In this document: in pieces, positions 1 to 64,000 of the stretch | Layout of the letters: each line of letters begins with the position of its first letter | How positions within the stretch are numbered: position 1 is the stretch's first letter | Assembly: GCF_018138385.1 (NCBI RefSeq) | Contig: NZ_JAGSIE010000006.1 | Location: 62,001-126,000, forward strand | DNA from: Allobacillus saliphilus | GTDB lineage: Bacteria > Bacillota > Bacilli > Bacillales > Alkalibacillaceae | Direction of reading: 5' to 3' | Length of the DNA: 64,000 nucleotides | Notes under the pieces: generated by a model | Database searches by the model: none | What the model saw: only the letters and a program-made list of their open reading frames with translations | Told to the model about the DNA's origin: nothing | Translations under genes and position numbers: made by a program

Positions 1-21
1 GCGATTGGAGAAGGGTTCTAC

Positions 22-516
22 GTGTTGCTACTCAGTTTAATTTTGCACGGCGTTACATTCATTTTTCTATTTCTTTTATATCAGAAATTGCAGGAGCGTA
101 AAGATCGTGAAAAAATCATCGAACAGAAAGAAAAAGAAATTGATGGATTATTTCACGATTATTTAGTGGAAATCAAGGCAGAAAACCAGAAATTCACCGA
201 ACAGTTAAATAAGTTGAAAATACAGCAAGACGAGAAAATGAAACAACAACAAAGTAAGGAATCGGCAGTAGAAGAAGGATCGACCGGATTTGAAGAAGAG
301 CCCTTCTTTACCGAAGAAAACTTTCCTGAGGAACTGGATTATGAACCACTTATCCCAGAAGAAGACGAAGAACCTGTCTATGAAGTAACGTTAGAAAGTA
401 GAGTTTTACATCTATATGACCAAGGGTATTCAGCAGATCAAATTGCTAAGCAATTAAATGTAGGTGTGACAGAGATTGAACTAATGATAAAAATTCATAA
501 ACAATTGTCGAATTAA
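22..516 (+). CDS. ylxL: YlxL/SwrB-like membrane-anchored protein
   Basis: 164 aa. One hydrophobic N-terminal helix (about residues 1-20), then a charged coiled coil (22-75), an acidic stretch (80-120) and a C-terminal helix-turn-helix-like segment (about 130-160, GYSADQIAKQLNVG). The position directly before rpsB is that of B. subtilis ylxL (swrB), a flagellar and swarming protein that follows sigD; the length is close to the 167 aa of SwrB. The GTG start is preceded by a purine-rich GGAGAAGGG 6 nt upstream, but the frame stays open to the window edge, so a longer protein is possible. Function in this organism is inferred from synteny and architecture only. Confidence 0.65.
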   Translation: MLLLSLILHGVTFIFLFLLYQKLQERKDREKIIEQKEKEIDGLFHDYLVEIKAENQKFTEQLNKLKIQQDEKMKQQQSKESAVEEGSTGFEEEPFFTEENFPEELDYEPLIPEEDEEPVYEVTLESRVLHLYDQGYSADQIAKQLNVGVTEIELMIKIHKQLSN

Positions 517-519
517 TAC

Positions 520-548
520 TTGCTAGTGTAAAATCAATATGATATATT
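520..548 (+). promoter_or_regulatory. sigma-A-type promoter for rpsB
   Basis: TTGCTA (520-525), 17-nt spacer, TATATT (543-548), just after the ylxL stop and 115 nt before rpsB. This leaves room for the structured leader that follows. Confidence 0.5.
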
Positions 549-570
549 TACTTTTGGTGTTAATACACAC

Positions 571-629
571 GCTCGTCGAAACAGTGCAGTGGTGCTTACA
601 AAAAGTTCTGTTCTGTTGATGAAGTGAGC
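571..629 (+). promoter_or_regulatory. Structured rpsB leader, candidate S2 autoregulatory element
   Basis: GCTC at 571-574 pairs with GAGC at 626-629. Inside this, GTCGAAACAG (575-584) can partly pair with CTGTTGATGA (613-622), giving a long interrupted stem that ends just before a purine-rich stretch and the rpsB ribosome binding site. Ribosomal protein operons often carry such leaders as binding sites for their own product. The S2 assignment is inference from position. Confidence 0.4.
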
Positions 630-663
630 GGAGGAATATAAAAAACCATAGGAGGAATGAACA

Positions 664-1431
664 ATGGCAGCAATTTCAATGAAACAATTGCTAGAAGCAG
701 GTGTGCATTTTGGCCACCAAACACGTCGTTGGAATCCAAAGATGAAAAAGTACATCTTCACGGAGCGTAACGGCATTTACATCATTGACCTACAAAAAAC
801 AGTTAAGAAGGTTGATGAAGCATTTAATTTTGTGAAAAGCGTGGCACAAGACGGAGGAAAAGTTCTATTCGTCGGTACCAAAAAGCAAGCACAAGATACA
901 ATTAGAGACGAAGCAATTCGCTCTGGTATGTACTATGTTAACCAACGTTGGTTAGGTGGTACATTAACAAATATGCAAACCATTCAAAAACGAGTAAATC
1001 GTTTAAAAGATATTGAAAGAATGGAAGAAGACGGTACGTTCGACGTACTACCGAAAAAAGAAGTTGTTATGATTCTTAAAGAAAAAGAACGACTTGAGAA
1101 ATTCTTAGGTGGCGTAAAAGACATGAACGGTTTACCAGATGCCGTATTCATCGTTGACCCACGTAAAGAAAGAATCGCTGTGAAAGAAGCTCAGAAGTTG
1201 AATATTCCAATCGTAGCGATGGTTGATACAAACTGTGACCCAGACGAGATTGATTACGTTATTCCAGCAAATGATGACGCAATCCGTGCGGTTAAATTAT
1301 TGACTTCCAGAATGGCAGATGCCATTTTAGAAGTAAAACAAGGTGAAGAAATGCAAGATACAACTTCTGAAGAAGAAGTTGCTAAAGAAGAAGCAGAAGA
1401 GAAAAAGACAGAAGAAAAAGTAGAAGAGTAA
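664..1431 (+). CDS. rpsB: 30S ribosomal protein S2
   Basis: 255 aa. S2 binds late to the 30S subunit and is needed for S1 or mRNA docking. The N-terminus has the family signature ([18 protein letters not shown]), followed by conserved FVGTKKQAQ, the [11 protein letters not shown] block and D-P-R-K-E. The last 30 residues are a strongly acidic tail (E-rich), slightly longer than in B. subtilis (246 aa). GGAGGA ribosome binding site 7 nt before the ATG. Followed by a terminator and then tsf, the usual rpsB-tsf pair. Confidence 0.98.
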
Positions 1432-1439
1432 AAGGTAAA

Positions 1440-1480
1440 GGGTGATAAGGGGGAACAGAACCTTTTATCACCCTTTTTTA
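1440..1480 (+). terminator. Intrinsic terminator or attenuator between rpsB and tsf
   Basis: GGGTGATAAGG (1440-1450) pairs with CCTTTTATCACCC (1461-1473), followed by six T. It probably lets only part of rpsB transcription continue into tsf, since no promoter is obvious in the remaining 50 nt. Confidence 0.8.
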
Positions 1481-1532
1481 GAAAATAATCGTTGAAACAA
1501 TCATAACCCAATTACTTGAAGGAGGAATTCTA

Positions 1533-2417
1533 ATGGCAGTAAATGCGAAAATGGTTAAAGAGTTACGTGAAAAAACAGGTGCAGGAATGATGGACTGTAA
1601 AAAAGCTTTAACTGAAACGGATGGAGATATGGAAAAAGCGATCGAATATCTTCGTGAAAAAGGAATTTCAAAAGCAGCGAAGAAAGCAGACCGGATTGCA
1701 GCAGAAGGTTCTGCTCATATCAAAACTGACGGAAACACTGCTGTATTGATTGAAGTAAACAGTGAAACGGACTTTGTTGCAAAAAACGACCAGTTCAAAG
1801 AACTATTAGATACTTTAGCGAGCCATATTCTAAGCCAAAAGCCTTCTACTGTAGAAGAAGCTCTTGAGCAACCATTAAACGGTGAAGGTGACTCTGTGCA
1901 AGAGGTTATCAATAAAAACATTGCACAAATTGGTGAAAAACTTTCACTTCGTCGTTTTGCGGTGCTAACAAAAGATGACAATGCTGCGTTTGGTGCATAT
2001 ACACATATGGGTGGCAGTATCGGTGCATTAACTGTCTTAGAAGGTACAACAGATGAATCTGTAGCAAAAGATGTAGCTATGCATGTCGCTGCAGTTAACC
2101 CACGCTATGTATCTCGTGACGAGGTTCCTGAAAATGAAGTTGACCAAGAACGTGAAATGCTTAAAACACAAGCATTAAATGAAGGGAAACCTGAACATAT
2201 CGTTGAAAAAATGGTCGAAGGACGTTTAGGTAAATTCTTTGAAGAAATTTGCCTATTGGAACAAAGTTTCATTAAAGATCCAGATCAAAAAGTGAAGAAA
2301 TATGTTGAATCCCATGGAGCAACTGTGAGAGAATATGTCCGTTTTGAAGTTGGCGAAGGTATGGAAAAACGTGAAGAAAACTTTGCTGACGAAGTAATGG
2401 GCCAAATCAAAAAATAA
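1533..2417 (+). CDS. tsf: Translation elongation factor Ts
   Basis: 294 aa, the normal length. EF-Ts is the guanine-nucleotide exchange factor for EF-Tu. An N-terminal UBA-like domain (residues 1-40, with [10 protein letters not shown]-type signature [13 protein letters not shown]) is followed by the exchange core with the [10 protein letters not shown] motif near residue 80, whose Asp and Phe push into the EF-Tu Mg site. GGAGGA ribosome binding site. Second gene of rpsB-tsf. Confidence 0.98.
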
Positions 2418-2435
2418 GCTGTTCCCAAGTCCTTT

Positions 2436-2458
2436 GTTCATATGACGCTCATATGAAC
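2436..2458. repeat. Perfect 10-bp inverted repeat
   Basis: GTTCATATGA (2436-2445), 3-nt loop, TCATATGAAC (2449-2458). There is no T-run after it, so it is not a standard terminator. A third related sequence, TTATATGAAC, lies at about 2471-2480. It could be an RNA hairpin at the end of tsf mRNA or a protein-binding dyad. Confidence 0.6.
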
Positions 2459-2509
2459 CATAGCGAAATTTTATATGAACATTCATCTTACTTGAATGGC
2501 TGGCAAGAA

Positions 2510-2543
2510 AATAGGGGACACGGAGAACGTGTTCCCTATTTTT
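2510..2543 (+). terminator. Intrinsic terminator after tsf
   Basis: AATAGGGGACACG pairs with CGTGTTCCCTATT, followed by a short T-run (TTTTT). Confidence 0.8.
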
Positions 2544-2604
2544 AAAAGAATCTATTTAGCTAATCATTTTAACAAAACATGTTTGATGAATAGCTTACAT
2601 ATAA

Positions 2605-3902
<1,298 letters not shown>

Positions 3903-3925
3903 TTAGCTTCTCGCATGATTAACAT

Positions 3926-3960
3926 AAGCTTTCGCTGTGTGAAGCGAAAGCTAAATTTTT
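3926..3960 (+). terminator. Intrinsic terminator after frr
   Basis: AGCTTTCGCT (3927-3936) and AGCGAAAGCT (3943-3952) form a 10-bp stem, followed by AAATTTTT. Confidence 0.8.
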
Positions 3961-3992
3961 CTATATACTCTTTTACTTAGTGAGGGATTGGT

Positions 3993-4742
3993 ATGTTTAC
4001 TCGGTCGAAAGAAAAGCAATCCGTTCAAAAAGAAATCGATCCATCCAATTTACCGGAACATATTGCCATTATCATGGACGGAAATGGACGGTGGGCAAAA
4101 AAGAGGGGGTTGCCTCGGATTGCCGGACACCGGGAAGGAATGAAAACCATTCAAAAAGTGGTTGAACGTGCCGTTGAACTAAATCTTAAAGCATTAACGT
4201 TATATGCTTTTTCAACAGAAAACTGGAAAAGACCAATGAATGAAGTGGAATTTATTATGAAGCTTCCCTCTCAGTTTCTGGACACTTATTTACCAGATTT
4301 AGTTAAAAACAACGTGAAAGTAACAACGATTGGCGACTTTGATGCCTTGCCTAAATATACCAAGGAAGCAGTCAGTTATTCTGTGAAAAAAACGGAGAAC
4401 AACACAGGATTAATACTTAACTTCGCAATTAATTACGGCAGTCGCAAAGAAATTTTAGATGCTGTAAAGCAAATTTGCCTAGATTATCAGGAAGGTCAAA
4501 TGGACCTTGATAATCTGGATGAAAAAGCGTTTTCAAATTATTTGACTACCCATTCGTTGAGTGATCCTGATTTGGTTATTCGCACAAGTGGTGAACAACG
4601 CATCAGCAATTATTTGTTATGGCAAATCGCCTATTCAGAATTTTATTTTACAGAAAAACTTTGGCCAGATTTTAATCAAAAAGCCTTGGATGAGGCTATT
4701 TTAGCTTATCAAGACCGTAAGAGAAGGTTTGGTGGGCTATAG
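3993..4742 (+). CDS. uppS: Undecaprenyl diphosphate synthase
   Basis: 249 aa. Cis-prenyltransferase that makes the C55 lipid carrier for peptidoglycan and teichoic acid. The catalytic Asp is D29 in IAIIMDGNGRWAKKR. Also seen: RIAGHREGM, LTLYAFSTENWKRP, ILNFAINYGSR and the C-terminal RTSGEQRISNYLLWQIAYSE. GAGGG ribosome binding site 7 nt before the ATG. First gene of uppS-cdsA-dxr-rseP, the conserved envelope and isoprenoid cluster. Transcription start is not obvious after the frr terminator. Confidence 0.97.
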   Translation: MFTRSKEKQSVQKEIDPSNLPEHIAIIMDGNGRWAKKRGLPRIAGHREGMKTIQKVVERAVELNLKALTLYAFSTENWKRPMNEVEFIMKLPSQFLDTYLPDLVKNNVKVTTIGDFDALPKYTKEAVSYSVKKTENNTGLILNFAINYGSRKEILDAVKQICLDYQEGQMDLDNLDEKAFSNYLTTHSLSDPDLVIRTSGEQRISNYLLWQIAYSEFYFTEKLWPDFNQKALDEAILAYQDRKRRFGGL

Positions 4743-4761
4743 GCAGTTAGGTGGATGTATA

Positions 4762-5550
4762 ATGAAAGAAAGAATAATTACCGCAATTATCGGACTGATT
4801 TTATTTATTCCGCTTGTAATATACGGCGAGTGGCCATTTGTGGTTATGGTGTTTTTATTAGCGACAATCGCTTTTTATGAGTTAATGAGAATGAATAAAG
4901 TACCTTTTAACTCCTTTCCTGCAGTCATAGGAGTAATCATGTTGTGGTTGCTTTTATGTGATGAAAACGTTTTGCCATTTGCAGAAAGAATTCCTTTAAG
5001 CCGTATAGAAATCATCTTTTTATCTTTTCTGTTATTATTAGCATATACAGTCCTTGTTAAAAATAAATTTACATTTAATGGTGTTTCGTATGTACTAACA
5101 TCTGCACTATACATAGGGATTGGTTTTTCATACTTTATTGAAACACGCTATGATGGATTGGAATATGTAATCTATGTGTTAGTCGTAATTTGGTTAACAG
5201 ATACGGGTGCCTTCTTCACTGGTAAATTCTTTGGAAAGACTAAATTGTGGCCGGCAATTAGTCCGAAGAAAACGATTGAAGGCTTTTTCGGCGGGATCAT
5301 CAGCGCGGTTATTGCCGTTTTAATCTTACAGTCAATTACAACCATTCACGACAATTTATTAATCTTACTATTAGTCACCGTATTAGCCTCTTTCACAGCA
5401 CAAATAGGTGACTTGGTTGAGTCCGCACTAAAAAGACATATGGAAGTCAAGGATTCAGGAACCATACTACCAGGTCATGGCGGCATTCTCGATCGCTTCG
5501 ATAGCTTGATCTTCATGGTGCCATTTTTACATTTCATACACTTCTTTTAA
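4762..5550 (+). CDS. cdsA: Phosphatidate cytidylyltransferase (CDP-diacylglycerol synthase)
   Basis: 262 aa from the ATG at 4762, which follows AGGTGG and matches the MKERIITAIIG family start; an upstream in-frame GTG inside uppS was not used. The protein is strongly hydrophobic with about seven or eight membrane spans and carries the CDS signature near the C-terminus, GILDRFDSL, preceded by S-x(n)-K-R-x-x-x-x-K-D-S-G-x-x-x-P-G-H-G-G. It makes CDP-diacylglycerol, the precursor that PgsA (42138-42716) uses. Confidence 0.96.
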   Translation: MKERIITAIIGLILFIPLVIYGEWPFVVMVFLLATIAFYELMRMNKVPFNSFPAVIGVIMLWLLLCDENVLPFAERIPLSRIEIIFLSFLLLLAYTVLVKNKFTFNGVSYVLTSALYIGIGFSYFIETRYDGLEYVIYVLVVIWLTDTGAFFTGKFFGKTKLWPAISPKKTIEGFFGGIISAVIAVLILQSITTIHDNLLILLLVTVLASFTAQIGDLVESALKRHMEVKDSGTILPGHGGILDRFDSLIFMVPFLHFIHFF

Positions 5551-5582
5551 TTGAATGAACTTGATAAGTTGAGGGTTGCAGA

Positions 5583-6728
5583 ATGAAGAACATTACATTA
5601 TTAGGTGGAACAGGTTCAATCGGAGAACAAACTGTCGAAGTGATTGAACAACTTCCAGAATATCGGTTATTTGCGTTTGCTTTTGGAAAACGTGTAGACA
5701 AAGCGCTTGGATTGGTAGAGAGATTAAAACCAGAATGGATTGTAGCTGGTGATCGTCAAGCCAAAGAAGAAATTGAGAAAAAGATCTCTTATCAAGCAAA
5801 AGTTTCTTATGGTATGGAAGCTTTATGCGAAGTAGCCTCCAATGACCAAACGGATATTGTCGTCAATGCATTGCTCGGAAGCATCGGACTTCAGCCGACT
5901 TTGGATGCAATTCGTTCCCGAAAACAAATTGCATTTGCCAATAAAGAGACATTGGTAACTGCTGGACATCTAGTGATGGCAGAAGCGAAAAAGTATGGTG
6001 TAGATTTGTTGCCAGTTGACAGTGAGCACGCAGCTATCCATCAATGTTTACGTGGAGAAAAGCGAGAGCAAATGAATCGTTTAATCGTCACCGCTTCTGG
6101 GGGGAGTTTTCGGGATTATTCACGTGATGAATTGGTCGGTGTAAAAAAAGAAGACGCCTTAAAACATCCAAATTGGGATATGGGTGCAAAAATCACGATT
6201 GATTCGGCTACAATGATGAATAAAGGTTTAGAAGTCATTGAAGCTCATTGGTTGTTTCAAGTGCCTTATAATAAAATTGATGTCATCATGCACAAAGAAA
6301 GTGTTATTCATTCTATGGTTGAGTTCAACGATTTAAGCGTAATGGCACAATTAGGAACGCCCGACATGCGAATTCCTATACAATATGCTTTGACTTATCC
6401 AAATCGCACAGACTTCTCATTAAGTGAAGGCTTAGACTTATTAAAATTTCGAGAGCTTCATTTTAATGAGTTAAGCTTTGAGCGATTCCCTTGTTTAAGA
6501 ATGGCTTATGAAGCTGGAAAAGCAGGTGGAAGTGCACCAACTGTTTTAAATGCTGCTAATGAAGTCGCTGTCCAATTATTTTTGGACGACCAGATCACTT
6601 TTTTAGAAATTGAACAACTAATAGAAGAAGCATTACAGAAACATCAAGTAATTGAGCAACCTGATTTGGAATCAATTCTTGCGGTTGACCAAGATACGAG
6701 AAAACGCATTTTGAGTGTTTACTCGTAA
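5583..6728 (+). CDS. dxr: 1-deoxy-D-xylulose-5-phosphate reductoisomerase
   Basis: 381 aa. Second step of the MEP isoprenoid pathway, NADPH dependent, target of fosmidomycin. N-terminal Rossmann motif GGTGSIGEQT (7-16), FANKETLV, the metal and substrate block DSEHAAIHQC, SGGSFRD, and H-P-N-W-D-M-G-x-K-I-T-I-D-S-A-T-M-M-N-K-G. It supplies precursors used by UppS upstream in the same cluster. Confidence 0.97.
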   Translation: MKNITLLGGTGSIGEQTVEVIEQLPEYRLFAFAFGKRVDKALGLVERLKPEWIVAGDRQAKEEIEKKISYQAKVSYGMEALCEVASNDQTDIVVNALLGSIGLQPTLDAIRSRKQIAFANKETLVTAGHLVMAEAKKYGVDLLPVDSEHAAIHQCLRGEKREQMNRLIVTASGGSFRDYSRDELVGVKKEDALKHPNWDMGAKITIDSATMMNKGLEVIEAHWLFQVPYNKIDVIMHKESVIHSMVEFNDLSVMAQLGTPDMRIPIQYALTYPNRTDFSLSEGLDLLKFRELHFNELSFERFPCLRMAYEAGKAGGSAPTVLNAANEVAVQLFLDDQITFLEIEQLIEEALQKHQVIEQPDLESILAVDQDTRKRILSVYS

Positions 6729-6744
6729 AGGAAGGTGCTAGTGT

Positions 6745-8004
6745 ATGAATACGGTCATTGCCTTTATTTTTATGTTCGGTTTATTGGTGTTTATCCATGA
6801 ACTAGGACACCTAATCTTTGCTAAGCGGGCGGGAATGCTCGCGAGGGAATTTGCGATCGGTTTCGGTCCGAAAATCTTTTCTTATCGAAAAGATGAAACA
6901 CTATATACGATTCGATTGTTACCAATTGGAGGATATGTACGTGTAGCTGGAGACGACCCTGAAATTGTTGAATTGAAGCCGGGGTATCATATCGGCATTG
7001 AATTCAATGAGCAAAACAAAGTAAATAAAATCATCGTTAATAATAAGTCTAAATACCCGAATGCAAAAGTAGTTGAAGTTGAACATATCGATCTTGACCA
7101 TGACTTGACACTTTTATGTCATGATCTCAATACGGAAGAAAGAATACAGTACGATATCGACCGAAAAGCGTTATTTGTCATGGATGAAAAAGAAACATTG
7201 ATTGCTCCATACGATCGACAGTTTGGTTCAAAGTCAGTCGGCAAAAAAGCGATGCAAGTATTTGCGGGTCCATTGATGAACTTTTTGCTGGCTATCGTTA
7301 TTTTTTGGGGTTTAGGATTTGTTCAAGGGGTTCCGGTTGAAGAAGCTTCGTTAGGTAGTGTGCAAGAAGATTCTCCAGCAGAACAAGCTGAATTGGTTGA
7401 AGGGGATACCATTACTTCGATTGATGGAAAAGAAATTAATGATTGGACCGAATTTGTTCTCTATGTACAAGAGCGACCTAGTGAAGAAATTGCATTGACC
7501 GTCGATCGAGCTGGCGAAACGATTGAAACGTCACTAGTGACTAATTCATATGAGACAGAAACTGGTGAAATGATTGGTCGAATTGGTGTTACACGGGACT
7601 TTGACAAAGCACCACTTGAAGTATTCAGTTACGGCTTTACACAAGTTTATGAAATCGGTAAGTTGATACTGGATGCCCTCGGAATGCTTGTAACTGGACA
7701 ACTTTCACTGGACGCTTTAGCTGGACCTGTAGGGATTTATACAGCGACAGACGAAGTTGTACAAACTGGAATTTTGAACTTCTTTATGTGGACAGCGATG
7801 CTAAGTATTAATTTAGGGATTGTGAATCTATTACCACTCCCAGCATTGGATGGCGGTCGTCTGATGTTCTTAGGCTATGAGGCAATTCGAGGTAAACCAC
7901 TCGATCCGCAAAAAGAAGGAATATTTCACTTTATTGGCTTCGCTTTATTAATGTTATTAATGATTGCTGTCACCTGGAACGACATTGAACGATTGTTTAT
8001 GTAA
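6745..8004 (+). CDS. rseP: Site-2 intramembrane metalloprotease RseP/RasP
   Basis: 419 aa. Cleaves membrane-anchored anti-sigma factors and signal-peptide remnants inside the membrane. The zinc motif HELGH is residues 18-22 in the first membrane span; the third ligand is in PALDGGRLM near residue 367. One PDZ domain lies between (about 200-275, SPAEQAELVEGDTI and SIDGKEI). At least four membrane spans. B. subtilis rasP has the same neighbours, dxr and proS. Confidence 0.95.
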   Translation: MNTVIAFIFMFGLLVFIHELGHLIFAKRAGMLAREFAIGFGPKIFSYRKDETLYTIRLLPIGGYVRVAGDDPEIVELKPGYHIGIEFNEQNKVNKIIVNNKSKYPNAKVVEVEHIDLDHDLTLLCHDLNTEERIQYDIDRKALFVMDEKETLIAPYDRQFGSKSVGKKAMQVFAGPLMNFLLAIVIFWGLGFVQGVPVEEASLGSVQEDSPAEQAELVEGDTITSIDGKEINDWTEFVLYVQERPSEEIALTVDRAGETIETSLVTNSYETETGEMIGRIGVTRDFDKAPLEVFSYGFTQVYEIGKLILDALGMLVTGQLSLDALAGPVGIYTATDEVVQTGILNFFMWTAMLSINLGIVNLLPLPALDGGRLMFLGYEAIRGKPLDPQKEGIFHFIGFALLMLLMIAVTWNDIERLFM

Positions 8005-8047
8005 GTGCATTTTGGCTTTACGGTATAATTAGATTGAGGTGAATGAA

Positions 8048-9751
8048 ATGAGACAAAGCAATATGCTAATCCCGACATTGCGGGAAGTTCCAAAAGAAGC
8101 TGAAATCAAAAGTCATCAATTGCTGTTAAAAGCAGGTTATATTCGTAAATTGGCATCAGGCGTATATAATTTCTTGCCGCTCGGAAAAAGAGTGCTTCGG
8201 AAAGTTGAGAAAATCATTCGTGAAGAAATGGACCGAGCTGGGGCGCAAGAAGTTCAAATGCCAACTATACAACCAGCAGAAATTTGGGAAGCTACCGGTA
8301 GATGGTACACAATGGGTGGAGAGTTAATGCGTTTAAAAGATCGTCATGATCGACCATTCGCATTAGGAGCTACTCATGAAGAAGTAGTCACTACATTAGT
8401 CAAGGATGAAGTGACATCCTATAAAAAGTTACCTTTTACTTTATATCAAATTCAAAATAAATTCAGGGATGAACAAAGGCCTCGTTTCGGCTTGTTGCGT
8501 GGACGGGAATTTTTGATGAAAGACGCCTATTCATTTCATGATAGCTTTGAATCTCTAGATGAAACCTATCAAGCTCTTTATGACGCTTATTCAAGAATAT
8601 TTGATCGATTAAATTTGAATTATCGTTCTGTCATTGCAGATTCTGGTGCAATGGGTGGTAAAGATACGCATGAATTTATGGTTCTCTCTGAAGTAGGAGA
8701 AGATATCATTGCTTATTCAAATTCCTCGGACTACGCTGCAAATATCGAAATGGCACCAGTAGTAGATCAAGGCGAAAAGCCTGATGTGCAACCGAAAGAG
8801 ATGGAGAAGGCCTCTACACCAAATGCAAAAACGATGCAAGAGGTAGCTGATTATTTAGGACATGCATTGGCGGATGGTATGAAGGCGATTATGTTTAAAG
8901 TGGATGGTCGATTTGTTTTAGTCATAGTAAGAGGCGACCACGAAGTCAATGACGTAAAGTTAAAAAACTTATACAATGCTGATATTGTTGAATTGGCAAC
9001 AGAAGAAGAGACACGAGGAACAGTCGGAGCTGGATTTGGTTCCCTTGGACCAGTAGGCTTACCTGATACGGTCGAAGTTGTCGCGGATTATGCTGTGAAG
9101 TATTTAGTGAATGCAACATGTGGTGCAAATGAAGATGGTTACCATTATATCAATGTACAACCAGAGAGAGATTTCCAAGTGAGCCATTATGCTGATTTGA
9201 GGTTTATTCAAGAGGGTGACCCTTCTCCAGATGGTCAGGGAACGATTGAATTTGCTAAAGGTATTGAAGTGGGCCATATTTTTAAGCTTGGTACGCTTTA
9301 CGCCGAAAAACTCGGAGCAGAGTTTCTCGATCACAACGGTAAATCTCAGCCATTTATTATGGGCTGTTATGGTATCGGTGTATCCCGTGCACTTGCTGCA
9401 GTTGTGGAACAATTTGGTGACGAGGACGGCATGAATTGGCCGAAAGAAGTCAGACCATTTGATATTCACTTGCTTAATTTAAATACGAAAAATGACGAAC
9501 AGGTTGAGCTTGCCGATCAACTTTATAAACAATTGCAAGATGACGGTTATGATGTGCTATATGATGACCGAAAAGAACGACCAGGTGTCAAGTTCAACGA
9601 CAGTGATTTAATTGGCATCCCTTATCGTTTTGTCGTCGGTAAAGGAGCAAGTGAAGGGTATATTGAATTTAAAAATCGTCAAACAGGTGAGCAAGAAGAT
9701 GTGAAAACTTCTGAGCTTACACAGTTCATTGAACAATTGATGGGAGCATAA
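8048..9751 (+). CDS. proS: Prolyl-tRNA synthetase, bacterial (ProS type 1)
   Basis: 567 aa. Class II synthetase. Motif 2 [17 protein letters not shown] near residue 138, motif 3 [11 protein letters not shown] near 438, and between them the YbaK-like editing insertion (about 220-390) typical of the bacterial type. ATG 8048 is used because GAGGTG is 6 nt before it; a GTG at 8039 is part of that site. A TATAAT at about 8024 lacks a good -35, so transcription may come from the upstream operon. Confidence 0.97.
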
Positions 9752-9770
9752 AAAATCATCAAGTAAACAG

Positions 9771-9796
9771 GACCCTTGTCAACATTGGCAGGGGTC
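9771..9796 (+). terminator. Hairpin after proS, weak terminator
   Basis: GACCCTTGTCA (9771-9781) pairs with TGGCAGGGGTC (9786-9796), an 11-bp stem with wobbles and a 4-nt loop. The following sequence is TATATGAATT, not a T-run, so termination may be partial. Confidence 0.45.
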
Positions 9797-9826
9797 TATA
9801 TGAATTATAAAGGGTGAGGGGAAAGT

Positions 9827-12800
9827 ATGGATAACTTTTCAAAAGAGCGACTACAGCTATTGATTGAACAAATTCAATTGCCTGAAACGATTGTTAATGA
9901 ATATTTCTCAGAAACAACGTTACAAAAATTGACCGTCTTTAAAGAAACGAAAACATGGCAATTTCATTTACATAATCCAAAGCCCTTTCCGTGTGAAGTT
10001 ATTGAAGTATTTTCTTTAAAACTGAGAGAGGCTTTTCAGCATATTGCTGAAGTCAGTTTCATGGTCACAACTGAACAGAGTGAGTTGGAAGAAAAGGAAA
10101 TCATTAATTATTGGCATTTATTTATTTCATCCATTGATGACCTTTTTCCTGCATATAAAGATTTTGTCCATTCACAACAACCTCAGTTGAAAGGCAATGC
10201 CATTCTTCTATGTGCTCGCAATCAAATGGAATCGAATGCAATCCAAAAGAAACTTTCGCCTTTACTTAAATCTTTTTGCCAGCAATATGGCTTAAAAAAT
10301 TACCACCTTGATATGGAAATCATCCAAAACGAAGATGAGATTGAACAGTTCCAGCAAGAAAAACAACAAGAAGAACGTACTCTGATCGAGAAAGCCATTA
10401 GAGACCAAGAAGAAAAAGCGAAACAAGCGAATGCAAACGAGCCATCATATGCCCCGGTTAAACTTGGACAGACGATTCAAGAGGAACCGATTGAAATGCA
10501 GCATATTATCGAAGAGGAAATGCGCCTCGCCATTCAAGGCTATGTATTTGATGTCGATATTCGGAATTTACGTTCTGGCCGAGATTTATTAATCGTCAGT
10601 GTGACAGATTATACAGATTCCCTGCAAATCAAAATGTTCTCTCGTGGGGATGAACAAAAAGAAGAATTTAAAAAGCTGAAACCTGGCATGTGGATTAAAG
10701 CACGCGGAGGCGTACAAACAGATAACTATACACATGAACTTGTCATGATGGGTACTGACCTTGTAGAAATCAAACCGAAAGTCAGACAGGATCAATCGGA
10801 TGATAAACGTGTGGAATTGCATGCACATACAGCGATGAGTCAAATGGATGCAACTGTATCCGTTGACCGTCTCATTAAGCAAGCGGCTGATTGGGGTCAC
10901 CCAGCTATCGCAATTACGGATCATGCTGTTGTACAATCCTTCCCAGAAGCCTACAATGCAAGCAAGAAACACGGTATCAAAGTATTGTATGGTCTTGAGG
11001 CCAACTTGGTTGATGACGGTGTTCCGATTGCCTATAACGAACAAGCGATCAACTTAGATGATGCAAATTATATTGTGTTTGACGTTGAAACAACGGGTCT
11101 ATCTGCTAATTTCGACAAGATTATTGAATTAGCTGCTGTTAAGGTACATCAAGGCGAAATTGTCGATCGTTTTGAACGTTTCGCTAATCCGCACCAAAAG
11201 CTAAGTGATACAACGATTAATTTAACCGGTATTACAGACGATATGGTTAAAGATGCACCAGAAATTGAGGAAGTAATGAAAGACTTCCATCAGTGGTGTG
11301 AACAAGATATATTAGTAGCTCATAATGCTAGTTTTGATATCGGGTTCATTAATGCTGCGTACCAGCGAATGGGAATTGAAAAAGTGTCGAATCCAGTAAT
11401 CGATACGTTGGAGTTGGCAAGATTTTTATTACCAGATTTAAAGAACCATCGGTTGAACACGTTGTGTAAGTTTTTAAATATTGAACTAACCCAGCACCAC
11501 CGTGCCATTTATGATGCAGAAGCAACTGGGTACATGCTTGTCAGTTTATTGAAAATGGCTAAAGAAAAAGAAATTCAGAACCATAATGAGTTAAACCGCT
11601 ATGTCGGTGAAGGTGATGCATATAAACGCTCAAGACCATTTCATGCAACATTAATTGCCCAGACACAAGAAGGATTAAAAAACCTATTCAAATTAGTTTC
11701 AATGGCTCACATCGATTACTTTTATCGTCAGCCGCGAATTCCGCGATCCAAATTGAATAAATATCGGGAAGGGATATTAGTCGGTTCGGGGTGTGCTCAA
11801 GGAGAGCTATTTGATACGGTCGCATTAAAATCAAAAGATGAAGCGGAAAAAGTCGCTGAATTTTATGATTTCATTGAAATTCAACCGCCGAGCAATTATG
11901 CACATTTGATTGAAAAAGAACAAGCACATTCCATGGGTCATATTAAACAAATGTTGAAGACAATTGTTGACATCGGAGAGAAACAAGAGAAGACAGTTGT
12001 AGCTACAGGTAACGTTCACTATATTGAACCACATGAAAAACAGTACCGAAAAATATTGATTGCATCCCAGAGCGGAAATCCATTGAACCGTCAAACTCAA
12101 CCGGATGTTCATTTCCGTACAACCGATGAAATGCTTGAGCTTTTCGACTTTCTCGGTGAAGAAAAAGCTACTGAAGTGGTTATTACAAATACAAATAAAA
12201 TATCAGATGAAATCGAAGACGTTAAGCCGATTAAAGATGAATTGTATACACCGAATATCGCAGGCGCCGATGATGAAATTAGACAGATGTGCTATGACCG
12301 CGCCAAAAGTATTTACGGAGACGACTTACCTGAGATCGTAACAAGCCGCTTAGAAAAAGAATTAACAAGTATTATCGATAATGGGTTTTCCGTTATTTAC
12401 TTAATTTCCCAGAAGCTCGTTAAGAGATCATTAGATGATGGCTACTTAGTTGGTTCAAGGGGTTCGGTTGGTTCATCATTTGTCGCGACGATGACAGAGA
12501 TTACAGAAGTTAATCCATTGCCGCCACATTACGCATGTCCAAATTGTAAGCATCATGAATTTTTCACAGATGGATCGGTAGCTTCTGGATTCGATTTACC
12601 TGAAAAAGATTGTCCAGCATGCGGCACGGCTTATCACCGTGATGGACAGGATATTCCTTTCGAAACGTTTTTAGGTTTTGAAGGTGACAAAGTTCCAGAT
12701 ATTGACCTGAACTTCTCCGGTGATTATCAGCCTCGGGCTCACCATTATACAAAAGTGTTATTCGGTGAGGATAATGTGTATCGTGCAGGGACAATCGGTA

Positions 12801-14116
12801 CGGTAGCTGAGAAAACAGCATTTGGTTATGTAAAAGGATACGCTCAAGATCAAGGCCTGCACTATAAGCAAGCAGAAGTGAATCGATTAGTGAAAGGCTG
12901 TACAGGGGTTAAACGGACAACGGGCCAGCACCCAGGAGGGATCATTGTCGTACCAGATGACAAAGAAATTTATGACTTCACACCAATTCAATATCCAGCG
13001 GATGACAGGACTTCAGAATGGAAAACGACTCATTTTGATTTCCATTCCATTGATAATAACCTGTTGAAGTTAGACATCCTTGGACACGATGATCCGACGG
13101 TGATCCGTATGCTGCAAGACCTGACTGGAATTGACCCACAGACTGTGCCGCCGAACGACCCTGAAGTGATGAAAATATTTAGTGGCCCTGAACCACTCGG
13201 CGTATCAGCGGATCAAATTTTGTGTAAAACGGGTACATTGGGTGTTCCAGAGTTTGGTACTCGATTCGTTCGACAAATGTTGGAAGACACGAAACCATCA
13301 TCTTTTGCTGAGCTTGTCATTATATCTGGTCTCTCGCACGGATCCGATGTTTGGCTTGGCAACGCGCAAGAACTGATTAATGATGGGATTTGTGAAATTG
13401 GTGATGTAATTGGTTGTCGTGACGATATCATGGTTTATTTGATGCATAAAGGTCTTGAAGCTTCGCTGGCGTTTAAAATTATGGAGTTTGTACGTAAAGG
13501 TAGAGGGCTGCAAGATGAGTGGATTGAAGAAATGAAAAAACATGGGGTGCCTGACTGGTACATTGAATCTTGTAAAAAGATTAAGTACATGTTCCCGAAA
13601 GCCCACGCTGCAGCCTACGTATTAATGGCCGTAAGAATCGCATATTTTAAAGTTCATTATCCAATATACTTTTATGCAGCTTATTTTTCTGTCCGGGCCG
13701 CAGACTTCGAGCTTGAAACAATGGTTAAAGGCTCAGAAGCATTGAAAGAACGTATCGAAGAAATTTTGAGCAAAGGAAATGATGCAACCCCGAAAGAAAA
13801 AAATTTATTGACAGTATTGGAAATTGCACTGGAAATGAATGAACGAGGGTTTAGTTTTCAAAAGGTAGATCTCTATCGCTCAAATGCAAAAGATTTTATT
13901 GTTGATGGAAATACACTCATTCCTCCATTTAATGCTGTTGACGGCTTAGGAACAAATGCTGCAATCAACATCGTCAAGGCAAGAGAAGAAGGAGACTTTC
14001 TATCGAAACAAGACTTAAGAGAACGCAGTCGTTTATCTAAAACAGTTGTCGAATATTTGGATGAACATGGCTGCTTAGAAGGCTTGCCTGAAGAAAATCA
14101 GTTGTCTTTATTTTAA
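9827..14116 (+). CDS. polC: DNA polymerase III alpha subunit, PolC type
   Basis: 1429 aa. The Gram-positive replicative polymerase with built-in 3'-5' exonuclease. Order seen: N-terminal domain, OB fold (about 235-315), PHP domain starting [10 protein letters not shown] (about 329), DnaQ-like exonuclease starting FDVETTGL (about 416), PHP remainder, a zinc-binding CPNC..CPAC segment (about 904-930), and the polymerase active-site region [12 protein letters not shown] (about 955). The last residues, QLSLF, are a beta-clamp-binding pentapeptide. GAGGGG ribosome binding site. Length is close to B. subtilis PolC (1437 aa). Confidence 0.98.
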
Positions 14117-14278
14117 AGAATTTCGGACGAGAATACAGAGCAAGTGTAGTCAAAAAGAAGCTCTTCATTTATGACTGACAACTGACAATCCACCTAGGTG
14201 TACAGCTGCCTATTCTTGCATTTAAATGAAAGTTATGATATATTTCAAATTGGTTATACTAAGGATACCTTTTCGATG

Positions 14279-14308
14279 AAAGAGTGGGCGCGTCCCACTC
14301 TTTCGTTT
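14279..14308 (+). terminator. Intrinsic terminator, probably of polC
   Basis: AAAGAGTGGG (14279-14288) and CCCACTCTTT (14294-14303) form a perfect 10-bp stem with loop CGCGT, followed by CGTTTTA. It lies about 160 nt after the polC stop. Confidence 0.7.
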
Positions 14309-14378
14309 TACCCTGAATGCGTCTTCTGAATGATTACTGGATGTATTTTGGTTCGTTCAAGATGCACCGTCACTCTTT

Positions 14379-14401
14379 CCCTGCTGGTTCTTTCAGCAGG
14401 G
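14379..14401. repeat. Short hairpin without T-run
   Basis: CCCTGCTG and CAGCAGGG with a 7-nt loop, followed by AAAATTT. On the minus strand the following bases are AAAGAGTG, so it is not a clear terminator in either direction. Confidence 0.5.
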
Positions 14402-14437
14402 AAAATTTATGAAACAAGGCTTCTACGGAAAAATCAG

Positions 14438-14849
14438 GAGACTGGGACAAATCAAAGTTATTTACTCAGAAACACGAATGGCAACCTAACTTAGCGTAGG
14501 AAATATACGGAGACTTCTGCGGTCAGAAAATAAAAGAAATTCCACTAAAACCGCACACGTCCTGTGTGCAACGCGGAAACCACCACATCCTGTGGAAGTA
14601 CGTCCTGTGGCCAACGTTGACACTAGTCCGTCCTGGGCATCGGGAACAAAAGCCTAGGTGAGACCCCGCAGTGCGTAGCGCGAGGAGGCTCAACAGCTGC
14701 CCGCGATATAGAAGACACTGAAATTTATCGCAGATATCGCCTTATGCCCTGTGGGTAAAAGCGAAGTATATTTCCGAAGCGGGTATTTCCGACACGCTGA
14801 ATTAGAATGTTCGTATCTGTGTCAACTTTAAAAGTTTTGTTTCAGGCTC
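14438..14849. repeat. 412-bp non-coding repeat-like element with imperfect terminal inverted repeats
   Basis: The left end GAGACTGGGACAAA (14438-14451) matches at 11 of 14 positions the reverse complement of the right end TTTGTTTCAGGCTC (14836-14849). The interior is more GC-rich than the neighbours and has hairpins GCACAC/GTGTGC (14553-14569) and CCACA/TGTGG (14583-14595), repeated CGTCCTGTG words, and a block GTGAGACCCCGCAGTGCG...GAGGAGGCTC (14658-14690). It has no open frame for a transposase. From general memory, similar intergenic elements with GACTGGGACAAA ends recur in Bacillaceae genomes. A 35-nt fragment recurs in this window at 36121-36155. Confidence 0.6.
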
Positions 14850-14915
14850 TTTCGAACATATAGGCAATAAAACGACTGAAACGAATACGTAACTGTTAGC
14901 TATCGACAGATTTTC

Positions 14916-14946
14916 GCTGTTAGCGAACCAATCAACAGCATTTTTT
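14916..14946 (+). promoter_or_regulatory. Terminator-like hairpin directly before rimP (possible attenuator)
   Basis: GCTGTT (14916-14921) and AACAGC (14934-14939), 12-nt loop, then ATTTTTT, with the GAGGAGG ribosome binding site starting at 14947. The word TGTTAGC occurs twice just upstream (14893, 14918), so an alternative pairing is possible. In B. subtilis the rimP(ylxS)-nusA operon is reported to be controlled by NusA-dependent termination in its leader, which would fit this layout. Confidence 0.45.
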
Positions 14947-14961
14947 GAGGAGGATTGCCAT

Positions 14962-15435
14962 ATGAGCAAAAAAATCGAAGGCTTAACTGAAGAGATTGCA
15001 CAACCAATCGTTGACGAATTGAATTTGGAATTAGTGGATGTTGAATTCGTTAAAGAAGGCAAAAACAACTTCTTGCGTGTCTATATTGACAAAGCAGGAG
15101 GAGTTGACTTAGAAGATTGTGAACAAGTGAGTGAAAAGCTCAGTGAACGATTGGATGAAGATGATCCGATCGAACCTGCATATTTTTTGGAGGTTTCTTC
15201 TCCAGGTGCAGAACGGAAGCTAAAGACAAAGGAAGCTATTCGAGAGCATATCGGTTCTCATGTTTATATTAAAACGTATGAACCATTTGCGGGAAATAAA
15301 GAGTTTTATGGTGATTTAATCAATTTTGAAAATGATTTCGTCCATATTCGTTACCGAGAAAAAACACGAGAAAAAGAGATCGAAATTCCGTATGAGAAGA
15401 TTGCTTTAGCTCGATTAGCAGTATCTTTTAACTAA
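14962..15435 (+). CDS. rimP: Ribosome maturation factor RimP
   Basis: 157 aa. Assists 30S assembly. N-terminal alpha/beta domain with VDVEFVKEGKNNFLRVYIDK and GVDLEDCEQVSEKLSERLD, then PYFLEVSSPG-like AYFLEVSSPGAERKL, and a C-terminal SH3-like barrel. Strong GAGGAGG site 8 nt before the ATG. First gene of the rimP-nusA-rnpM-ylxQ-infB-ylxP-rbfA operon. Confidence 0.97.
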   Translation: MSKKIEGLTEEIAQPIVDELNLELVDVEFVKEGKNNFLRVYIDKAGGVDLEDCEQVSEKLSERLDEDDPIEPAYFLEVSSPGAERKLKTKEAIREHIGSHVYIKTYEPFAGNKEFYGDLINFENDFVHIRYREKTREKEIEIPYEKIALARLAVSFN

Positions 15436-15451
15436 GGGAGGTAAGAGAATT

Positions 15452-16561
15452 TTGAAAACAAATTTATTCGAAGCCATTAATTTATTGGCTAGTGAAAAAG
15501 AGATTGATAAGGAAATTTTGCTGGAAGCCTTGGACGCAGCAATCGTTTCCGCATACAAAAAGAACTTCAACTCTAAAACAAACGTCCGTGTTGAAATGGA
15601 TGAAGAAAAAGAAACGATGAAAGTTTATTCCAGAAAGAACGTTGTAGAAGATGTTCAAAATGAGGACTTAGAAATAAGTCTGGAAGAAGCAAAAGAGTTG
15701 GATATCAACTATGAAATCGGTGATGTTGTCGAACAAGAGGTAACACCGAGAAACTTTGGTCGGATTGCAGCACAAAATGCGAAGCAAGTCGTCACACAAC
15801 GAGTTCGTGAAGCTGAAAGAGACGTCATCTATGATGGTTTTATCGATCGTGTTGACGATATAATGACAGGAAAAGTTCAACGTATGGACGCTCGAAACTT
15901 GTACGTACACTTGGGGAAAATAGAAGGAAAGTTGCCGCTGAACGAAATCATGCCAACTGAAAATTATAAGGTCCATGACCGAATTAAAGTGTATGTGACG
16001 AAAGTTGAAAAAACGAGCAAAGGACCACAAGTTTATCTTTCAAGAACACATCCAGGCTTGTTGAAGCGCCTATTCGAAATGGAAGTACCAGAAATCTATG
16101 ATGGTGTTGTGGAAATTAAGTCTGTTGCACGTGAAGCGGGAGATCGCTCTAAAATTAGTGTGTTTGCAGAAGACGAAGAGATTGATCCGGTTGGTTCTTG
16201 TGTTGGTCAGCGAGGGCAACGCGTACAAGCGATTGTAGACGAGTTGCAAGGAGAAAAGATTGATATTGTTCATTGGTCTGAAGACCCTGTTGTGTACATC
16301 TCGAATGCACTTAGTCCATCTCGTGTAACAGATGTTTTAGTTAATGAAGAAGATAACGCGACAACAGTTATTGTTCCTGACAATCAACTTTCATTAGCAA
16401 TCGGTAAAAGAGGTCAGAATGCTAGACTGGCTGCTAAATTGACGGGTTGGAAAATTGATATTAAAAGTGAAAGTGATGCTGAAGAACTAGGTTTATTTGG
16501 TACTGAGCAACCAACTGATTTAGAGCATGAGATGAATTCAGTTGATTTTGAAGAAGAATAA
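15452..16561 (+). CDS. nusA: Transcription termination/antitermination factor NusA
   Basis: 369 aa, the short Firmicute form without the C-terminal acidic repeats of E. coli. RNA-polymerase-binding N-terminal domain (1-125), S1 domain (about 130-200) and two KH domains (about 230-345, SCVGQRGQRVQ and AIGKRGQNARLAAKLTG). It stimulates pausing and intrinsic termination. Start is TTG at 15452 behind GGGAGGT; no ATG is available near, and a weak start fits a gene that limits its own product. Confidence 0.97.
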   Translation: MKTNLFEAINLLASEKEIDKEILLEALDAAIVSAYKKNFNSKTNVRVEMDEEKETMKVYSRKNVVEDVQNEDLEISLEEAKELDINYEIGDVVEQEVTPRNFGRIAAQNAKQVVTQRVREAERDVIYDGFIDRVDDIMTGKVQRMDARNLYVHLGKIEGKLPLNEIMPTENYKVHDRIKVYVTKVEKTSKGPQVYLSRTHPGLLKRLFEMEVPEIYDGVVEIKSVAREAGDRSKISVFAEDEEIDPVGSCVGQRGQRVQAIVDELQGEKIDIVHWSEDPVVYISNALSPSRVTDVLVNEEDNATTVIVPDNQLSLAIGKRGQNARLAAKLTGWKIDIKSESDAEELGLFGTEQPTDLEHEMNSVDFEEE

Positions 16562-16576
16562 GTAGGGGTGTTTTTA

Positions 16577-16849
16577 ATGAACAAAAGAAAAAAGCCTTTA
16601 CGTAAATGCGTCGTTACAAACGAAATGTTCCCGAAAGAAGAGTTGATCCGCGTCGTCCGGAACAAAGAAGGGGAAGTATTCGTTGATGAAACCGGTAAGA
16701 AAAATGGGCGCGGAGCATATATAAAAAAAGACCGTGAAGTCATTGAAAAAGCGATGAAAAATGGTCAATTACAAAGAAGTTTGAATACTGCAATTGATGA
16801 AACAATCTATGACGAATTATTCAAGCAAGTAGGCTCTAAACATGTCTAA
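16577..16849 (+). CDS. rnpM: RNase P modulator RnpM (YlxR)
   Basis: 90 aa. YlxR-family RNA-binding protein; the family was recently tied to binding and modulating RNase P RNA. Signature residues seen: RKCVVTNEMFPKEELIRVVR and the C-terminal part of the fold with GRGAYI. ATG 16577 is preferred to GTG 16568 because GGGGTG lies 6 nt before the ATG and overlaps the GTG. It overlaps ylxQ by 8 nt. Confidence 0.93.
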   Translation: MNKRKKPLRKCVVTNEMFPKEELIRVVRNKEGEVFVDETGKKNGRGAYIKKDREVIEKAMKNGQLQRSLNTAIDETIYDELFKQVGSKHV

Positions 16850-17141
16850 ATATTTAAACTTATTAGGGCTTGCCAATAGGGCTAGAAAGCTAGTCCTTGG
16901 TGAAGGAGCAATCGTTGAAGGTATTCGAAGCAAGCAAGTGAAGCTTGTATTAATTGCCGAGGATGCATCGGATAACACACAAAAGAAATTGGTAGATAAA
17001 TGTAAAAGCTATCAAGTGCCCTACGTCATTGTGGACAATCGTCAAGTGCTTTCCAAAGCAATTGGTAAAGAAGGTAGAGTGGCCGTGGGGGTTACAGACG
17101 CAGGTTTTTCTGAGAAACTATCAGAATTGTTGCGGGAATAA
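16842..17141 (+). CDS. ylxQ: L7Ae-family ribosomal-like RNA-binding protein YlxQ
   Basis: 99 aa. L7Ae/L30e fold, a K-turn binder, with [16 protein letters not shown] at the N-terminus and [11 protein letters not shown] in the middle. Between rnpM and infB, as in other Bacilli. Starts inside the end of rnpM, consistent with coupled translation. Confidence 0.93.
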
Positions 17142-17158
17142 AATTCGGGGGTGAATGT

Positions 17159-19495
17159 ATGAAAAAAATGCGCGTATATGAATATGCCAAAGCAAATAAC
17201 TTAAAAAGTAAACAAGTACTTAATCAGTTAAATGAGCTTGGTATTGAAGTATCCAATCATATGACAGCCATTAGTGAAAATACTATTCGACAATTAGATG
17301 AATCATTAGGAAAAACGAACAAGCAAGAAAAACAAAATAATCAGTCTGGAACGAATCAAAATCCAACAAAGAAAGAAGCGACAAAAACAGTTAATAATAA
17401 TCGTACGTCCAATGACCATAGCAATAAGCAAGGCCAGAAAAATCAATCAGCTCAAAGTGCCGGAAACCAGAAAAATAAGCAACAATCCCAGCAAAAGTCA
17501 CAGAGGCAACAGAATAACAATCAGCAAAGAACGCAAAACAATAACCAGCAGAGATCACAACATAATAACCAACAAAGAAATCAGCAAAATTCAAAACAAC
17601 AGAACAATCAACCAAATCAGCAAAGATCAAATAAACCATCGAATCAGCATAGACAGCATAACCAACGGAATAATAATAAACGTAATTTCCGAAAAGGCAA
17701 GCAACACCAGCAGCAGAAGCAGCCGAAGCAAGAAATCCAGCTACCAAAGAAAATTACCTATCAAGGTTCTTTGACTGTTGGCGAACTAGCTGAGAAATTA
17801 GGCAGAGAATCATCCGAAATTATTAAAAAGCTTATGCTACTTGGTGTAATGGCGACAAAAAATCAACAACTCGATCCAGATTCCATCGAATTAATCGGTG
17901 AAGACTATGGTGTAGAAGTAGAAGAAGAAGTTGCCGTCGACCAAACAGATCTGGACAACTACATTGAGCCAGATACTGAGGAAGAATTAGAAGAGCGTCC
18001 ACCTGTTGTTACGATTATGGGTCACGTAGACCACGGGAAAACAACATTACTCGATTCAATTCGTAAAACAAAAGTTGCTACAGGTGAAGCCGGTGGAATC
18101 ACACAACATATCGGTGCGTATCAAATCGATCAAGATGGTAAGAAAACAACATTCTTGGACACTCCTGGTCACGCTGCGTTTACAAGTATGCGTTCACGAG
18201 GAGCGAAAGTTACGGATATTGCGATCCTAGTCGTTGCTGCAGATGATGGTGTCATGCCACAAACAGTTGAGGCGATCAACCATGCGAAAGCAGCTGAAGT
18301 ACCAATCATTGTAGCGGTCAATAAAATGGACGTTGAAGGTGCTGACCCGAACCGTGTCATGCAGGAGTTAACTGAATATGAATTGATTCCTGAAGACTGG
18401 GGTGGAGAAACCATTTTCGTCCAGCTATCCGCATTGAAAAATGAAGGAATCGAAGACTTGATTGAAATGATTAACCTTGTAGCGGAAGTTGAAGAGCTTA
18501 AAGCCAATTCGAACCGCTTGGCATCAGGTACAGTCATTGAAGCGCAACTTGAAAAAGGTCGAGGCAGTGTGGCGACGTTGCTCGTTCAAAATGGTACCCT
18601 CCGAGTCGGCGAACCGTTCGTTGCTGGGAATGGTTATGCTAAAGTACGTGCGATGGTCAATGATTTAGGTGAGCGAGTAGAAGAAGCAGGACCATCCACA
18701 CCAGTGGAAGTGACTGGTTTCCAACACGTGCCAAACGCTGGTGACCCGTTTGTCGTTTTCGAAGATGAAAAGAAAGCGAAGCAAGTAGCAGACCTGCGTG
18801 CTGAAAAACAAATTGCTGAAGAACGTGATTCTAAAGGAAAAGTTAGCTTGGATGATTTATTTGAACAAATCAAGCAAGGTGATATGAAAGAGATAAATAT
18901 CATCATCAAAGCAGACGTCCAAGGATCTGCTGAGGCTGTACAGTCATCCCTGCAAAAGATTGAAGTAGAAGGCGTTAAAATCAATATCATTCATACCGGA
19001 GTCGGAGCGATAACGGAATCTGATATTATTCTTGCCTCTGCATCCAATGCTATTGTAATTGGGTTTAATGTTCGACCAGATAACAATGCCAAGCGTGCAG
19101 CTGAATCTGAAAAAATCGACATTCGTCTACACCGAGTTATTTATAAAGCCATCGAAGAAATGGAAGCAGCGATGAAAGGGATGCTTGATCCTGAATTTGA
19201 AGAAAAAGTGATCGGTCAAGCAGAAGTTCGTGAAACCTTTAAAGTATCAAAAGTTGGTACAATTGCTGGTTGTTATGTAACCGATGGTAAAATCACACGG
19301 AACTCAGGCGTACGAATCATTCGAGACGGTGTTGTCCTGTTTGAAGGAGAAATTGACTCATTAAAACGATTCAAAGATGACGCCAAAGAGGTTCAACAAG
19401 GCTATGAATGTGGGATTACGATTGTGAATTTCAATGACCTTAAAGAAGGTGACATTATCGAAGCCTTCATCATGGAGGAAATCGAACGCAAATGA
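17159..19495 (+). CDS. infB: Translation initiation factor IF-2
   Basis: 778 aa. GTPase that brings fMet-tRNA to the 30S subunit. N-terminal IF2N domain (1-50), a low-complexity linker very rich in Gln, Asn, Arg and Lys (about 55-195), a second IF2N domain (about 200-250), then the G domain with [12 protein letters not shown] (about 288), DTPGH and NKMD, followed by domains II-IV. The linker is longer and more Gln/Asn-rich than the equivalent in most Bacilli. Last codons overlap the ylxP start (ATGA). Confidence 0.97.
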
Positions 19496-19770
19496 TTGGG
19501 AGCGTAAGGGTTGAATGTATGTTATATGATGTTCATTCACTGAAAGAGAAACGTTCAATCATTAAGCAGATCACCCATCAAATTCACAAGCAGTTCAACA
19601 TTAGCATTACAGAAATAGACTACCATGACCTTTGGCAACGATGTGCGTTCGAAATGGCTACCGTATCCGTCGATCAAGTGATGGCAGAAAAGATTTTGCG
19701 GCAAGCCGTCAACGTAATCGATGAACGGTCTGATTTAGAGGTAACGATCGTTAATTTTGAATGGCTGTAA
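19492..19770 (+). CDS. ylxP: DUF503 protein YlxP
   Basis: 92 aa. Small conserved protein between infB and rbfA; the DUF503 signature [13 protein letters not shown] is residues 15-27. The family is linked to ribosome assembly by context, but its biochemical role is not established. Starts within the infB stop. Confidence 0.93.
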
Positions 19771-19794
19771 TGAGAATATCGAGGTGAATTATCG

Positions 19795-20148
19795 ATGAGT
19801 AATATTCGGGCCAATCGTGTCGCCGAACAGATGAAAAAAGAGTTTGGCGATATTCTAACCCAAAAATTAAAAGATCCACGTATTGGATTTGTGACGGTGA
19901 CGGATGTGGAGATTAGTCCAGACCTTCAGGAATCGAAAATTTTTGTTTCTATTTTCGGAACTGAGGAAGAGAAAGAGCAAACACTCGTAGGATTGGCTAA
20001 ATCAAAAGGCTTCATCCGTTCGGAAATCGGTAAGCGTATTCGATTGAGAAAAGTACCTGAAATTTCTTTTGAAATCGATGAGACAATCGAATATGGAAAT
20101 CGTATCGAGCGAATTATCCGCAATCTAAATGACGAGGATCAATCATAA
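19795..20148 (+). CDS. rbfA: Ribosome-binding factor A
   Basis: 117 aa. KH-like protein that helps mature the 5' end of 16S rRNA and cold adaptation. Seen: [31 protein letters not shown] and the C-terminal [20 protein letters not shown]. Last gene of the nusA-infB operon; a hairpin follows. Confidence 0.97.
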
Positions 20149-20182
20149 AGTATTCAATATAGTTGCAGGAGAAGTAAAATGA

Positions 20183-20219
20183 AAAGGATAGGCAAAGAAC
20201 TGTCTATCCTTTCCATTTG
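20183..20219 (+). terminator. Hairpin after rbfA
   Basis: AAAGGATAG (20183-20191) pairs with CTATCCTTT (20204-20212), followed by CCATTTGT. The T-run is poor, so read-through into truB is likely. Confidence 0.5.
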
Positions 20220-20266
20220 TACATAAAGATTTTTTAATAGTCAGGCAGTAGAGGAGTGAATCGGTT

Positions 20267-21178
20267 ATGAATGGCGTTATTCCACTATGGAAACCAGCAG
20301 GCATGACATCTCATGACTGTGTGGCACGAATACGAGGGTTGTTGCGAATGAAAAGAGTCGGGCATACAGGCACATTAGATCCTGCAGTCGAAGGGGTATT
20401 ACCCATCTGTATCGGTAAAGCTACAAAAATTGTTTCCTTATTAACCGATTCAGTTAAAGTATACGAGGCTGAGATTTCACTAGGCAAACTAACAACGACG
20501 GAAGACCAAACAGGTGAAGTCGTTCAAAAGGCTGATATCGGTTCTGATCTTACATATAAAGCTTGTGTAGAAGCTTTAGAAAGCTTTCAAGGAAATATAC
20601 GTCAAATTCCACCGATGTATTCAGCTGTCAGAGTAGATGGCAGGCGGCTGTATGAGTATGCACGAGAAGGAATTGAAGTCGATCGGCCTGAACGGACAGT
20701 GACCATCCATGAAATCGAGATGCTATCCAAGGAACTCGAGCGGGTTGATGTAGATGATGTCCGATTTGTTTTTCGTGCCACTTGCTCCAGTGGTACATAT
20801 ATCCGGACATTATGTGTTAATATTGGAGAAAAGCTAGGTTTACCAGCTCATTTATCCAAACTGATACGAACGGAAGCGGCGACTATTCAAGCATCAGAAA
20901 CAGTTACTTTTCAAGAGATTGAAGAAGCGATTGAGAACGACCGGCTGGATGAATGTGTTCAAACGTTATCACAAACTCTTACATTTTTACCGACATATAC
21001 ACCAAAAAATGAAGAGGAAGCGAAGAAATTTAAACAAGGACAAGTGTTTCCGTCATTTGCTGATTTAGAACCTGATTCATATCTTAAAATTGAGCAATTG
21101 GATCAGAAAGTTATAGCCATCTATCAAAACCATCCCACAAAAGATGGATTGATGAAACCATTCAAAGTTTTCGAGTAA
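20267..21178 (+). CDS. truB: tRNA pseudouridine(55) synthase
   Basis: 303 aa. Makes pseudouridine 55 in the T arm of tRNA. The catalytic motif GHTGTLDPAVEGVLPICIG holds the active Asp (about residue 38). Also KPAGMTSHD near the start and YSAVRVDGRRLYEYAREG. The C-terminal region (about 245-303) is the short PUA-like domain. GAGGAGTG ribosome binding site. Followed 15 nt later by ribF, as usual in Bacilli. Confidence 0.97.
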   Translation: MNGVIPLWKPAGMTSHDCVARIRGLLRMKRVGHTGTLDPAVEGVLPICIGKATKIVSLLTDSVKVYEAEISLGKLTTTEDQTGEVVQKADIGSDLTYKACVEALESFQGNIRQIPPMYSAVRVDGRRLYEYAREGIEVDRPERTVTIHEIEMLSKELERVDVDDVRFVFRATCSSGTYIRTLCVNIGEKLGLPAHLSKLIRTEAATIQASETVTFQEIEEAIENDRLDECVQTLSQTLTFLPTYTPKNEEEAKKFKQGQVFPSFADLEPDSYLKIEQLDQKVIAIYQNHPTKDGLMKPFKVFE

Positions 21179-21193
21179 GAAGAAGGTGTAAAA

Positions 21194-22138
21194 ATGGAAG
21201 TCATTCGATTAAATTATCCTGAAGATTATAAACGAAATCACTTAGAACCGTCTAGTTTAGCAGTTGGCTTTTTTGATGGAGTCCATAGAGGTCATCAACA
21301 AGTGATTCAAGCAGCAATTGATTACGCTTCTGAGAATGATTTGGAATCAGCGGTTATGACATTCGACCCTCATCCACTAGCTGTCTTGAAAAATGAACCA
21401 TTATCAAACTTTTTACTGACTTCATTGGAAGAAAAGGTAGCAATTTTTGAGAAAATGGGCATTCGCTATTTATTTGTCGTTACGTTCAATAAAGATTTAG
21501 CAAAGCTTTCCCCTCAAGAATTTGTAGATAAGTTCTTTATTGATTTATCCATTCAACATGTTTCTGCTGGTTTTGATTATTCATTCGGCCATAAAGGTGC
21601 AGGCAAAATACATGATATGGATCAATACGCCCGAGGAAAATTAACCTATACAGTTGTTGATAAAGTAACCTTTGAAAGTGAGAAGGTCAGTTCAACTAGA
21701 ATTAGAGAATTATTGAATCAAGGTCAACCAGAACAAGTAAAAGAGTTATTGGGGCGCGCATATACATTAACGGGTCATGTTGTTAAAGGTTACCAACGTG
21801 GCAGAGAAATTGGATATCCGACAGCTAATTTGGAAGTCGATGAAAGTAGAGCTATTCCAAAGGTAGGTATTTATGCGGTAACAGCCGTCGTCCAAGGAAA
21901 AAACTATGATGGAATGGCAAGTATTGGTTACAACCCAACGTTTGAAGAGAAACATGATAAACCGTTAATAGAAGTCCATTTGTTTAATTTTGATTGTGAT
22001 ATATATAATGAGTCCATTCAAGTATCTTTTTGGTCTTATATACGGGACGAGTTGGCATTTAACGGAGTGGACGAGCTAACGCAAGAATTGAAAGAAGATG
22101 AACGAAAAGCGAAAAAAGCTTTAAAAAATCATTCGTAA
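21194..22138 (+). CDS. ribF: Bifunctional riboflavin kinase/FAD synthetase
   Basis: 314 aa. Converts riboflavin to FMN and then FAD. The N-terminal adenylyltransferase domain has VGFFDGVHRGHQ and TFDPHP and ends with KVSSTRIRELL. The C-terminal kinase domain (about 180-308) has GYQRGREIGYPTANLE and GIYAV. Corresponds to B. subtilis ribC. Located between truB and rpsO. Confidence 0.97.
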   Translation: MEVIRLNYPEDYKRNHLEPSSLAVGFFDGVHRGHQQVIQAAIDYASENDLESAVMTFDPHPLAVLKNEPLSNFLLTSLEEKVAIFEKMGIRYLFVVTFNKDLAKLSPQEFVDKFFIDLSIQHVSAGFDYSFGHKGAGKIHDMDQYARGKLTYTVVDKVTFESEKVSSTRIRELLNQGQPEQVKELLGRAYTLTGHVVKGYQRGREIGYPTANLEVDESRAIPKVGIYAVTAVVQGKNYDGMASIGYNPTFEEKHDKPLIEVHLFNFDCDIYNESIQVSFWSYIRDELAFNGVDELTQELKEDERKAKKALKNHS

Positions 22139-22190
22139 ATGTCTTGCATTTTTCACTCATTAAATGTAATCTTTATAGTGTAAGAAATAA

Positions 22191-22262
22191 CCTTACTCTT
22201 GGCATAGCGAGTTCTCCGTCGGATGCGAGGAATAAGGGGGTTTCAATAAAAAATAGGAGGTG
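22191..22262 (+). promoter_or_regulatory. rpsO leader, candidate S15 autoregulatory structure
   Basis: Nested pairings CCTTA/TAAGG (22191-22195 with 22233-22237), CTC/GAG and GCAT/ATGC (22202-22205 with 22223-22226) place a GC-rich hairpin before the AGGAGGTG ribosome binding site at 22255. Binding of S15 to its own leader is known in several bacteria, including Bacilli. The match here is by position and base pairing, not by comparison. A possible -10 TATAGT is at 22174. Confidence 0.5.
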
Positions 22263-22268
22263 AATAGG

Positions 22269-22538
22269 ATGGCAATTTCACAAGAGCGCAAGAATGAATT
22301 GATTAGTGAGTTCAAAACGCATGATAATGATACTGGTTCACCAGAAGTTCAAGTGGCTATCCTAACTGAACAAATTACAACCCTTAACGATCATTTGCGT
22401 GAACATAACAAGGATCACCATTCACGCCGTGGTTTGATGAAAATGGTTGGTAAACGTCGTAATCTATTAAATTACCTACGTAAAAAAGATGTTCAACGTT
22501 ACCGTGAATTAATCCAAAAACTTGGACTGCGCAGATAA
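22269..22538 (+). CDS. rpsO: 30S ribosomal protein S15
   Basis: 89 aa, exact family length. Primary 16S rRNA binder in the central domain. Four-helix protein with [30 protein letters not shown] and the C-terminal [16 protein letters not shown] 22269 is chosen because AGGAGGTG ends 6 nt before it; the GTG at 22260 is inside that site. Monocistronic, with its own leader and terminator. Confidence 0.98.
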
Positions 22539-22545
22539 GGTACAG

Positions 22546-22575
22546 AAAAAGCGGGGACTATTTCCCGCTTTTTTC
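22546..22575 (+). terminator. Intrinsic terminator after rpsO
   Basis: AAAAAGCGGG pairs with CCCGCTTTTTT across an 8-nt loop, with a T-run. Confidence 0.9.
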
Positions 22576-22711
22576 TTTATGAAGAAAAAGATTAAATAAT
22601 TGGGTTTCGTAATTAACCAAGCGGTTTTACATACGACTTCATGCGTATTAAAATAGGTCATAAATGGAAAACATATGAAAACGATGTGACTTGAGAGGAG
22701 TAGTAATAAAT

Positions 22712-24829
22712 ATGGCAAATGAAATGAAATCATTTTCGATCGAATTGGCCGGTCGCGAGCTAACGATCGAAATTGGTGAAGTGGCCAAGCAAGCAAATGG
22801 CTCCGCAATGGTTCGGTATGGAGATACATCTGTACTTGTAGCTGCAACTGCTTCCAGCGAACCAAAAGACTTACCATTTTTCCCACTGACAATTAACTAT
22901 GAAGAGAAATTATATGCAGTTGGTAAAATTCCTGGAGGTTTCTTGAAAAGAGAAGGAAAACCAAGTGACAAAGCTGTTTTAACCTCCCGCTTGATCGACC
23001 GTCCAATCCGTCCATTATTTGCAGATGGATTTCGTAACGAAGTTCAAGTGATCAGCACGGTCATGAGTGTCGAACAAGATTGTTCATCTGAAATTGCAGC
23101 GATGATTGGTTCTTCCATTGCACTATGTGTTTCAGACATTCCATTTGATGGCCCGATTGCTGGTGTTCAAGTTGGACGAGTTGATGGGGAGTTGCTCATT
23201 AACCCTACAGTTGAACAAATGGAAAAAAGCGATATTGACTTAACGGTTGCTGGTACGAAAGATGCCATCAACATGGTTGAAGCAGGTGCTCAAGAAGTAC
23301 CAGAAGATATTATGCTAGAAGCTATTATGTTTGGTCATGATGAAATCAAACGCCTAGTCACTTTCCAAGAAATGATTGTTGAAGAGGTTGGAAAAGAGAA
23401 AATGGAAGTAACACTCTTTACGCCTGAGCAATCGATTGTCGAGGAAGTGACAGATAAAGCAAAGAATCAACTAATCGATGCCATCCAAACGAAGGAAAAG
23501 AAAGCACGAGAAGAAGCAATTGATCAAGTAAAAGATGCAATTATCGCAGAATATGAAGAGCAAGAGGCGGAAGCTGACACCATTAAACAAGTCAAGTCTG
23601 TGTTGGATTCAATCGTCAAAAATGAAGTTAGACGATTAATCACGGAAGAAAAAGTACGTCCAGATGGCCGTGGTGTCGATGAAATTCGTCCATTAACGTC
23701 ACGAACCACTGTCCTTCCACGTACACATGGTTCAGCTATGTTTACACGTGGACAAACACAAGCGCTAAGCGTATGTACATTAGGCGCATTAGGTGATGTA
23801 CAAGTATTGGATGGATTAGGTTTAGAAGAATCCAAGCGATTTATGCACCATTACAACTTCCCACAGTACAGTGTAGGAGAAACAGGCCCAATTCGTGGAC
23901 CAGGCCGTAGAGAGATTGGTCACGGAGCACTTGGTGAGCGAGCATTGGAACCAATCGTTCCAGACGAAAAAGATTTTCCATATACGATTCGTTTAGTATC
24001 AGAAATTCTTGAATCCAACGGTTCCAGTAGTCAAGCGAGTATTTGTGCTAGCACGATGGCTATGATGGATGCCGGTGTGCCGATTAAGGCGCCTGTTGCG
24101 GGTATTGCCATGGGACTTGTGAAGTCAGGTGAGAATTACACTGTCTTGACAGATATCCAAGGGATGGAAGATGCCTTAGGTGACATGGATTTCAAAGTAG
24201 CTGGTTCAAAAAAAGGAATTACAGCACTTCAAATGGATATTAAGGTCGATGGTTTATCTAAAGAGATTTTGGAAGAAGCTATGTCTCAAGCGAAAAAAGG
24301 ACGTATGGACATTCTAAACCATATGTTAGAGACAATTAATGACCCACGCGAAGAATTGTCGCCGTACGCACCAAAAATCGTATCGATGACGATCAACCCA
24401 GATAAAATCCGTGATGTTATTGGACCGAGCGGAAAACAAATCAATAAGATTATCGAACAAACAGATGTGAAAATTGATATCGAACAAGACGGTACTATTT
24501 TCATCTCTTCTACAGATACAAATAAAATTGATGAAGCCAAGAAGATTATCGAAAGCTTAGTACAAGAAGCTGAAGTCGGTAAAATCTACCTTGGAACTGT
24601 CAAACGAGTTGAGAAGTTCGGTGCATTTGTCGAAATCTTTAAAGGCAAAGAAGGACTTGTTCATATTAGTGAGTTGGATGATAAACACGTGAAAAACGTG
24701 ACGGACGTCATTGATGTTGGTGATCAAACGCTTGTCAAAGTAAAAGAAATCGATCGACAAGGCCGTGTCAATCTTTCCAGAAAAGCTGCTTTGAAGGAAC
24801 AGGATGCTGAAGAGGTTAAAAAAGATTAA
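22712..24829 (+). CDS. pnp: Polynucleotide phosphorylase
   Basis: 705 aa, the same length as B. subtilis PnpA. Phosphorolytic 3'-5' exoribonuclease of the degradosome-like network that includes RNase Y (45552-47117). Two RNase PH domains, with FFPLTVNYEE-type [21 protein letters not shown] early and the catalytic second half with [27 protein letters not shown] and [19 protein letters not shown] domain [15 protein letters not shown] near 566; S1 domain from about 623. ATG 22712 matches the family start; GAGGAG lies 11 nt upstream. An upstream in-frame TTG overlaps the ribosome binding site. Confidence 0.97.
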
Positions 24830-24860
24830 TTATATGACATAACAATCACATTGATCTAAC

Positions 24861-24892
24861 AAAAGAGCTGGCATTTGACCAGTTCTTTTTTT
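24861..24892 (+). terminator. Intrinsic terminator after pnp
   Basis: AAGAGCTGG pairs with CCAGTTCTT across a 7-nt loop, followed by TTTTTTT. Confidence 0.85.
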
Positions 24893-25013
24893 GAGCCTAT
24901 GATGCTAACCTATTGTATGATAACTTGCGGAAAACAAAGTGGCATCAGGAGAAGACAGATAACATAACTTAGTCTTTAATGGATTTACTCGTATCAGAAT
25001 TGGAGAGGATTGG

Positions 25014-26234
25014 ATGGTTGTAAAGGACAAATTAGCTAACGGAGCAAGAATTATTACCGAAACTTTACCAGAATCAAGATCCGTTTCAATTGGCATTTGG
25101 ATCTTAGCTGGTTCAAGAAATGAAGCATTTGAAAAACAAGGGATCTCACATCTTATTGAGCACATGATGTTTAAAGGGACAGAAAAGCGTACAGCTAAAC
25201 AAATTGCAGAAGCATTTGACTCAATCGGTGGCGATGTCAATGCATTTACAAGCAAAGAGTATACGTGCATATTTGCGACTGTTCTTGATGAACATGCCGG
25301 ATACGCCTGGGAAGTTTTAGCGGATATGTTTCTACATTCCGCCTTTGCTGAAGAAGAATTAGAAAGAGAGAAAAAAGTAATCGCTGAAGAAATCGATATG
25401 ATTGAAGATACGCCGGATGATGTGATTCATGATTATCTCCACGAATCCACATTCAAGAACCATCCACTCGAGCAATCAATATTGGGTACAAAAGATTCTG
25501 TTCTTCACATATCAAGAGAAGATTTGTTAGCATATCGTGAACAATATTATACTGCAGAACGAGTCGTTGTCTCCGTTGCTGGAAATCTATCAACCTCACT
25601 TTCAAAAAACATCTCAGACTCATTATCTGAGCTTAAAAAAGGTTCAGCAATTGAAGGTAGTTTTTATTCAACATTTCATCCTGCGAATACAAAAGTCGAG
25701 AAACCATCGCATCAATCACATTTTTGTTTAGGTTATCCAGGTTTATCAATCAAAGATGAACGGTTATATAGTTTGTCTATTTTAGAAAATGTATTAGGTG
25801 GAAGTATGAGCTCTCGTTTATTCCAACAAGTTAGAGAAGAACGTGGATTAGCTTACTCGATCTTTTCGTATCATAGTACATTTATAGATAACGGTTTGAC
25901 AGTCATATATGGAGGTACAAACCCCGATCAATTAGATGAGATGGAAGATATTATTCAATCAATCGTCTTTGATCTCACTAAAACCGGTATAACGGAAAGA
26001 GAAATGTTACAAACAAAAGAGCAAATAAAAGGGCAGTTGATTCTTGGTTTAGAGCATACCAGTAGCCGTATGCAAAAAAATGGCCGTATGGAGTTACTCG
26101 ATTTGCCGTATCAAACACCGGAAGACATGGTACAAAAAATAGAACAAGTTTCTTTAACCGATATTAATTTATTAGCTGAACATTTATTGAATAACGAGCC
26201 TTCCCGTGCATTGATTCAACCTTCAAACGTATAA
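25014..26234 (+). CDS. mlpA: M16 family zinc peptidase MlpA (YmxG)
   Basis: 406 aa. Mitochondrial-processing-peptidase-like inverzincin. The inverted zinc motif is H46-L-I-E49-H50 (ISHLIEHMMFKGT), the distal Glu lies in the FAEEELEREKKVIAEEI block, and the second half has the inactive homologous fold with GGSMSSRLFQQVREERGLAYS. Located between pnp and ymxH. The spore polysaccharide deacetylase gene ylxY that sits between pnpA and mlpA in B. subtilis is absent here. In B. subtilis MlpA has been linked to control of extracellular protease genes. Confidence 0.93.
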   Translation: MVVKDKLANGARIITETLPESRSVSIGIWILAGSRNEAFEKQGISHLIEHMMFKGTEKRTAKQIAEAFDSIGGDVNAFTSKEYTCIFATVLDEHAGYAWEVLADMFLHSAFAEEELEREKKVIAEEIDMIEDTPDDVIHDYLHESTFKNHPLEQSILGTKDSVLHISREDLLAYREQYYTAERVVVSVAGNLSTSLSKNISDSLSELKKGSAIEGSFYSTFHPANTKVEKPSHQSHFCLGYPGLSIKDERLYSLSILENVLGGSMSSRLFQQVREERGLAYSIFSYHSTFIDNGLTVIYGGTNPDQLDEMEDIIQSIVFDLTKTGITEREMLQTKEQIKGQLILGLEHTSSRMQKNGRMELLDLPYQTPEDMVQKIEQVSLTDINLLAEHLLNNEPSRALIQPSNV

Positions 26235-26265
26235 ATAGAATAGATACGTTAAAGGAGGAGAACTC

Positions 26266-26517
26266 ATGCGATTTCGGGAATTATCGGGGAAAGAACTGAT
26301 CGATGCAGATAACGGCACCCGACTAGGTGTATTGGGACAGACGGATTTGAATATCAATCCTGTAGATGGGATGGTTGAAGAAATTGTTATTCAAGACTAT
26401 AACATGCTCGGTTTGCGAAAAGGCGAAACAGGTACAACAATCAGATGGACAGATTTAGAAGTTATTGGTGATGATTTGATTGTCATCAAAAGAAAAACGA
26501 AATATCGTGAGAAATAA
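26266..26517 (+). CDS. ymxH: YlmC/YmxH family sporulation protein (PRC-barrel)
   Basis: 83 aa. PRC-barrel fold small protein (MRFRELSGKELIDADNGTRLG), paralogous to YlmC. AAAGGAGG ribosome binding site. Found next to mlpA and upstream of dpaA as in B. subtilis. The family is associated with sporulation by conservation; no biochemical role is established. Confidence 0.88.
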   Translation: MRFRELSGKELIDADNGTRLGVLGQTDLNINPVDGMVEEIVIQDYNMLGLRKGETGTTIRWTDLEVIGDDLIVIKRKTKYREK

Positions 26518-26543
26518 TTGAAAACACCCTATAAATATTTCCT

Positions 26544-26581
26544 ACCGAATCAGTTTGATCGACAGCTGGTTCGGTTTTTTT
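26544..26581 (+). terminator. Intrinsic terminator after ymxH
   Basis: ACCGAATCAG (26544-26553) pairs with CTGGTTCGGT (26565-26574), 11-nt loop, then TTTTTTT. Confidence 0.88.
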
Positions 26582-26658
26582 ATGCTTCGTAAATGATTCC
26601 TTTGCGTTTAACTAGATACTGCAATATTGGTAAAAGGGTTAAAAAAAGATGAGCAAAT

Positions 26659-26686
26659 CACACAAAACAGTTCTTTACATACGATA
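26659..26686 (+). promoter_or_regulatory. Candidate sigma-K promoter for dpaAB
   Basis: -35-like CACA (26659-26662), 15-nt spacer, -10 CATACGATA (26678-26686), fitting the sigma-K pattern CATANNNTA. The B. subtilis spoVF operon is transcribed by sigma-K in the mother cell. The same CATACGATA recurs before cotE at 50837. Confidence 0.55.
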
Positions 26687-26722
26687 TATCGAATGAATGA
26701 CATGGTTTGAGGAGTTGAAGAA

Positions 26723-27598
26723 ATGTTAACAGGTAAGTCGGTGTTATTTGTGGGTGGTGATGCACGTCATCTAGAAATGATGGAACAGTTGATATTGGCA
26801 GACGCAGATGTGTTTGCTGTAGGATTTGAAGAAGCGAAAGATCAATTATCCGATGTAAATTTTGTTCACGCTGATCAAGTTTACAAACAAGAGCTCGCTG
26901 CAGTCGTATTGCCGGTGACAGGATTGGATCAAGATGGCTATGCAGAAGCCCATTATGCAGAAGAGTCTCCCCACCTCGCAAAAGAATGGTTTAATGAACT
27001 ACCAGACGATTGCTTTTTATTTACAGGAATCATGACCCCTTATCTTAAAGACTTGGATACGTTTAAGGGGATGATTGTGCCTTTATTCGAACGAGATGAC
27101 GTGGCCATCTATAATTCAATTCCCACAGCAGAAGGTACACTCATGCTAGCGATTCAATATACTGACTTCACGATCCATGATTCAAACATTATGATTCTAG
27201 GATTTGGGCGAGTCGGAAAAACCTTAGTCCATTCATTTAAAGGGCTAGGAGCAAATGTGTCGGTTTCATCCAGATCGACGATTGATTTAGCAAGAATCTA
27301 CGAGTATAACTGTTTACCGATTCCGTTAGAACAATTGGATGAGAATCTTGCGGATTGTAATCTTTTAATTAACACAATACCTGACATCGTTGTGACACCA
27401 ACGATTATCCGTGCATTGCCAGAAGATAGTTTGATCATTGACTTAGCTTCCAAGCCTGGAGGCGTTGACTTCCGATATGCGAAACGAATAGGGATTAAAA
27501 CGATACAGGCACCAGGATTACCAGGTATTGTTGCGCCGAAGTCGGCTGGAAAGATTTTAGCACATGTCGTTCATCATATTTTGAATGAAGAAGAATAA
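26723..27598 (+). CDS. dpaA: Dipicolinate synthase subunit A (SpoVFA)
   Basis: 291 aa. With DpaB it oxidises dihydrodipicolinate to dipicolinic acid in the mother cell; the product enters the spore core with calcium. The N-terminal domain starts LTGKSVLFVGGDARHLEM. The C-terminal NAD(P)-binding Rossmann fold has IMILGFGRVGKTLVHSFKGLG near residue 155. GAGGAG ribosome binding site. It pairs with dpaB 21 nt downstream and stands beside the lysine-branch genes that make its substrate. Confidence 0.96.
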   Translation: MLTGKSVLFVGGDARHLEMMEQLILADADVFAVGFEEAKDQLSDVNFVHADQVYKQELAAVVLPVTGLDQDGYAEAHYAEESPHLAKEWFNELPDDCFLFTGIMTPYLKDLDTFKGMIVPLFERDDVAIYNSIPTAEGTLMLAIQYTDFTIHDSNIMILGFGRVGKTLVHSFKGLGANVSVSSRSTIDLARIYEYNCLPIPLEQLDENLADCNLLINTIPDIVVTPTIIRALPEDSLIIDLASKPGGVDFRYAKRIGIKTIQAPGLPGIVAPKSAGKILAHVVHHILNEEE

Positions 27599-27619
27599 AA
27601 CAACAGGAGTGAATGTTTC

Positions 27620-28213
27620 ATGGATTTAAAAGGTAAACGAATTGGGTTTGGATTAACAGGATCTCACTGCACGTATGAACAAGTGTTTCCTCAAATTGAA
27701 AAGCTTATGGAATTGGGTGCGGAAGTTGTCCCAATCGTCTCTTACACGGTTCAACAGACGGATACAAAGTTCGGTAATGCGAAGGATCACTTGGAACGAA
27801 TTAAACAAATTACAGGAAAAGAACTTATTAAGACAATGCCAGAAGCAGAACCACTTGGACCACAAGCGCCACTGGATTGCATGATCATTGCTCCGTTGAC
27901 TGGAAATTCACTAAGCAAATTTGCGAATGCATTAACAGATAGCCCGCCACTCATGGCTGCAAAAGCGACATTGCGTAATGGAAGTCCAGTTGTTTTAGCT
28001 ATTTCAACCAATGATGCTCTCGGATTGAATGCGATGAATTTAGGGAAATTATTAGTGACTAAAAATGTATATTTTGTCCCGTACGGTCAAGATCACCCTT
28101 ACAAAAAACCTGATTCCCTCGTAGCACATATGGAACTGATTCCAGAAACGATCGATGAAGCAATTAATGGCAAACAATTACAACCGATCATGCGCAATTA
28201 TGACATTGTGTGA
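27620..28213 (+). CDS. dpaB: Dipicolinate synthase subunit B (SpoVFB)
   Basis: 197 aa. Flavoprotein-fold partner of DpaA. Seen: GFGLTGSHCTYEQVFPQIEKL, TKFGNAKDH, the APLTGNSLSKFANALTDSP block and MAAKATLRNGSPVVLAIS. Ordinary length. Ends shortly before the asd promoter region. Confidence 0.95.
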   Translation: MDLKGKRIGFGLTGSHCTYEQVFPQIEKLMELGAEVVPIVSYTVQQTDTKFGNAKDHLERIKQITGKELIKTMPEAEPLGPQAPLDCMIIAPLTGNSLSKFANALTDSPPLMAAKATLRNGSPVVLAISTNDALGLNAMNLGKLLVTKNVYFVPYGQDHPYKKPDSLVAHMELIPETIDEAINGKQLQPIMRNYDIV

Positions 28214-28236
28214 TTCGGGCAGTAATATGCTAAAAT
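28206..28236 (+). promoter_or_regulatory. Possible vegetative promoter for asd-dapG-dapA
   Basis: Extended -10 TGC-TAAAAT (28228-28236) with a poor -35 TTGTGT (28206-28211) at 19-nt spacing. It would let the lysine and cell-wall branch be expressed in growth, independent of sporulation-controlled dpaAB. Confidence 0.35.
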
Positions 28237-28271
28237 AAAGAAATAAAGAGTATTTTTTGGGGGTTACAACA

Positions 28272-29315
28272 ATGACTAATTCTAACCAATACAATGTAGC
28301 AATCGTTGGCGTCACAGGAGCTGTCGGCCAGCGAATTATTGAAATGCTTGAACAGATTGATTTTCCAGTGAAGCAATTGATTCCACTAGCATCCAAACGT
28401 TCTGTTGGTAAAACCGTAGACTTCAAGGGTGAATCCATACAGATTAAAGAAGCATTAGCAGAGCAGTTTGATGATGTTGATATTGCTTTCTTTTCAGCCG
28501 GGGGTTCAGTTTCTAAGCAACTGGCTCCAGAGGCTGTTAAACGTGGCGCAGTCGTTATAGACAACACGAGTGCTTATCGTATGGATGACCAAGTACCATT
28601 GGTTGTTCCTGAGGTCAATGAACAGGATATTTTAAACCATAAAGGAATCATTGCCAACCCGAATTGCTCAACCATTCAGATGGTTGCTGCGTTGGAGCCG
28701 ATTCGTCAAAAATACGGCATGAAGCGAATTATCGTTTCTACTTATCAATCAGTTTCTGGTTCGGGAAATCAAGCAATGGAAGAATTGACGCATCAATCGC
28801 AAGCAATGTTGAACAACGAAGAAGTTTTTGCCGAAGTTCTGCCGGTTAAATCGGAGAAAAAGCATTTCCCGATTGCGTTTAACGCACTCCCACAGATTGA
28901 TGTTTTTGATGAAAATCATTTTACACTTGAAGAAATGAAAATGATTAATGAAACGAAAAAAATCATGCATGATTACGAATTGCAGGTTTCTGCTACCTGT
29001 GTACGTTTGCCTTTTTACTATTCACATGCAGAGAGCGTATATGTCGAAATTGAAGATGATCATATTTCGATTGATCAATTCCAAGGAGCATTGAAAGAAG
29101 CACCTGGTGTTGTCTTGCAAGATGATATTCAGAATCAAATCTATCCAACACCGCTTACTGCAGAAGGAAAAACAGATGTGTTCGTGGGAAGAGTCCGTAA
29201 AGATTTGGATGTTTCCAATGGGTTCCATCTGTGGATTGTTTCTGATAACCTACTGAAAGGAGCGGCTTGGAATTCTGTCCAAATCGCACAAAGTTATATT
29301 AAATTAGCAAAATAA
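28272..29315 (+). CDS. asd: Aspartate-semialdehyde dehydrogenase
   Basis: 347 aa. Reduces aspartyl phosphate to the semialdehyde, the branch point for diaminopimelate, lysine, threonine and methionine. N-terminal GVTGAVGQRIIEML; catalytic Cys in NPNCSTIQMVAAL (about residue 132); FSAGGSVSKQLAP; VSTYQSVSGSGNQ; C-terminal GRVRKDLDVSNGFHLWIV. ATG 28272 is chosen from homology; the ribosome binding site GGGGG is weak. An earlier in-frame TTG is unlikely. Confidence 0.97.
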   Translation: MTNSNQYNVAIVGVTGAVGQRIIEMLEQIDFPVKQLIPLASKRSVGKTVDFKGESIQIKEALAEQFDDVDIAFFSAGGSVSKQLAPEAVKRGAVVIDNTSAYRMDDQVPLVVPEVNEQDILNHKGIIANPNCSTIQMVAALEPIRQKYGMKRIIVSTYQSVSGSGNQAMEELTHQSQAMLNNEEVFAEVLPVKSEKKHFPIAFNALPQIDVFDENHFTLEEMKMINETKKIMHDYELQVSATCVRLPFYYSHAESVYVEIEDDHISIDQFQGALKEAPGVVLQDDIQNQIYPTPLTAEGKTDVFVGRVRKDLDVSNGFHLWIVSDNLLKGAAWNSVQIAQSYIKLAK

Positions 29316-29335
29316 TGCATAGCTCGAGGTGGACT

Positions 29336-30553
29336 ATGAAGTTTTTAGTACAGAAATTCGGTGGCACTTCCGTCCGAAATAAAGAAAGTCGAAAACATGC
29401 TATTCGACACATTGAGAAAGCAATTAATGAAGGATACAAAGTTGTCGTTGTCGTATCGGCAATGGGGAGAAAAGGTGAGCCTTATTCAACAGATACATTA
29501 TTAGAGCTCATTAATTATCCGAATACCCAGTTAACTTCCCGCGAAATTGATTTGCTCATGTCTACTGGTGAACTGATTTCATCCATCGTCATGTCAAATG
29601 AATTAAGAGAAAGTGGCTTAGTCGCCTCTGCTCTATCTGGTCCTCGGGCTGGAATATTAACGACTGACGATCATATGAATGCAAGAGTCAATAAAGTGGT
29701 ACCTGATGAGTTACTGAATTATTTCAAGAGTAACGATGTCATCGTGGTTGCAGGCTTTCAAGGGGAAGATGCGAACGGTGATATTACGACGCTGGGGCGT
29801 GGAGGATCAGATACTTCAGCCGTAGCACTTGGAGCTGCACTTGAAGCGGAGTTCGTCGATATTTTTACGGATGTAGATGGAATTAAAACAGCAGATCCAG
29901 GCATCGTTAAAAATGCGAAAACCTTAAAAGTGATGACATATAATGAAATTGTTCATCTAGCATATGAGGGAAGCAGGGTCATTCATCCCCGGGCTGTTGA
30001 AATTGCCATGCAAGAAAAAATTCAAGTACGCGTTCGTTCAACTTATTTGGAAGATGAAGGCACACTTGTTACGTTCAAGAAAACACAAGGTTTGGATAGG
30101 GGATTCAAAGATCAACTTGTCACCGGAATCGCCCATCAAGCCGGAATTACACAAATAAAAGTACGGACGAATACATCCAATTCCATGGAACTTCACGATC
30201 AGCTGTTGACTGAGTTAGCGACAGCTGGAGTTTCCGTTGACTTTTTTAATATTTTTTCAAAAGGGATTACGTTTACCGTGCCGAATGATAAGCTGAAGCG
30301 AACAACAGAGATTGTCGAACGGTTAGCGGTTAATTATGAGATCAATGAAAACTGTGCAAAAGTATCAGCAGTAGGAGCTGGCATTCAAGGGGTTCCTGGT
30401 GTGGCAGCAAAAGTCGTTTCAGCTCTTGCGAGACAACAAATTCAAATTCTTCAATCTGCAGACAGTCACACAACGATCTGGCTCCTCATTAAAGAAACAG
30501 ATCTTGAAAAAGCCGTGAATGCACTACATGACACATTTTTATTAAATACGTAA
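29336..30553 (+). CDS. dapG: Aspartokinase I, diaminopimelate-sensitive type
   Basis: 405 aa. First step from aspartate. KFGGTSV at 6-12, VVSAMGRKGEPYSTD, GRGGSDTSAVALGA and F-T-D-V-D-G-I, then two ACT domains at the C-terminus ending LQSADSHTTIWLLI. ATG 29336 follows GAGGTGG; an ATG at 29315 overlaps the asd stop and would add seven residues not seen in the family. Position between asd and dapA matches B. subtilis dapG, whose enzyme is inhibited by meso-diaminopimelate. Confidence 0.96.
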   Translation: MKFLVQKFGGTSVRNKESRKHAIRHIEKAINEGYKVVVVVSAMGRKGEPYSTDTLLELINYPNTQLTSREIDLLMSTGELISSIVMSNELRESGLVASALSGPRAGILTTDDHMNARVNKVVPDELLNYFKSNDVIVVAGFQGEDANGDITTLGRGGSDTSAVALGAALEAEFVDIFTDVDGIKTADPGIVKNAKTLKVMTYNEIVHLAYEGSRVIHPRAVEIAMQEKIQVRVRSTYLEDEGTLVTFKKTQGLDRGFKDQLVTGIAHQAGITQIKVRTNTSNSMELHDQLLTELATAGVSVDFFNIFSKGITFTVPNDKLKRTTEIVERLAVNYEINENCAKVSAVGAGIQGVPGVAAKVVSALARQQIQILQSADSHTTIWLLIKETDLEKAVNALHDTFLLNT

Positions 30554-30570
30554 GAGAGGGTCGATTGAAA

Positions 30571-31437
30571 ATGAATTTTGGAAATGTACTAACAGCTATG
30601 GTTACTCCTTTCAATGAATCGAATAAGTTGGACTTAGAGAAAACGGAACAGCTTGTGGAGTATCTTATTGAAAATGGTTCAGACGGTCTCGTTGTCGGTG
30701 GTACTACAGGTGAATGGCCTACATTGACAGAAGAGGAAAAACTTCAACTTTTTGAGCAGGTTGTAAAAGTTGTAAACGGACGCGCAAAAGTCATTGCTGG
30801 GACGGGTACCAACAGTACAGAGAGCTCTATTGCCATAACGAAAAAAGCCTCTAAAACGGGTGTCGATGGAATTATGCTTGTGACACCTTATTACAACAAG
30901 CCAAGCCAAGAAGGATTGTATCAGCATTTCAAAGCAATTGCTGAAGCGACGACATTACCGATTATGCTTTATAACATTCCAGGACGTTCTGTAGTTGATA
31001 TGTCGACAGAAACGACGATTAGGCTTTCCCAAATTGATAATGTTGTTTGTACGAAAGATGCAACAGGTGATTTGGATCGAATGAGTGAAATTATTGAGCA
31101 AACGGACGATGATTTCAGCTTATATTGTGGTGACGATGGGTTGACGTTACCATCGCTTGCTGTTGGTTCAGCAGGTGTCGTTTCTGTTGCTTCGCATGTG
31201 ATTGGAAACGAAATGCAAGAAATGGTGTCGGCTTACCAGCAAGGAAACGTTAAAGAAGCGGGCAATCTGCACCGTCAATTGCTGCCGAAAATGAAAGCTT
31301 GTTTTATGGCTCCTTCACCAGCACCTGTGAAAGCAGCTTTAAACAAGAAAGGCATAGACGTTGGTTCGGTACGACTGCCATTATTACCGTTAACTGATGA
31401 AGAAGAACAAACATTAAGTAAAATTCTTGAACTATAA
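30571..31437 (+). CDS. dapA: 4-hydroxy-tetrahydrodipicolinate synthase
   Basis: 288 aa. Condenses pyruvate with aspartate semialdehyde; the product feeds both DAP/lysine and, through DpaAB, dipicolinate. TIM barrel with GGTTGEWPTLTEEE, AGTGTNST, the Tyr in VTPYYNKPSQEG and LYNIPGR, and the Schiff-base Lys162 in C-T-K-D-A-T-G-D. ATG 30571 gives the family start MNFGN; a TTG two codons earlier is only 4 nt from GAGAGGG. Last gene of asd-dapG-dapA; a terminator follows. Confidence 0.97.
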   Translation: MNFGNVLTAMVTPFNESNKLDLEKTEQLVEYLIENGSDGLVVGGTTGEWPTLTEEEKLQLFEQVVKVVNGRAKVIAGTGTNSTESSIAITKKASKTGVDGIMLVTPYYNKPSQEGLYQHFKAIAEATTLPIMLYNIPGRSVVDMSTETTIRLSQIDNVVCTKDATGDLDRMSEIIEQTDDDFSLYCGDDGLTLPSLAVGSAGVVSVASHVIGNEMQEMVSAYQQGNVKEAGNLHRQLLPKMKACFMAPSPAPVKAALNKKGIDVGSVRLPLLPLTDEEEQTLSKILEL

Positions 31438-31442
31438 TTTTT

Positions 31443-31477
31443 AAAATCCTGCAGGTATGACCTGTGGGATTTTTTTA
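31443..31477 (+). terminator. Intrinsic terminator after dapA
   Basis: AAATCCTGCAGG pairs with CCTGTGGGATTT across a 6-nt loop with a small internal mismatch, followed by a T-run. Confidence 0.85.
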
Positions 31478-31552
31478 TGTCATCCGAGCACTGTTACAAG
31501 AAGTATGAATCAAAATTTTTCGTACACACTACCGAATAAAGGTGGTGTATAT

Positions 31553-32290
31553 ATGAGCGAGCAAGAACATAAAAACAATGAAGCGCAACCCGAACAGCCA
31601 GATGGGGATGGTCCTGAACAGTCGTTAGTTGAAAAGATTAAACAATTAGGACAAACGAATGTTCCGTCAGCACCAGATTCCAATATTCATATTTTACCGA
31701 TTATTGGACAAATCGAGGGGCATCTTCAACTCCCTTCCAAAAACAAAACAACTAAATATGAACATGTGTTACCACAACTTGTTGCCATTGAACAAAATCC
31801 GAAAATCGAAGGTGTCATCTTATTATTGAATACTGTTGGTGGTGATGTGGAGGCAGGTTTGGCCTTGTCTGAAATGGTAGCCAGCTTATCTAAGCCAACC
31901 GTTTCTATTGTATTAGGCGGAGGGCATAGCATTGGTGTACCCATCGCAACGAGTGCTGACTATTCATTTATCACTGAAACAGCAACGATGACGATTCACC
32001 CCATTCGATTGACAGGTTTAGTCATTGGTGTACCTCAGACATTTGAATACTTAGACAAAATGCAAGACAGAGTCATCCGTTTTGTAACAAATCATTCCAA
32101 TGTTGATGAAGAAAAATTTAAAGAACTAATGTTTGAAAAAGGAAATTTAACAAGGGATATAGGAACAAATGTCATTGGGGAAGATGCGGTGAAATATGGA
32201 TTGATCGATGCAGTCGGTGGTGTCAGTCAAGCTATTCAAAAGCTCAATGAACTGATTGATAAGAAGAAAGAAGGTCAGGTGATTCAATGA
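31553..32290 (+). CDS. tepA: ClpP-like translocation-enhancing/germination protease TepA
   Basis: 245 aa, the same length as B. subtilis TepA (YmfB). Cytoplasmic ClpP-fold serine protease. The catalytic Ser region is [18 protein letters not shown], with [18 protein letters not shown] before it and [20 protein letters not shown] after. In Bacilli it was first linked to protein translocation and later to degradation of small acid-soluble spore proteins. ATG 31553 follows AAAGGTGG. RNase J2 gene rnjB, found just before tepA in B. subtilis, is missing at this locus. Confidence 0.94.
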
Positions 32291-32493
32291 TCCATTATAC
32301 ACCTCTAACCTATGAAGAAATTTTTGAGGAAGAGAAAAATGAACAAACTCAATGGGTATCGATGAACCATATGATGGTAAGAGTAAGAAAGAAAGCTGAT
32401 TTATCAGGTTATGAAATCGATCAAATGATATCAACCGATCCTAACGATTATTTAAATCAACAGTTGATGCCAGGAACAAATTTCTATTTGTAA
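32287..32493 (+). CDS. ylzJ: YlzJ-like small protein
   Basis: 68 aa. Recognised by start [13 protein letters not shown], size and position between tepA and spoIIIE, as B. subtilis ylzJ. Overlaps the tepA stop (ATGA), so it is coupled to it. No known function; acidic N-terminal half. Confidence 0.8.
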
Positions 32494-32524
32494 CTTATCA
32501 ACCACTTTTAACACTTCGAGAGTG

Positions 32525-32533
32525 TGATATAAT
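32525..32533 (+). promoter_or_regulatory. Extended -10 promoter element before spoIIIE
   Basis: TGA-TATAAT (32525-32533), an extended -10, about 60 nt before the GTG start. The -35 region (around 32505-32510) is poor. Confidence 0.45.
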
Positions 32534-32593
32534 GAATAGACTACGAAGCAGCCATACTTGGCTGCTTTACTGATTTATTTCGAGGTGAAGAAA

Positions 32594-34861
32594 GTGGCAA
32601 AAAAGAAAAAGAGAAATAGAAGAAAAAATAATCGGAAGTCGAATCTGTATTTTGAACTGATTGGACTGGCGTTCATCCTATTTGCCATTTTTTCAAGTGG
32701 GATTCCAATGATTTCAAGCGGAGTGATTCCGCATGTTTTAGTAACGTTACTCCAATGGTTATTTGGCTTTTGGTATATAGTAATTAGCGGATTTATCTTC
32801 TTTATAGGAATCTATCTATTAATTAAACGAAAATGGCCGGATTTTAAATCAATTCGCTGGATGGGTTTTTATCTATTATTTGCTTCGTTATTGTTATTTA
32901 CACACGTACAAACATTTGAAACGATTGTACAAGCAACGACCCAAAATATATTTGGGTTAACATGGGACTATTATGAAGCTTATCAAAACGGAGAAGTAGA
33001 TTATTCAGCAATTGGTGCGGGTATGACAGGTGCGTTGTTATTCGTAGGCAGTTTTTATTTATTATCTGGTGTCGGTTCGAAAGTTGTTGCAACATTTGCG
33101 ATTATTTTTGGAATCATTATGCTGACAGAGAAGTCAATTATTGATGTCATCAAAGGGTTTTTCGGAAAAGTACAAGCTCGATTTGCCAGTATCCGCGATA
33201 AACGAGCCGAGCGTAAGGAAGCCGCCGAGAAGGAAAAAGAAGAAAAACTAGAAATCGAAAATTCATATGAAATGACGGAATCTGAATCAACTCCAGTCAT
33301 TGAAGACTTCCAGTCAGTAGAACCCGAAAATGTTGAACCTGAGTCTATGGAAATCGAGACGAATGAGTGGACGGAAAATGTAGAAGAGCTTCCTGAAGAG
33401 GGAGAGGAAGTGATGGCTTTAACAGAGGTAGAGAATGAGTCGTACCGTTTACCATCCCTTCAGCTACTTGCAAGTCCAGTCAATCATTCTCAGCAACAGG
33501 AGAAATCGCAAATTCAATCCACAGTAAGAAAGCTTGAACAAACGTTTCATAGCTTTGGTGTTAAAGCTAGAGTTTCAAAAGTGCATGTAGGGCCAGCAGT
33601 TACGAAATATGAAGTTAATCCTGATATCGGGGTGAAAGTAAGTAAAATTGTCAATTTACACGATGACTTGGCACTTGCCCTTGCTGCGCGCGATATACGT
33701 ATTGAGGCACCGATACCAGGGAAGTCAGCGATTGGTATTGAAGTGCCGAACTCAGAGGTTGCTCAAGTATCGCTTCGTGAAGTAATGCAACCACAAATGA
33801 AACCTGAATCCAAGCTGCTCTTTGGCTTAGGTCGAGATATTGCTGGTGAATCCATTGCTTCTGAGTTGAATAAAATGCCTCACTTACTGATTGCCGGTGC
33901 AACAGGAAGCGGTAAAAGTGTTTGTGTCAATGGTATTATTACGAGCATTTTACTACGGGCAAAACCACATGAAGTGAAGATGATGATGATTGATCCAAAA
34001 AAAGTGGAGTTGAATGTGTATAATGGCATTCCACATCTATTGGCTCCTGTAGTAACGGATCCTAAAAAAGCATCTAAAGCATTGAAAAAAATCGTCTCTG
34101 AAATGGAAAGAAGATATGATTTGTTTTCGGAGACAGCAACGAGGAATATTGAAGGATACAATGAACATGTCGACCGAGTGAATGAAGAAGAAGGCGAAAA
34201 CCATCCTCACCTTCCGTATATCGTTGTATTAATTGATGAGTTGGCGGATTTAATGATGGTTGCTTCGAATGAAGTAGAAGATGCGATCACACGATTAGCT
34301 CAAATGGCAAGGGCTGCAGGAATTCATCTAATTATCGCAACACAGCGCCCGTCAGTGGATGTCATTACAGGAGTAATCAAAGCAAATATTCCATCGCGAA
34401 TTGCTTTTAGTGTCTCCTCAGCTACAGACTCTCGTACGATTTTAGATGGGAATGGTGCTGAGAAGTTGCTTGGTAAAGGGGATATGCTTTTCTTGCCTGT
34501 CGGTGCGTCCAAGCCTACAAGAATTCAAGGGGCATTCTTGTCCGATGAGGAAGTCGAACGTGTTGTTGACCATTGTATTGCACAACAGAAAGCACAATAT
34601 CAGGAAGAGATGATTCCTGAGGAAACGTCAACAGATATGGAAGAAGTAGATGATGATCTGTACGACGATGCTGTCCAGTTAATCATTGAAATGCAAAGTG
34701 CCAGTGTTTCGATGCTTCAACGTAAATTCAGAGTAGGCTATACGAGAGCTGCGAGACTGATCGATGCCATGGAAGAAAGAGGAATTGTCGGTCCATATGA
34801 AGGAAGTAAACCAAGGAAAGTACTGGTCAGCCAACAGCCTGAAGAAACATCGATGCAATAA
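32594..34861 (+). CDS. spoIIIE: DNA translocase SpoIIIE (FtsK family)
   Basis: 755 aa. Pumps the chromosome into the forespore through the sporulation septum. Four membrane spans in the first 150 residues, an acidic linker (about 190-290), the beta domain, the RecA-like motor with Walker [14 protein letters not shown] (about 434) and Walker [12 protein letters not shown], and a winged-helix gamma domain (about 690-745, [18 protein letters not shown]) that reads SRS-type polarity sequences. GTG 32594 follows GAGGTGA and gives the family start with a K-rich MAKKKKRN. The tepA-ylzJ-spoIIIE order supports SpoIIIE rather than SftA. Confidence 0.96.
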
Positions 34862-34867
34862 GACTTA

Positions 34868-34902
34868 TAAAACTAGTCAAGAATGTCTTGACTAGTTTTT
34901 TC
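34868..34902 (+). terminator. Intrinsic terminator after spoIIIE
   Basis: AAACTAGTCAAGA (34870-34882) and TCTTGACTAGTTT (34886-34898), 13-bp perfect stem, 3-nt loop, then T-run. Confidence 0.92.
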
Positions 34903-34984
34903 GTGGCTTAAAATATTTGTTAGGTTAAATACACAACATAGCTTAGGTTTCGATGACGGTCGTTGGTGGCAGACGTTCTTAAAG

Positions 34985-35173
34985 CTTCAGTGTTAAACAG
35001 GCTGTCTTCAGTGTTTAATCGAGAGGCTTCAGGGTTAATTTGCGGTGACTCAGGGTTTTTCAGTGAGGGTTCAGGGTTAATTTGAAGACCTTCAGTGTTT
35101 AATCGAGAGACTTCAGGGTTAATTCACGAATCTTCAGGGTTAATCCGCAAACCTTCAGTATACGTTCTTCATC
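34985..35173. repeat. Intergenic tandem array A, 21-bp period, nine units
   Basis: Units start at 34985, 35006, 35027, 35048, 35069, 35090, 35111, 35132 and 35153, exactly 21 bp apart. The shared core is CTTCAGGGTTAAT (some units CTTCAGTGTTTAAT); the remaining 7-8 bp vary. Stop codons interrupt all six frames across the array, so it does not encode a repeat protein despite the multiple-of-three period. Confidence 0.9.
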
Positions 35174-35201
35174 ATATCATCAGCTTCTTGTCTTACATAA
35201 A

Positions 35202-35249
35202 AAAACAGCATCAACCGAACTTAAAAGACTACTCGGTTGATGCTGTTTT
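35202..35249. terminator. Strong bidirectional hairpin terminator with no adjacent gene
   Basis: AAAACAGCATCAACCGA (35202-35218) and TCGGTTGATGCTGTTTT (35233-35249), a 17-bp perfect stem with a 14-nt loop and A/T tracts on both sides. No gene ends nearby: spoIIIE has its own terminator 300 nt upstream, and the next gene is on the same strand downstream. Confidence 0.8.
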
Positions 35250-35312
35250 GTATTCATTTACTAACTGATGCGAATCTTTTTTATTGTTTCATCCAATTTC
35301 ACAGAATAGTCA

Positions 35313-35343
35313 TTGACTCTCACGTTACGGGATACTTTATAGT
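35313..35343 (+). promoter_or_regulatory. MerR-type promoter with 19-bp spacer and operator dyad
   Basis: TTGACT (35313-35318), 19-nt spacer, TATAGT (35338-35343). The spacer contains an imperfect dyad around ACGTTACGG (TCTCACGT against TATCCCGT, 6 of 8 positions). A 19-20 bp spacer is the hallmark of promoters activated by DNA untwisting by MerR-family proteins, so the gene downstream probably controls itself. Confidence 0.7.
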
Positions 35344-35367
35344 TACTGATGAAAGGAGAAATTCAAA

Positions 35368-36096
35368 ATGAAAGTGAAAGAAGTTGCTGATTTAGTGGGC
35401 ATTAGTGTGCGCACCCTTCATCATTATGATGAAATTGGTTTGTTGATTCCTGAAGATACGACTGAAGCGGGTTATCGAGTGTATTCTGAGAAGAATCTTG
35501 AGGACCTACAGCAGATTTTATTTTTTAAAGAGCTCGGTTTCAACTTGAAAAAAATTAAAGAAATCATGGATAGTCCAATTTTTGATCGCCAAGAGGCATT
35601 ACGTATGCAACATCAGATGCTTTTAGAAAAAAGAAAACGACTCAACAAGATGATAGCAACGATTGAAAAGACAATAAAACATTCGCAAGGAGAGATCTCA
35701 ATGTCAAGTGAGGAAAAATTTGAAGGCTTTGACTTTAATCAAAACCCATACGAAAAAGAGGCAAGAGAAAAATGGGGTGACAAAGCAGTTGATCAAGCAA
35801 ATGAAAAAACAAAAAATATGACTACGTTTGAACAAGAACGATTTAACGATATTTTTCGTCGTCTCGCCGACATTCGTCATTTATCACCCGAATCAGAAAA
35901 AGCACAAGCAATGATCCAAGAATGGTATCAATACTTGAATAAAATAGGGAACTATTCGCTTGAGGCATTCAAAGGCTTAGGAGAAATGTATGTGAATGAT
36001 GAGCGCTTTACGAAAAACATCGATCAATTCGGTGAAGGTTTAGCCCAATTCATGTGTGCTGCGATGAGCGTTTATACAGACCGAAATAAAAAATAA
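35368..36096 (+). CDS. MerR-family regulator with TipAS-like effector domain
   Basis: 242 aa. N-terminal MerR winged helix (1-70: MKVKEVADLVGISVRTLHHYDEIGLL, Y-R-V-Y-S), a dimerising coiled coil (about 75-110), and a C-terminal antibiotic-sensing TipAS-type domain (about 115-240) with conserved aromatic and acidic residues. The architecture is that of Mta and TipAL, which sense drugs and activate multidrug transporters. Ribosome binding site GAAAGGAG. No transporter gene is adjacent, so its targets other than itself are unknown. It sits between two repeat-array spacers where B. subtilis has other genes, which suggests insertion or local replacement. Confidence 0.85.
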   Translation: MKVKEVADLVGISVRTLHHYDEIGLLIPEDTTEAGYRVYSEKNLEDLQQILFFKELGFNLKKIKEIMDSPIFDRQEALRMQHQMLLEKRKRLNKMIATIEKTIKHSQGEISMSSEEKFEGFDFNQNPYEKEAREKWGDKAVDQANEKTKNMTTFEQERFNDIFRRLADIRHLSPESEKAQAMIQEWYQYLNKIGNYSLEAFKGLGEMYVNDERFTKNIDQFGEGLAQFMCAAMSVYTDRNKK

Positions 36097-36120
36097 AATA
36101 GTGTTGATTCTTAATTGCCA

Positions 36121-36155
36121 AGAAATAAAAGAACTTTCACTAAAACCGCACACGT
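36121..36155 (+). repeat. Fragment of the 412-bp element
   Basis: Aligns with 14525-14560 with one gap and two mismatches; the last 18 bases (CACTAAAACCGCACACGT) are identical. Confidence 0.75.
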
Positions 36156-36192
36156 ACTACTATGGTTAAAGCGTTCCGACGTTAAACCATGG

Positions 36193-36297
36193 AGCCGTCG
36201 AAAAACCGGGTGAAGCCGCCGAAAACCCAAGTGAAGCCGCCGAAAAATCAAGCGAAGCCGCCGAAAACCCAAGCGAAGCCGCCGATAAAATGGTGGA
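36193..36297. repeat. Intergenic tandem array B, 21-bp period, five units
   Basis: Units start at 36193, 36214, 36235, 36256 and 36277, exactly 21 bp apart. The core is AGCCGCCGAAAA followed by a variable CC(C/G)(A/G)-type linker ending GTGA or GCGA. Degenerate partial units flank both sides. Read on the minus strand it gives a heptapeptide FRRLxxx. Confidence 0.9.
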
Positions 36298-36427
36298 GAA
36301 ATCGATAAAGAATCAACAACGGACTTCAACAAAAAAATAATTGATTAAAAAAACATAACTAGCCTTACCATTAAATTGCTTTCGGCGAAATATACGTCAC
36401 AAATCCTTTGCAAATCGCCCGTGTAGT

Positions 36428-36445
36428 ATGAAACGATTGTTTCAT
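36428..36445. promoter_or_regulatory. Candidate operator before ymfF
   Basis: ATGAAAC (36428-36434), GATT, GTTTCAT (36439-36445), a perfect 7-bp inverted repeat 38 nt before the ymfF start. No convincing -35/-10 pair is associated; a TATAGG lies just after it (36452). Confidence 0.4.
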
Positions 36446-36482
36446 GTAAACTATAGGGTATGAAGGATAAAGGAGGATGTAT

Positions 36483-37769
36483 ATGTCGCAAGTAACAGAA
36501 CAAACCATTCAAAAAGACGATTATTCACTTCATTTAATTGATACGAAAAAATTTAAAACAAATACGATTGCATTGAAATTCACACGTCCACTGAAGCGTG
36601 AGAACATTACAGAGCGTGCACTGCTTCCGTTCGTGTTACAAAAAGGTTCAGAGAAGTATCCGACAGAACGAGCATTACGACAACAACTCGATGAGTTATA
36701 CGGAGCGAAATTCAGTATTTATGGAGGCAAAAAAGGCGAGAATCATATTTTAACGTTTATATTGGATATACCGAATGAAAAATTCATTAAAGATGAAGAA
36801 ACGCTTACAAAGGAAGGACTTCAATTTTTGAGTGAGGTACTTACGAAGCCTAAAGCTAAAAATCAGGCTTTTGATGAGACACTAGTTGAGAAAGAGAAGG
36901 ACACCTTAAAGAGTAAAATTCAATCAATTATTGATGAAAAAATGCAATACGCCAATATGCGTTTGATTGATGAAATGTGTGAAGATGAAGCATTCGGAAT
37001 CCACGCGCATGGCTATTTGGATGACCTACCACAATTAGATGGCAAAAGCTTATACGAGGCATACCAACAGATGATCACTGAAGATCGTTTGGATGTTTAT
37101 GTAGTCGGTGATTTTGACAACGACCAAATGGAAAAAGATATTGAAGAAAACCTTACGTTTTCAAGAAATCCACAAACATCCATTTATCGTTCAGAATCAA
37201 TCTTGCCGAAAAAAGTAGAAACCATTACTGAAAAGCAAAAGATCCAACAAGCAAAACTTCATATGGGCTTCCGCACAGGTGTGCAATTTTCTGACGACAA
37301 TTTCCCTGCTCTTCAAGTATTTAATGGGATATTCGGTGGTTATCCTCACTCTAAGTTATTTTTAAATGTTCGAGAAAAACATTCATTGGCTTATTATGCT
37401 GCATCTCGGTTTGAAAGCAATAAAGGGCTGTTGTTTGTTTTCAGTGGTATTGCACCTGATAAGTATGACCAAGCGAGAGAGATTATTGAAGCACAACACC
37501 AGGCAATTAATGATGGTGAAATAACAGACAAAGAGATTGATCAAACGAAAAAAGCAATCACGAATCAGCTGAAAGAAACATTGGATCGTTCAACTGGAAT
37601 CATCGAATTGTTTCATCAACAAGTGATTGGTGGAAAATCTGAAGATCCTCAAGCAATCGCTAAAGCCATTCAATCGGTAACAAAAGAAGACGTTATTGCT
37701 GTTTCAAAACAAATCCAACTAGACACGGTTTACTTTTTGACTGCTGAGAATGGAGGGGAAGAAGCATGA
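36483..37769 (+). CDS. ymfF: M16-like protein YmfF, apparently non-catalytic, EF-P modification-associated
   Basis: 428 aa. M16 fold (R-A-L-L-P-F-V-L-Q-K-G early; GIFGGYPHSKLFLNVREKHSLAYYAASR late) but no HxxEH zinc motif where active members have it, so it is probably the non-catalytic partner of YmfH. Genetic work in B. subtilis ties ymfI and several neighbours to the 5-aminopentanol modification of elongation factor P, and family names now reflect that. ATG 36483 follows GGAGG by 6 nt. Overlaps ymfH by 4 nt. Confidence 0.9.
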   Translation: MSQVTEQTIQKDDYSLHLIDTKKFKTNTIALKFTRPLKRENITERALLPFVLQKGSEKYPTERALRQQLDELYGAKFSIYGGKKGENHILTFILDIPNEKFIKDEETLTKEGLQFLSEVLTKPKAKNQAFDETLVEKEKDTLKSKIQSIIDEKMQYANMRLIDEMCEDEAFGIHAHGYLDDLPQLDGKSLYEAYQQMITEDRLDVYVVGDFDNDQMEKDIEENLTFSRNPQTSIYRSESILPKKVETITEKQKIQQAKLHMGFRTGVQFSDDNFPALQVFNGIFGGYPHSKLFLNVREKHSLAYYAASRFESNKGLLFVFSGIAPDKYDQAREIIEAQHQAINDGEITDKEIDQTKKAITNQLKETLDRSTGIIELFHQQVIGGKSEDPQAIAKAIQSVTKEDVIAVSKQIQLDTVYFLTAENGGEEA

Positions 37770-39055
37770 AAGAATTAAATATACCTCGTATCAATGAAAC
37801 GATTTATCAAGAGACATTGCCGAATGGCTTAACGGTTTTTTATTATCCAAAAGAAGACTTTGAAAAAACATTCGCTATTTTCTCAACCAATTATGGTTCA
37901 ATCGATCAAAAATTTACACCGTTAAACAGTGATGAATTTACTCAAGTACCTGATGGGATTGCCCATTTCTTGGAGCATAAAATGTTTGAAAAAGAAGACG
38001 GTGATGTATTCCAACATTTCTCAGAGCGTGGAGCTTCAGCTAACGCATTTACTTCGTTTACTCAAACAGCCTATTTATTTTCCAGTACGGAAGATGAAGA
38101 GCGAAATGTTGAGACATTGCTCGATTTTGTCCAAGATCCCTATTTCACTGAACAGACGGTGGAGAAAGAAAAGGGAATTATTGAACAAGAAATCCGGATG
38201 TATGATGACCAATCAGATTGGCGCCTGTTTTTTGGAACACTTCAATCTATGTTTGAAAACCATCCGGTGCGAATTGATATCGCAGGCACGGTAGATTCTA
38301 TATATACCATTACACATGAAGATTTATATTTATGCTATGAGACATTTTATCACCCGTCGAATATGTCCTTGTTTGTTATCGGGAACTTTTCTTTACAAGA
38401 GATGGCTGAGTTAGTCAGAAACAATCAAGCTAAGAAAGAATTTGCACCTATTGATGATATCAAACGAGATTATGGTGAAGAAAAGGATCCGGTATTTAAG
38501 AAAAAAGAAGTCATCCACATGCCTGTGCAAACGCCTAAATGCATGGTTGGAATTAAAGATAAGAAAGAACACTTACAAACGAGTGAGTTACTGAAAAATG
38601 AATTGGTTCGTGAACTCGTGATGGATTTATACTTCTCTAAAAGTGGAAAGTATTTCGAAGAGCTTTATAACGAAGGACTCGTTATTGAAACGTTGCGACT
38701 TGAATCATATATGGAAAAATCATTCGGGGTAACGATGATCGGTGGAAGAACACTTAAACCAGAAGAATTTAGTGACCGTGTCATTGATATGTTGTTGAAC
38801 TTGAAAAATTCAACCATCTCAGAAGAAGAGTTTGCTCGAATGAAGAAAAGAAAATATGGTGAATTGATTCGTGACTTTAATGAGTTAGAAGGGACAGCTA
38901 ACCAAATCATTCACTATCATGACCTTTCTGTCGATTACCGGAATATTTTCGAGACATTGGAGAACTTGACGAGAGATGATATGAAACAGGTCATTGATGG
39001 TTGGATTGATCAAGATCAAATAACTGTTTGCATGGTCTTGCCAGAAGAGGAATAA
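37766..39055 (+). CDS. ymfH: M16 zinc peptidase YmfH, EF-P modification-associated
   Basis: 429 aa. Carries the inverted zinc motif in IAHFLEHKMFEKEDGD (His-x-x-Glu-His), followed by SANAFTSFTQTAYLFSST and EKEKGIIEQEIRMYDD with the third ligand Glu. Overlaps ymfF (ATGA) and leads straight into ymfI. An active and an inactive M16 subunit encoded side by side is the arrangement of heterodimeric M16B peptidases. Confidence 0.93.
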   Translation: MKELNIPRINETIYQETLPNGLTVFYYPKEDFEKTFAIFSTNYGSIDQKFTPLNSDEFTQVPDGIAHFLEHKMFEKEDGDVFQHFSERGASANAFTSFTQTAYLFSSTEDEERNVETLLDFVQDPYFTEQTVEKEKGIIEQEIRMYDDQSDWRLFFGTLQSMFENHPVRIDIAGTVDSIYTITHEDLYLCYETFYHPSNMSLFVIGNFSLQEMAELVRNNQAKKEFAPIDDIKRDYGEEKDPVFKKKEVIHMPVQTPKCMVGIKDKKEHLQTSELLKNELVRELVMDLYFSKSGKYFEELYNEGLVIETLRLESYMEKSFGVTMIGGRTLKPEEFSDRVIDMLLNLKNSTISEEEFARMKKRKYGELIRDFNELEGTANQIIHYHDLSVDYRNIFETLENLTRDDMKQVIDGWIDQDQITVCMVLPEEE

Positions 39056-39057
39056 TG

Positions 39058-39774
39058 ATGAAAGAAACAGTTCTTGTTATCGGGGCGAGCGGTGATTTGG
39101 CTCAAGAAGCCATTCAAAGCTTGGCAAGCCCTTCAAGACAATTTATATTGCATTACTTTGAAAATAAAGAAGCAATTGAGAAGACGATGTCTTTACTGGA
39201 TGAAGATCAAGTCATTATGAGTGTTCGGGCGAATCTTTCCGAGCAAACAGAAATTCAGCAATTAATCGAATCGATCCCTTTTCAAGTTCACAGTATACTA
39301 TTTGCGCAAGGACGCAGCTATCATGAACTTTTAACTGAATCATCGAGTGAAAAGATGGATGAGCAATATACCATTCATCTTAAATCAATGATGTTGATTG
39401 CTAAAGCTTTTTTACCACAAATGATTGCTCGAAAAGAGGGTAATATCGTAGTGATCTCCTCAATTTGGGGCGAATTAGGCGCTAGTAATGAATCGGTTTA
39501 TGCTGCGATGAAAGGAGCCCAACTTGCATGGATGAAGTCCATCGCAAAAGAAGTCGGCCCTTCCGGAGTGCGCGTAAATGCAGTAACACCAGGGTTAATC
39601 GATACGAAAATGAACAAAGTCATTTCAGAACAAGACCAAGAAGTTTGGACAAATCAAGTACCGTTAAGACGTGCCGGTCAACCAGGTGATGTTGCAAACC
39701 TTATCCGCTTTCTCTTTTCGAATGAAAGCGATTATATCCACGGGCAAGTCCTTCGATTAAGTGGGGGCTTATAA
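39058..39774 (+). CDS. ymfI: SDR oxidoreductase YmfI, EF-P 5-aminopentanone reductase
   Basis: 238 aa. Short-chain dehydrogenase: cofactor motif GASGDLAQ, AQGRSYHEL in the NNAG position, catalytic Ser in VISSIWGELGAS, Tyr and Lys in YAAMK, and PGLIDT. In B. subtilis YmfI reduces the 5-aminopentanone adduct on Lys32 of EF-P. Start chosen at 39058 (7 nt after GAGG); an ATG three bases earlier overlaps the ymfH stop. YnbB (58647-59879), linked to the same modification, is 20 kb downstream. Confidence 0.92.
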   Translation: MKETVLVIGASGDLAQEAIQSLASPSRQFILHYFENKEAIEKTMSLLDEDQVIMSVRANLSEQTEIQQLIESIPFQVHSILFAQGRSYHELLTESSSEKMDEQYTIHLKSMMLIAKAFLPQMIARKEGNIVVISSIWGELGASNESVYAAMKGAQLAWMKSIAKEVGPSGVRVNAVTPGLIDTKMNKVISEQDQEVWTNQVPLRRAGQPGDVANLIRFLFSNESDYIHGQVLRLSGGL

Positions 39775-39841
39775 AAAATCATGTATAAGGTTTCATCTTC
39801 CGTAGAAAATATAAAAGAAGAACATTAAAGGAGGATGAACC

Positions 39842-40090
39842 ATGTCCATATTGGATAATTTCGATCAGTGGAAAGATTTTTTAGGTGATCGTTTAAACCA
39901 AGCACAAGATAAAGGTATGCAACAAGACACGATCAATAACCTAGCTTATGAAATCGGTGAACATTTAGCGTCTAAAGTCGATGCGAAAAATGATGAGGAA
40001 GCAATTCTTCGTGACCTTTGGAACGTAGCTTCCGAAGAAGAAAGACGTACGATGGCTAGCATGATGGTTAAACTAGTTCAAAATCAATAA
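39842..40090 (+). CDS. ymfJ: DUF3243 protein YmfJ
   Basis: 82 aa. Small, acidic, mostly helical protein (MSILDNFDQWKDFLGDRL; EEAILRDLWNVASEEE). Strong AAAGGAGG site. Known across spore-forming Bacilli without an assigned function. Followed by a terminator. Confidence 0.88.
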   Translation: MSILDNFDQWKDFLGDRLNQAQDKGMQQDTINNLAYEIGEHLASKVDAKNDEEAILRDLWNVASEEERRTMASMMVKLVQNQ

Positions 40091-40102
40091 ATAACGAACC
40101 TG

Positions 40103-40139
40103 CCCGGAAAGTGATTTGAATCATTTTTCGGGTTTTTTG
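40103..40139 (+). terminator. Intrinsic terminator after ymfJ
   Basis: CCCGGAAAGTGAT pairs with ATCATTTTTCGGG across a 4-nt loop, followed by TTTTTT. Confidence 0.85.
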
Positions 40140-40309
40140 TGTCAAATACGCTGTGAAAATAACGTAATCTAGGACGAAAGAAGTGGAATTCAAAGTTTTT
40201 AACGAAAATAAAGAGGGAATATTATTAATACACTTTATCTAGTTGCTAAAATAATTTATGATAGTAGATAGTGTACTTCTTGAATACCTTGAAAAAAGGG
40301 TGTATGGAA

Positions 40310-41098
40310 ATGACGGACGATCGAAAAGATTGGTATTTTGAATATGAGATTTTGCATAATCGACCTGGTTTACTTGGAGATATTGCTTCGTTGATGGGAA
40401 TGCTTTCCATTAATATTATTATGATTAATGGTGTAGAAGATGCTCGACGTGGTATGCTCTTATTAAGTAGGGATGATCGACAAATTAAGCGTTTACGTAT
40501 CATTCTCGATATTATGGAAACGATTGAAATACGTAAGCTTAGACGACCTAAACTTCGAGATAAATTAGCCGTCATGCATGGCAGATACATAAAGAGTGAT
40601 TCGGATGATAAAAAGACGTTTCGCTTTGTTCGGGATGAATTAGGTGTGCTTGTCGACTTCATGGCTGAACTGTTTAATAAAGGTGGTCATGTGCTTATTG
40701 GAATTCGTGGTATGCCACGTGTCGGTAAAACGGAATCCATTGTCGCAGCAAGTGTTTCTGCCAATAAGAGGTGGTTGTTTCTTTCAAGTACGTTGTTAAA
40801 ACAAACTGTACGCACTAAATTGATGAAGGATGAATACTCCACGGATAATGTTTTTATCATCGACGGAGTAGTTTCAGCGAAGCAATTTGGTGAAGATCAT
40901 TGGCGGGTATTACGCGAGGTCATGCAAATACCTGCAGTGAAAGTTGTCGAACACCCAGACATTTTTGTACAGCAATCGGATTACACATTGGATGACTTTG
41001 ATTACTTTATTGAACTGCGAAGTGATTCTGATCAAGAAATCACTTATAAAAGTCTTGAACCAGATCAAAGCGATGAATTTTCAATGTTTGACTTTTAA
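40310..41098 (+). CDS. ymfK: DUF3388 protein YmfK, ACT-like domain plus P-loop
   Basis: 262 aa. N-terminal ACT-like domain (YEILHNRPGLLGDIASLMGMLSINI, split here by design of the fold) followed by a nucleotide-binding-like region with GMPRVGKTES near residue 134. Function unknown. ATG 40310 lies 7 nt after GGGTG; ATG 40304 is too close. Conserved place before rodZ (ymfM). Confidence 0.88.
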   Translation: MTDDRKDWYFEYEILHNRPGLLGDIASLMGMLSINIIMINGVEDARRGMLLLSRDDRQIKRLRIILDIMETIEIRKLRRPKLRDKLAVMHGRYIKSDSDDKKTFRFVRDELGVLVDFMAELFNKGGHVLIGIRGMPRVGKTESIVAASVSANKRWLFLSSTLLKQTVRTKLMKDEYSTDNVFIIDGVVSAKQFGEDHWRVLREVMQIPAVKVVEHPDIFVQQSDYTLDDFDYFIELRSDSDQEITYKSLEPDQSDEFSMFDF

Positions 41099-41116
41099 AG
41101 TGGACGGTGGATAGTT

Positions 41117-42040
41117 ATGGAGATAGGAAAAAGGTTACGAGAAGAGCGATTAAACCAAGGGTTATCGCTTGAAGAAGTAAAAAGTGAAACGAAAATCCAA
41201 ACCCGTTATTTAACTGCAGTTGAAGAAAATGATTGGAGTAAAATGCCGGGAAACTTTTATGTGCGTGCTTTTATACGGGAATACGCTGAAGTTTTAGGAA
41301 TGGATTCAGCTATGTTGTTAGAGGAACATAAAAACGAATTACCTCAGACGAGTGATGTGTCGTATGATTATGTATCTACACCTTCCAGAAAAGAATCTAG
41401 AAGCGGCAATATTGCCTTTTTTTCTTTTCTACCAAAGTTATTAGTATTTGTCTTGGTGATTGGCATTATCTTTGGCATATGGTATTCGTATGTTAACTTC
41501 GTTCATCCGGCTTTAACTGAAGATGACGAAACATCAGGAAATGAAGAAGGATCAGAAATAATAGCCCCTGATACAGAAGAAGAATCAAATGAGGAATCTT
41601 CTGAAGAGGGTACAACAGACGGTGATGAGGAATCTGAACAATCAGGAGACAACAATGAGGAGCAAAATGAAGAAACAAAACAGCCTAGTCTATCTGTCGA
41701 AGAAGTAGATGAAGATGCAGCGACACCATTGACGACGGTTCGTTTGACGAATGCGGAAAGTTTGGAACTCGAATTTAAGATTGATGGCGAAACATACTTA
41801 TGGGTTCGCGGGATAGAAGATGGACAAGTGGTGGAAAGTTTCGGTGATGAACGAGTTTACACATCCGATGACTCCCCACTGACAATAGAAGCGTCTGGTT
41901 CAAATCTTGTTGAGTTGAATATTGGAAATGCCTCTGTCGTTAATTTGAAAATAAACGGAGAAGAGTTAGAATATCCAATTGATGCAAATGAAGAAGTCCA
42001 TCAAAAAATCCACATCCTTTGGGAACCATCAGAATCGTAA
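41117..42040 (+). CDS. rodZ: RodZ-like cell-shape protein (YmfM)
   Basis: 307 aa. Cytoplasmic HTH_25 domain (1-70: IGKRLREERLNQGLSLEEV), one membrane span (about 101-120, LPKLLVFVLVIGIIFGIWY), a long extracellular linker very rich in Glu, Ser and Asp (about 130-195), and a C-terminal DUF4115 beta domain (about 205-305). RodZ links MreB filaments to the membrane. The acidic linker is longer than usual. Followed by a terminator. Confidence 0.9.
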   Translation: MEIGKRLREERLNQGLSLEEVKSETKIQTRYLTAVEENDWSKMPGNFYVRAFIREYAEVLGMDSAMLLEEHKNELPQTSDVSYDYVSTPSRKESRSGNIAFFSFLPKLLVFVLVIGIIFGIWYSYVNFVHPALTEDDETSGNEEGSEIIAPDTEEESNEESSEEGTTDGDEESEQSGDNNEEQNEETKQPSLSVEEVDEDAATPLTTVRLTNAESLELEFKIDGETYLWVRGIEDGQVVESFGDERVYTSDDSPLTIEASGSNLVELNIGNASVVNLKINGEELEYPIDANEEVHQKIHILWEPSES

Positions 42041-42059
42041 ATTGACTATGAATTACGTT

Positions 42060-42094
42060 TGATCCTTTGCCCAAAGCAAAGGATTCCTTTTTTA
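42060..42094 (+). terminator. Intrinsic terminator after rodZ
   Basis: ATCCTTTGC (42062-42070) and GCAAAGGAT (42076-42084), 9-bp stem, 5-nt loop, then TCCTTTTTTT. Confidence 0.88.
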
Positions 42095-42137
42095 TGATTT
42101 AAAAATCAATGACAGAACAAATTTGGAGGAAAATCAA

Positions 42138-42716
42138 ATGAACATACCAAATAAAATTACGCTTTCACGTATCTTAATGATTCCATTATTCATTATTTTA
42201 CTTGTTGTACCATTTAATTGGACTACATATTCAATAGGTGAAATGTCCATTCCGTTAGAACATATATTGGCTGGGATTTTGTTTATTATCGCCTCTGTTA
42301 CCGATTGGGTCGATGGATATTATGCACGTAAATATAATCTAGTCACAAATTTAGGTAAATTTTTGGATCCGTTAGCTGATAAACTGCTTGTATCTGCAGC
42401 ATTAATTTGTTTAGTCGAATTAGGAATGGCTGAAGCGTGGCTCGTTATCTTAATTATTAGCCGCGAATTTGCAGTAACCGGTCTCCGTTTAGTAGCCGCT
42501 GGTGAAGGAATTGTCCTTGCGGCAAGTAATATGGGAAAAATAAAAACCGTATTGCAAATTAGTGCAACAGCCTTTTTATTACTTCATCATTTTCCTTTCT
42601 CTTATTTAGGTTTTCCAATTGGAACAATCCTCTTATACCTGGCCGCTTTTGTCACAGTACTTTCTGGAGTTGAATATTTCATGAAAAACTGGCACGTGAT
42701 GAGGGATTCTAAATGA
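42138..42716 (+). CDS. pgsA: CDP-diacylglycerol-glycerol-3-phosphate phosphatidyltransferase
   Basis: 192 aa. First step of phosphatidylglycerol synthesis, using the CDP-diacylglycerol made by CdsA. The CDP-alcohol phosphotransferase signature DG-x2-AR-x8-G-x3-D-x3-D is seen as D-W-V-D-G-Y-Y-A-R through G-K-F-L-D-P-L-A-D-K. Six hydrophobic spans. ATG 42138 is 7 nt after GGAGGA. Its TGA overlaps the cinA ATG. Confidence 0.97.
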   Translation: MNIPNKITLSRILMIPLFIILLVVPFNWTTYSIGEMSIPLEHILAGILFIIASVTDWVDGYYARKYNLVTNLGKFLDPLADKLLVSAALICLVELGMAEAWLVILIISREFAVTGLRLVAAGEGIVLAASNMGKIKTVLQISATAFLLLHHFPFSYLGFPIGTILLYLAAFVTVLSGVEYFMKNWHVMRDSK

Positions 42717-43975
42717 GAACCGAAAAAACATGTGAAATTATATCCGTAGGCACCGAGTTATTACTTGGTCAAATTGATGATACAAATGCAACTTGGTTAT
42801 CAGAAAAGATGGCGACACTCGGCTTAAACGTTTACCATCGTCAAACAATCGGTGATAATCGGAAGCGTTTATATGAAGCCTTTAAACTTGCCCAAAGTCG
42901 ATCAGATCTTGTAATCGTCACAGGAGGACTTGGACCGACAGATGATGATTTAACTCGTGATGCAGCCTGTGATTTATTTGGTTGTAAGTTGGAGACCGAC
43001 TTGGCTACGATGAAAAAAATCGAAGCCTACTATGAAAAACGCGGAATGAACATGACTGAAAACAATCGAAAACAAGCCCTTTCTTTTACAGGAGCTACCG
43101 TTTTCGAAAATGAAGTAGGTATGGCGCCAGGTTTATGCTACCAATTTGATGAAACCGTTTGGTATTTTCTACCCGGAGTTCCTACAGAAATGAAGTGGCT
43201 TGTCGATCACGGTTTAATTCCTGATTTGTATGGTCGCGATTTTTTACAATATCAACTATATAGTCGCGAGTTGCATTTCCAGGGGATCGGTGAGTCGGCG
43301 ATTGAACATGAATTAATCGATCTTATTCGCAAGCAATCGAACCCTACCATTGCACCACTTGCTGGAGATGGCCATGTCACGATTCGGTTAACGGCAAAGA
43401 GTGTGTCAAAAAAAGAAGCTGATCAATTATTGGATCGCATACAGGAACAAATCTTATCTCGTGTTTCAACTTACTATGTCGGGGACCGGCCGAACACGTT
43501 GGAAAAACAAATAATTGAGAACCTACGTGACAACAATCTGACATTCTCAACTTGTGAAAGTATTACAGGTGGGCTTTTTGCATCACAAATCGTTTCTGAA
43601 CCAGGAGCGTCAGATGTTTTTCATGGTTCAATCGTTTCTTATACAAATGCAATCAAAGAAAATATTGTCGGTGTTCCAAGAGAAATTTTAGATCGTAATG
43701 GAGCTGTCAGTGAAGAATGTGCTCGTTCGATGGCAGAGAAGACGAGAGTTTTAATGAATACAGATTTGGCCATTAGTTTTACAGGTGTTGCTGGGGATCA
43801 ATCGATCGACGGTCACTCGAGCGGGACCGTGTTCATAGCCATTGCTAGCAAAGAAAGCTCAACTATTTGTGAAAAATTAAGCCTCATCGGGAAACGAAAT
43901 GAGATACGAAATCAAGCGACTAAGCGGGGTTTGAAATTATTTCTAAACTATATAAAAAACAATTATCCTGTCTAG
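42713..43975 (+). CDS. cinA: CinA-family competence/damage-inducible protein, NMN amidohydrolase-type
   Basis: 420 aa. N-terminal MoaB/MogA-like domain (1-170: SVGTELLLGQIDDTNA, VTGGLGPTDDDLTRD) and C-terminal CinA/PncC domain (about 260-415: STCESITGGLFASQIV, SFTGVAGDQ). The second domain deamidates nicotinamide mononucleotide in other bacteria. Next to recA, as in many Firmicutes where the two are co-expressed in competence. No ComK box was found. Confidence 0.95.
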   Translation: MRTEKTCEIISVGTELLLGQIDDTNATWLSEKMATLGLNVYHRQTIGDNRKRLYEAFKLAQSRSDLVIVTGGLGPTDDDLTRDAACDLFGCKLETDLATMKKIEAYYEKRGMNMTENNRKQALSFTGATVFENEVGMAPGLCYQFDETVWYFLPGVPTEMKWLVDHGLIPDLYGRDFLQYQLYSRELHFQGIGESAIEHELIDLIRKQSNPTIAPLAGDGHVTIRLTAKSVSKKEADQLLDRIQEQILSRVSTYYVGDRPNTLEKQIIENLRDNNLTFSTCESITGGLFASQIVSEPGASDVFHGSIVSYTNAIKENIVGVPREILDRNGAVSEECARSMAEKTRVLMNTDLAISFTGVAGDQSIDGHSSGTVFIAIASKESSTICEKLSLIGKRNEIRNQATKRGLKLFLNYIKNNYPV

Positions 43976-44027
43976 AAAACGGTATTTTCTCTTGTAGATA
44001 ATAATACTTTCTCTAGGAGAAAACGAT

Positions 44028-44041
44028 AGAACAGATATTCG
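44028..44041. promoter_or_regulatory. LexA-like (SOS) box before recA
   Basis: AGAACAGATATTCG, close to the Bacillus consensus CGAAC-N4-GTTCG (one mismatch in each half). It ends 9 nt before the -35 of the recA promoter. Confidence 0.65.
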
Positions 44042-44049
44042 CTTTTTTG

Positions 44050-44078
44050 TTGGCAAAATGCTAAAATCATAGTATGAT
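44050..44078 (+). promoter_or_regulatory. sigma-A promoter of recA
   Basis: TTGGCA (44050-44055), 17-nt spacer, TATGAT (44073-44078), 30 nt before the recA start. Confidence 0.8.
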
Positions 44079-44107
44079 AGAGTTAGTTAAATGAAGGGGG
44101 AAAATTA

Positions 44108-45145
44108 ATGAGTGAGCGTAAACAAGCATTAGATATGGCTTTAAAGCAAATAGAGAAGCAATTTGGTAAAGGCTCCATCATGAAATTAGGTGAAAACGAA
44201 GGACAGAGAGTTTCAACGGTATCTTCTGGGTCTCTAAGCTTAGATATTGCACTCGGTGTAGGTGGCTATCCACGTGGAAGAATTGTTGAGATCTACGGTC
44301 CAGAATCTTCTGGTAAAACAACTGTCGCTTTGCATGCGATTGCAGAAGCACAAAAGCAGGGAGGACAAGCAGCTTTTATTGATGCGGAGCACGCGCTTGA
44401 TCCTGTTTATGCAAAGAACCTAGGTGTGGATATTGATGAACTATTATTATCACAGCCAGATACGGGTGAACAAGCACTTGAGATTGCTGAGGCATTAGTC
44501 CGCAGTGGAGCAATCGATATTGTTGTCATTGACTCCGTTGCTGCTTTGGTGCCGAAAGCTGAAATTGAGGGAGAGATGGGCGATGCGCACGTAGGACTGC
44601 AAGCTCGTTTAATGTCTCAGGCATTAAGAAAGCTTTCTGGTGCAATCAATAAGTCGAAAACGACAGCAATCTTTATTAACCAAATTCGTGAAAAAGTAGG
44701 CGTCATGTTCGGAAACCCAGAAACAACGCCAGGTGGTCGGGCATTGAAGTTCTATTCTTCTGTTCGATTGGAAGTTCGCCGCGCAGAAACATTAAAACAA
44801 GGTAATGAAATGGTCGGTAACAAGACTCGTCTTAAAGTCGTTAAAAACAAGGTAGCCCCACCATTCCGTCAAGCTGAAGTTGACATTATGTATGGAAAAG
44901 GAATTTCTAAAGAAGGGGAAGTCCTTGATTTAGGAGCAGATCAGGACATCGTCGAGAAAAGTGGTTCATGGTATTCCTATCAAGGAGAAAAACTTGGGCA
45001 AGGTAGAGAAAATGCGAAACAATTCTTCTTGGATAATCCAGATATTTATGAACGTGTGTACGAAGAGTTAAGAGATGCTTATAATATATCTGGCAAAGAT
45101 CCAGAGGAACAAGCTGAGGATCAAGAAGAACTAGATTTAAACTAA
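44108..45145 (+). CDS. recA: Recombinase RecA
   Basis: 345 aa. Strand-exchange ATPase and SOS co-protease. Walker [10 protein letters not shown] (63-71), [10 protein letters not shown] (Walker B), the DNA-binding loop region with [15 protein letters not shown] and the loop L2 block GNPETTPGG. Acidic C-terminal tail. GAAGGGGG ribosome binding site. Own promoter with LexA-like box; terminator downstream. Confidence 0.99.
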
Positions 45146-45197
45146 TTATATTAAGCTCATTGTAAGTACAAGCGAAAAGAAGCTGTTCTTTGAATAA

Positions 45198-45258
45198 AAA
45201 GTAGTTCAGTTTTAGTGTGCAAACCTTTGTTTTGCCCTTCAATTGGACTGCTTTTTTG
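45198..45258 (+). terminator. Probable terminator after recA
   Basis: AAAGTAGTTC (45198-45207) pairs with GGACTGCTTT (45245-45254) with two wobbles; the 37-nt interior can form a small hairpin of its own. Followed by T-run. Confidence 0.55.
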
Positions 45259-45405
45259 TCGTTTATTAATAAACTGAGTCAATTTAAATGTGTTTCTTAG
45301 GGATTATATTAGCATGTCGAATTCGATTTGAAATGTCTAATTTTATTGTGTGGAAAAAATCACAAAATCTTTTGTCGAAATTGTTGTACGATTTCGGAGG
45401 TTTCC

Positions 45406-45434
45406 TTGACATGATTTATGGACAGGCTTAAAAT
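45406..45434 (+). promoter_or_regulatory. Strong sigma-A promoter of rny
   Basis: Consensus TTGACA (45406-45411), 17-nt spacer, TAAAAT (45429-45434). Confidence 0.85.
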
Positions 45435-45551
45435 GAAAGTGTATAATTTTCATTTTTTAAGTCAAAAAATGATGACAAGATTGTACATTACCGACTGAAA
45501 CAAAACAATTGGATCAATTGAAAAAAATGAATAGCAAGAGGAGGTGAACGT

Positions 45552-47117
45552 ATGGATAGTTTACCGATCATTATCATCTCCATTTTGCTTGCTTTAGTTG
45601 TCGGTACTGTTGTTGGGTATCTTATTCGTAAAAAGATTGCAGAAGCGAAAATTTCTAGTGCTGAAGAGCTTGCAAAGCAAATCGTTGAAGAAGGTGAGCG
45701 AAACGCAGAATCAGCGAAACGTGAAGCGCTGTTAGAAGCGAAAGACGAAAATCATCGATTGCGTCAAGAGCAAGAACAAGAGTTACGCGAAAGACGTTCA
45801 GAAATCCAGAAACAAGAGAATCGTCTAATGCTCAAGGAAGAAACCCTTGACCGTAAGAGTGAAACTTTGGATAAACGTGAGCTGATGTTAGAAGAAAAAG
45901 AAGAATCCTTGACAGAAAAACAACAACAACTTAATAAAGCGGAAAGCAAAGTGGAAGAAATGGTTGCTGAACAGCAAAAAGAATTGGAACGCATTTCTGG
46001 CTTTACGGAAGAAGAAGCACGTCAAATCATTCTTGATCGAGTAGAAAAAGAAATGGCGCATGAAACGGCGTTATTGATTAAACGTGAAGAAACGAAAGCC
46101 AAGGAGCAAGCTGATAAGAAGGCAAAAGAGCTGCTCTCCTTAGCGATCCAGCGCTGTGCAGCAGAGCATGTATCGGAGACGACTGTGTCTGTCGTCAACT
46201 TGCCTAACGATGAGATGAAAGGACGAATCATCGGAAGGGAAGGACGAAATATCCGTACTTTGGAAACATTGACTGGTATTGACCTAATTATCGATGATAC
46301 ACCGGAAGCGGTTATATTATCAGGTTTCGATCCAGTACGTAGAGAAATTGCGCGCATAGCGCTTGAGAATCTCGTACAGGATGGAAGAATCCACCCAGCT
46401 CGAATTGAAGAGATGGTGGAGAAATCCCGTCGCGAAGTTGATGAATATATCCGTGAGGTGGGTGAAGAAGCTACGTTCGAAATTGGCGCTCATGGAATAC
46501 ATCCTGATCTAATTAAAATTATTGGCCGATTAAATTATCGTACAAGCTATGGTCAAAACGTATTGAAGCACTCATTGGAAGTCGCCTATTTATCCGGTCT
46601 TCTAGCCGCAGAGCTTGGAGAAGACGAGCAACTCGCAAGACGAGCAGGCTTATTGCATGATATCGGAAAAGCCGTCGACCATGAAGTAGAAGGTAGCCAC
46701 GTGGAAATCGGTAAGGAAATCGCTCAGAAATACAAAGAACACCCAGTTGTCATTAATGCGATTGCATCACACCATGGTGATGAAGAACCGACAAGTATTA
46801 TTTCTGTCTTAGTGGCTGCTGCTGATGCTTTATCAGCTGCCCGCCCTGGAGCAAGAAGTGAGTCGTTAGAAAACTACATTAAACGACTTGAAAAACTAGA
46901 ATCGATTGCAGATTCTTATGAAGGTGTCGAAAAATCATTTGCCATCCAGGCTGGACGTGAAGTTAGAATCATGGTCCGCCCAGATGATATCGATGATGCA
47001 ACAGCTATTCAACTAGCAAGGGAGATTCGTAAACAGATCGAAGAAGGTCTGGAGTATCCAGGTCACATCAAAGTAACAGTCATCCGTGAAACACGCGTTG
47101 TTGAATACGCAAAATAA
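45552..47117 (+). CDS. rny: Ribonuclease Y
   Basis: 521 aa. Membrane-anchored endoribonuclease that starts bulk mRNA decay. N-terminal membrane helix (4-24), long coiled coil (about 27-190), KH domain ([15 protein letters not shown], about 219-233), HD phosphohydrolase domain with [12 protein letters not shown] (about 366), C-terminal domain. AGGAGGTG ribosome binding site. With pnp in this window it represents the Bacillus RNA-decay machinery; RicA (50255-50650) is a known specificity partner. Confidence 0.98.
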
Positions 47118-47120
47118 ACG

Positions 47121-47163
47121 AAATGCCAAAAGACTGACTCGTTCAGTGCTTTTGGCATTTTTT
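47121..47163 (+). terminator. Intrinsic terminator after rny
   Basis: AAATGCCAAAAG (47121-47132) and CTTTTGGCATTT (47149-47160), 12-bp perfect stem, then T-run. Confidence 0.9.
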
Positions 47164-47290
47164 AACCTAAATAAGATTTTGTACGAACGGGAACATGCTA
47201 TACATACACTAGACTGATTAATGTTTTGACTCACTAATTGAACTATGCAACGATAAATATATTGAACGGAAGAAAGGAAAATTAGATCAA

Positions 47291-48088
47291 ATGAATATTT
47301 TATTTATCGGAGACGTTGTCGGTAAGCCAGGACGAACAGCGTTAAAAGAACATTTACCTAATTTAAAGAAGGAACACAAGGCAGATCTAACGATCGTGAA
47401 TGGAGAAAATGCCGCTCACGGTAAGGGTCTTACGAAACCCATTTATCACAGCTTCCTTGAATGGGGAGCGGATATGATTACGATGGGGAATCACACATTT
47501 GATAAAAAAGAGATTTTTGATTTCATTGATGATGCCGATCGATTAGTCCGACCAGCAAACTACCCAACAGGGACGCCTGGAATTGGGATGCGATTTATGA
47601 ATGTCAATAGCAAGGTTGTTGCGATCATTAATATACAAGGTCGTACATTTTTACCTCCATTGGATGATCCGTTCCAAGTGATTGATTCGTTAATTGAAAA
47701 GGCTAAAAAGCGCACTTCAATTATTTTTGTCGATTTTCATGCAGAAGCGACAAGTGAAAAGCAAGCTTTTGGCTGGTATCTTGATGGGCGTGTAAGCTGC
47801 GTAGTCGGTACACATACCCACGTTCAAACGTCAGATGAACGTATATTACCTAAAGGAACAGCTTTCATTACGGATGTAGGGATGACCGGTCCATACGACA
47901 GTGTGATTGGAACGGAAATTGAATCGGTGATCCGTCGGTTTAAAACATCGCTACCTGTCCGTTTTGAAGTTCCGGAAACGAATCGAACCGTCCTGAGCGG
48001 GATCATCGTTTCAGTGGATGAATCCACGGGTATAGCTAAACGTATAAAGCGAATACTGATTAATGATGACCATATAAGATTTAGTTGA
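47291..48088 (+). CDS. ymdB: YmdB-family metallophosphoesterase
   Basis: 265 aa. Two-metal phosphodiesterase; metal ligands visible in GDVVGKPGR, NGENAAHGKG, GNHTFD, FHAEATSEK and GTHTHVQT. In B. subtilis YmdB hydrolyses 2',3'-cyclic nucleotides and influences biofilm and motility gene expression. Between rny and spoVS as in B. subtilis. Confidence 0.95.
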   Translation: MNILFIGDVVGKPGRTALKEHLPNLKKEHKADLTIVNGENAAHGKGLTKPIYHSFLEWGADMITMGNHTFDKKEIFDFIDDADRLVRPANYPTGTPGIGMRFMNVNSKVVAIINIQGRTFLPPLDDPFQVIDSLIEKAKKRTSIIFVDFHAEATSEKQAFGWYLDGRVSCVVGTHTHVQTSDERILPKGTAFITDVGMTGPYDSVIGTEIESVIRRFKTSLPVRFEVPETNRTVLSGIIVSVDESTGIAKRIKRILINDDHIRFS

Positions 48089-48092
48089 ATAT

Positions 48093-48121
48093 TTGAATTT
48101 TTCGGACAAGTAATTCATAAT
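48093..48121 (+). promoter_or_regulatory. Candidate promoter for spoVS
   Basis: TTGAAT (48093-48098), 17-nt spacer, CATAAT (48116-48121). It reads as sigma-A. B. subtilis spoVS is sigma-H dependent; no good sigma-H match (AGGAWWW...GAAT at correct spacing) was found here. Confidence 0.35.
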
Positions 48122-48195
48122 TAATGTAATAGGTTCTAGTCATGATGAATAGATTAGTGATGAAATCATTTTAGCTGATGAAGGAGGAACTAGTA

Positions 48196-48456
48196 ATGGA
48201 AATACTCAAAGTTTCAGCAAAATCGAATCCAAACTCTGTAGCAGGTGCTTTAGCAAACGTGCTACGCGAACGTGGCACAGCGGAAATTCAAGCAATTGGA
48301 GCCGGAGCATTGAATCAAGCTGTGAAAGCAGTAGCCATTGCAAGAGGGTTTGTTGCTCCTAGTGGTGTTGACCTAATTTGTATACCGGCCTTTACAGACA
48401 TCATGATCGACCAAGAAGAGAGAACTGCAATCAAGCTAATTGTAGAACCTAGATAG
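48196..48456 (+). CDS. spoVS: Stage V sporulation protein S
   Basis: 86 aa, exact family length and nearly identical to the B. subtilis protein (MEILKVSAKSNPNSVAGALA; VAPSGVDLICIPAFTDI). Alba-like small DNA/RNA-binding fold, needed for late sporulation. ATG 48196 follows AAGGAGG by 8 nt; an upstream ATG at 48178 precedes the ribosome binding site. Confidence 0.97.
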   Translation: MEILKVSAKSNPNSVAGALANVLRERGTAEIQAIGAGALNQAVKAVAIARGFVAPSGVDLICIPAFTDIMIDQEERTAIKLIVEPR

Positions 48457-48490
48457 TTATGTGTTACATTTAAATTATTTCGAATCATTG

Positions 48491-48527
48491 ACTGACATTG
48501 AAACTATTTTCAATGTCAGTTTTATTT
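48491..48527 (+). terminator. Intrinsic terminator after spoVS
   Basis: ACTGACATTGAAA (48491-48503) and TTTCAATGTCAGT (48508-48520), 13-bp perfect stem, 4-nt loop, then TTTATTT. Confidence 0.88.
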
Positions 48528-48579
48528 ATGTCAAATGTGTCGATTTTCTCACATTTCCTTTGTAACCGTAATGATTGTA

Positions 48580-48608
48580 TTGTTAAAATAAGATAAAGTC
48601 GATATACT
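48580..48608 (+). promoter_or_regulatory. sigma-A promoter for miaB-ricA
   Basis: TTGTTA (48580-48585), 17-nt spacer, TATACT (48603-48608), 65 nt before the miaB start. Confidence 0.65.
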
Positions 48609-48673
48609 GTTAACATGTACGAATGCCCATATAAGTTTGTTGAGATAGATTTTTTATTGAAAGGAGATTCATT

Positions 48674-50254
48674 ATGAATGAAAAGCAGCGGAAAGAGCTG
48701 AATCAAGTGAATCCAGTCGATCCTGCTGAAAAGAGTGAGCAGGATAATTTGTCGCGTATTAAAGAAAAAACTTCAGATGATTTTATGAAATATTTTGAAG
48801 CGACTTATGAACCGCCAAATATGAAAAAAGCCAAGAAACGGCTTAAAAAAGAAGTCCAATACCATGATGATTTTGAAATCCCAGAAGAGTTAGCAACGAT
48901 TGGGGAAGGTCGTAAATTCTTAATCCGTACATATGGCTGTCAAATGAATGAGCATGACACCGAAGTCATGTCAGGCATTTTGACGGAAATGGGCTTTGAA
49001 GCAACGACAGAAACAAAAGAAGCAGACATTATATTGTTGAATACTTGCGCCATCCGCGAGAATGCTGAAAATAAGGTGTTCGGTGAAATCGGTCACCTGA
49101 AGCCATTGAAAATGGAAAACCCAGACTTAATCATCGGTGTATGTGGTTGTATGTCACAAGAAGAGTCTGTTGTTAACAAGATTCTGAAGAAATATCAATA
49201 CGTTGATTTAATTTTCGGGACGCATAATATTCATCGTCTTCCACAACTCGTACAAAACGCTTACTTAAGTAAGGAAATGGTTGTTGAAGTGTGGTCTAAA
49301 GAAGGCGACATTATTGAGAATATGCCAAAACGTCGTCACGGAAAAATTAAAGCTTGGGTAAACATCATGTATGGATGCGATAAGTTTTGTACGTACTGTA
49401 TCGTGCCGTATACGCGTGGTAAAGAACGGAGCCGACGTCCTGAAGATATTATTCAAGAAATTCGCCATCTAGCTGCACAAGGCTACAAAGAAGTTACATT
49501 GCTAGGTCAAAACGTTAATGCTTATGGTAAAGACCTGGATATTGATTACGGACTGGGCGACCTTATGGATGAAATTCGTAAAATTGATATACCACGTGTG
49601 AAGTTCACAACTTCTCACCCGCGTGATTTTGATGATCGCTTAATCGAAGTGTTAGCTAAGGGTGGCAATTTAATGCCATATATCCATCTACCAGTTCAGT
49701 CAGGTAGCTCAGATATATTACGAGTTATGGCACGTCGTTACACGCGAGAAAGCTATTTGGAATTGGTTCGAAAAATTAAAGAAGCCATCCCGAATGCGGC
49801 ATTGACAACAGATATTATTGTTGGATTTCCTAATGAAACAAATGAACAGTTTGAAGAAACGATTTCTCTGTACCATGAAGTTGGATTTGAGGGTGCTTAC
49901 ACGTTTATCTACTCACCACGTGAAGGAACACCTTCTGCTAGAATTGATGATAAAATTTCCATGGACGAGAAAAAAGAACGTCTTCAGCGTTTGAATGCTG
50001 TAGTGAATGAATACTCCCGAAAAGCGATGGAAAAGTATGATGGGAAAACAGTTAAAGTACTCGTTGAAGGCACTAGTAAAAAGAACGCTGATGTTTTAGC
50101 AGGTTATACAGAAAGAGGGAAACTCGTTAATTTCGAGGGACCAAAATCAGCTATTGGAGAAATTGTTGAAGTTGAAATAACAAATACAAAAACTTGGTCA
50201 CTCAATGGTAAAATCGTAGAGAAAGCAGCGAGTGAACAGGTAGAGGTGATTTAA
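48674..50254 (+). CDS. miaB: tRNA-2-methylthio-N6-dimethylallyladenosine synthase
   Basis: 526 aa. Radical-SAM methylthiotransferase acting on i6A37, the product of MiaA (55965-56912). A Bacillus-type N-terminal extension (1-70) precedes the UPF0004 domain ([36 protein letters not shown] with the auxiliary cluster Cys residues), the radical-SAM motif [16 protein letters not shown] near 235, and the TRAM domain (about 455-520). The tdh-kbl genes that precede miaB in B. subtilis are absent. RicA follows at once. Confidence 0.97.
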
Positions 50255-50650
50255 ATGGCAGAATATACAAGAAAACAAGTAATTGAAGAAGCACAAGAAT
50301 TAGCGAAAAAGCTTTCAAAAATCGAAGAGATCGATCGATTCAGACAATTGGAAGTTAAAATAAACGAAAACAAAAAAGTTCAAGCTCACATTGCGAAAAT
50401 CAAAGCGTTACAGAAACAAGCAGTGAATCTGCAACACTATGATAAACATGGAGCGCTTGAGCAAGTGGAAGCAGAACTTGATCGCTACCAACAAGAGTTG
50501 GATGAAATTCCAATCGTTCAAGAATTTAAAGACTCTCAAGTTGTCGTTAACGATATTTTGCAACGTGTCACAAAGACAATTGCAGATGAAGTGACGAATG
50601 AAATTGTTGGCGAATCTGATGATGATTCGATGACGTGTGGAACTAGATAA
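50255..50650 (+). CDS. ricA: RicA (YmcA), subunit of the RicAFT complex
   Basis: 131 aa. YlbF/YmcA family helical protein (YTRKQVIEEAQELAKKLSKIEEI), with a near C-terminal Cys (MTCGTR) of the kind that binds an Fe-S cluster in this family. With RicF and RicT it directs RNase Y to mRNA processing and supports biofilm, competence and sporulation. Starts one base after the miaB stop; terminator after it. Confidence 0.93.
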   Translation: MAEYTRKQVIEEAQELAKKLSKIEEIDRFRQLEVKINENKKVQAHIAKIKALQKQAVNLQHYDKHGALEQVEAELDRYQQELDEIPIVQEFKDSQVVVNDILQRVTKTIADEVTNEIVGESDDDSMTCGTR

Positions 50651-50671
50651 GAACTGAATTAGAGTTTATGC

Positions 50672-50712
50672 AAGGATCCAACTACTTAACGTGGTTGGAT
50701 CCTTTCGTCTTT
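50672..50712 (+). terminator. Intrinsic terminator after ricA
   Basis: AAGGATCCAACTAC (50672-50685) pairs with GTGGTTGGATCCTT (50691-50704), one internal mismatch, 5-nt loop, then TCGTCTTT. Confidence 0.8.
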
Positions 50713-50816
50713 ATAAACATATTGATTAAGCGAATAAAATTCCTCTCCTTTAAATCACCTTTTCCTAGGCATTGTCATAATTATAAAAGAACAATAGCCT
50801 AAATCATAGCAAGAAT

Positions 50817-50845
50817 CACAACAAACACCCAGGTAGCATACGATA
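50817..50845 (+). promoter_or_regulatory. Candidate sigma-K promoter of cotE
   Basis: CACA (50817-50820), 16-nt spacer, CATACGATA (50837-50845). The -10 is identical to the one before dpaA. B. subtilis cotE has a sigma-E and a sigma-K promoter; a weak sigma-E-like CATAGCAA lies upstream at about 50805. Confidence 0.55.
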
Positions 50846-50876
50846 AAGTGGCTTGATTAAAGAAGGAGGAATGTAG

Positions 50877-51404
50877 ATGAGTGATCGTGAATATCGTGAA
50901 ATTATCACGAAGGCTGTTTGCGGCAAAGGAAAAAAATTCAGTGAAACCTCTCACATGTGTTCACCCAATTATAGACCGAATAGCATTCTTGGTTGCTGGA
51001 TCATCAACCATCAATACGAAGCACGTAAACGGGGACATATAGTAGAAGTGAGTGGTTCATATGATATTAACGTATGGTACTCTTACAGCAATAATACGAA
51101 AACGGGTGTCATTACCGAGCGGAAACAATACGTTGATAAAGTACCAATTGCAATGAAAGATCGAAATACAATCAGTGATGAATTCGACGTGATTGCCAGA
51201 GCAACGAAGCAACCAAATACGTTAGAATGTGAGATTTCTGAAAAAGGAAATCAAATCAAAGTAGATTTGGAAAGAGAGTTTGTCGTTGATCTCATCGGAG
51301 AAACGAAGGTGTGGGCAAAGATCGAACCTAACGGCTTTGATGAAAATGATGTAGACTTTGATGACTTAGAATCTGAGTTAGCGGATATTGAAGTGAACGA
51401 TTAA
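50877..51404 (+). CDS. cotE: Outer spore coat morphogenetic protein CotE
   Basis: 175 aa. Scaffold for the outer spore coat, made in the mother cell. Recognised from REIITKAVCGKGKKFSE, SILGCWIINHQYEA, Y-D-I-N-V-W-Y-S-Y, ERKQYVDKVP, QPNTLECEIS and REFVVDLIGETK. The C-terminal tail is acidic (DENDVDFDDLESE) as in B. subtilis, where it recruits coat proteins. AAGGAGGA site. Monocistronic between two terminators. Confidence 0.95.
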   Translation: MSDREYREIITKAVCGKGKKFSETSHMCSPNYRPNSILGCWIINHQYEARKRGHIVEVSGSYDINVWYSYSNNTKTGVITERKQYVDKVPIAMKDRNTISDEFDVIARATKQPNTLECEISEKGNQIKVDLEREFVVDLIGETKVWAKIEPNGFDENDVDFDDLESELADIEVND

Positions 51405-51423
51405 TGGCCGATTCTATCACAAG

Positions 51424-51456
51424 CAGGCTGATCATATTGGTCAGTCTGTTATTTTT
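51424..51456 (+). terminator. Intrinsic terminator after cotE
   Basis: CAGGCTGATC (51424-51433) pairs with GGTCAGTCTG (51439-51448) with two wobbles, 5-nt loop, then TTATTTTTTC. Confidence 0.8.
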
Positions 51457-51493
51457 TCTCTTTGTATCATTGCTGAAGAGTCGAATTCCTCTA

Positions 51494-51502
51494 TGCTATA
51501 AT
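51494..51502 (+). promoter_or_regulatory. Extended -10 promoter element of mutS
   Basis: TGC-TATAAT (51494-51502), 34 nt before mutS. The -35 is poor. Confidence 0.5.
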
Positions 51503-51535
51503 AAGAGACAGTTAAGCAATTGGGGGACGTAAAGA

Positions 51536-54085
51536 ATGACAACATATACGCCGATGATGCAACAGTATTTAAACATTAAATCCGAATATAAAGATGAGTT
51601 TTTATTTTTTAGACTAGGGGATTTTTACGAATTATTTTTTGATGATGCTTTAAAAGCAGCGAAGGAACTGGAAATTACACTGACTCAGCGCGTTGGAGGG
51701 AAAGAAGATAAGATTCCGATGTGCGGGGTACCCTATCATTCTGCTGAAAATTACATAAAAACATTAGTCGACCGAGGTTATAAAGTAGCTATTTGTGAAC
51801 AAGTGGAAGATCCAAAAATGGCGAAGGGTGTAGTGAAACGGGAAGTCATTCAAGTCATCACACCTGGTACCATTATGGAGGGGAATATGCTAAAGGAAAA
51901 TGAGAATAACTACCTCGCTTCGCTCTATCTTATCGAGGATGACTTCATTGTTTCCTATGTTGATCTTTCTACGGGTGAATCCTTTGTCAGCAAAGTAAAT
52001 GGCAAGATTAAGGATGTTATTGGAGAACTTTATAATCGGCCAGTGAAAGAAGTCGTTTTACCGACTGATTTTCCAGAGGACTTAACAGAGACATTAACGC
52101 ATTACTTAGATTTGACGTTATCGTCCGAGCATGAGAACCATATACCGGAAGAATTTCAGAAGCTAGTGACAGGACTTGATGATACTCGTTTCGTTCGTGG
52201 GTTCGGGTATTTGTTTCAGTATATTTATCGTTCACAAAAACGGTTTCTAGCTCATTTGCAAGCTGTTCAATTCATAGAGCTAGACGATTATATGAAGCTT
52301 GATTTGTATTCAAAGCGAAACTTAGAACTGATTGAATCATTGCGAGATCAAAGCAAGAAGGGAACATTGCTATCTGTTTTGGATAAAACGATAACGGCGA
52401 TGGGATCTAGATTGTTAAAAAAGTGGATTGATCGCCCACTGCTTTCAAAAGATCAAATCGCTGAGCGTCATCAACAAGTCCATACGATGATGGAGCACTT
52501 TATGGAACGCGACGAGCTTCGTGAATCGTTAAAAAATGTTTATGATCTCGAGCGCTTGGCCGGAAGAATTTCATACGGTAATGTAAACGCGCGTGATTTG
52601 TTACAGCTGAAACGTTCACTCGGTGCATTACCGCAGATCAAACAATTGTTGAATTTGTTTGATCATCCTTCCGTTTCGTCTTTATTGTCTGAAGTAGAGT
52701 CTTACCAAGAAATTTTCGAGATTTTAGACGCTGCACTAGCAGAAAATCCACCTGTTCTAATTACAGAAGGAAACCTTATTAAAGATGGTTACCATAAGCA
52801 ATTGGATGAATATCGTGAAGTGAACCGAAACGGCAAAAATTGGATTGCAGAACTCGAAGCGAAAGAAAGAGAAGAAACAGGGATCAGATCATTAAAAGTA
52901 GGATTCAATAAAGTATTCGGTTACTATATCGAGGTGACAAGAGCAAACTTGCCACATCTGGCTGAGAACCGTTATGAACGAAAGCAAACACTGGCGAATG
53001 CAGAACGCTTCGTCACACCTGAGTTGAAAGAAAAAGAACGAATGATTTTGGAAGCAGAAGAAAAAAGCACAACGTTGGAATATGAGCTTTTTCTCGAACT
53101 TCGTGATCAAATTAAATCTTATATACCTGCACTGCAAACGCTGGCTGAACAAATTAGTAAAATTGATTGTTTATTAAGTTTTGCGATTGTCAGTGAAGAA
53201 AACAATTATACAAAACCAATGTTAAATGATGAGCAACAACTTCGTATTCGTGAAGGACGTCACCCAGTCGTCGAGCAAGTAATGAAAGAGATGTTTGTTC
53301 CAAATGATATTCAAATGGATGAAACGACAGACATTCTTCTAATTACAGGTCCGAATATGGCGGGTAAAAGTACGTATATGCGTCAAATTGCCTTAATGAT
53401 CATCATGAATCAGATCGGTTGTTTTGTGCCTGCGAGCGAAGCAGAAATGCCTGTATTCGATCAAATCTTTACACGGATCGGTGCCGCTGATGATCTCGTT
53501 TCCGGACAAAGTACGTTTATGGTTGAGATGATGGAAGCAGAACATGCCGTTCGCCATGCAACGGAAAGAAGTTTTATTCTACTGGATGAGATCGGGCGTG
53601 GGACAAGTACGTATGATGGAATGGCGCTCGCCCAATCGATTGTTGAATATATTCATCAACAAGTGGGTGCTAAAACATTATTTTCTACGCACTATCATGA
53701 GCTGACAAGTTTGGACAAAAGTTTATCAAGATTAAGGAACGTTCACGTTGAAGTTGATGAAGAAGACGGGGAAGTTGTCTTCCTCCACCATATTAAAGAA
53801 GGTAAAGCAGATAAAAGTTACGGCATCCACGTTGCCAAGTTGGCCGACTTGCCAGAAGACATCATTCAACGCGCTTATCAATTACTCGATTCATTTGAAG
53901 CGACAAGTGTCTTGAGAGAAGAAGAACCACAAGAACAGCTGACACTTTTCGAAGAAGATCAGGGGACACCGACGTTGACAGCGAACATTGAAGTCATCGA
54001 GCGCTTAAAGAAAGCCAATTTAATGAAAATGACTCCGATGGATGCCATGAATTTGCTTTATCAATTAAAAGAAAACCTAGAGTAG
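51536..54085 (+). CDS. mutS: DNA mismatch repair protein MutS
   Basis: 849 aa. Mismatch sensor. N-terminal mismatch-binding domain with the Phe-x-Glu in [12 protein letters not shown]; lever and clamp domains; ATPase domain with [13 protein letters not shown] (about 604), [24 protein letters not shown] and the STHYHEL switch. Near the C-terminus, QLTLF is a beta-clamp-binding motif, like QLSLF in PolC of this window. 13 nt before mutL. Confidence 0.98.
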
Positions 54086-54098
54086 AAAGGAGGAGACG

Positions 54099-55943
54099 AT
54101 GAATAAAATTGTACAGCTACCGGACGAGTTATCGAACAAGATTGCTGCAGGGGAAGTTGTTGAAAGGCCTTCTTCCGTAGTCAAAGAACTAATTGAGAAT
54201 TCAATTGATGCCGGTAGTAGTTGGATCAAAATTGAACTGGATGAAGCGGGTTTACGATTAATCCGGGTGACGGATGATGGAGAAGGTATGACGGAAGAAG
54301 ATACCGAAAAGGCTTTTTATCGTCACGCAACGAGTAAGATCAAAAATGAACAACAATTATTTCGCGTAAAAACATTAGGATTCCGTGGTGAAGCATTGGC
54401 CAGTATTGCTTCAGTCAGCCATTTGACAATCCGCACTTCGACGGGTGAACAAAGTGGTACGGAAATGAAGATTCATGGTGGAGAAATCATCGAGAAACAA
54501 AAACATACGAAGCGGCGTGGGACGGAGATTACAGTTGAAAATCTATTCTACAACACGCCCGCCCGTTTAAAGTATCTGAAAACAGTCCATACTGAAATCG
54601 GACATATCATGGACTTAGTGAATCGAATGGCTCTTGCACATGATGAGATTCGCTTTGAATGTCATCATAATGGCAAACGTATCTTTTTTTCACCAGGAAA
54701 TAAAAAATTACTTCAAGTCATTCAACAAATTTACGGAAAAAATGTAGCACAACAAATGCTTTCGTTGGAAGAGGAGTCGCTTGATTATACCATTAGAGGT
54801 TATGTAGCGAAACCGGAAGTAACCCGCTCCAATCGTAGTTACATGACATTAATTGTGAATGGTCGTTATATCAAGAATTATACGATCAATAAGGCCATCT
54901 TAGAGGGTTATCACACGTTGCTTCCGATTGGACGGTTTCCTGTCGTCGTTTTAAAAATCGATATGGACCCTTATTTAATCGATGTCAACGTTCATCCAGC
55001 GAAAACAGAAGTTCGCTTTAGTAAAGAAAAAGAGCTTTTTGATGTTGTGAAGCAAGCGGTTTATAATTTAATGCACGCCCAGCGATTAATTCCGGATGTA
55101 TCGAAGAAAGAAAAGGAGAAATCTGAACAAACTGCTCTAGACTTTTCTTATGTAAAACGAAATGAACCTGTTTTGGATCAACGAAATAACTATACGCCAA
55201 GTGAAACGAATAATAGTGATGTAAATAATGCCAGTCAGCTGTTTGAACAAAGCAGTAATGAAGTACCTGTTCAACAAGTAGAAGAGCCATCGTTTACAGA
55301 CGTGGAAATGCCAACGACTGAAGAAAGACAGATTCACGAAACAAAGGAACAGGTTTCCACTCGATTACCACGCTTGTATCCAATTGGTCAGCTAAGAGGA
55401 ACGTATATATTGGCACAAAATGAGAAAGGCCTTTATATGGTCGACCAACATGCTGCTCAGGAGCGGATTAAGTATGAATTTTACAAAGAGAAGCTAGGGA
55501 ATCCTGAACAAGAGACACAGCAGCTTGCTGTTCCTTTACATTTCGAATTTACGAACCAAGAAGCCATTACGATTGAACAGCATCAAGAGCAACTTCAAGC
55601 CATCGGGTTATTTTTAGAACCTTTTGGGAATCAGTCCTTTTTGGTTCGTTCCTATCCAAGTTGGTTCCCGGCAGGTGAAGAAGAAGGAATTCTTCGTGAC
55701 ATGGTTGATGAACTCATCAACGAGAAAACAATTGATTTAGTGAAAATAAGAGAAGAAGCGGCGATCCTCATGTCGTGTAAACGATCAATTAAAGCGAATC
55801 ATTACTTAAGTCACCAAGAGATGGAATACTTACTTGAAGAGTTGGGTGGATGTAATGACCCGTTCACTTGCCCACATGGCCGTCCGGTCATCGTTCATTT
55901 CAGTGATTACGAAATTCAGCGCATGTTCAAGCGCATTATGTAA
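54099..55943 (+). CDS. mutL: DNA mismatch repair protein MutL
   Basis: 614 aa. N-terminal GHKL ATPase ([33 protein letters not shown]), a variable acidic and Gln-rich linker (about 335-420), and a C-terminal dimerisation domain with the metal-dependent nicking motif [12 protein letters not shown] (about 448) and CPHGRPVIV. The endonuclease motif means strand choice does not need MutH, as in other non-enteric bacteria. AAAGGAGG ribosome binding site. Confidence 0.97.
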
Positions 55944-55964
55944 GAATGACTGGAGAGAAACTGA

Positions 55965-56912
55965 ATGAAACAAAAAATCATTAGTGTAGTTGGTCCAACC
56001 GCCGTTGGTAAAACAAGATTAGGGATTGAAATTAGTAAGCAAATCGGCGGAGAAGTCATTAATGGTGATTCCATTCAAATATATAAAGAATTTGACATCG
56101 GTTCTGCTAAAGCAACCCTAGAAGAGCGAGAAGGTATTCCTCATCACCTGATCGATTTACTGGAACCGGACGCCGAATACTCGGCTTCCGACTTTAAACA
56201 AGATGTAAAGCAAAAGGTACAAGAGATTCATGGCAAGCAAAAAACACCGGTGCTCGTCGGTGGAACAGGTTTTTATGTACAAGCCGCGTTGTATGACTTT
56301 AATTTTTCCAGTGTGAAGCGTGACCATCAATACAGTGACAGGTTGCTTGAACAAATTGAACAAGATGGAATTGAGCCTTTTTACAAACGATTGCAAGAAG
56401 TCGATCCAGAGCAAGCAAGGAAAATACATCCACACAATATACGAAGAGTCATCAGAGCATTGGAAGTTTATGAAACGACAGGAAAGCCGCTATCCGTCTA
56501 TGAACAAGAACAATTAGACACCTCGTACTATGATTCATATATCATTGGACTCACGATGGAACGTTCGCTTTTATATGAACGCATTAATCAACGTGTTCTT
56601 GATATGGTTGATCAAGGTTTGTTTGAAGAGATTGAGCAATTATATGATCGATATGGTGGCGACATTCAACCGATGAAAGGAATCGGATATAAAGAAGTCA
56701 TACCTTATTTACGGGGTGAGTATGGTAAAACAGAAGCAATTGAACTTATTCAGCGAAATACAAGGCGTTTCGCGAAGCGGCAATTAACCTATTTCCGAAA
56801 TAAGTTACCTGCGATTCATTGGTATGAGATTACTCCACAGAATGCAGAAGAAAACTTTAAAACAATTTTGGCTGATTTAGAAGGATTTCTTCAAAATGGA
56901 GAGAATAGTTAA
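55965..56912 (+). CDS. miaA: tRNA dimethylallyltransferase
   Basis: 315 aa. Adds the isopentenyl group to A37, the substrate for MiaB. P-loop [13 protein letters not shown] (10-22), [36 protein letters not shown], and the zinc-finger-less DUF-like insertion ([12 protein letters not shown]). Between mutL and hfq. Confidence 0.97.
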
Positions 56913-56944
56913 AAGTAGTAGATAGAAAGAGGAGGAATTTTACA

Positions 56945-57166
56945 ATGGCAAATACAACAAACTTACAAGATACGTATTTGAACAAATTAAGAAAGGAAAA
57001 AGTCTTTCTAACCGTAATCTTAATGAACGGTTTTCAATTAAGAGGTGTCGTTAAATCATTCGATAACTTTACTGTTTTAATTGAAACGGACGGTAAGCAA
57101 CAGTTAATATTTAAACATGCAATTTCTACTTTTTCCCCATCAAAAAATATTGAATTGGACTCATAA
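56945..57166 (+). CDS. hfq: RNA chaperone Hfq
   Basis: 73 aa, the same length as B. subtilis Hfq. Sm1 ([21 protein letters not shown]) and Sm2 (KHAISTFSP) motifs; the expected Y-K-H is F-K-H here, as in many Bacilli. Forms a hexamer that binds small RNAs. AGAGGAGG site. miaA-hfq pairing is ancient. Confidence 0.97.
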
Positions 57167-57188
57167 TATCTTGTTGTTGCTGAACGTG

Positions 57189-57224
57189 AAAGCCTGCCAA
57201 ATTGTTGGTGGGCTTTTTGTTTTG
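57189..57224 (+). terminator. Intrinsic terminator after hfq
   Basis: AAAGCCTGCCAA (57189-57200) pairs with TTGGTGGGCTTT (57205-57216) with two G-T pairs, 4-nt loop, then TTGTTTT. Confidence 0.85.
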
Positions 57225-57397
57225 CCGGTTATACTATTCACTAAGTAACTAATTACTTACTCTCGATACTTCAACTGATCAGCAATTAACTGTTCAGGTT
57301 TCGGTCATCCTTCATAGCAAAAGATGAATTCTTTGAGCAATCTGGTTATAATAGGGAAGGATAAGTGAAAGGACGAACAAGCTAAAGGAGTTTTTGT

Positions 57398-58654
57398 ATG
57401 AGTGAACAAGAGCGTGTCATATTGATTGGCTGCCAAACACAAAAAGAATCAGACGAAACTTTTCAAACGTCATTAAATGAATTACGTGCATTAGCCGATA
57501 CGGTGAATGCGGAAATCGTCGACGTTTTTACGCAAAAACGAGAAAAAATACACAACTCTTTATACATCGGCACCGGAAAAGTCGAAGAGATCAAGCAATA
57601 TATAGAAGAAAATGATATTGAGCTTGCCATTATGAATGGTGAGCTTTCGCCGTCCCAAATTAGAAACTTAAACAACCATTGGGACATCTCTGTCATTGAC
57701 CGAACGCAGTTAATTTTAGATATATTTGCTATGCGTGCGAATACGAAAGAAGGTAAACTTCAAGTCGAACTGGCTCAATTGGAGTATTTGCTCCCTCGAC
57801 TACATGGACAAGGTCGTGCGCTCTCTCGTTTGGGAGGCGGAATTGGCACAAGAGGACCTGGTGAGACGAAACTTGAAACGGATCGTCGACATATACAAAG
57901 TCGGATCAACGATATTAAGAAACAATTGAAGCAAGTGGTTAAGCAGCGAAGTCAATATCGTGAACGACGGAAGAAAAATGCTGCTTTCCAAATATCGATT
58001 GTCGGTTATACGAACGCGGGAAAATCGACTTTATTTAATCGACTGACGAACAGTGTTTCGTTTGAAGAAGACAAGCTCTTTGCCACACTGGATCCGATGA
58101 CGAGAAGATTGCATTTATCCAGCGGTTTCCAAGCGTTAATCTCTGACACCGTCGGATTCATTCAAGATCTACCGACAACGCTAGTTGCAGCTTTCCGGTC
58201 TACTTTGGAAGAAGTATTGGAAGCTGATTTTATTTTACATGTGGTAGATGCTTCGAATGATCGAGCCATCGAACAAGAAAAAACGGTTTATTCGATTTTA
58301 AAAGACTTAGGTGCTGAGCAAATTCCGATGTTGACGGTTTACAATAAGGCGGATCTTCTATCGGAAGAGTTTACCCCTTATTCTTCTCCGAGCATTGTCA
58401 TTAGTGCGAAGAATTCAGAGGATTTGCAACGGTTTTTACAAAAAGTCGAATCAACATTAAAAGAAGATTGGAATCAATACAAAGTGGCTGTACCAAAAGA
58501 TGAGGGTACGTTGCTTCACCGATTAAAACAAGAAACAATGGTACAAGATGAACACTTCGATGAAGAGCAAGAACAATACCTGGTAGATGGGTATGCTGAC
58601 CCAAATTCACCAATATACAATGAAATGAAAAAGCGAGCGAATGTAAATGAATGA
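57398..58654 (+). CDS. hflX: GTPase HflX (YnbA)
   Basis: 418 aa. Ribosome-splitting GTPase under stress. N-terminal domain with VDVFTQKREKIHNSLYIGTGK, a coiled-coil region (GGIGTRGPGETKLETDRR), G1 GYTNAGKSTLFNRL (about 202), G3 DTVGFI, G4 NKAD. AAAGGAG ribosome binding site. A TATAAT at 57347 may be part of a promoter, without a clear -35. Overlaps ynbB by 8 nt. Nearby B. subtilis genes such as spoVK and the nrd cluster are not between hfq and hflX here. Confidence 0.96.
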   Translation: MSEQERVILIGCQTQKESDETFQTSLNELRALADTVNAEIVDVFTQKREKIHNSLYIGTGKVEEIKQYIEENDIELAIMNGELSPSQIRNLNNHWDISVIDRTQLILDIFAMRANTKEGKLQVELAQLEYLLPRLHGQGRALSRLGGGIGTRGPGETKLETDRRHIQSRINDIKKQLKQVVKQRSQYRERRKKNAAFQISIVGYTNAGKSTLFNRLTNSVSFEEDKLFATLDPMTRRLHLSSGFQALISDTVGFIQDLPTTLVAAFRSTLEEVLEADFILHVVDASNDRAIEQEKTVYSILKDLGAEQIPMLTVYNKADLLSEEFTPYSSPSIVISAKNSEDLQRFLQKVESTLKEDWNQYKVAVPKDEGTLLHRLKQETMVQDEHFDEEQEQYLVDGYADPNSPIYNEMKKRANVNE

Positions 58655-59879
58655 CCAAATGAAGCAAATGATCCAACAAACAGAACAATCATTAACAAAG
58701 CAATTTTCTCAAATTCAAGAAATCGTTACGGCCAACCAAGAAAAAGTTCTCGATGCCTTTCAACAAGTTCAAGTAAGTGAATCTCACTTCACGCCGTCGA
58801 CCGGTTATGGCTATGATGATATCGGTCGAGAAAAGTTGGAAGAATTATATGCTACCGTTTTTCGAACAGAAGACGCCTTAGTGCGTCCGCAAATTGTCTC
58901 AGGAACCCACGCAATTACCACCTGCTTATTCGGTGTTTTGAGGCCGGGGGACGAATTAATTTATTTGACGGGGAGGCCCTATGATACGCTTGAAGACGTC
59001 ATCGGAATTCATGAAAACGTGGATGGTTCTTTGCGTGACTATGGCATTTTATATAATGAATTGCCGTTAACAGAATCCGGTAAGGTGGATTATTCAAACC
59101 TTGAAAACGCAATCAATCATCGTACGAAAATGGTTGCGATTCAGCGGTCGAAGGGATATGCCGACCGCCCTTCATTTACCGTAATGGAAATCAAGGAAAT
59201 GATTGACGAGGTTCGGAAAATCAAACCAGATGCAATTATATTTATTGACAATTGCTATGGTGAATTCGTAGAGATATACGAGCCGAGTGAAGTAGGGGCA
59301 GACTTGATGGCTGGATCGTTAATCAAAAATCCAGGCGCCGGTATTACGAAGACAGGCGGTTACATTGTTGGGAAAGAAAAACTCGTCAATAAATGTGCAA
59401 ACTGGTTGGTTGCTCCAGGGCTAGGTAAAGAAACTGGAGCAAGCCTTTACAGCCTGCATGAAATGTTTCAAGGCTTTTTCTTGGCGCCACATGTTGTCGG
59501 CGAGGCATTGAAAGGGGCATATTTCACGTCACAGCTGTTGAGTGATTATGGGTATAAAACAGAACCGACAGCGAATGATGCTCGGACAGACCTCATCCAG
59601 TCGATTTCGTTTCATCGTGCAGAGGAAATGATTCAATTTGCTCAAATGATACAAAAACAATCGCCAATCGATTCTTATGTGACACCTGAGCCGAGTAGTA
59701 TGCCAGGCTATGAAGATGATGTCATCATGGCAGGAGGTACCTTCATCCAAGGGGCAAGCCTTGAATTAACTGCAGATGGACCGATACGCGAACCATATAC
59801 ACTCTATGTTCAAGGCGGTCTCACGTATGAACATGTCAAACTAGCCATTGTCAAAAGTGTCATCGCATTAAACAAATAA
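58647..59879 (+). CDS. ynbB: PLP-dependent YnbB, methionine gamma-lyase-like, EF-P modification-associated
   Basis: 410 aa. Fold-type I aminotransferase-like enzyme of the aluminium-resistance/methionine gamma-lyase-like family. The PLP lysine is K227 in GSLIKNPGAG; IFIDNCYGEF holds the cofactor Asp, and the family block SHFTPSTGYGYDDIGREKLE is at the N-terminus (positions 45-64). B. subtilis ynbB is one of the genes required for the 5-aminopentanol modification of EF-P together with ymfI. Starts 8 nt inside hflX; strong terminator after it. Confidence 0.92.
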   Translation: MNDQMKQMIQQTEQSLTKQFSQIQEIVTANQEKVLDAFQQVQVSESHFTPSTGYGYDDIGREKLEELYATVFRTEDALVRPQIVSGTHAITTCLFGVLRPGDELIYLTGRPYDTLEDVIGIHENVDGSLRDYGILYNELPLTESGKVDYSNLENAINHRTKMVAIQRSKGYADRPSFTVMEIKEMIDEVRKIKPDAIIFIDNCYGEFVEIYEPSEVGADLMAGSLIKNPGAGITKTGGYIVGKEKLVNKCANWLVAPGLGKETGASLYSLHEMFQGFFLAPHVVGEALKGAYFTSQLLSDYGYKTEPTANDARTDLIQSISFHRAEEMIQFAQMIQKQSPIDSYVTPEPSSMPGYEDDVIMAGGTFIQGASLELTADGPIREPYTLYVQGGLTYEHVKLAIVKSVIALNK

Positions 59880-59928
59880 AAGTCTATTAATCTATTTTGA
59901 CAAACGCCGTGAAAAATACTATACCAAT

Positions 59929-59977
59929 AAAAAATCCGAACTGATTCATATATTTGAATCATCGTTCGGATTTTTCT
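59929..59977 (+). terminator. Intrinsic terminator after ynbB
   Basis: AAAAATCCGAAC (59930-59941) pairs with GTTCGGATTTTT (59964-59975), with an inner TGATTCA/TGAATCA stem (59942-59948 with 59955-59961). It is symmetric enough to work on both strands. Confidence 0.92.
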
Positions 59978-60070
59978 TTAACCAACTCTTATTTATCCTA
60001 GCGGCTTTCTGTTCGAATGGTGCCCACCGAAATCTCTCCGGCAGTCGGTGTTCCTACTGAAAATTTAGCG

Positions 60071-60227
60071 AGCCGCCCGATAAACGCGACGAGCCGCCCG
60101 ACAAACTCGTCGAGCCACCCGATGAGCGCACCGAGCCACCCGACAAGCGCGCCGAGCCGCCCGATCAGCCGTCCCAGCCGCCCGATAAATGAATCAATCC
60201 GCCCGATATTAGTGGTTAGTCGTTCGA
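60071..60227. repeat. Intergenic tandem array C, 21-bp period, eight units
   Basis: Units start at 60071, 60092, 60113, 60134, 60155, 60176, 60197 and 60218, exactly 21 bp apart. The core is AGCCGCCCGA (variants AGCCACCCGA, ATCCGCCCGA, last unit AGTCGTTCGA); about 11 bp vary. Read on the + strand it gives a heptapeptide SRPxxxx. Much more GC-rich than the flanks. Confidence 0.92.
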
Positions 60228-60369
60228 TTTTCTCAATAAATATTCTTTTTTTCACCTTCATGTTTCCATTGGCCAAGGCTCATTTTTTATTTTAAATGAA
60301 TATCAATTCACCAACGAATAATTTAGGAAATAAAACCCAATTATAAGCGGATGTTTTAAGTTAAATGTG

Positions 60370-60386
60370 TGTTAACTTTCTTAACA
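60370..60386. promoter_or_regulatory. GlnR/TnrA binding site
   Basis: TGTTA-ACTTTCT-TAACA, a perfect fit to TGTNA-N7-TNACA, ending 4 nt before the -35 of glnR. This is the site through which GlnR with feedback-inhibited glutamine synthetase represses glnRA. Confidence 0.85.
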
Positions 60387-60390
60387 TTTC

Positions 60391-60419
60391 TTGACAACTT
60401 AATTTTCAAAAAATATACT
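60391..60419 (+). promoter_or_regulatory. sigma-A promoter of glnRA
   Basis: TTGACA (60391-60396), 17-nt spacer, TATACT (60414-60419), 20 nt before the glnR start. Confidence 0.88.
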
Positions 60420-60439
60420 TTATTTATGGAGGGATGAAA

Positions 60440-60835
60440 ATGGTAGCGATGGATCGAAAAGATTTGCCGTTATTCTCGATTAGTATTGTAACGACACTCA
60501 CTGAATTATCGCCTAGGCAAATTCGTTACTATGAAGAAAAAGAATTGATTTCACCAACGCGATCCAAAGGAAAACAGCGTTTGTTTTCTTTTAACGATGT
60601 TGATCGACTATTGGAAATCAAACAATTAAAAGATAAAGGCGTTAATATTGCAGGAATAAAAGAAGTTTTAGGCATGAAGGAACAGGGAATAAGCGAAAGA
60701 GTGAGAGAAAGCTACCGTACAGATTTAACTGAGGACGAGTTGCACAGTCTCTTAAGAAAAGAATTGATGGAATCAGGATATGTTCATCATACTTCCATCA
60801 ATCGTGGAGACTTGTCCAGGTTTTATCATTCCTAA
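60440..60835 (+). CDS. glnR: Transcriptional repressor GlnR
   Basis: 131 aa. MerR-family nitrogen regulator. Winged helix (about 10-75: TLTELSPRQIRYYEEKELI, K-Q-R-L-F-S-F-N-D-V-D-R-L) and a C-terminal tail ending GDLSRFYHS, the segment that contacts glutamine synthetase in B. subtilis GlnR. ATG 60440 is chosen because GGAGGG ends 6 nt before it; ATG 60434 touches that site. First gene of glnRA. Confidence 0.96.
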   Translation: MVAMDRKDLPLFSISIVTTLTELSPRQIRYYEEKELISPTRSKGKQRLFSFNDVDRLLEIKQLKDKGVNIAGIKEVLGMKEQGISERVRESYRTDLTEDELHSLLRKELMESGYVHHTSINRGDLSRFYHS

Positions 60836-60918
60836 ACAGGTGCGACTTATTAACATCGTTACTATTTTGATCCCCTCAAAAATAAAAGTTTTTATTATAT
60901 CAGGAGGAATAAAGAACA

Positions 60919-62253
60919 GTGTCAAAAATCACAAAAGAAGATGTGTACAAAAGGATTGAAGAGGAGAATGTTCGATTTATCCGACTTCAATTTACCGATT
61001 TACTAGGAACAATCAAAAACGTTGAAATTCCATTAGGCCAACTCGAAAAAGCATTAAATAACGAAATGATGTTTGATGGTTCTTCGATTGAAGGATTTGT
61101 CCGTATTGAAGAATCTGATATGCGCTTGCATCCAGATTTGGATACGTTTGTTGTTTTTCCTTGGACTTCCGAAAAAGGAAAAGTCGCTCGTTTCATCTGT
61201 GATATTTATAATCCTGACGGAACACCTTTTGAAGGATGTCCGCGGTACAATCTGAAGCGGAACTTAGAGCGAATGGAAAAACTAGGCTTTACAGCATTCA
61301 ATATTGGAACAGAGCCAGAGTTCTTCTTATTCAAACTAGATGAGATGGGCGAACCATCGATGGAATTAAACGATAAAGGCGGTTATTTCGATTTGGCGCC
61401 GACGGATTTAGGTGAAAATTGTCGACGTGATATCGTGTTGGAGCTTGAAGAAATGGGCTTTGAAATTGAAGCCTCCCACCACGAAGTAGCACCAGGCCAG
61501 CACGAAATCGACTTTAAATATTCAGATGCGATCAGACACTGTGATGACATTCAGACATTTAAACTGGTTGTTAAAACAATTGCTCGTAAACATGGCTTAC
61601 ATGCGACCTTTATGCCGAAACCATTATTTGGTGTAAACGGATCCGGAATGCATGCGAATATGTCATTGTTCAAAGAAGGTGAGAACGTATTCTTTGACGA
61701 GCAAGGTGAAGAACAATTAAGCAAAACAGCTTATCATTTTACAGCAGGTATTTTAAAACACGCTGTTAACTTTACTGCGGTGACAAATCCAACCGTTAAC
61801 TCTTATAAACGATTGGTTCCAGGGTACGAAGCGCCTTGTTATGTCGCTTGGTCAACACAAAACCGAAGCCCACTAGTTCGTGTACCAACATCTCGTGGCT
61901 TGAGCACACGAATTGAAGTACGTAGTGTCGACCCTGCAGCGAATCCATACATGGCAATGGCAGTTATGTTGGCAGCAGGATTGGATGGTATTGAAAATGA
62001 ACTGAATGTACCGACACCAGTCGACCGGAACATTTATGCGATGAATAAAAAGGAAAGAGAAGAAAACGGTGTTCTCGATTTACCTGCAACGCTTTATGAA
62101 GCACTTCAAAAATTAATGGAAGATGAAGTCATGAAAGAGGCGATGGGCGAACACCTATTGAGTCATTTCGTTGAATCCAAAGAGATTGAATGGGATATGT
62201 TTAGAACCCAAGTTCACCCTTGGGAAAGAGAGCAATATTTGAACGGATTTTAA
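60919..62253 (+). CDS. glnA: Glutamine synthetase, type I-alpha
   Basis: 444 aa. ATP-dependent ligation of ammonia to glutamate; dodecamer. Signatures: [17 protein letters not shown] (the Arg that mediates feedback inhibition in the Bacillus type), [25 protein letters not shown], and [16 protein letters not shown]. There is no adenylylation insertion or Tyr region of the beta type. GTG start at 60919, 11 nt after AGGAGG, a rather long spacing. Long terminator follows. Confidence 0.98.
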
Positions 62254-62284
62254 TAGGATAAAAGTTGACATATTTGAGTTTAAT

Positions 62285-62362
62285 ATCTGTTGGAAATTGT
62301 GGGAATGATGATAAAGAAACATTAGTAAATCATCTCCTCCCATACTTTCCGCAGATTTTTTA
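62285..62362 (+). terminator. Long hairpin terminator after glnA
   Basis: ATCTG (62285) pairs with CAGAT (62352-62356), with stacked inner stems GGAAA/TTTCC, TGGGA/TCCCA and GATGAT/ATCATC, then TTTTTT. Confidence 0.8.
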
Positions 62363-62581
62363 TTTAGAAAACACTCTATCACAATAATGTGGATTTTTGA
62401 CATTCGAAACAATAACAATAAAATTGGTGTTATCTATCTCAATATGAAGAACATTTAATTTTTTGAATAAAATTAAAATCTATTGGCTGATAAAGAGCTA
62501 ACTTAAAAAATATAATCGGCATAAGCAATTCATTATCTGTTTACTACTCTTTTTCATCATTTGTTACTAATTCACTATCTA

Positions 62582-62609
62582 TTGTGAATTCACCATAATA
62601 TTGTATAAT
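62582..62609 (+). promoter_or_regulatory. Promoter of the lipoprotein gene
   Basis: TTGTGA (62582-62587), 16-nt spacer, TATAAT (62604-62609), 25 nt before the ATG. Confidence 0.65.
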
Positions 62610-62633
62610 GTTGGTGGAAAGGGAGGTAGTTAA

Positions 62634-63353
62634 ATGCAGAAAAAGATATATATATTATTAGCTTTTGTATTATTTGTTTTATCGGCATGCAGTGCTAGTG
62701 CAGATGGGGAATTAATTCACGATGACATCCGCTCTGATACTGATCAACTTCTTAAAATCACTGAAAAAGCGAATGAAGAAAAAAGAGAACTAGAAGTGAA
62801 CGAGAGAAGTCTATTCGACGATTACAAATACAAATATTACGTCGGAAAGTTTTATGATGGTAATAGTAATAGTGAGTATGAAATGAATGATTTAGAAAAG
62901 GAACTTGTACGTAGGGTTTCCAGCTTGGCATTATTTGTTAATCCAAGTGAAAGTTTATCCAGTGAGAAGAGCGGCTATGATGTTTTTAGAGAAAACGTAG
63001 ATGAATTATTGGATGCAGAAGAAATTCCCGATGAGCTCGTTGACAAACATATGACCTATGAAAAACAGAATGGTGTTAATGAAACTTTTGTCGAGGATGC
63101 TAAAAAAGTTTTTAATTTCTTTGACGAAGCAGAAGGAACAATCACAGACACCTATGTAGTAGATTCTTTTTTGCAAAATTATACTTCAGAACATTTAAAA
63201 GTTAATGATACTTATTATATGCACAATGAGCTGTCAGATGATATTCAGTTTTACATAGAAATGTTAAATGATCAAATGTGGGAAGAAAATAGGTTGAATT
63301 TACATGATGTTGACGAATTGGAAAATTTGATTAAAAGAGCGGAAAGATATTAA
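62634..63353 (+). CDS. Uncharacterised lipoprotein
   Basis: 239 aa. Signal peptide with lipobox L-S-A-C, acylated Cys19 (FVLSAC). The mature part is acidic, largely helical by composition, with no Cys after the lipidation site and few aromatic clusters (DDYKYKYYVGKFYDG). A V-N-D-T-Y-Y segment near 197-202 is distantly reminiscent of NDxxF-motif lipoproteins of Firmicutes, but I cannot assign it to that family. AGGGAGGT ribosome binding site. No partner genes are visible; own promoter and terminator, so it is probably a single-gene unit. Confidence 0.8.
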   Translation: MQKKIYILLAFVLFVLSACSASADGELIHDDIRSDTDQLLKITEKANEEKRELEVNERSLFDDYKYKYYVGKFYDGNSNSEYEMNDLEKELVRRVSSLALFVNPSESLSSEKSGYDVFRENVDELLDAEEIPDELVDKHMTYEKQNGVNETFVEDAKKVFNFFDEAEGTITDTYVVDSFLQNYTSEHLKVNDTYYMHNELSDDIQFYIEMLNDQMWEENRLNLHDVDELENLIKRAERY

Positions 63354-63379
63354 TGGAGCCAATTTAGGTTCCATTTTTC
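63353..63379 (+). terminator. Intrinsic terminator after the lipoprotein gene
   Basis: ATGGAGCC (63353-63360) pairs with GGTTCCAT (63367-63374), 6-nt loop, then TTTTTC. The stem overlaps the last base of the stop codon. Confidence 0.75.
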
Positions 63380-63776
63380 TTGTTGGTTTGTGGCCAATCT
63401 TACATTTCACCAAAACACTTTTGGTTACAAATCGACCATAAAAATATTTTTAGTCATCTTAATCTATTAAAAAGAGTCCAATGTCATCCATTCACTTCGC
63501 ATCCAATTTTTTGAACACGAGAGAATACACACTGCAATAATTTTATAGCAAAAGCTAAGACAGAGCGTGTAAATATTTGAAAATATTTTGTTACAAATAG
63601 CTCTTTTATTATATTCTCAATTAGAATATAATGTAAATGACATAGTGAATTCGGGAGGTGTGTTAGTTTTTATAAGAAACTTTGGATTGATTTGAAACAA
63701 GGATGTAACTTGATTTAATAAATTAGTTGTTCTAAAAGAGTTATCTAGAGTTCTATACAAGAAGGAGAGGATAGTA
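63354..63776. other. 423-bp AT-rich spacer before the last gene
   Basis: Contains the preceding terminator and one possible promoter (63588-63615). Besides these I see no gene or repeat. A GGGAGGTG at 63653 has a GTG right behind it that would encode only about 11 codons. Confidence 0.5.
63588..63615 (+). promoter_or_regulatory. Possible promoter of the last gene
   Basis: TTGTTA (63588-63593), 16-nt spacer, TATATT (63610-63615). A separate TATAAT at 63627 lacks a -35. Confidence 0.35.
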
Positions 63777-64000
63777 ATGTCAGAAAAAACTAAGAAACCT
63801 ATATATAAAAAGTGGTGGGTATGGTTAATTGTAGTCGTCGTGCTTATTGGTATTGGAACATCAGGGGAAGAAAGTGAAACGGTCGACGATACGAACAGTG
63901 AGCAAGTTGAAGAAGTGGAAGCAGATAGTCAAAGTGAGGATAGCAGTCAAGAGGAAAGTGAGAATAATTCTTCAGAATCGGATGAGGAAGAGCCAGTAAA
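63777..64000 (+). CDS. Membrane-anchored acidic protein, 3' part outside the window
   Basis: At least 74 codons, open at the window edge. Starts MSEKTKKPIYKKWWVWLIVV: basic N-terminus, K-K-W-W-V-W anchor and one membrane span (about 13-27), then an extracellular linker rich in Glu, Ser and Asp (from about 30 on). This layout is common in Bacilli for secreted or membrane-tethered domains such as DUF4352-type proteins, but the functional domain is not in view. Ribosome binding site GGAGAGG. Confidence 0.75.
   Translation, partial: MSEKTKKPIYKKWWVWLIVVVVLIGIGTSGEESETVDDTNSEQVEEVEADSQSEDSSQEESENNSSESDEEEPV

Follow-up and report, generated by a model that had tools for sequence, protein, structure and literature searches.

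Dispersed arrays of 21-bp units with a conserved core in Allobacillus: putative phased protein-binding sites

The genome of Allobacillus saliphilus, a salt-loving relative of Bacillus, has a dispersed family of intergenic arrays in which a 13-bp core, CTTCAGBGTTAAT, recurs every 21 bp and is followed by an 8-bp linker that varies in sequence. We analyzed one member, array A, in a window of 64,000 nucleotides of the 2.54 Mb draft genome (hereafter G000), and compared the family with arrays in a second Allobacillus species (G001) and in other genomes. On balance, we consider it likely that array A consists of protein-binding sites in helical phase and belongs to a dispersed family with a nucleoid-organizing or insulating role. 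The array described in the initial annotation is indeed present, but it is one of dozens in the genome, and its class has already been published. The between-species comparisons, the spacing, and the negative tests for coding and for RNA structure, described below, are what the present analysis contributes to its interpretation.

Structure and context of array A

Array A is located 123 bp 3' of a gene of the FtsK/SpoIIIE family and ∼200 bp 5' of a gene encoding a MerR/TipAS regulator. The features of this part of the window are as follows.

32558–34861, plus strand: FtsK/SpoIIIE-family gene, upstream context
34869–34899 (approximate), plus strand: terminator-like hairpin (from folding) followed by a T run, just 3' of the FtsK-type gene
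34907–34984 (approximate), plus strand: 5' module of array A, resembling the sequence upstream of some paralogous arrays
34985–35173, plus strand: array A, nine 21-bp units, each with core CTTCAGBGTTAAT and an 8-bp variable linker; last unit degenerate
35202–35249, strand not applicable: hairpin of 17 pairs just past array A, flanked by A and T tails and resembling a terminator in either direction
35368–36096, plus strand: MerR/TipAS-type regulator gene, downstream context

Neither of the two hairpins flanking array A (34869–34899 and 35202–35249) was reported by a dedicated terminator scan. The FtsK gene of the window has 99% identity to its counterpart in Allobacillus salarius SKP4-8, and the region downstream of this gene, including array A, is nearly identical in that strain, which places G000 very near A. 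salarius within the genus.

The nine units start at 34985 and follow one another at a period of exactly 21 bp, as initially annotated, and this regularity held up in a randomized-sequence test: identity at lag 21 is 104 of 168, whereas 1,000 dinucleotide shuffles average 43.5 and reach at most 64. Starts were described as CTTCAG or close variants, and they are CTTCAG in seven of nine units, ACTCAG in unit 4, and GTTCAG in unit 5. Eight of the nine registered sites match CTTCAG in at least five of six letters, compared with three or fewer in 300 shuffles of 1.2 kb. The proposed division of units into 13 conserved positions and a variable remainder is accurate overall, with 1.5–2 bits of information at core columns 2–6 and 8–10 and just 0.1–0.8 bits at columns 15 and 17–21. 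It needs amending in two respects: the 13-bp core varies at its positions 7 and 11, and the ninth unit matches the core only to about position 8, so likeness to the repeat fades before 35173. Stops interrupt all six frames of array A, again as annotated, with one forward frame having a single stop and one reverse frame having two.

Distribution of the family in Allobacillus

The initial annotation had proposed searching the whole genome and relatives for the core at 21-bp spacing. This search identified at least 26 intergenic arrays with the same core and period in G000 and at least 23 in G001. The core, with one mismatch or less, occurs 100 times in G000, mostly in runs spaced at 21 bp, compared with six times for the reversed pattern. 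The census of G000 covered 28 stretches around core matches plus the window and yielded 27 arrays, reduced to 26 because those at loci L009 and L028 are duplicates, and the census of G001 covered 20 stretches and yielded 23 arrays. The duplicates are one array region found on two contigs (C2 and C31) with flanks that are identical for 300 bp on each side, which points to a duplicated region or to redundancy between contigs. The consensus of the core, taken over 197 and 223 units, is CTTCAGBGTTAAT; position 7 varies, conservation is weaker at positions 11 and 13, and linker positions 18–21 carry 0.35 bits or less. Spacing between units equals 21 bp in 384 of 390 cases (47 arrays, both species); the exceptions are 20 bp (four cases), 19 bp (one), and 23 bp (one).

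The distribution of the core is narrow. A pattern of paired cores is present in both genomes of the genus and in two of 22 genomes of the family, both Allobacillus, and among 397 genomes drawn from the order (without G001) it was found in G000 and, as one lone weak pair, in G320. No array of core CTTCAGBGTTAAT was uncovered in viral contigs by exact pattern or in phages and plasmids by blastn (E up to 1). Within G000, a recurring 20-bp hairpin sequence has 14 copies (three mismatches or fewer), seven of which are within ∼190 bp of a core site. Some paralogous arrays also have upstream and downstream modules in common.

Arrays are located between genes. In G000, 24 of 26 arrays are between called genes, one is at the edge of its locus, and one was called inside an ORF. 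The intervals are 18 tandem, five convergent, and one divergent in G000, and 17 tandem, six convergent, and none divergent in G001; for arrays of Gracilibacillus, described below, they are 16 tandem, nine convergent, and one divergent. Divergent intervals are under-used, at two of 73 arrays versus 39 of 241 background intervals (P = 0.001), a comparison in which genes were called with a home-made codon score and the background includes the array intervals themselves. Relative to tandem genes, orientation of arrays shows no clear bias (11 same and seven opposite in G000; nine and eight in G001). The lack of a clear orientation bias and the rarity in divergent intervals fit an element that functions at the level of DNA.

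Conservation and turnover between species

Array loci of the two Allobacillus species align at about 81–98% identity, mostly 83–90%, which allowed the comparison of core and linker columns that had been proposed as a check. Across 72 unit pairs, 43 of 720 core sites differ between species versus 241 of 576 linker sites; the core is kept and the linker has diverged. The comparison is based on 10 of 16 array pairs and on 10 core positions, with 7, 11, and 13 set aside. Units were aligned at the shift that maximizes linker identity, and the comparison excluded six pairs whose linker identity did not exceed 0.50. Since both choices favor linkers that are alike, the resulting bias opposes the conclusion that linkers have diverged. 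Alignments of flanks between G000 and G001 have 0.065 gap openings per mismatch, a rate that takes in coding sequence and is derived from 31 rows, three of which pair paralogous rather than orthologous loci. At this rate, unconstrained linkers that are so diverged should have lost phase far more often than they have.

Most of the compared arrays keep their place and orientation between the two species. A G000 array is present at the matching place for 16 of 23 G001 arrays, 13 of which were matched by script and three by alignments that cross a G000 array (L156, L158, and the array at 8063 of L166). Orientation is identical in every one of the 13 script-matched cases. The script assigned two of these G001 arrays to one G000 array, but alignment assigns them separate partners in L020. 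The number of units often differs at matched loci (for example, nine vs. 19). For six of the remaining G001 arrays, no counterpart was fetched or could be resolved.

Other arrays have been gained or lost whole. In L169 of G001, a 5' module and array of ∼400 bp (2923–3359) directly follow a terminator-like hairpin, and the G000 equivalent is a direct junction (L010, 3143–3179) that represents a near-clean empty site. Conversely, the array at 4014–4215 of L010 in G000 is without a counterpart in G001. The two arrays occupy distinct places in an 8-kb region, and each species lacks the array of the other. The array of L023 in G000 is likewise missing from G001.

Period-21 arrays with other cores

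The window has two additional arrays with the same period and different cores.

36193–36290, minus strand: second period-21 array, core TTTTCGGCGGCTTC (minus strand)
60069–60206, minus strand: third period-21 array, core TCGGGCGGC (minus strand)

In all, about five cores occur at period 21 in G000, such as TTTGAACGGT, TCGGGCGGC, GCATATC, and TGACTGTTGATAA, and one of the five slips phase. A pair pattern for TCGGGCGGC has 24 matches in G000 and 16 in G001. Some arrays of other cores have linkers that are near-identical. In L017 of G000 (contig C13, 7287–7773), neighboring GCATATC arrays have a phase slip inside the run, and two more period-21 arrays are located within 8 kb.

Arrays in Gracilibacillus have a different design. 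When 79 FtsK neighborhoods of other genera were scanned, one lag-21 array was identified at the stricter cut, in Gracilibacillus kekensis, with core CTTNACNGGATA. The corresponding pair pattern (three mismatches or fewer) has 185 matches in G. kekensis and 49 in G. massiliensis and is absent from 17 other genomes tested, including that of G. timonensis. Among 27 chains listed for 20 stretches of G. kekensis, 26 change from forward to inverted orientation and the other appears to be due to chance; eight chains reach four units in each orientation, one of them with a stray ninth match. The 21-bp register survives the flip in orientation in nearly all chains (26 arrays aligned). In a test of hairpin covariation over 25 arrays, linkers match at 0.39 between partners and 0.38 between nonpartners, and variable sites of the core match at 0.73 and 0.67, respectively, a difference that is weak at best. 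As linkers of opposing units are no more alike than other linkers, the arrangement represents a dyad of sites, not a conserved hairpin.

Motif scans covered 397 genomes of the order for a CTTCA triple at 21 bp, 12 selected genomes for the reversed triple, and 199 genomes for scrambled CTCAT. They led to additional period-21 families that have other cores and are spread over several GTDB families, with Alkalibacillus haloalkaliphilus NBRC 103110 as one carrier; these arrays of other genera are a sample chosen by motif rather than a census. The CTTCA triple matched 297 of 397 genomes, mostly at one or a few sites and with many matches in coding-like sequence, and this count is therefore uninformative on arrays. 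The suggestion that all lineages share a conserved start of CTTC was dropped because the scrambled CTCAT at 21 bp also found large array families. The control indicates that the period is special and CTTC is not. Genomes G113 and G200 have 370 and 227 matches, respectively, to the reversed control (TACTC triples, 21 bp), possibly representing more large families. By a crude test, 23 of 24 arrays in nine of the genomes identified in these scans are outside long ORFs; of 20 arrays of other genomes, six are in an ORF that reaches at least 60 codons past the array, which is ambiguous. Spacing equals 21 bp in 123 of 152 cases in five other genome groups, with 28 cases of 19 or 20 bp and one of 22 bp. 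The presence of 19 and 20 beside 21 fits helical rather than codon phase.

Alternative explanations

Three explanations concern what an array might encode or produce. We give hardly any credence to the idea that arrays encode small proteins with heptapeptide repeats and for this reason have a period of 21 nucleotides. This period is a multiple of three, the most open frame is stop-free in 25 of 49 Allobacillus arrays on the forward strand and in 12 of 49 on the reverse strand, and the arrays have slightly fewer stops than their column shuffles (47 vs. a mean of 58.9 and a range of 45–73, forward; 72 vs. 89.5 and 74–104, reverse). However, no frame is open throughout all 49 arrays, and array A has stops in all six frames. 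Where spacing departs from 21 bp, it takes values of 19, 20, and 23 (Allobacillus) or 19, 20, and 22 (elsewhere) and never 18 or 24, and the units in Gracilibacillus switch strand within an array. Coding for the class as a whole was rejected because of the stops and because no off-spacing is divisible by three, in agreement with the initial view that heptapeptides do not account for the period. Somewhat less remote, though still improbable, is that arrays are transcribed as noncoding RNAs, with the transcript of array A bounded by the terminator-like hairpins on both sides. These hairpins do flank array A, its forward strand alone folds beyond dinucleotide shuffles (z = −3.55, and −5.20 with both flanks), and 52-nt repeats of Bacillus coagulans are reported as transcribed in the accessible parts of two papers (PMC8161180, PMC8625621). 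Against transcription, the z of the reverse strand is 0.04, arrays have no clear orientation relative to genes, hairpin partners in Gracilibacillus are barely above nonpartners, and an Rfam search had no match at the gathering score. When the first 12 units of each of 49 arrays were compared with linker-swapped controls, mean z was 0.16 (forward) and 0.13 (reverse), with five of 49 arrays below −2 on each strand. Selected RNA structure was rejected, as the signal seen for array A is gone for the family under these controls. Last, there is next to no chance that array A encodes guide RNAs in the manner of CRISPR or TIGR arrays, with linkers serving as spacers. A constant core with a variable 8-bp linker is what such an array would have, but the genome has no fewer than 26 arrays, all of a single repeat type. 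In TIGR arrays, as described in the accessible part of one report (PMC12045711), edge and loop repeats alternate beside a tas gene; array A has one repeat type and its neighbors are FtsK and MerR/TipAS genes, and TIGR was rejected as a candidate.

Two other explanations concern how arrays arise or spread. The main rival to an array of binding sites is a selfish or mobile satellite, in which some recombination or transposition activity recognizes the core and thereby spreads and resizes the arrays, the host gaining nothing, and we regard this as a real though lesser possibility. Several of the patterns above favor it, namely a core that is restricted to the genus and is at many loci, numbers of units that differ between species, 5' and 3' modules common to some paralogous arrays, the near-clean empty site of L169 and L010, and the absence from G001 of the arrays in L010 (4014–4215) and L023. 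Weighing against it, a tie to a transposase was not found in searches for Y1_Tnp, the REP-associated type, which has no match in G000, one in G001, and several in Gracilibacillus genomes. In addition, 16 of 23 G001 arrays keep their matching G000 place, and strict 21-bp spacing combined with diverged linkers demands constraint beyond copying. REP and BIME elements with RAYT transposases, to the extent described in the accessible part of one study (PMC2817692), are similar in their extragenic dispersal and regular spacing, and BIMEs alternate in orientation. REPs are palindromic, unlike the Allobacillus core, and RAYT-associated REP elements were rejected on this basis and because Y1_Tnp has no match in G000. 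Much less probable than a selfish satellite is a neutral one, with period and likeness resulting only from slippage and recent tandem duplication. Varying numbers of units, and the near-identical linkers in some arrays of other cores, are what slippage would leave. In the family of array A, however, linkers differ between neighboring units and from locus to locus, yet all 26 loci retain the core, and spacing is far stricter than predicted from the indel rate of flanks. As initially annotated, linkers that vary in this way do not fit recent slippage duplication.

A putative platform for a DNA-binding protein

We favor the interpretation of arrays as phased binding sites. A sequence-specific DNA-binding protein would occupy the 13-bp cores, approximately nine of them in array A, along one face of the helix. 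Occupancy is proposed to be cooperative because neighboring sites are exactly two turns apart, and probably is so because few of the listed core sites in G000 stand alone. Dispersed platforms with multiple sites would suit a nucleoid-organizing or insulating protein over a regulator bound to promoters. Support for this interpretation comes from a family with one core and one spacing, a core that is conserved beside diverged linkers, loci matched between species, strict spacing at 21 bp, placement between genes with no clear orientation bias and few divergent intervals, a flip in Gracilibacillus that keeps register, and the spacings of 19 and 20 bp in other genome groups. Counting against it are the arrays gained or lost whole, as would be expected of a mobile or selfish element. 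Gene conversion between arrays could be responsible for part of the uniformity of the core.

The initial annotation interpreted array A as repeated, helically phased binding sites. Its pattern is borne out by the conserved core, the diverged linkers, and the spacing of 21 bp in 384 of 390 cases; the phasing is deduced from that spacing, and binding itself is a suggestion. A narrow search for a binder, covering ParB_N paralogues and Y1_Tnp, found no candidate. Because several period-21 families with different cores are present in one genome, one binder would not explain all arrays. ParB/Noc was considered because the Gracilibacillus core resembles parS and NBS, and rejected because there is no extra paralogue: each of 12 genomes has two ParB_N proteins irrespective of whether it carries such arrays. 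The Noc/ParB comparison recovered Spo0J-type proteins only. NBS-like sites (two mismatches or fewer) number five in 283 kb of G000 (one in the control) and one in 159 kb of G402 (one in the control).

A broader idea, which we offer with considerable doubt, is that Bacillales arrays of 20–21 nt and 52 nt are loading platforms for one fast-evolving family of DNA-binding proteins, with sites spaced by whole turns of the helix, either two or five. If this is true, the core would change from lineage to lineage while geometry is fixed, with a dyad in some lineages, and such arrays would be a bacterial counterpart of satellite-based chromatin.

Relation to known repeats

Subirana and Messeguer reportedly dealt with constant-size tandem repeats of 20–21 nt in an earlier paper of 2020 in J Bacteriol (e00229-20). 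The constant size of repeats in such arrays is an open question in print. In the accessible part of their later survey of 2021 (PMC8161180), tandem repeats of Bacillus have a constant size of 20–21 or 52 nt and a variable sequence, with several families per genome; those of 20–21 nt are generally noncoding and species-specific and have a short conserved signal. The authors noted that 20–21 nt corresponds to two helical turns and proposed either a protein that polymerizes on DNA or small RNAs. Array A is a member of this 20–21 nt class as far as the accessible description goes, because it has the features that were examined. It has nine units of 21 bp, where the class is delimited by a length of 20–21 nt and at least four repeats. 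G000 has several families of the same length (about five cores at period 21), a short conserved sequence is evident over 197 and 223 units, and the core is specific to close relatives (two of 22 family genomes, both Allobacillus). The partial conservation between strains and the seldom-kept length that the same part of the survey describes for 52-nt repeats are also matched by the Allobacillus arrays: 16 of 23 in G001 have a counterpart in G000, often with another number of units, and some arrays are missing in one species.

Relative to the published class as described in that part of the survey, we add a comparison of core and linker between species, a spacing statistic, placement and orientation, tests that were negative for coding and for structured RNA, one empty site, and the flip in Gracilibacillus. 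Unlike in the survey, so far as its accessible part extends, the conserved core, the diverging linker, and a two-turn spacing that survives reversal of units are told apart here. That part makes no mention of a forward-plus-inverted design, and the word Gracilibacillus is absent from the main text. A search of the open-access literature found no report of these Allobacillus repeats or of the forward-plus-inverted design of Gracilibacillus. The binding-site interpretation is directly testable in one genome that has at least 26 arrays of one core.

The TAACTGA direct repeats of Beggiatoaceae (PMC4679880, accessible part) are likewise abundant, intergenic, short-motif direct repeats that are possible binding sites. 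The 52-nt constant-size repeats described by Subirana and Messeguer are found in Allobacillus as well, with a different period, different sequences, and units that seemingly have inverted halves; 52 nt would be about five helical turns. In L025 of G000 (contig C20, 61–688), a tandem array has 12 units of 52 nt, seemingly with inverted halves, and other 52-nt arrays are present in L036 (3816–3987, shorter) and, with eight units, in L160 of G001 (110–534).
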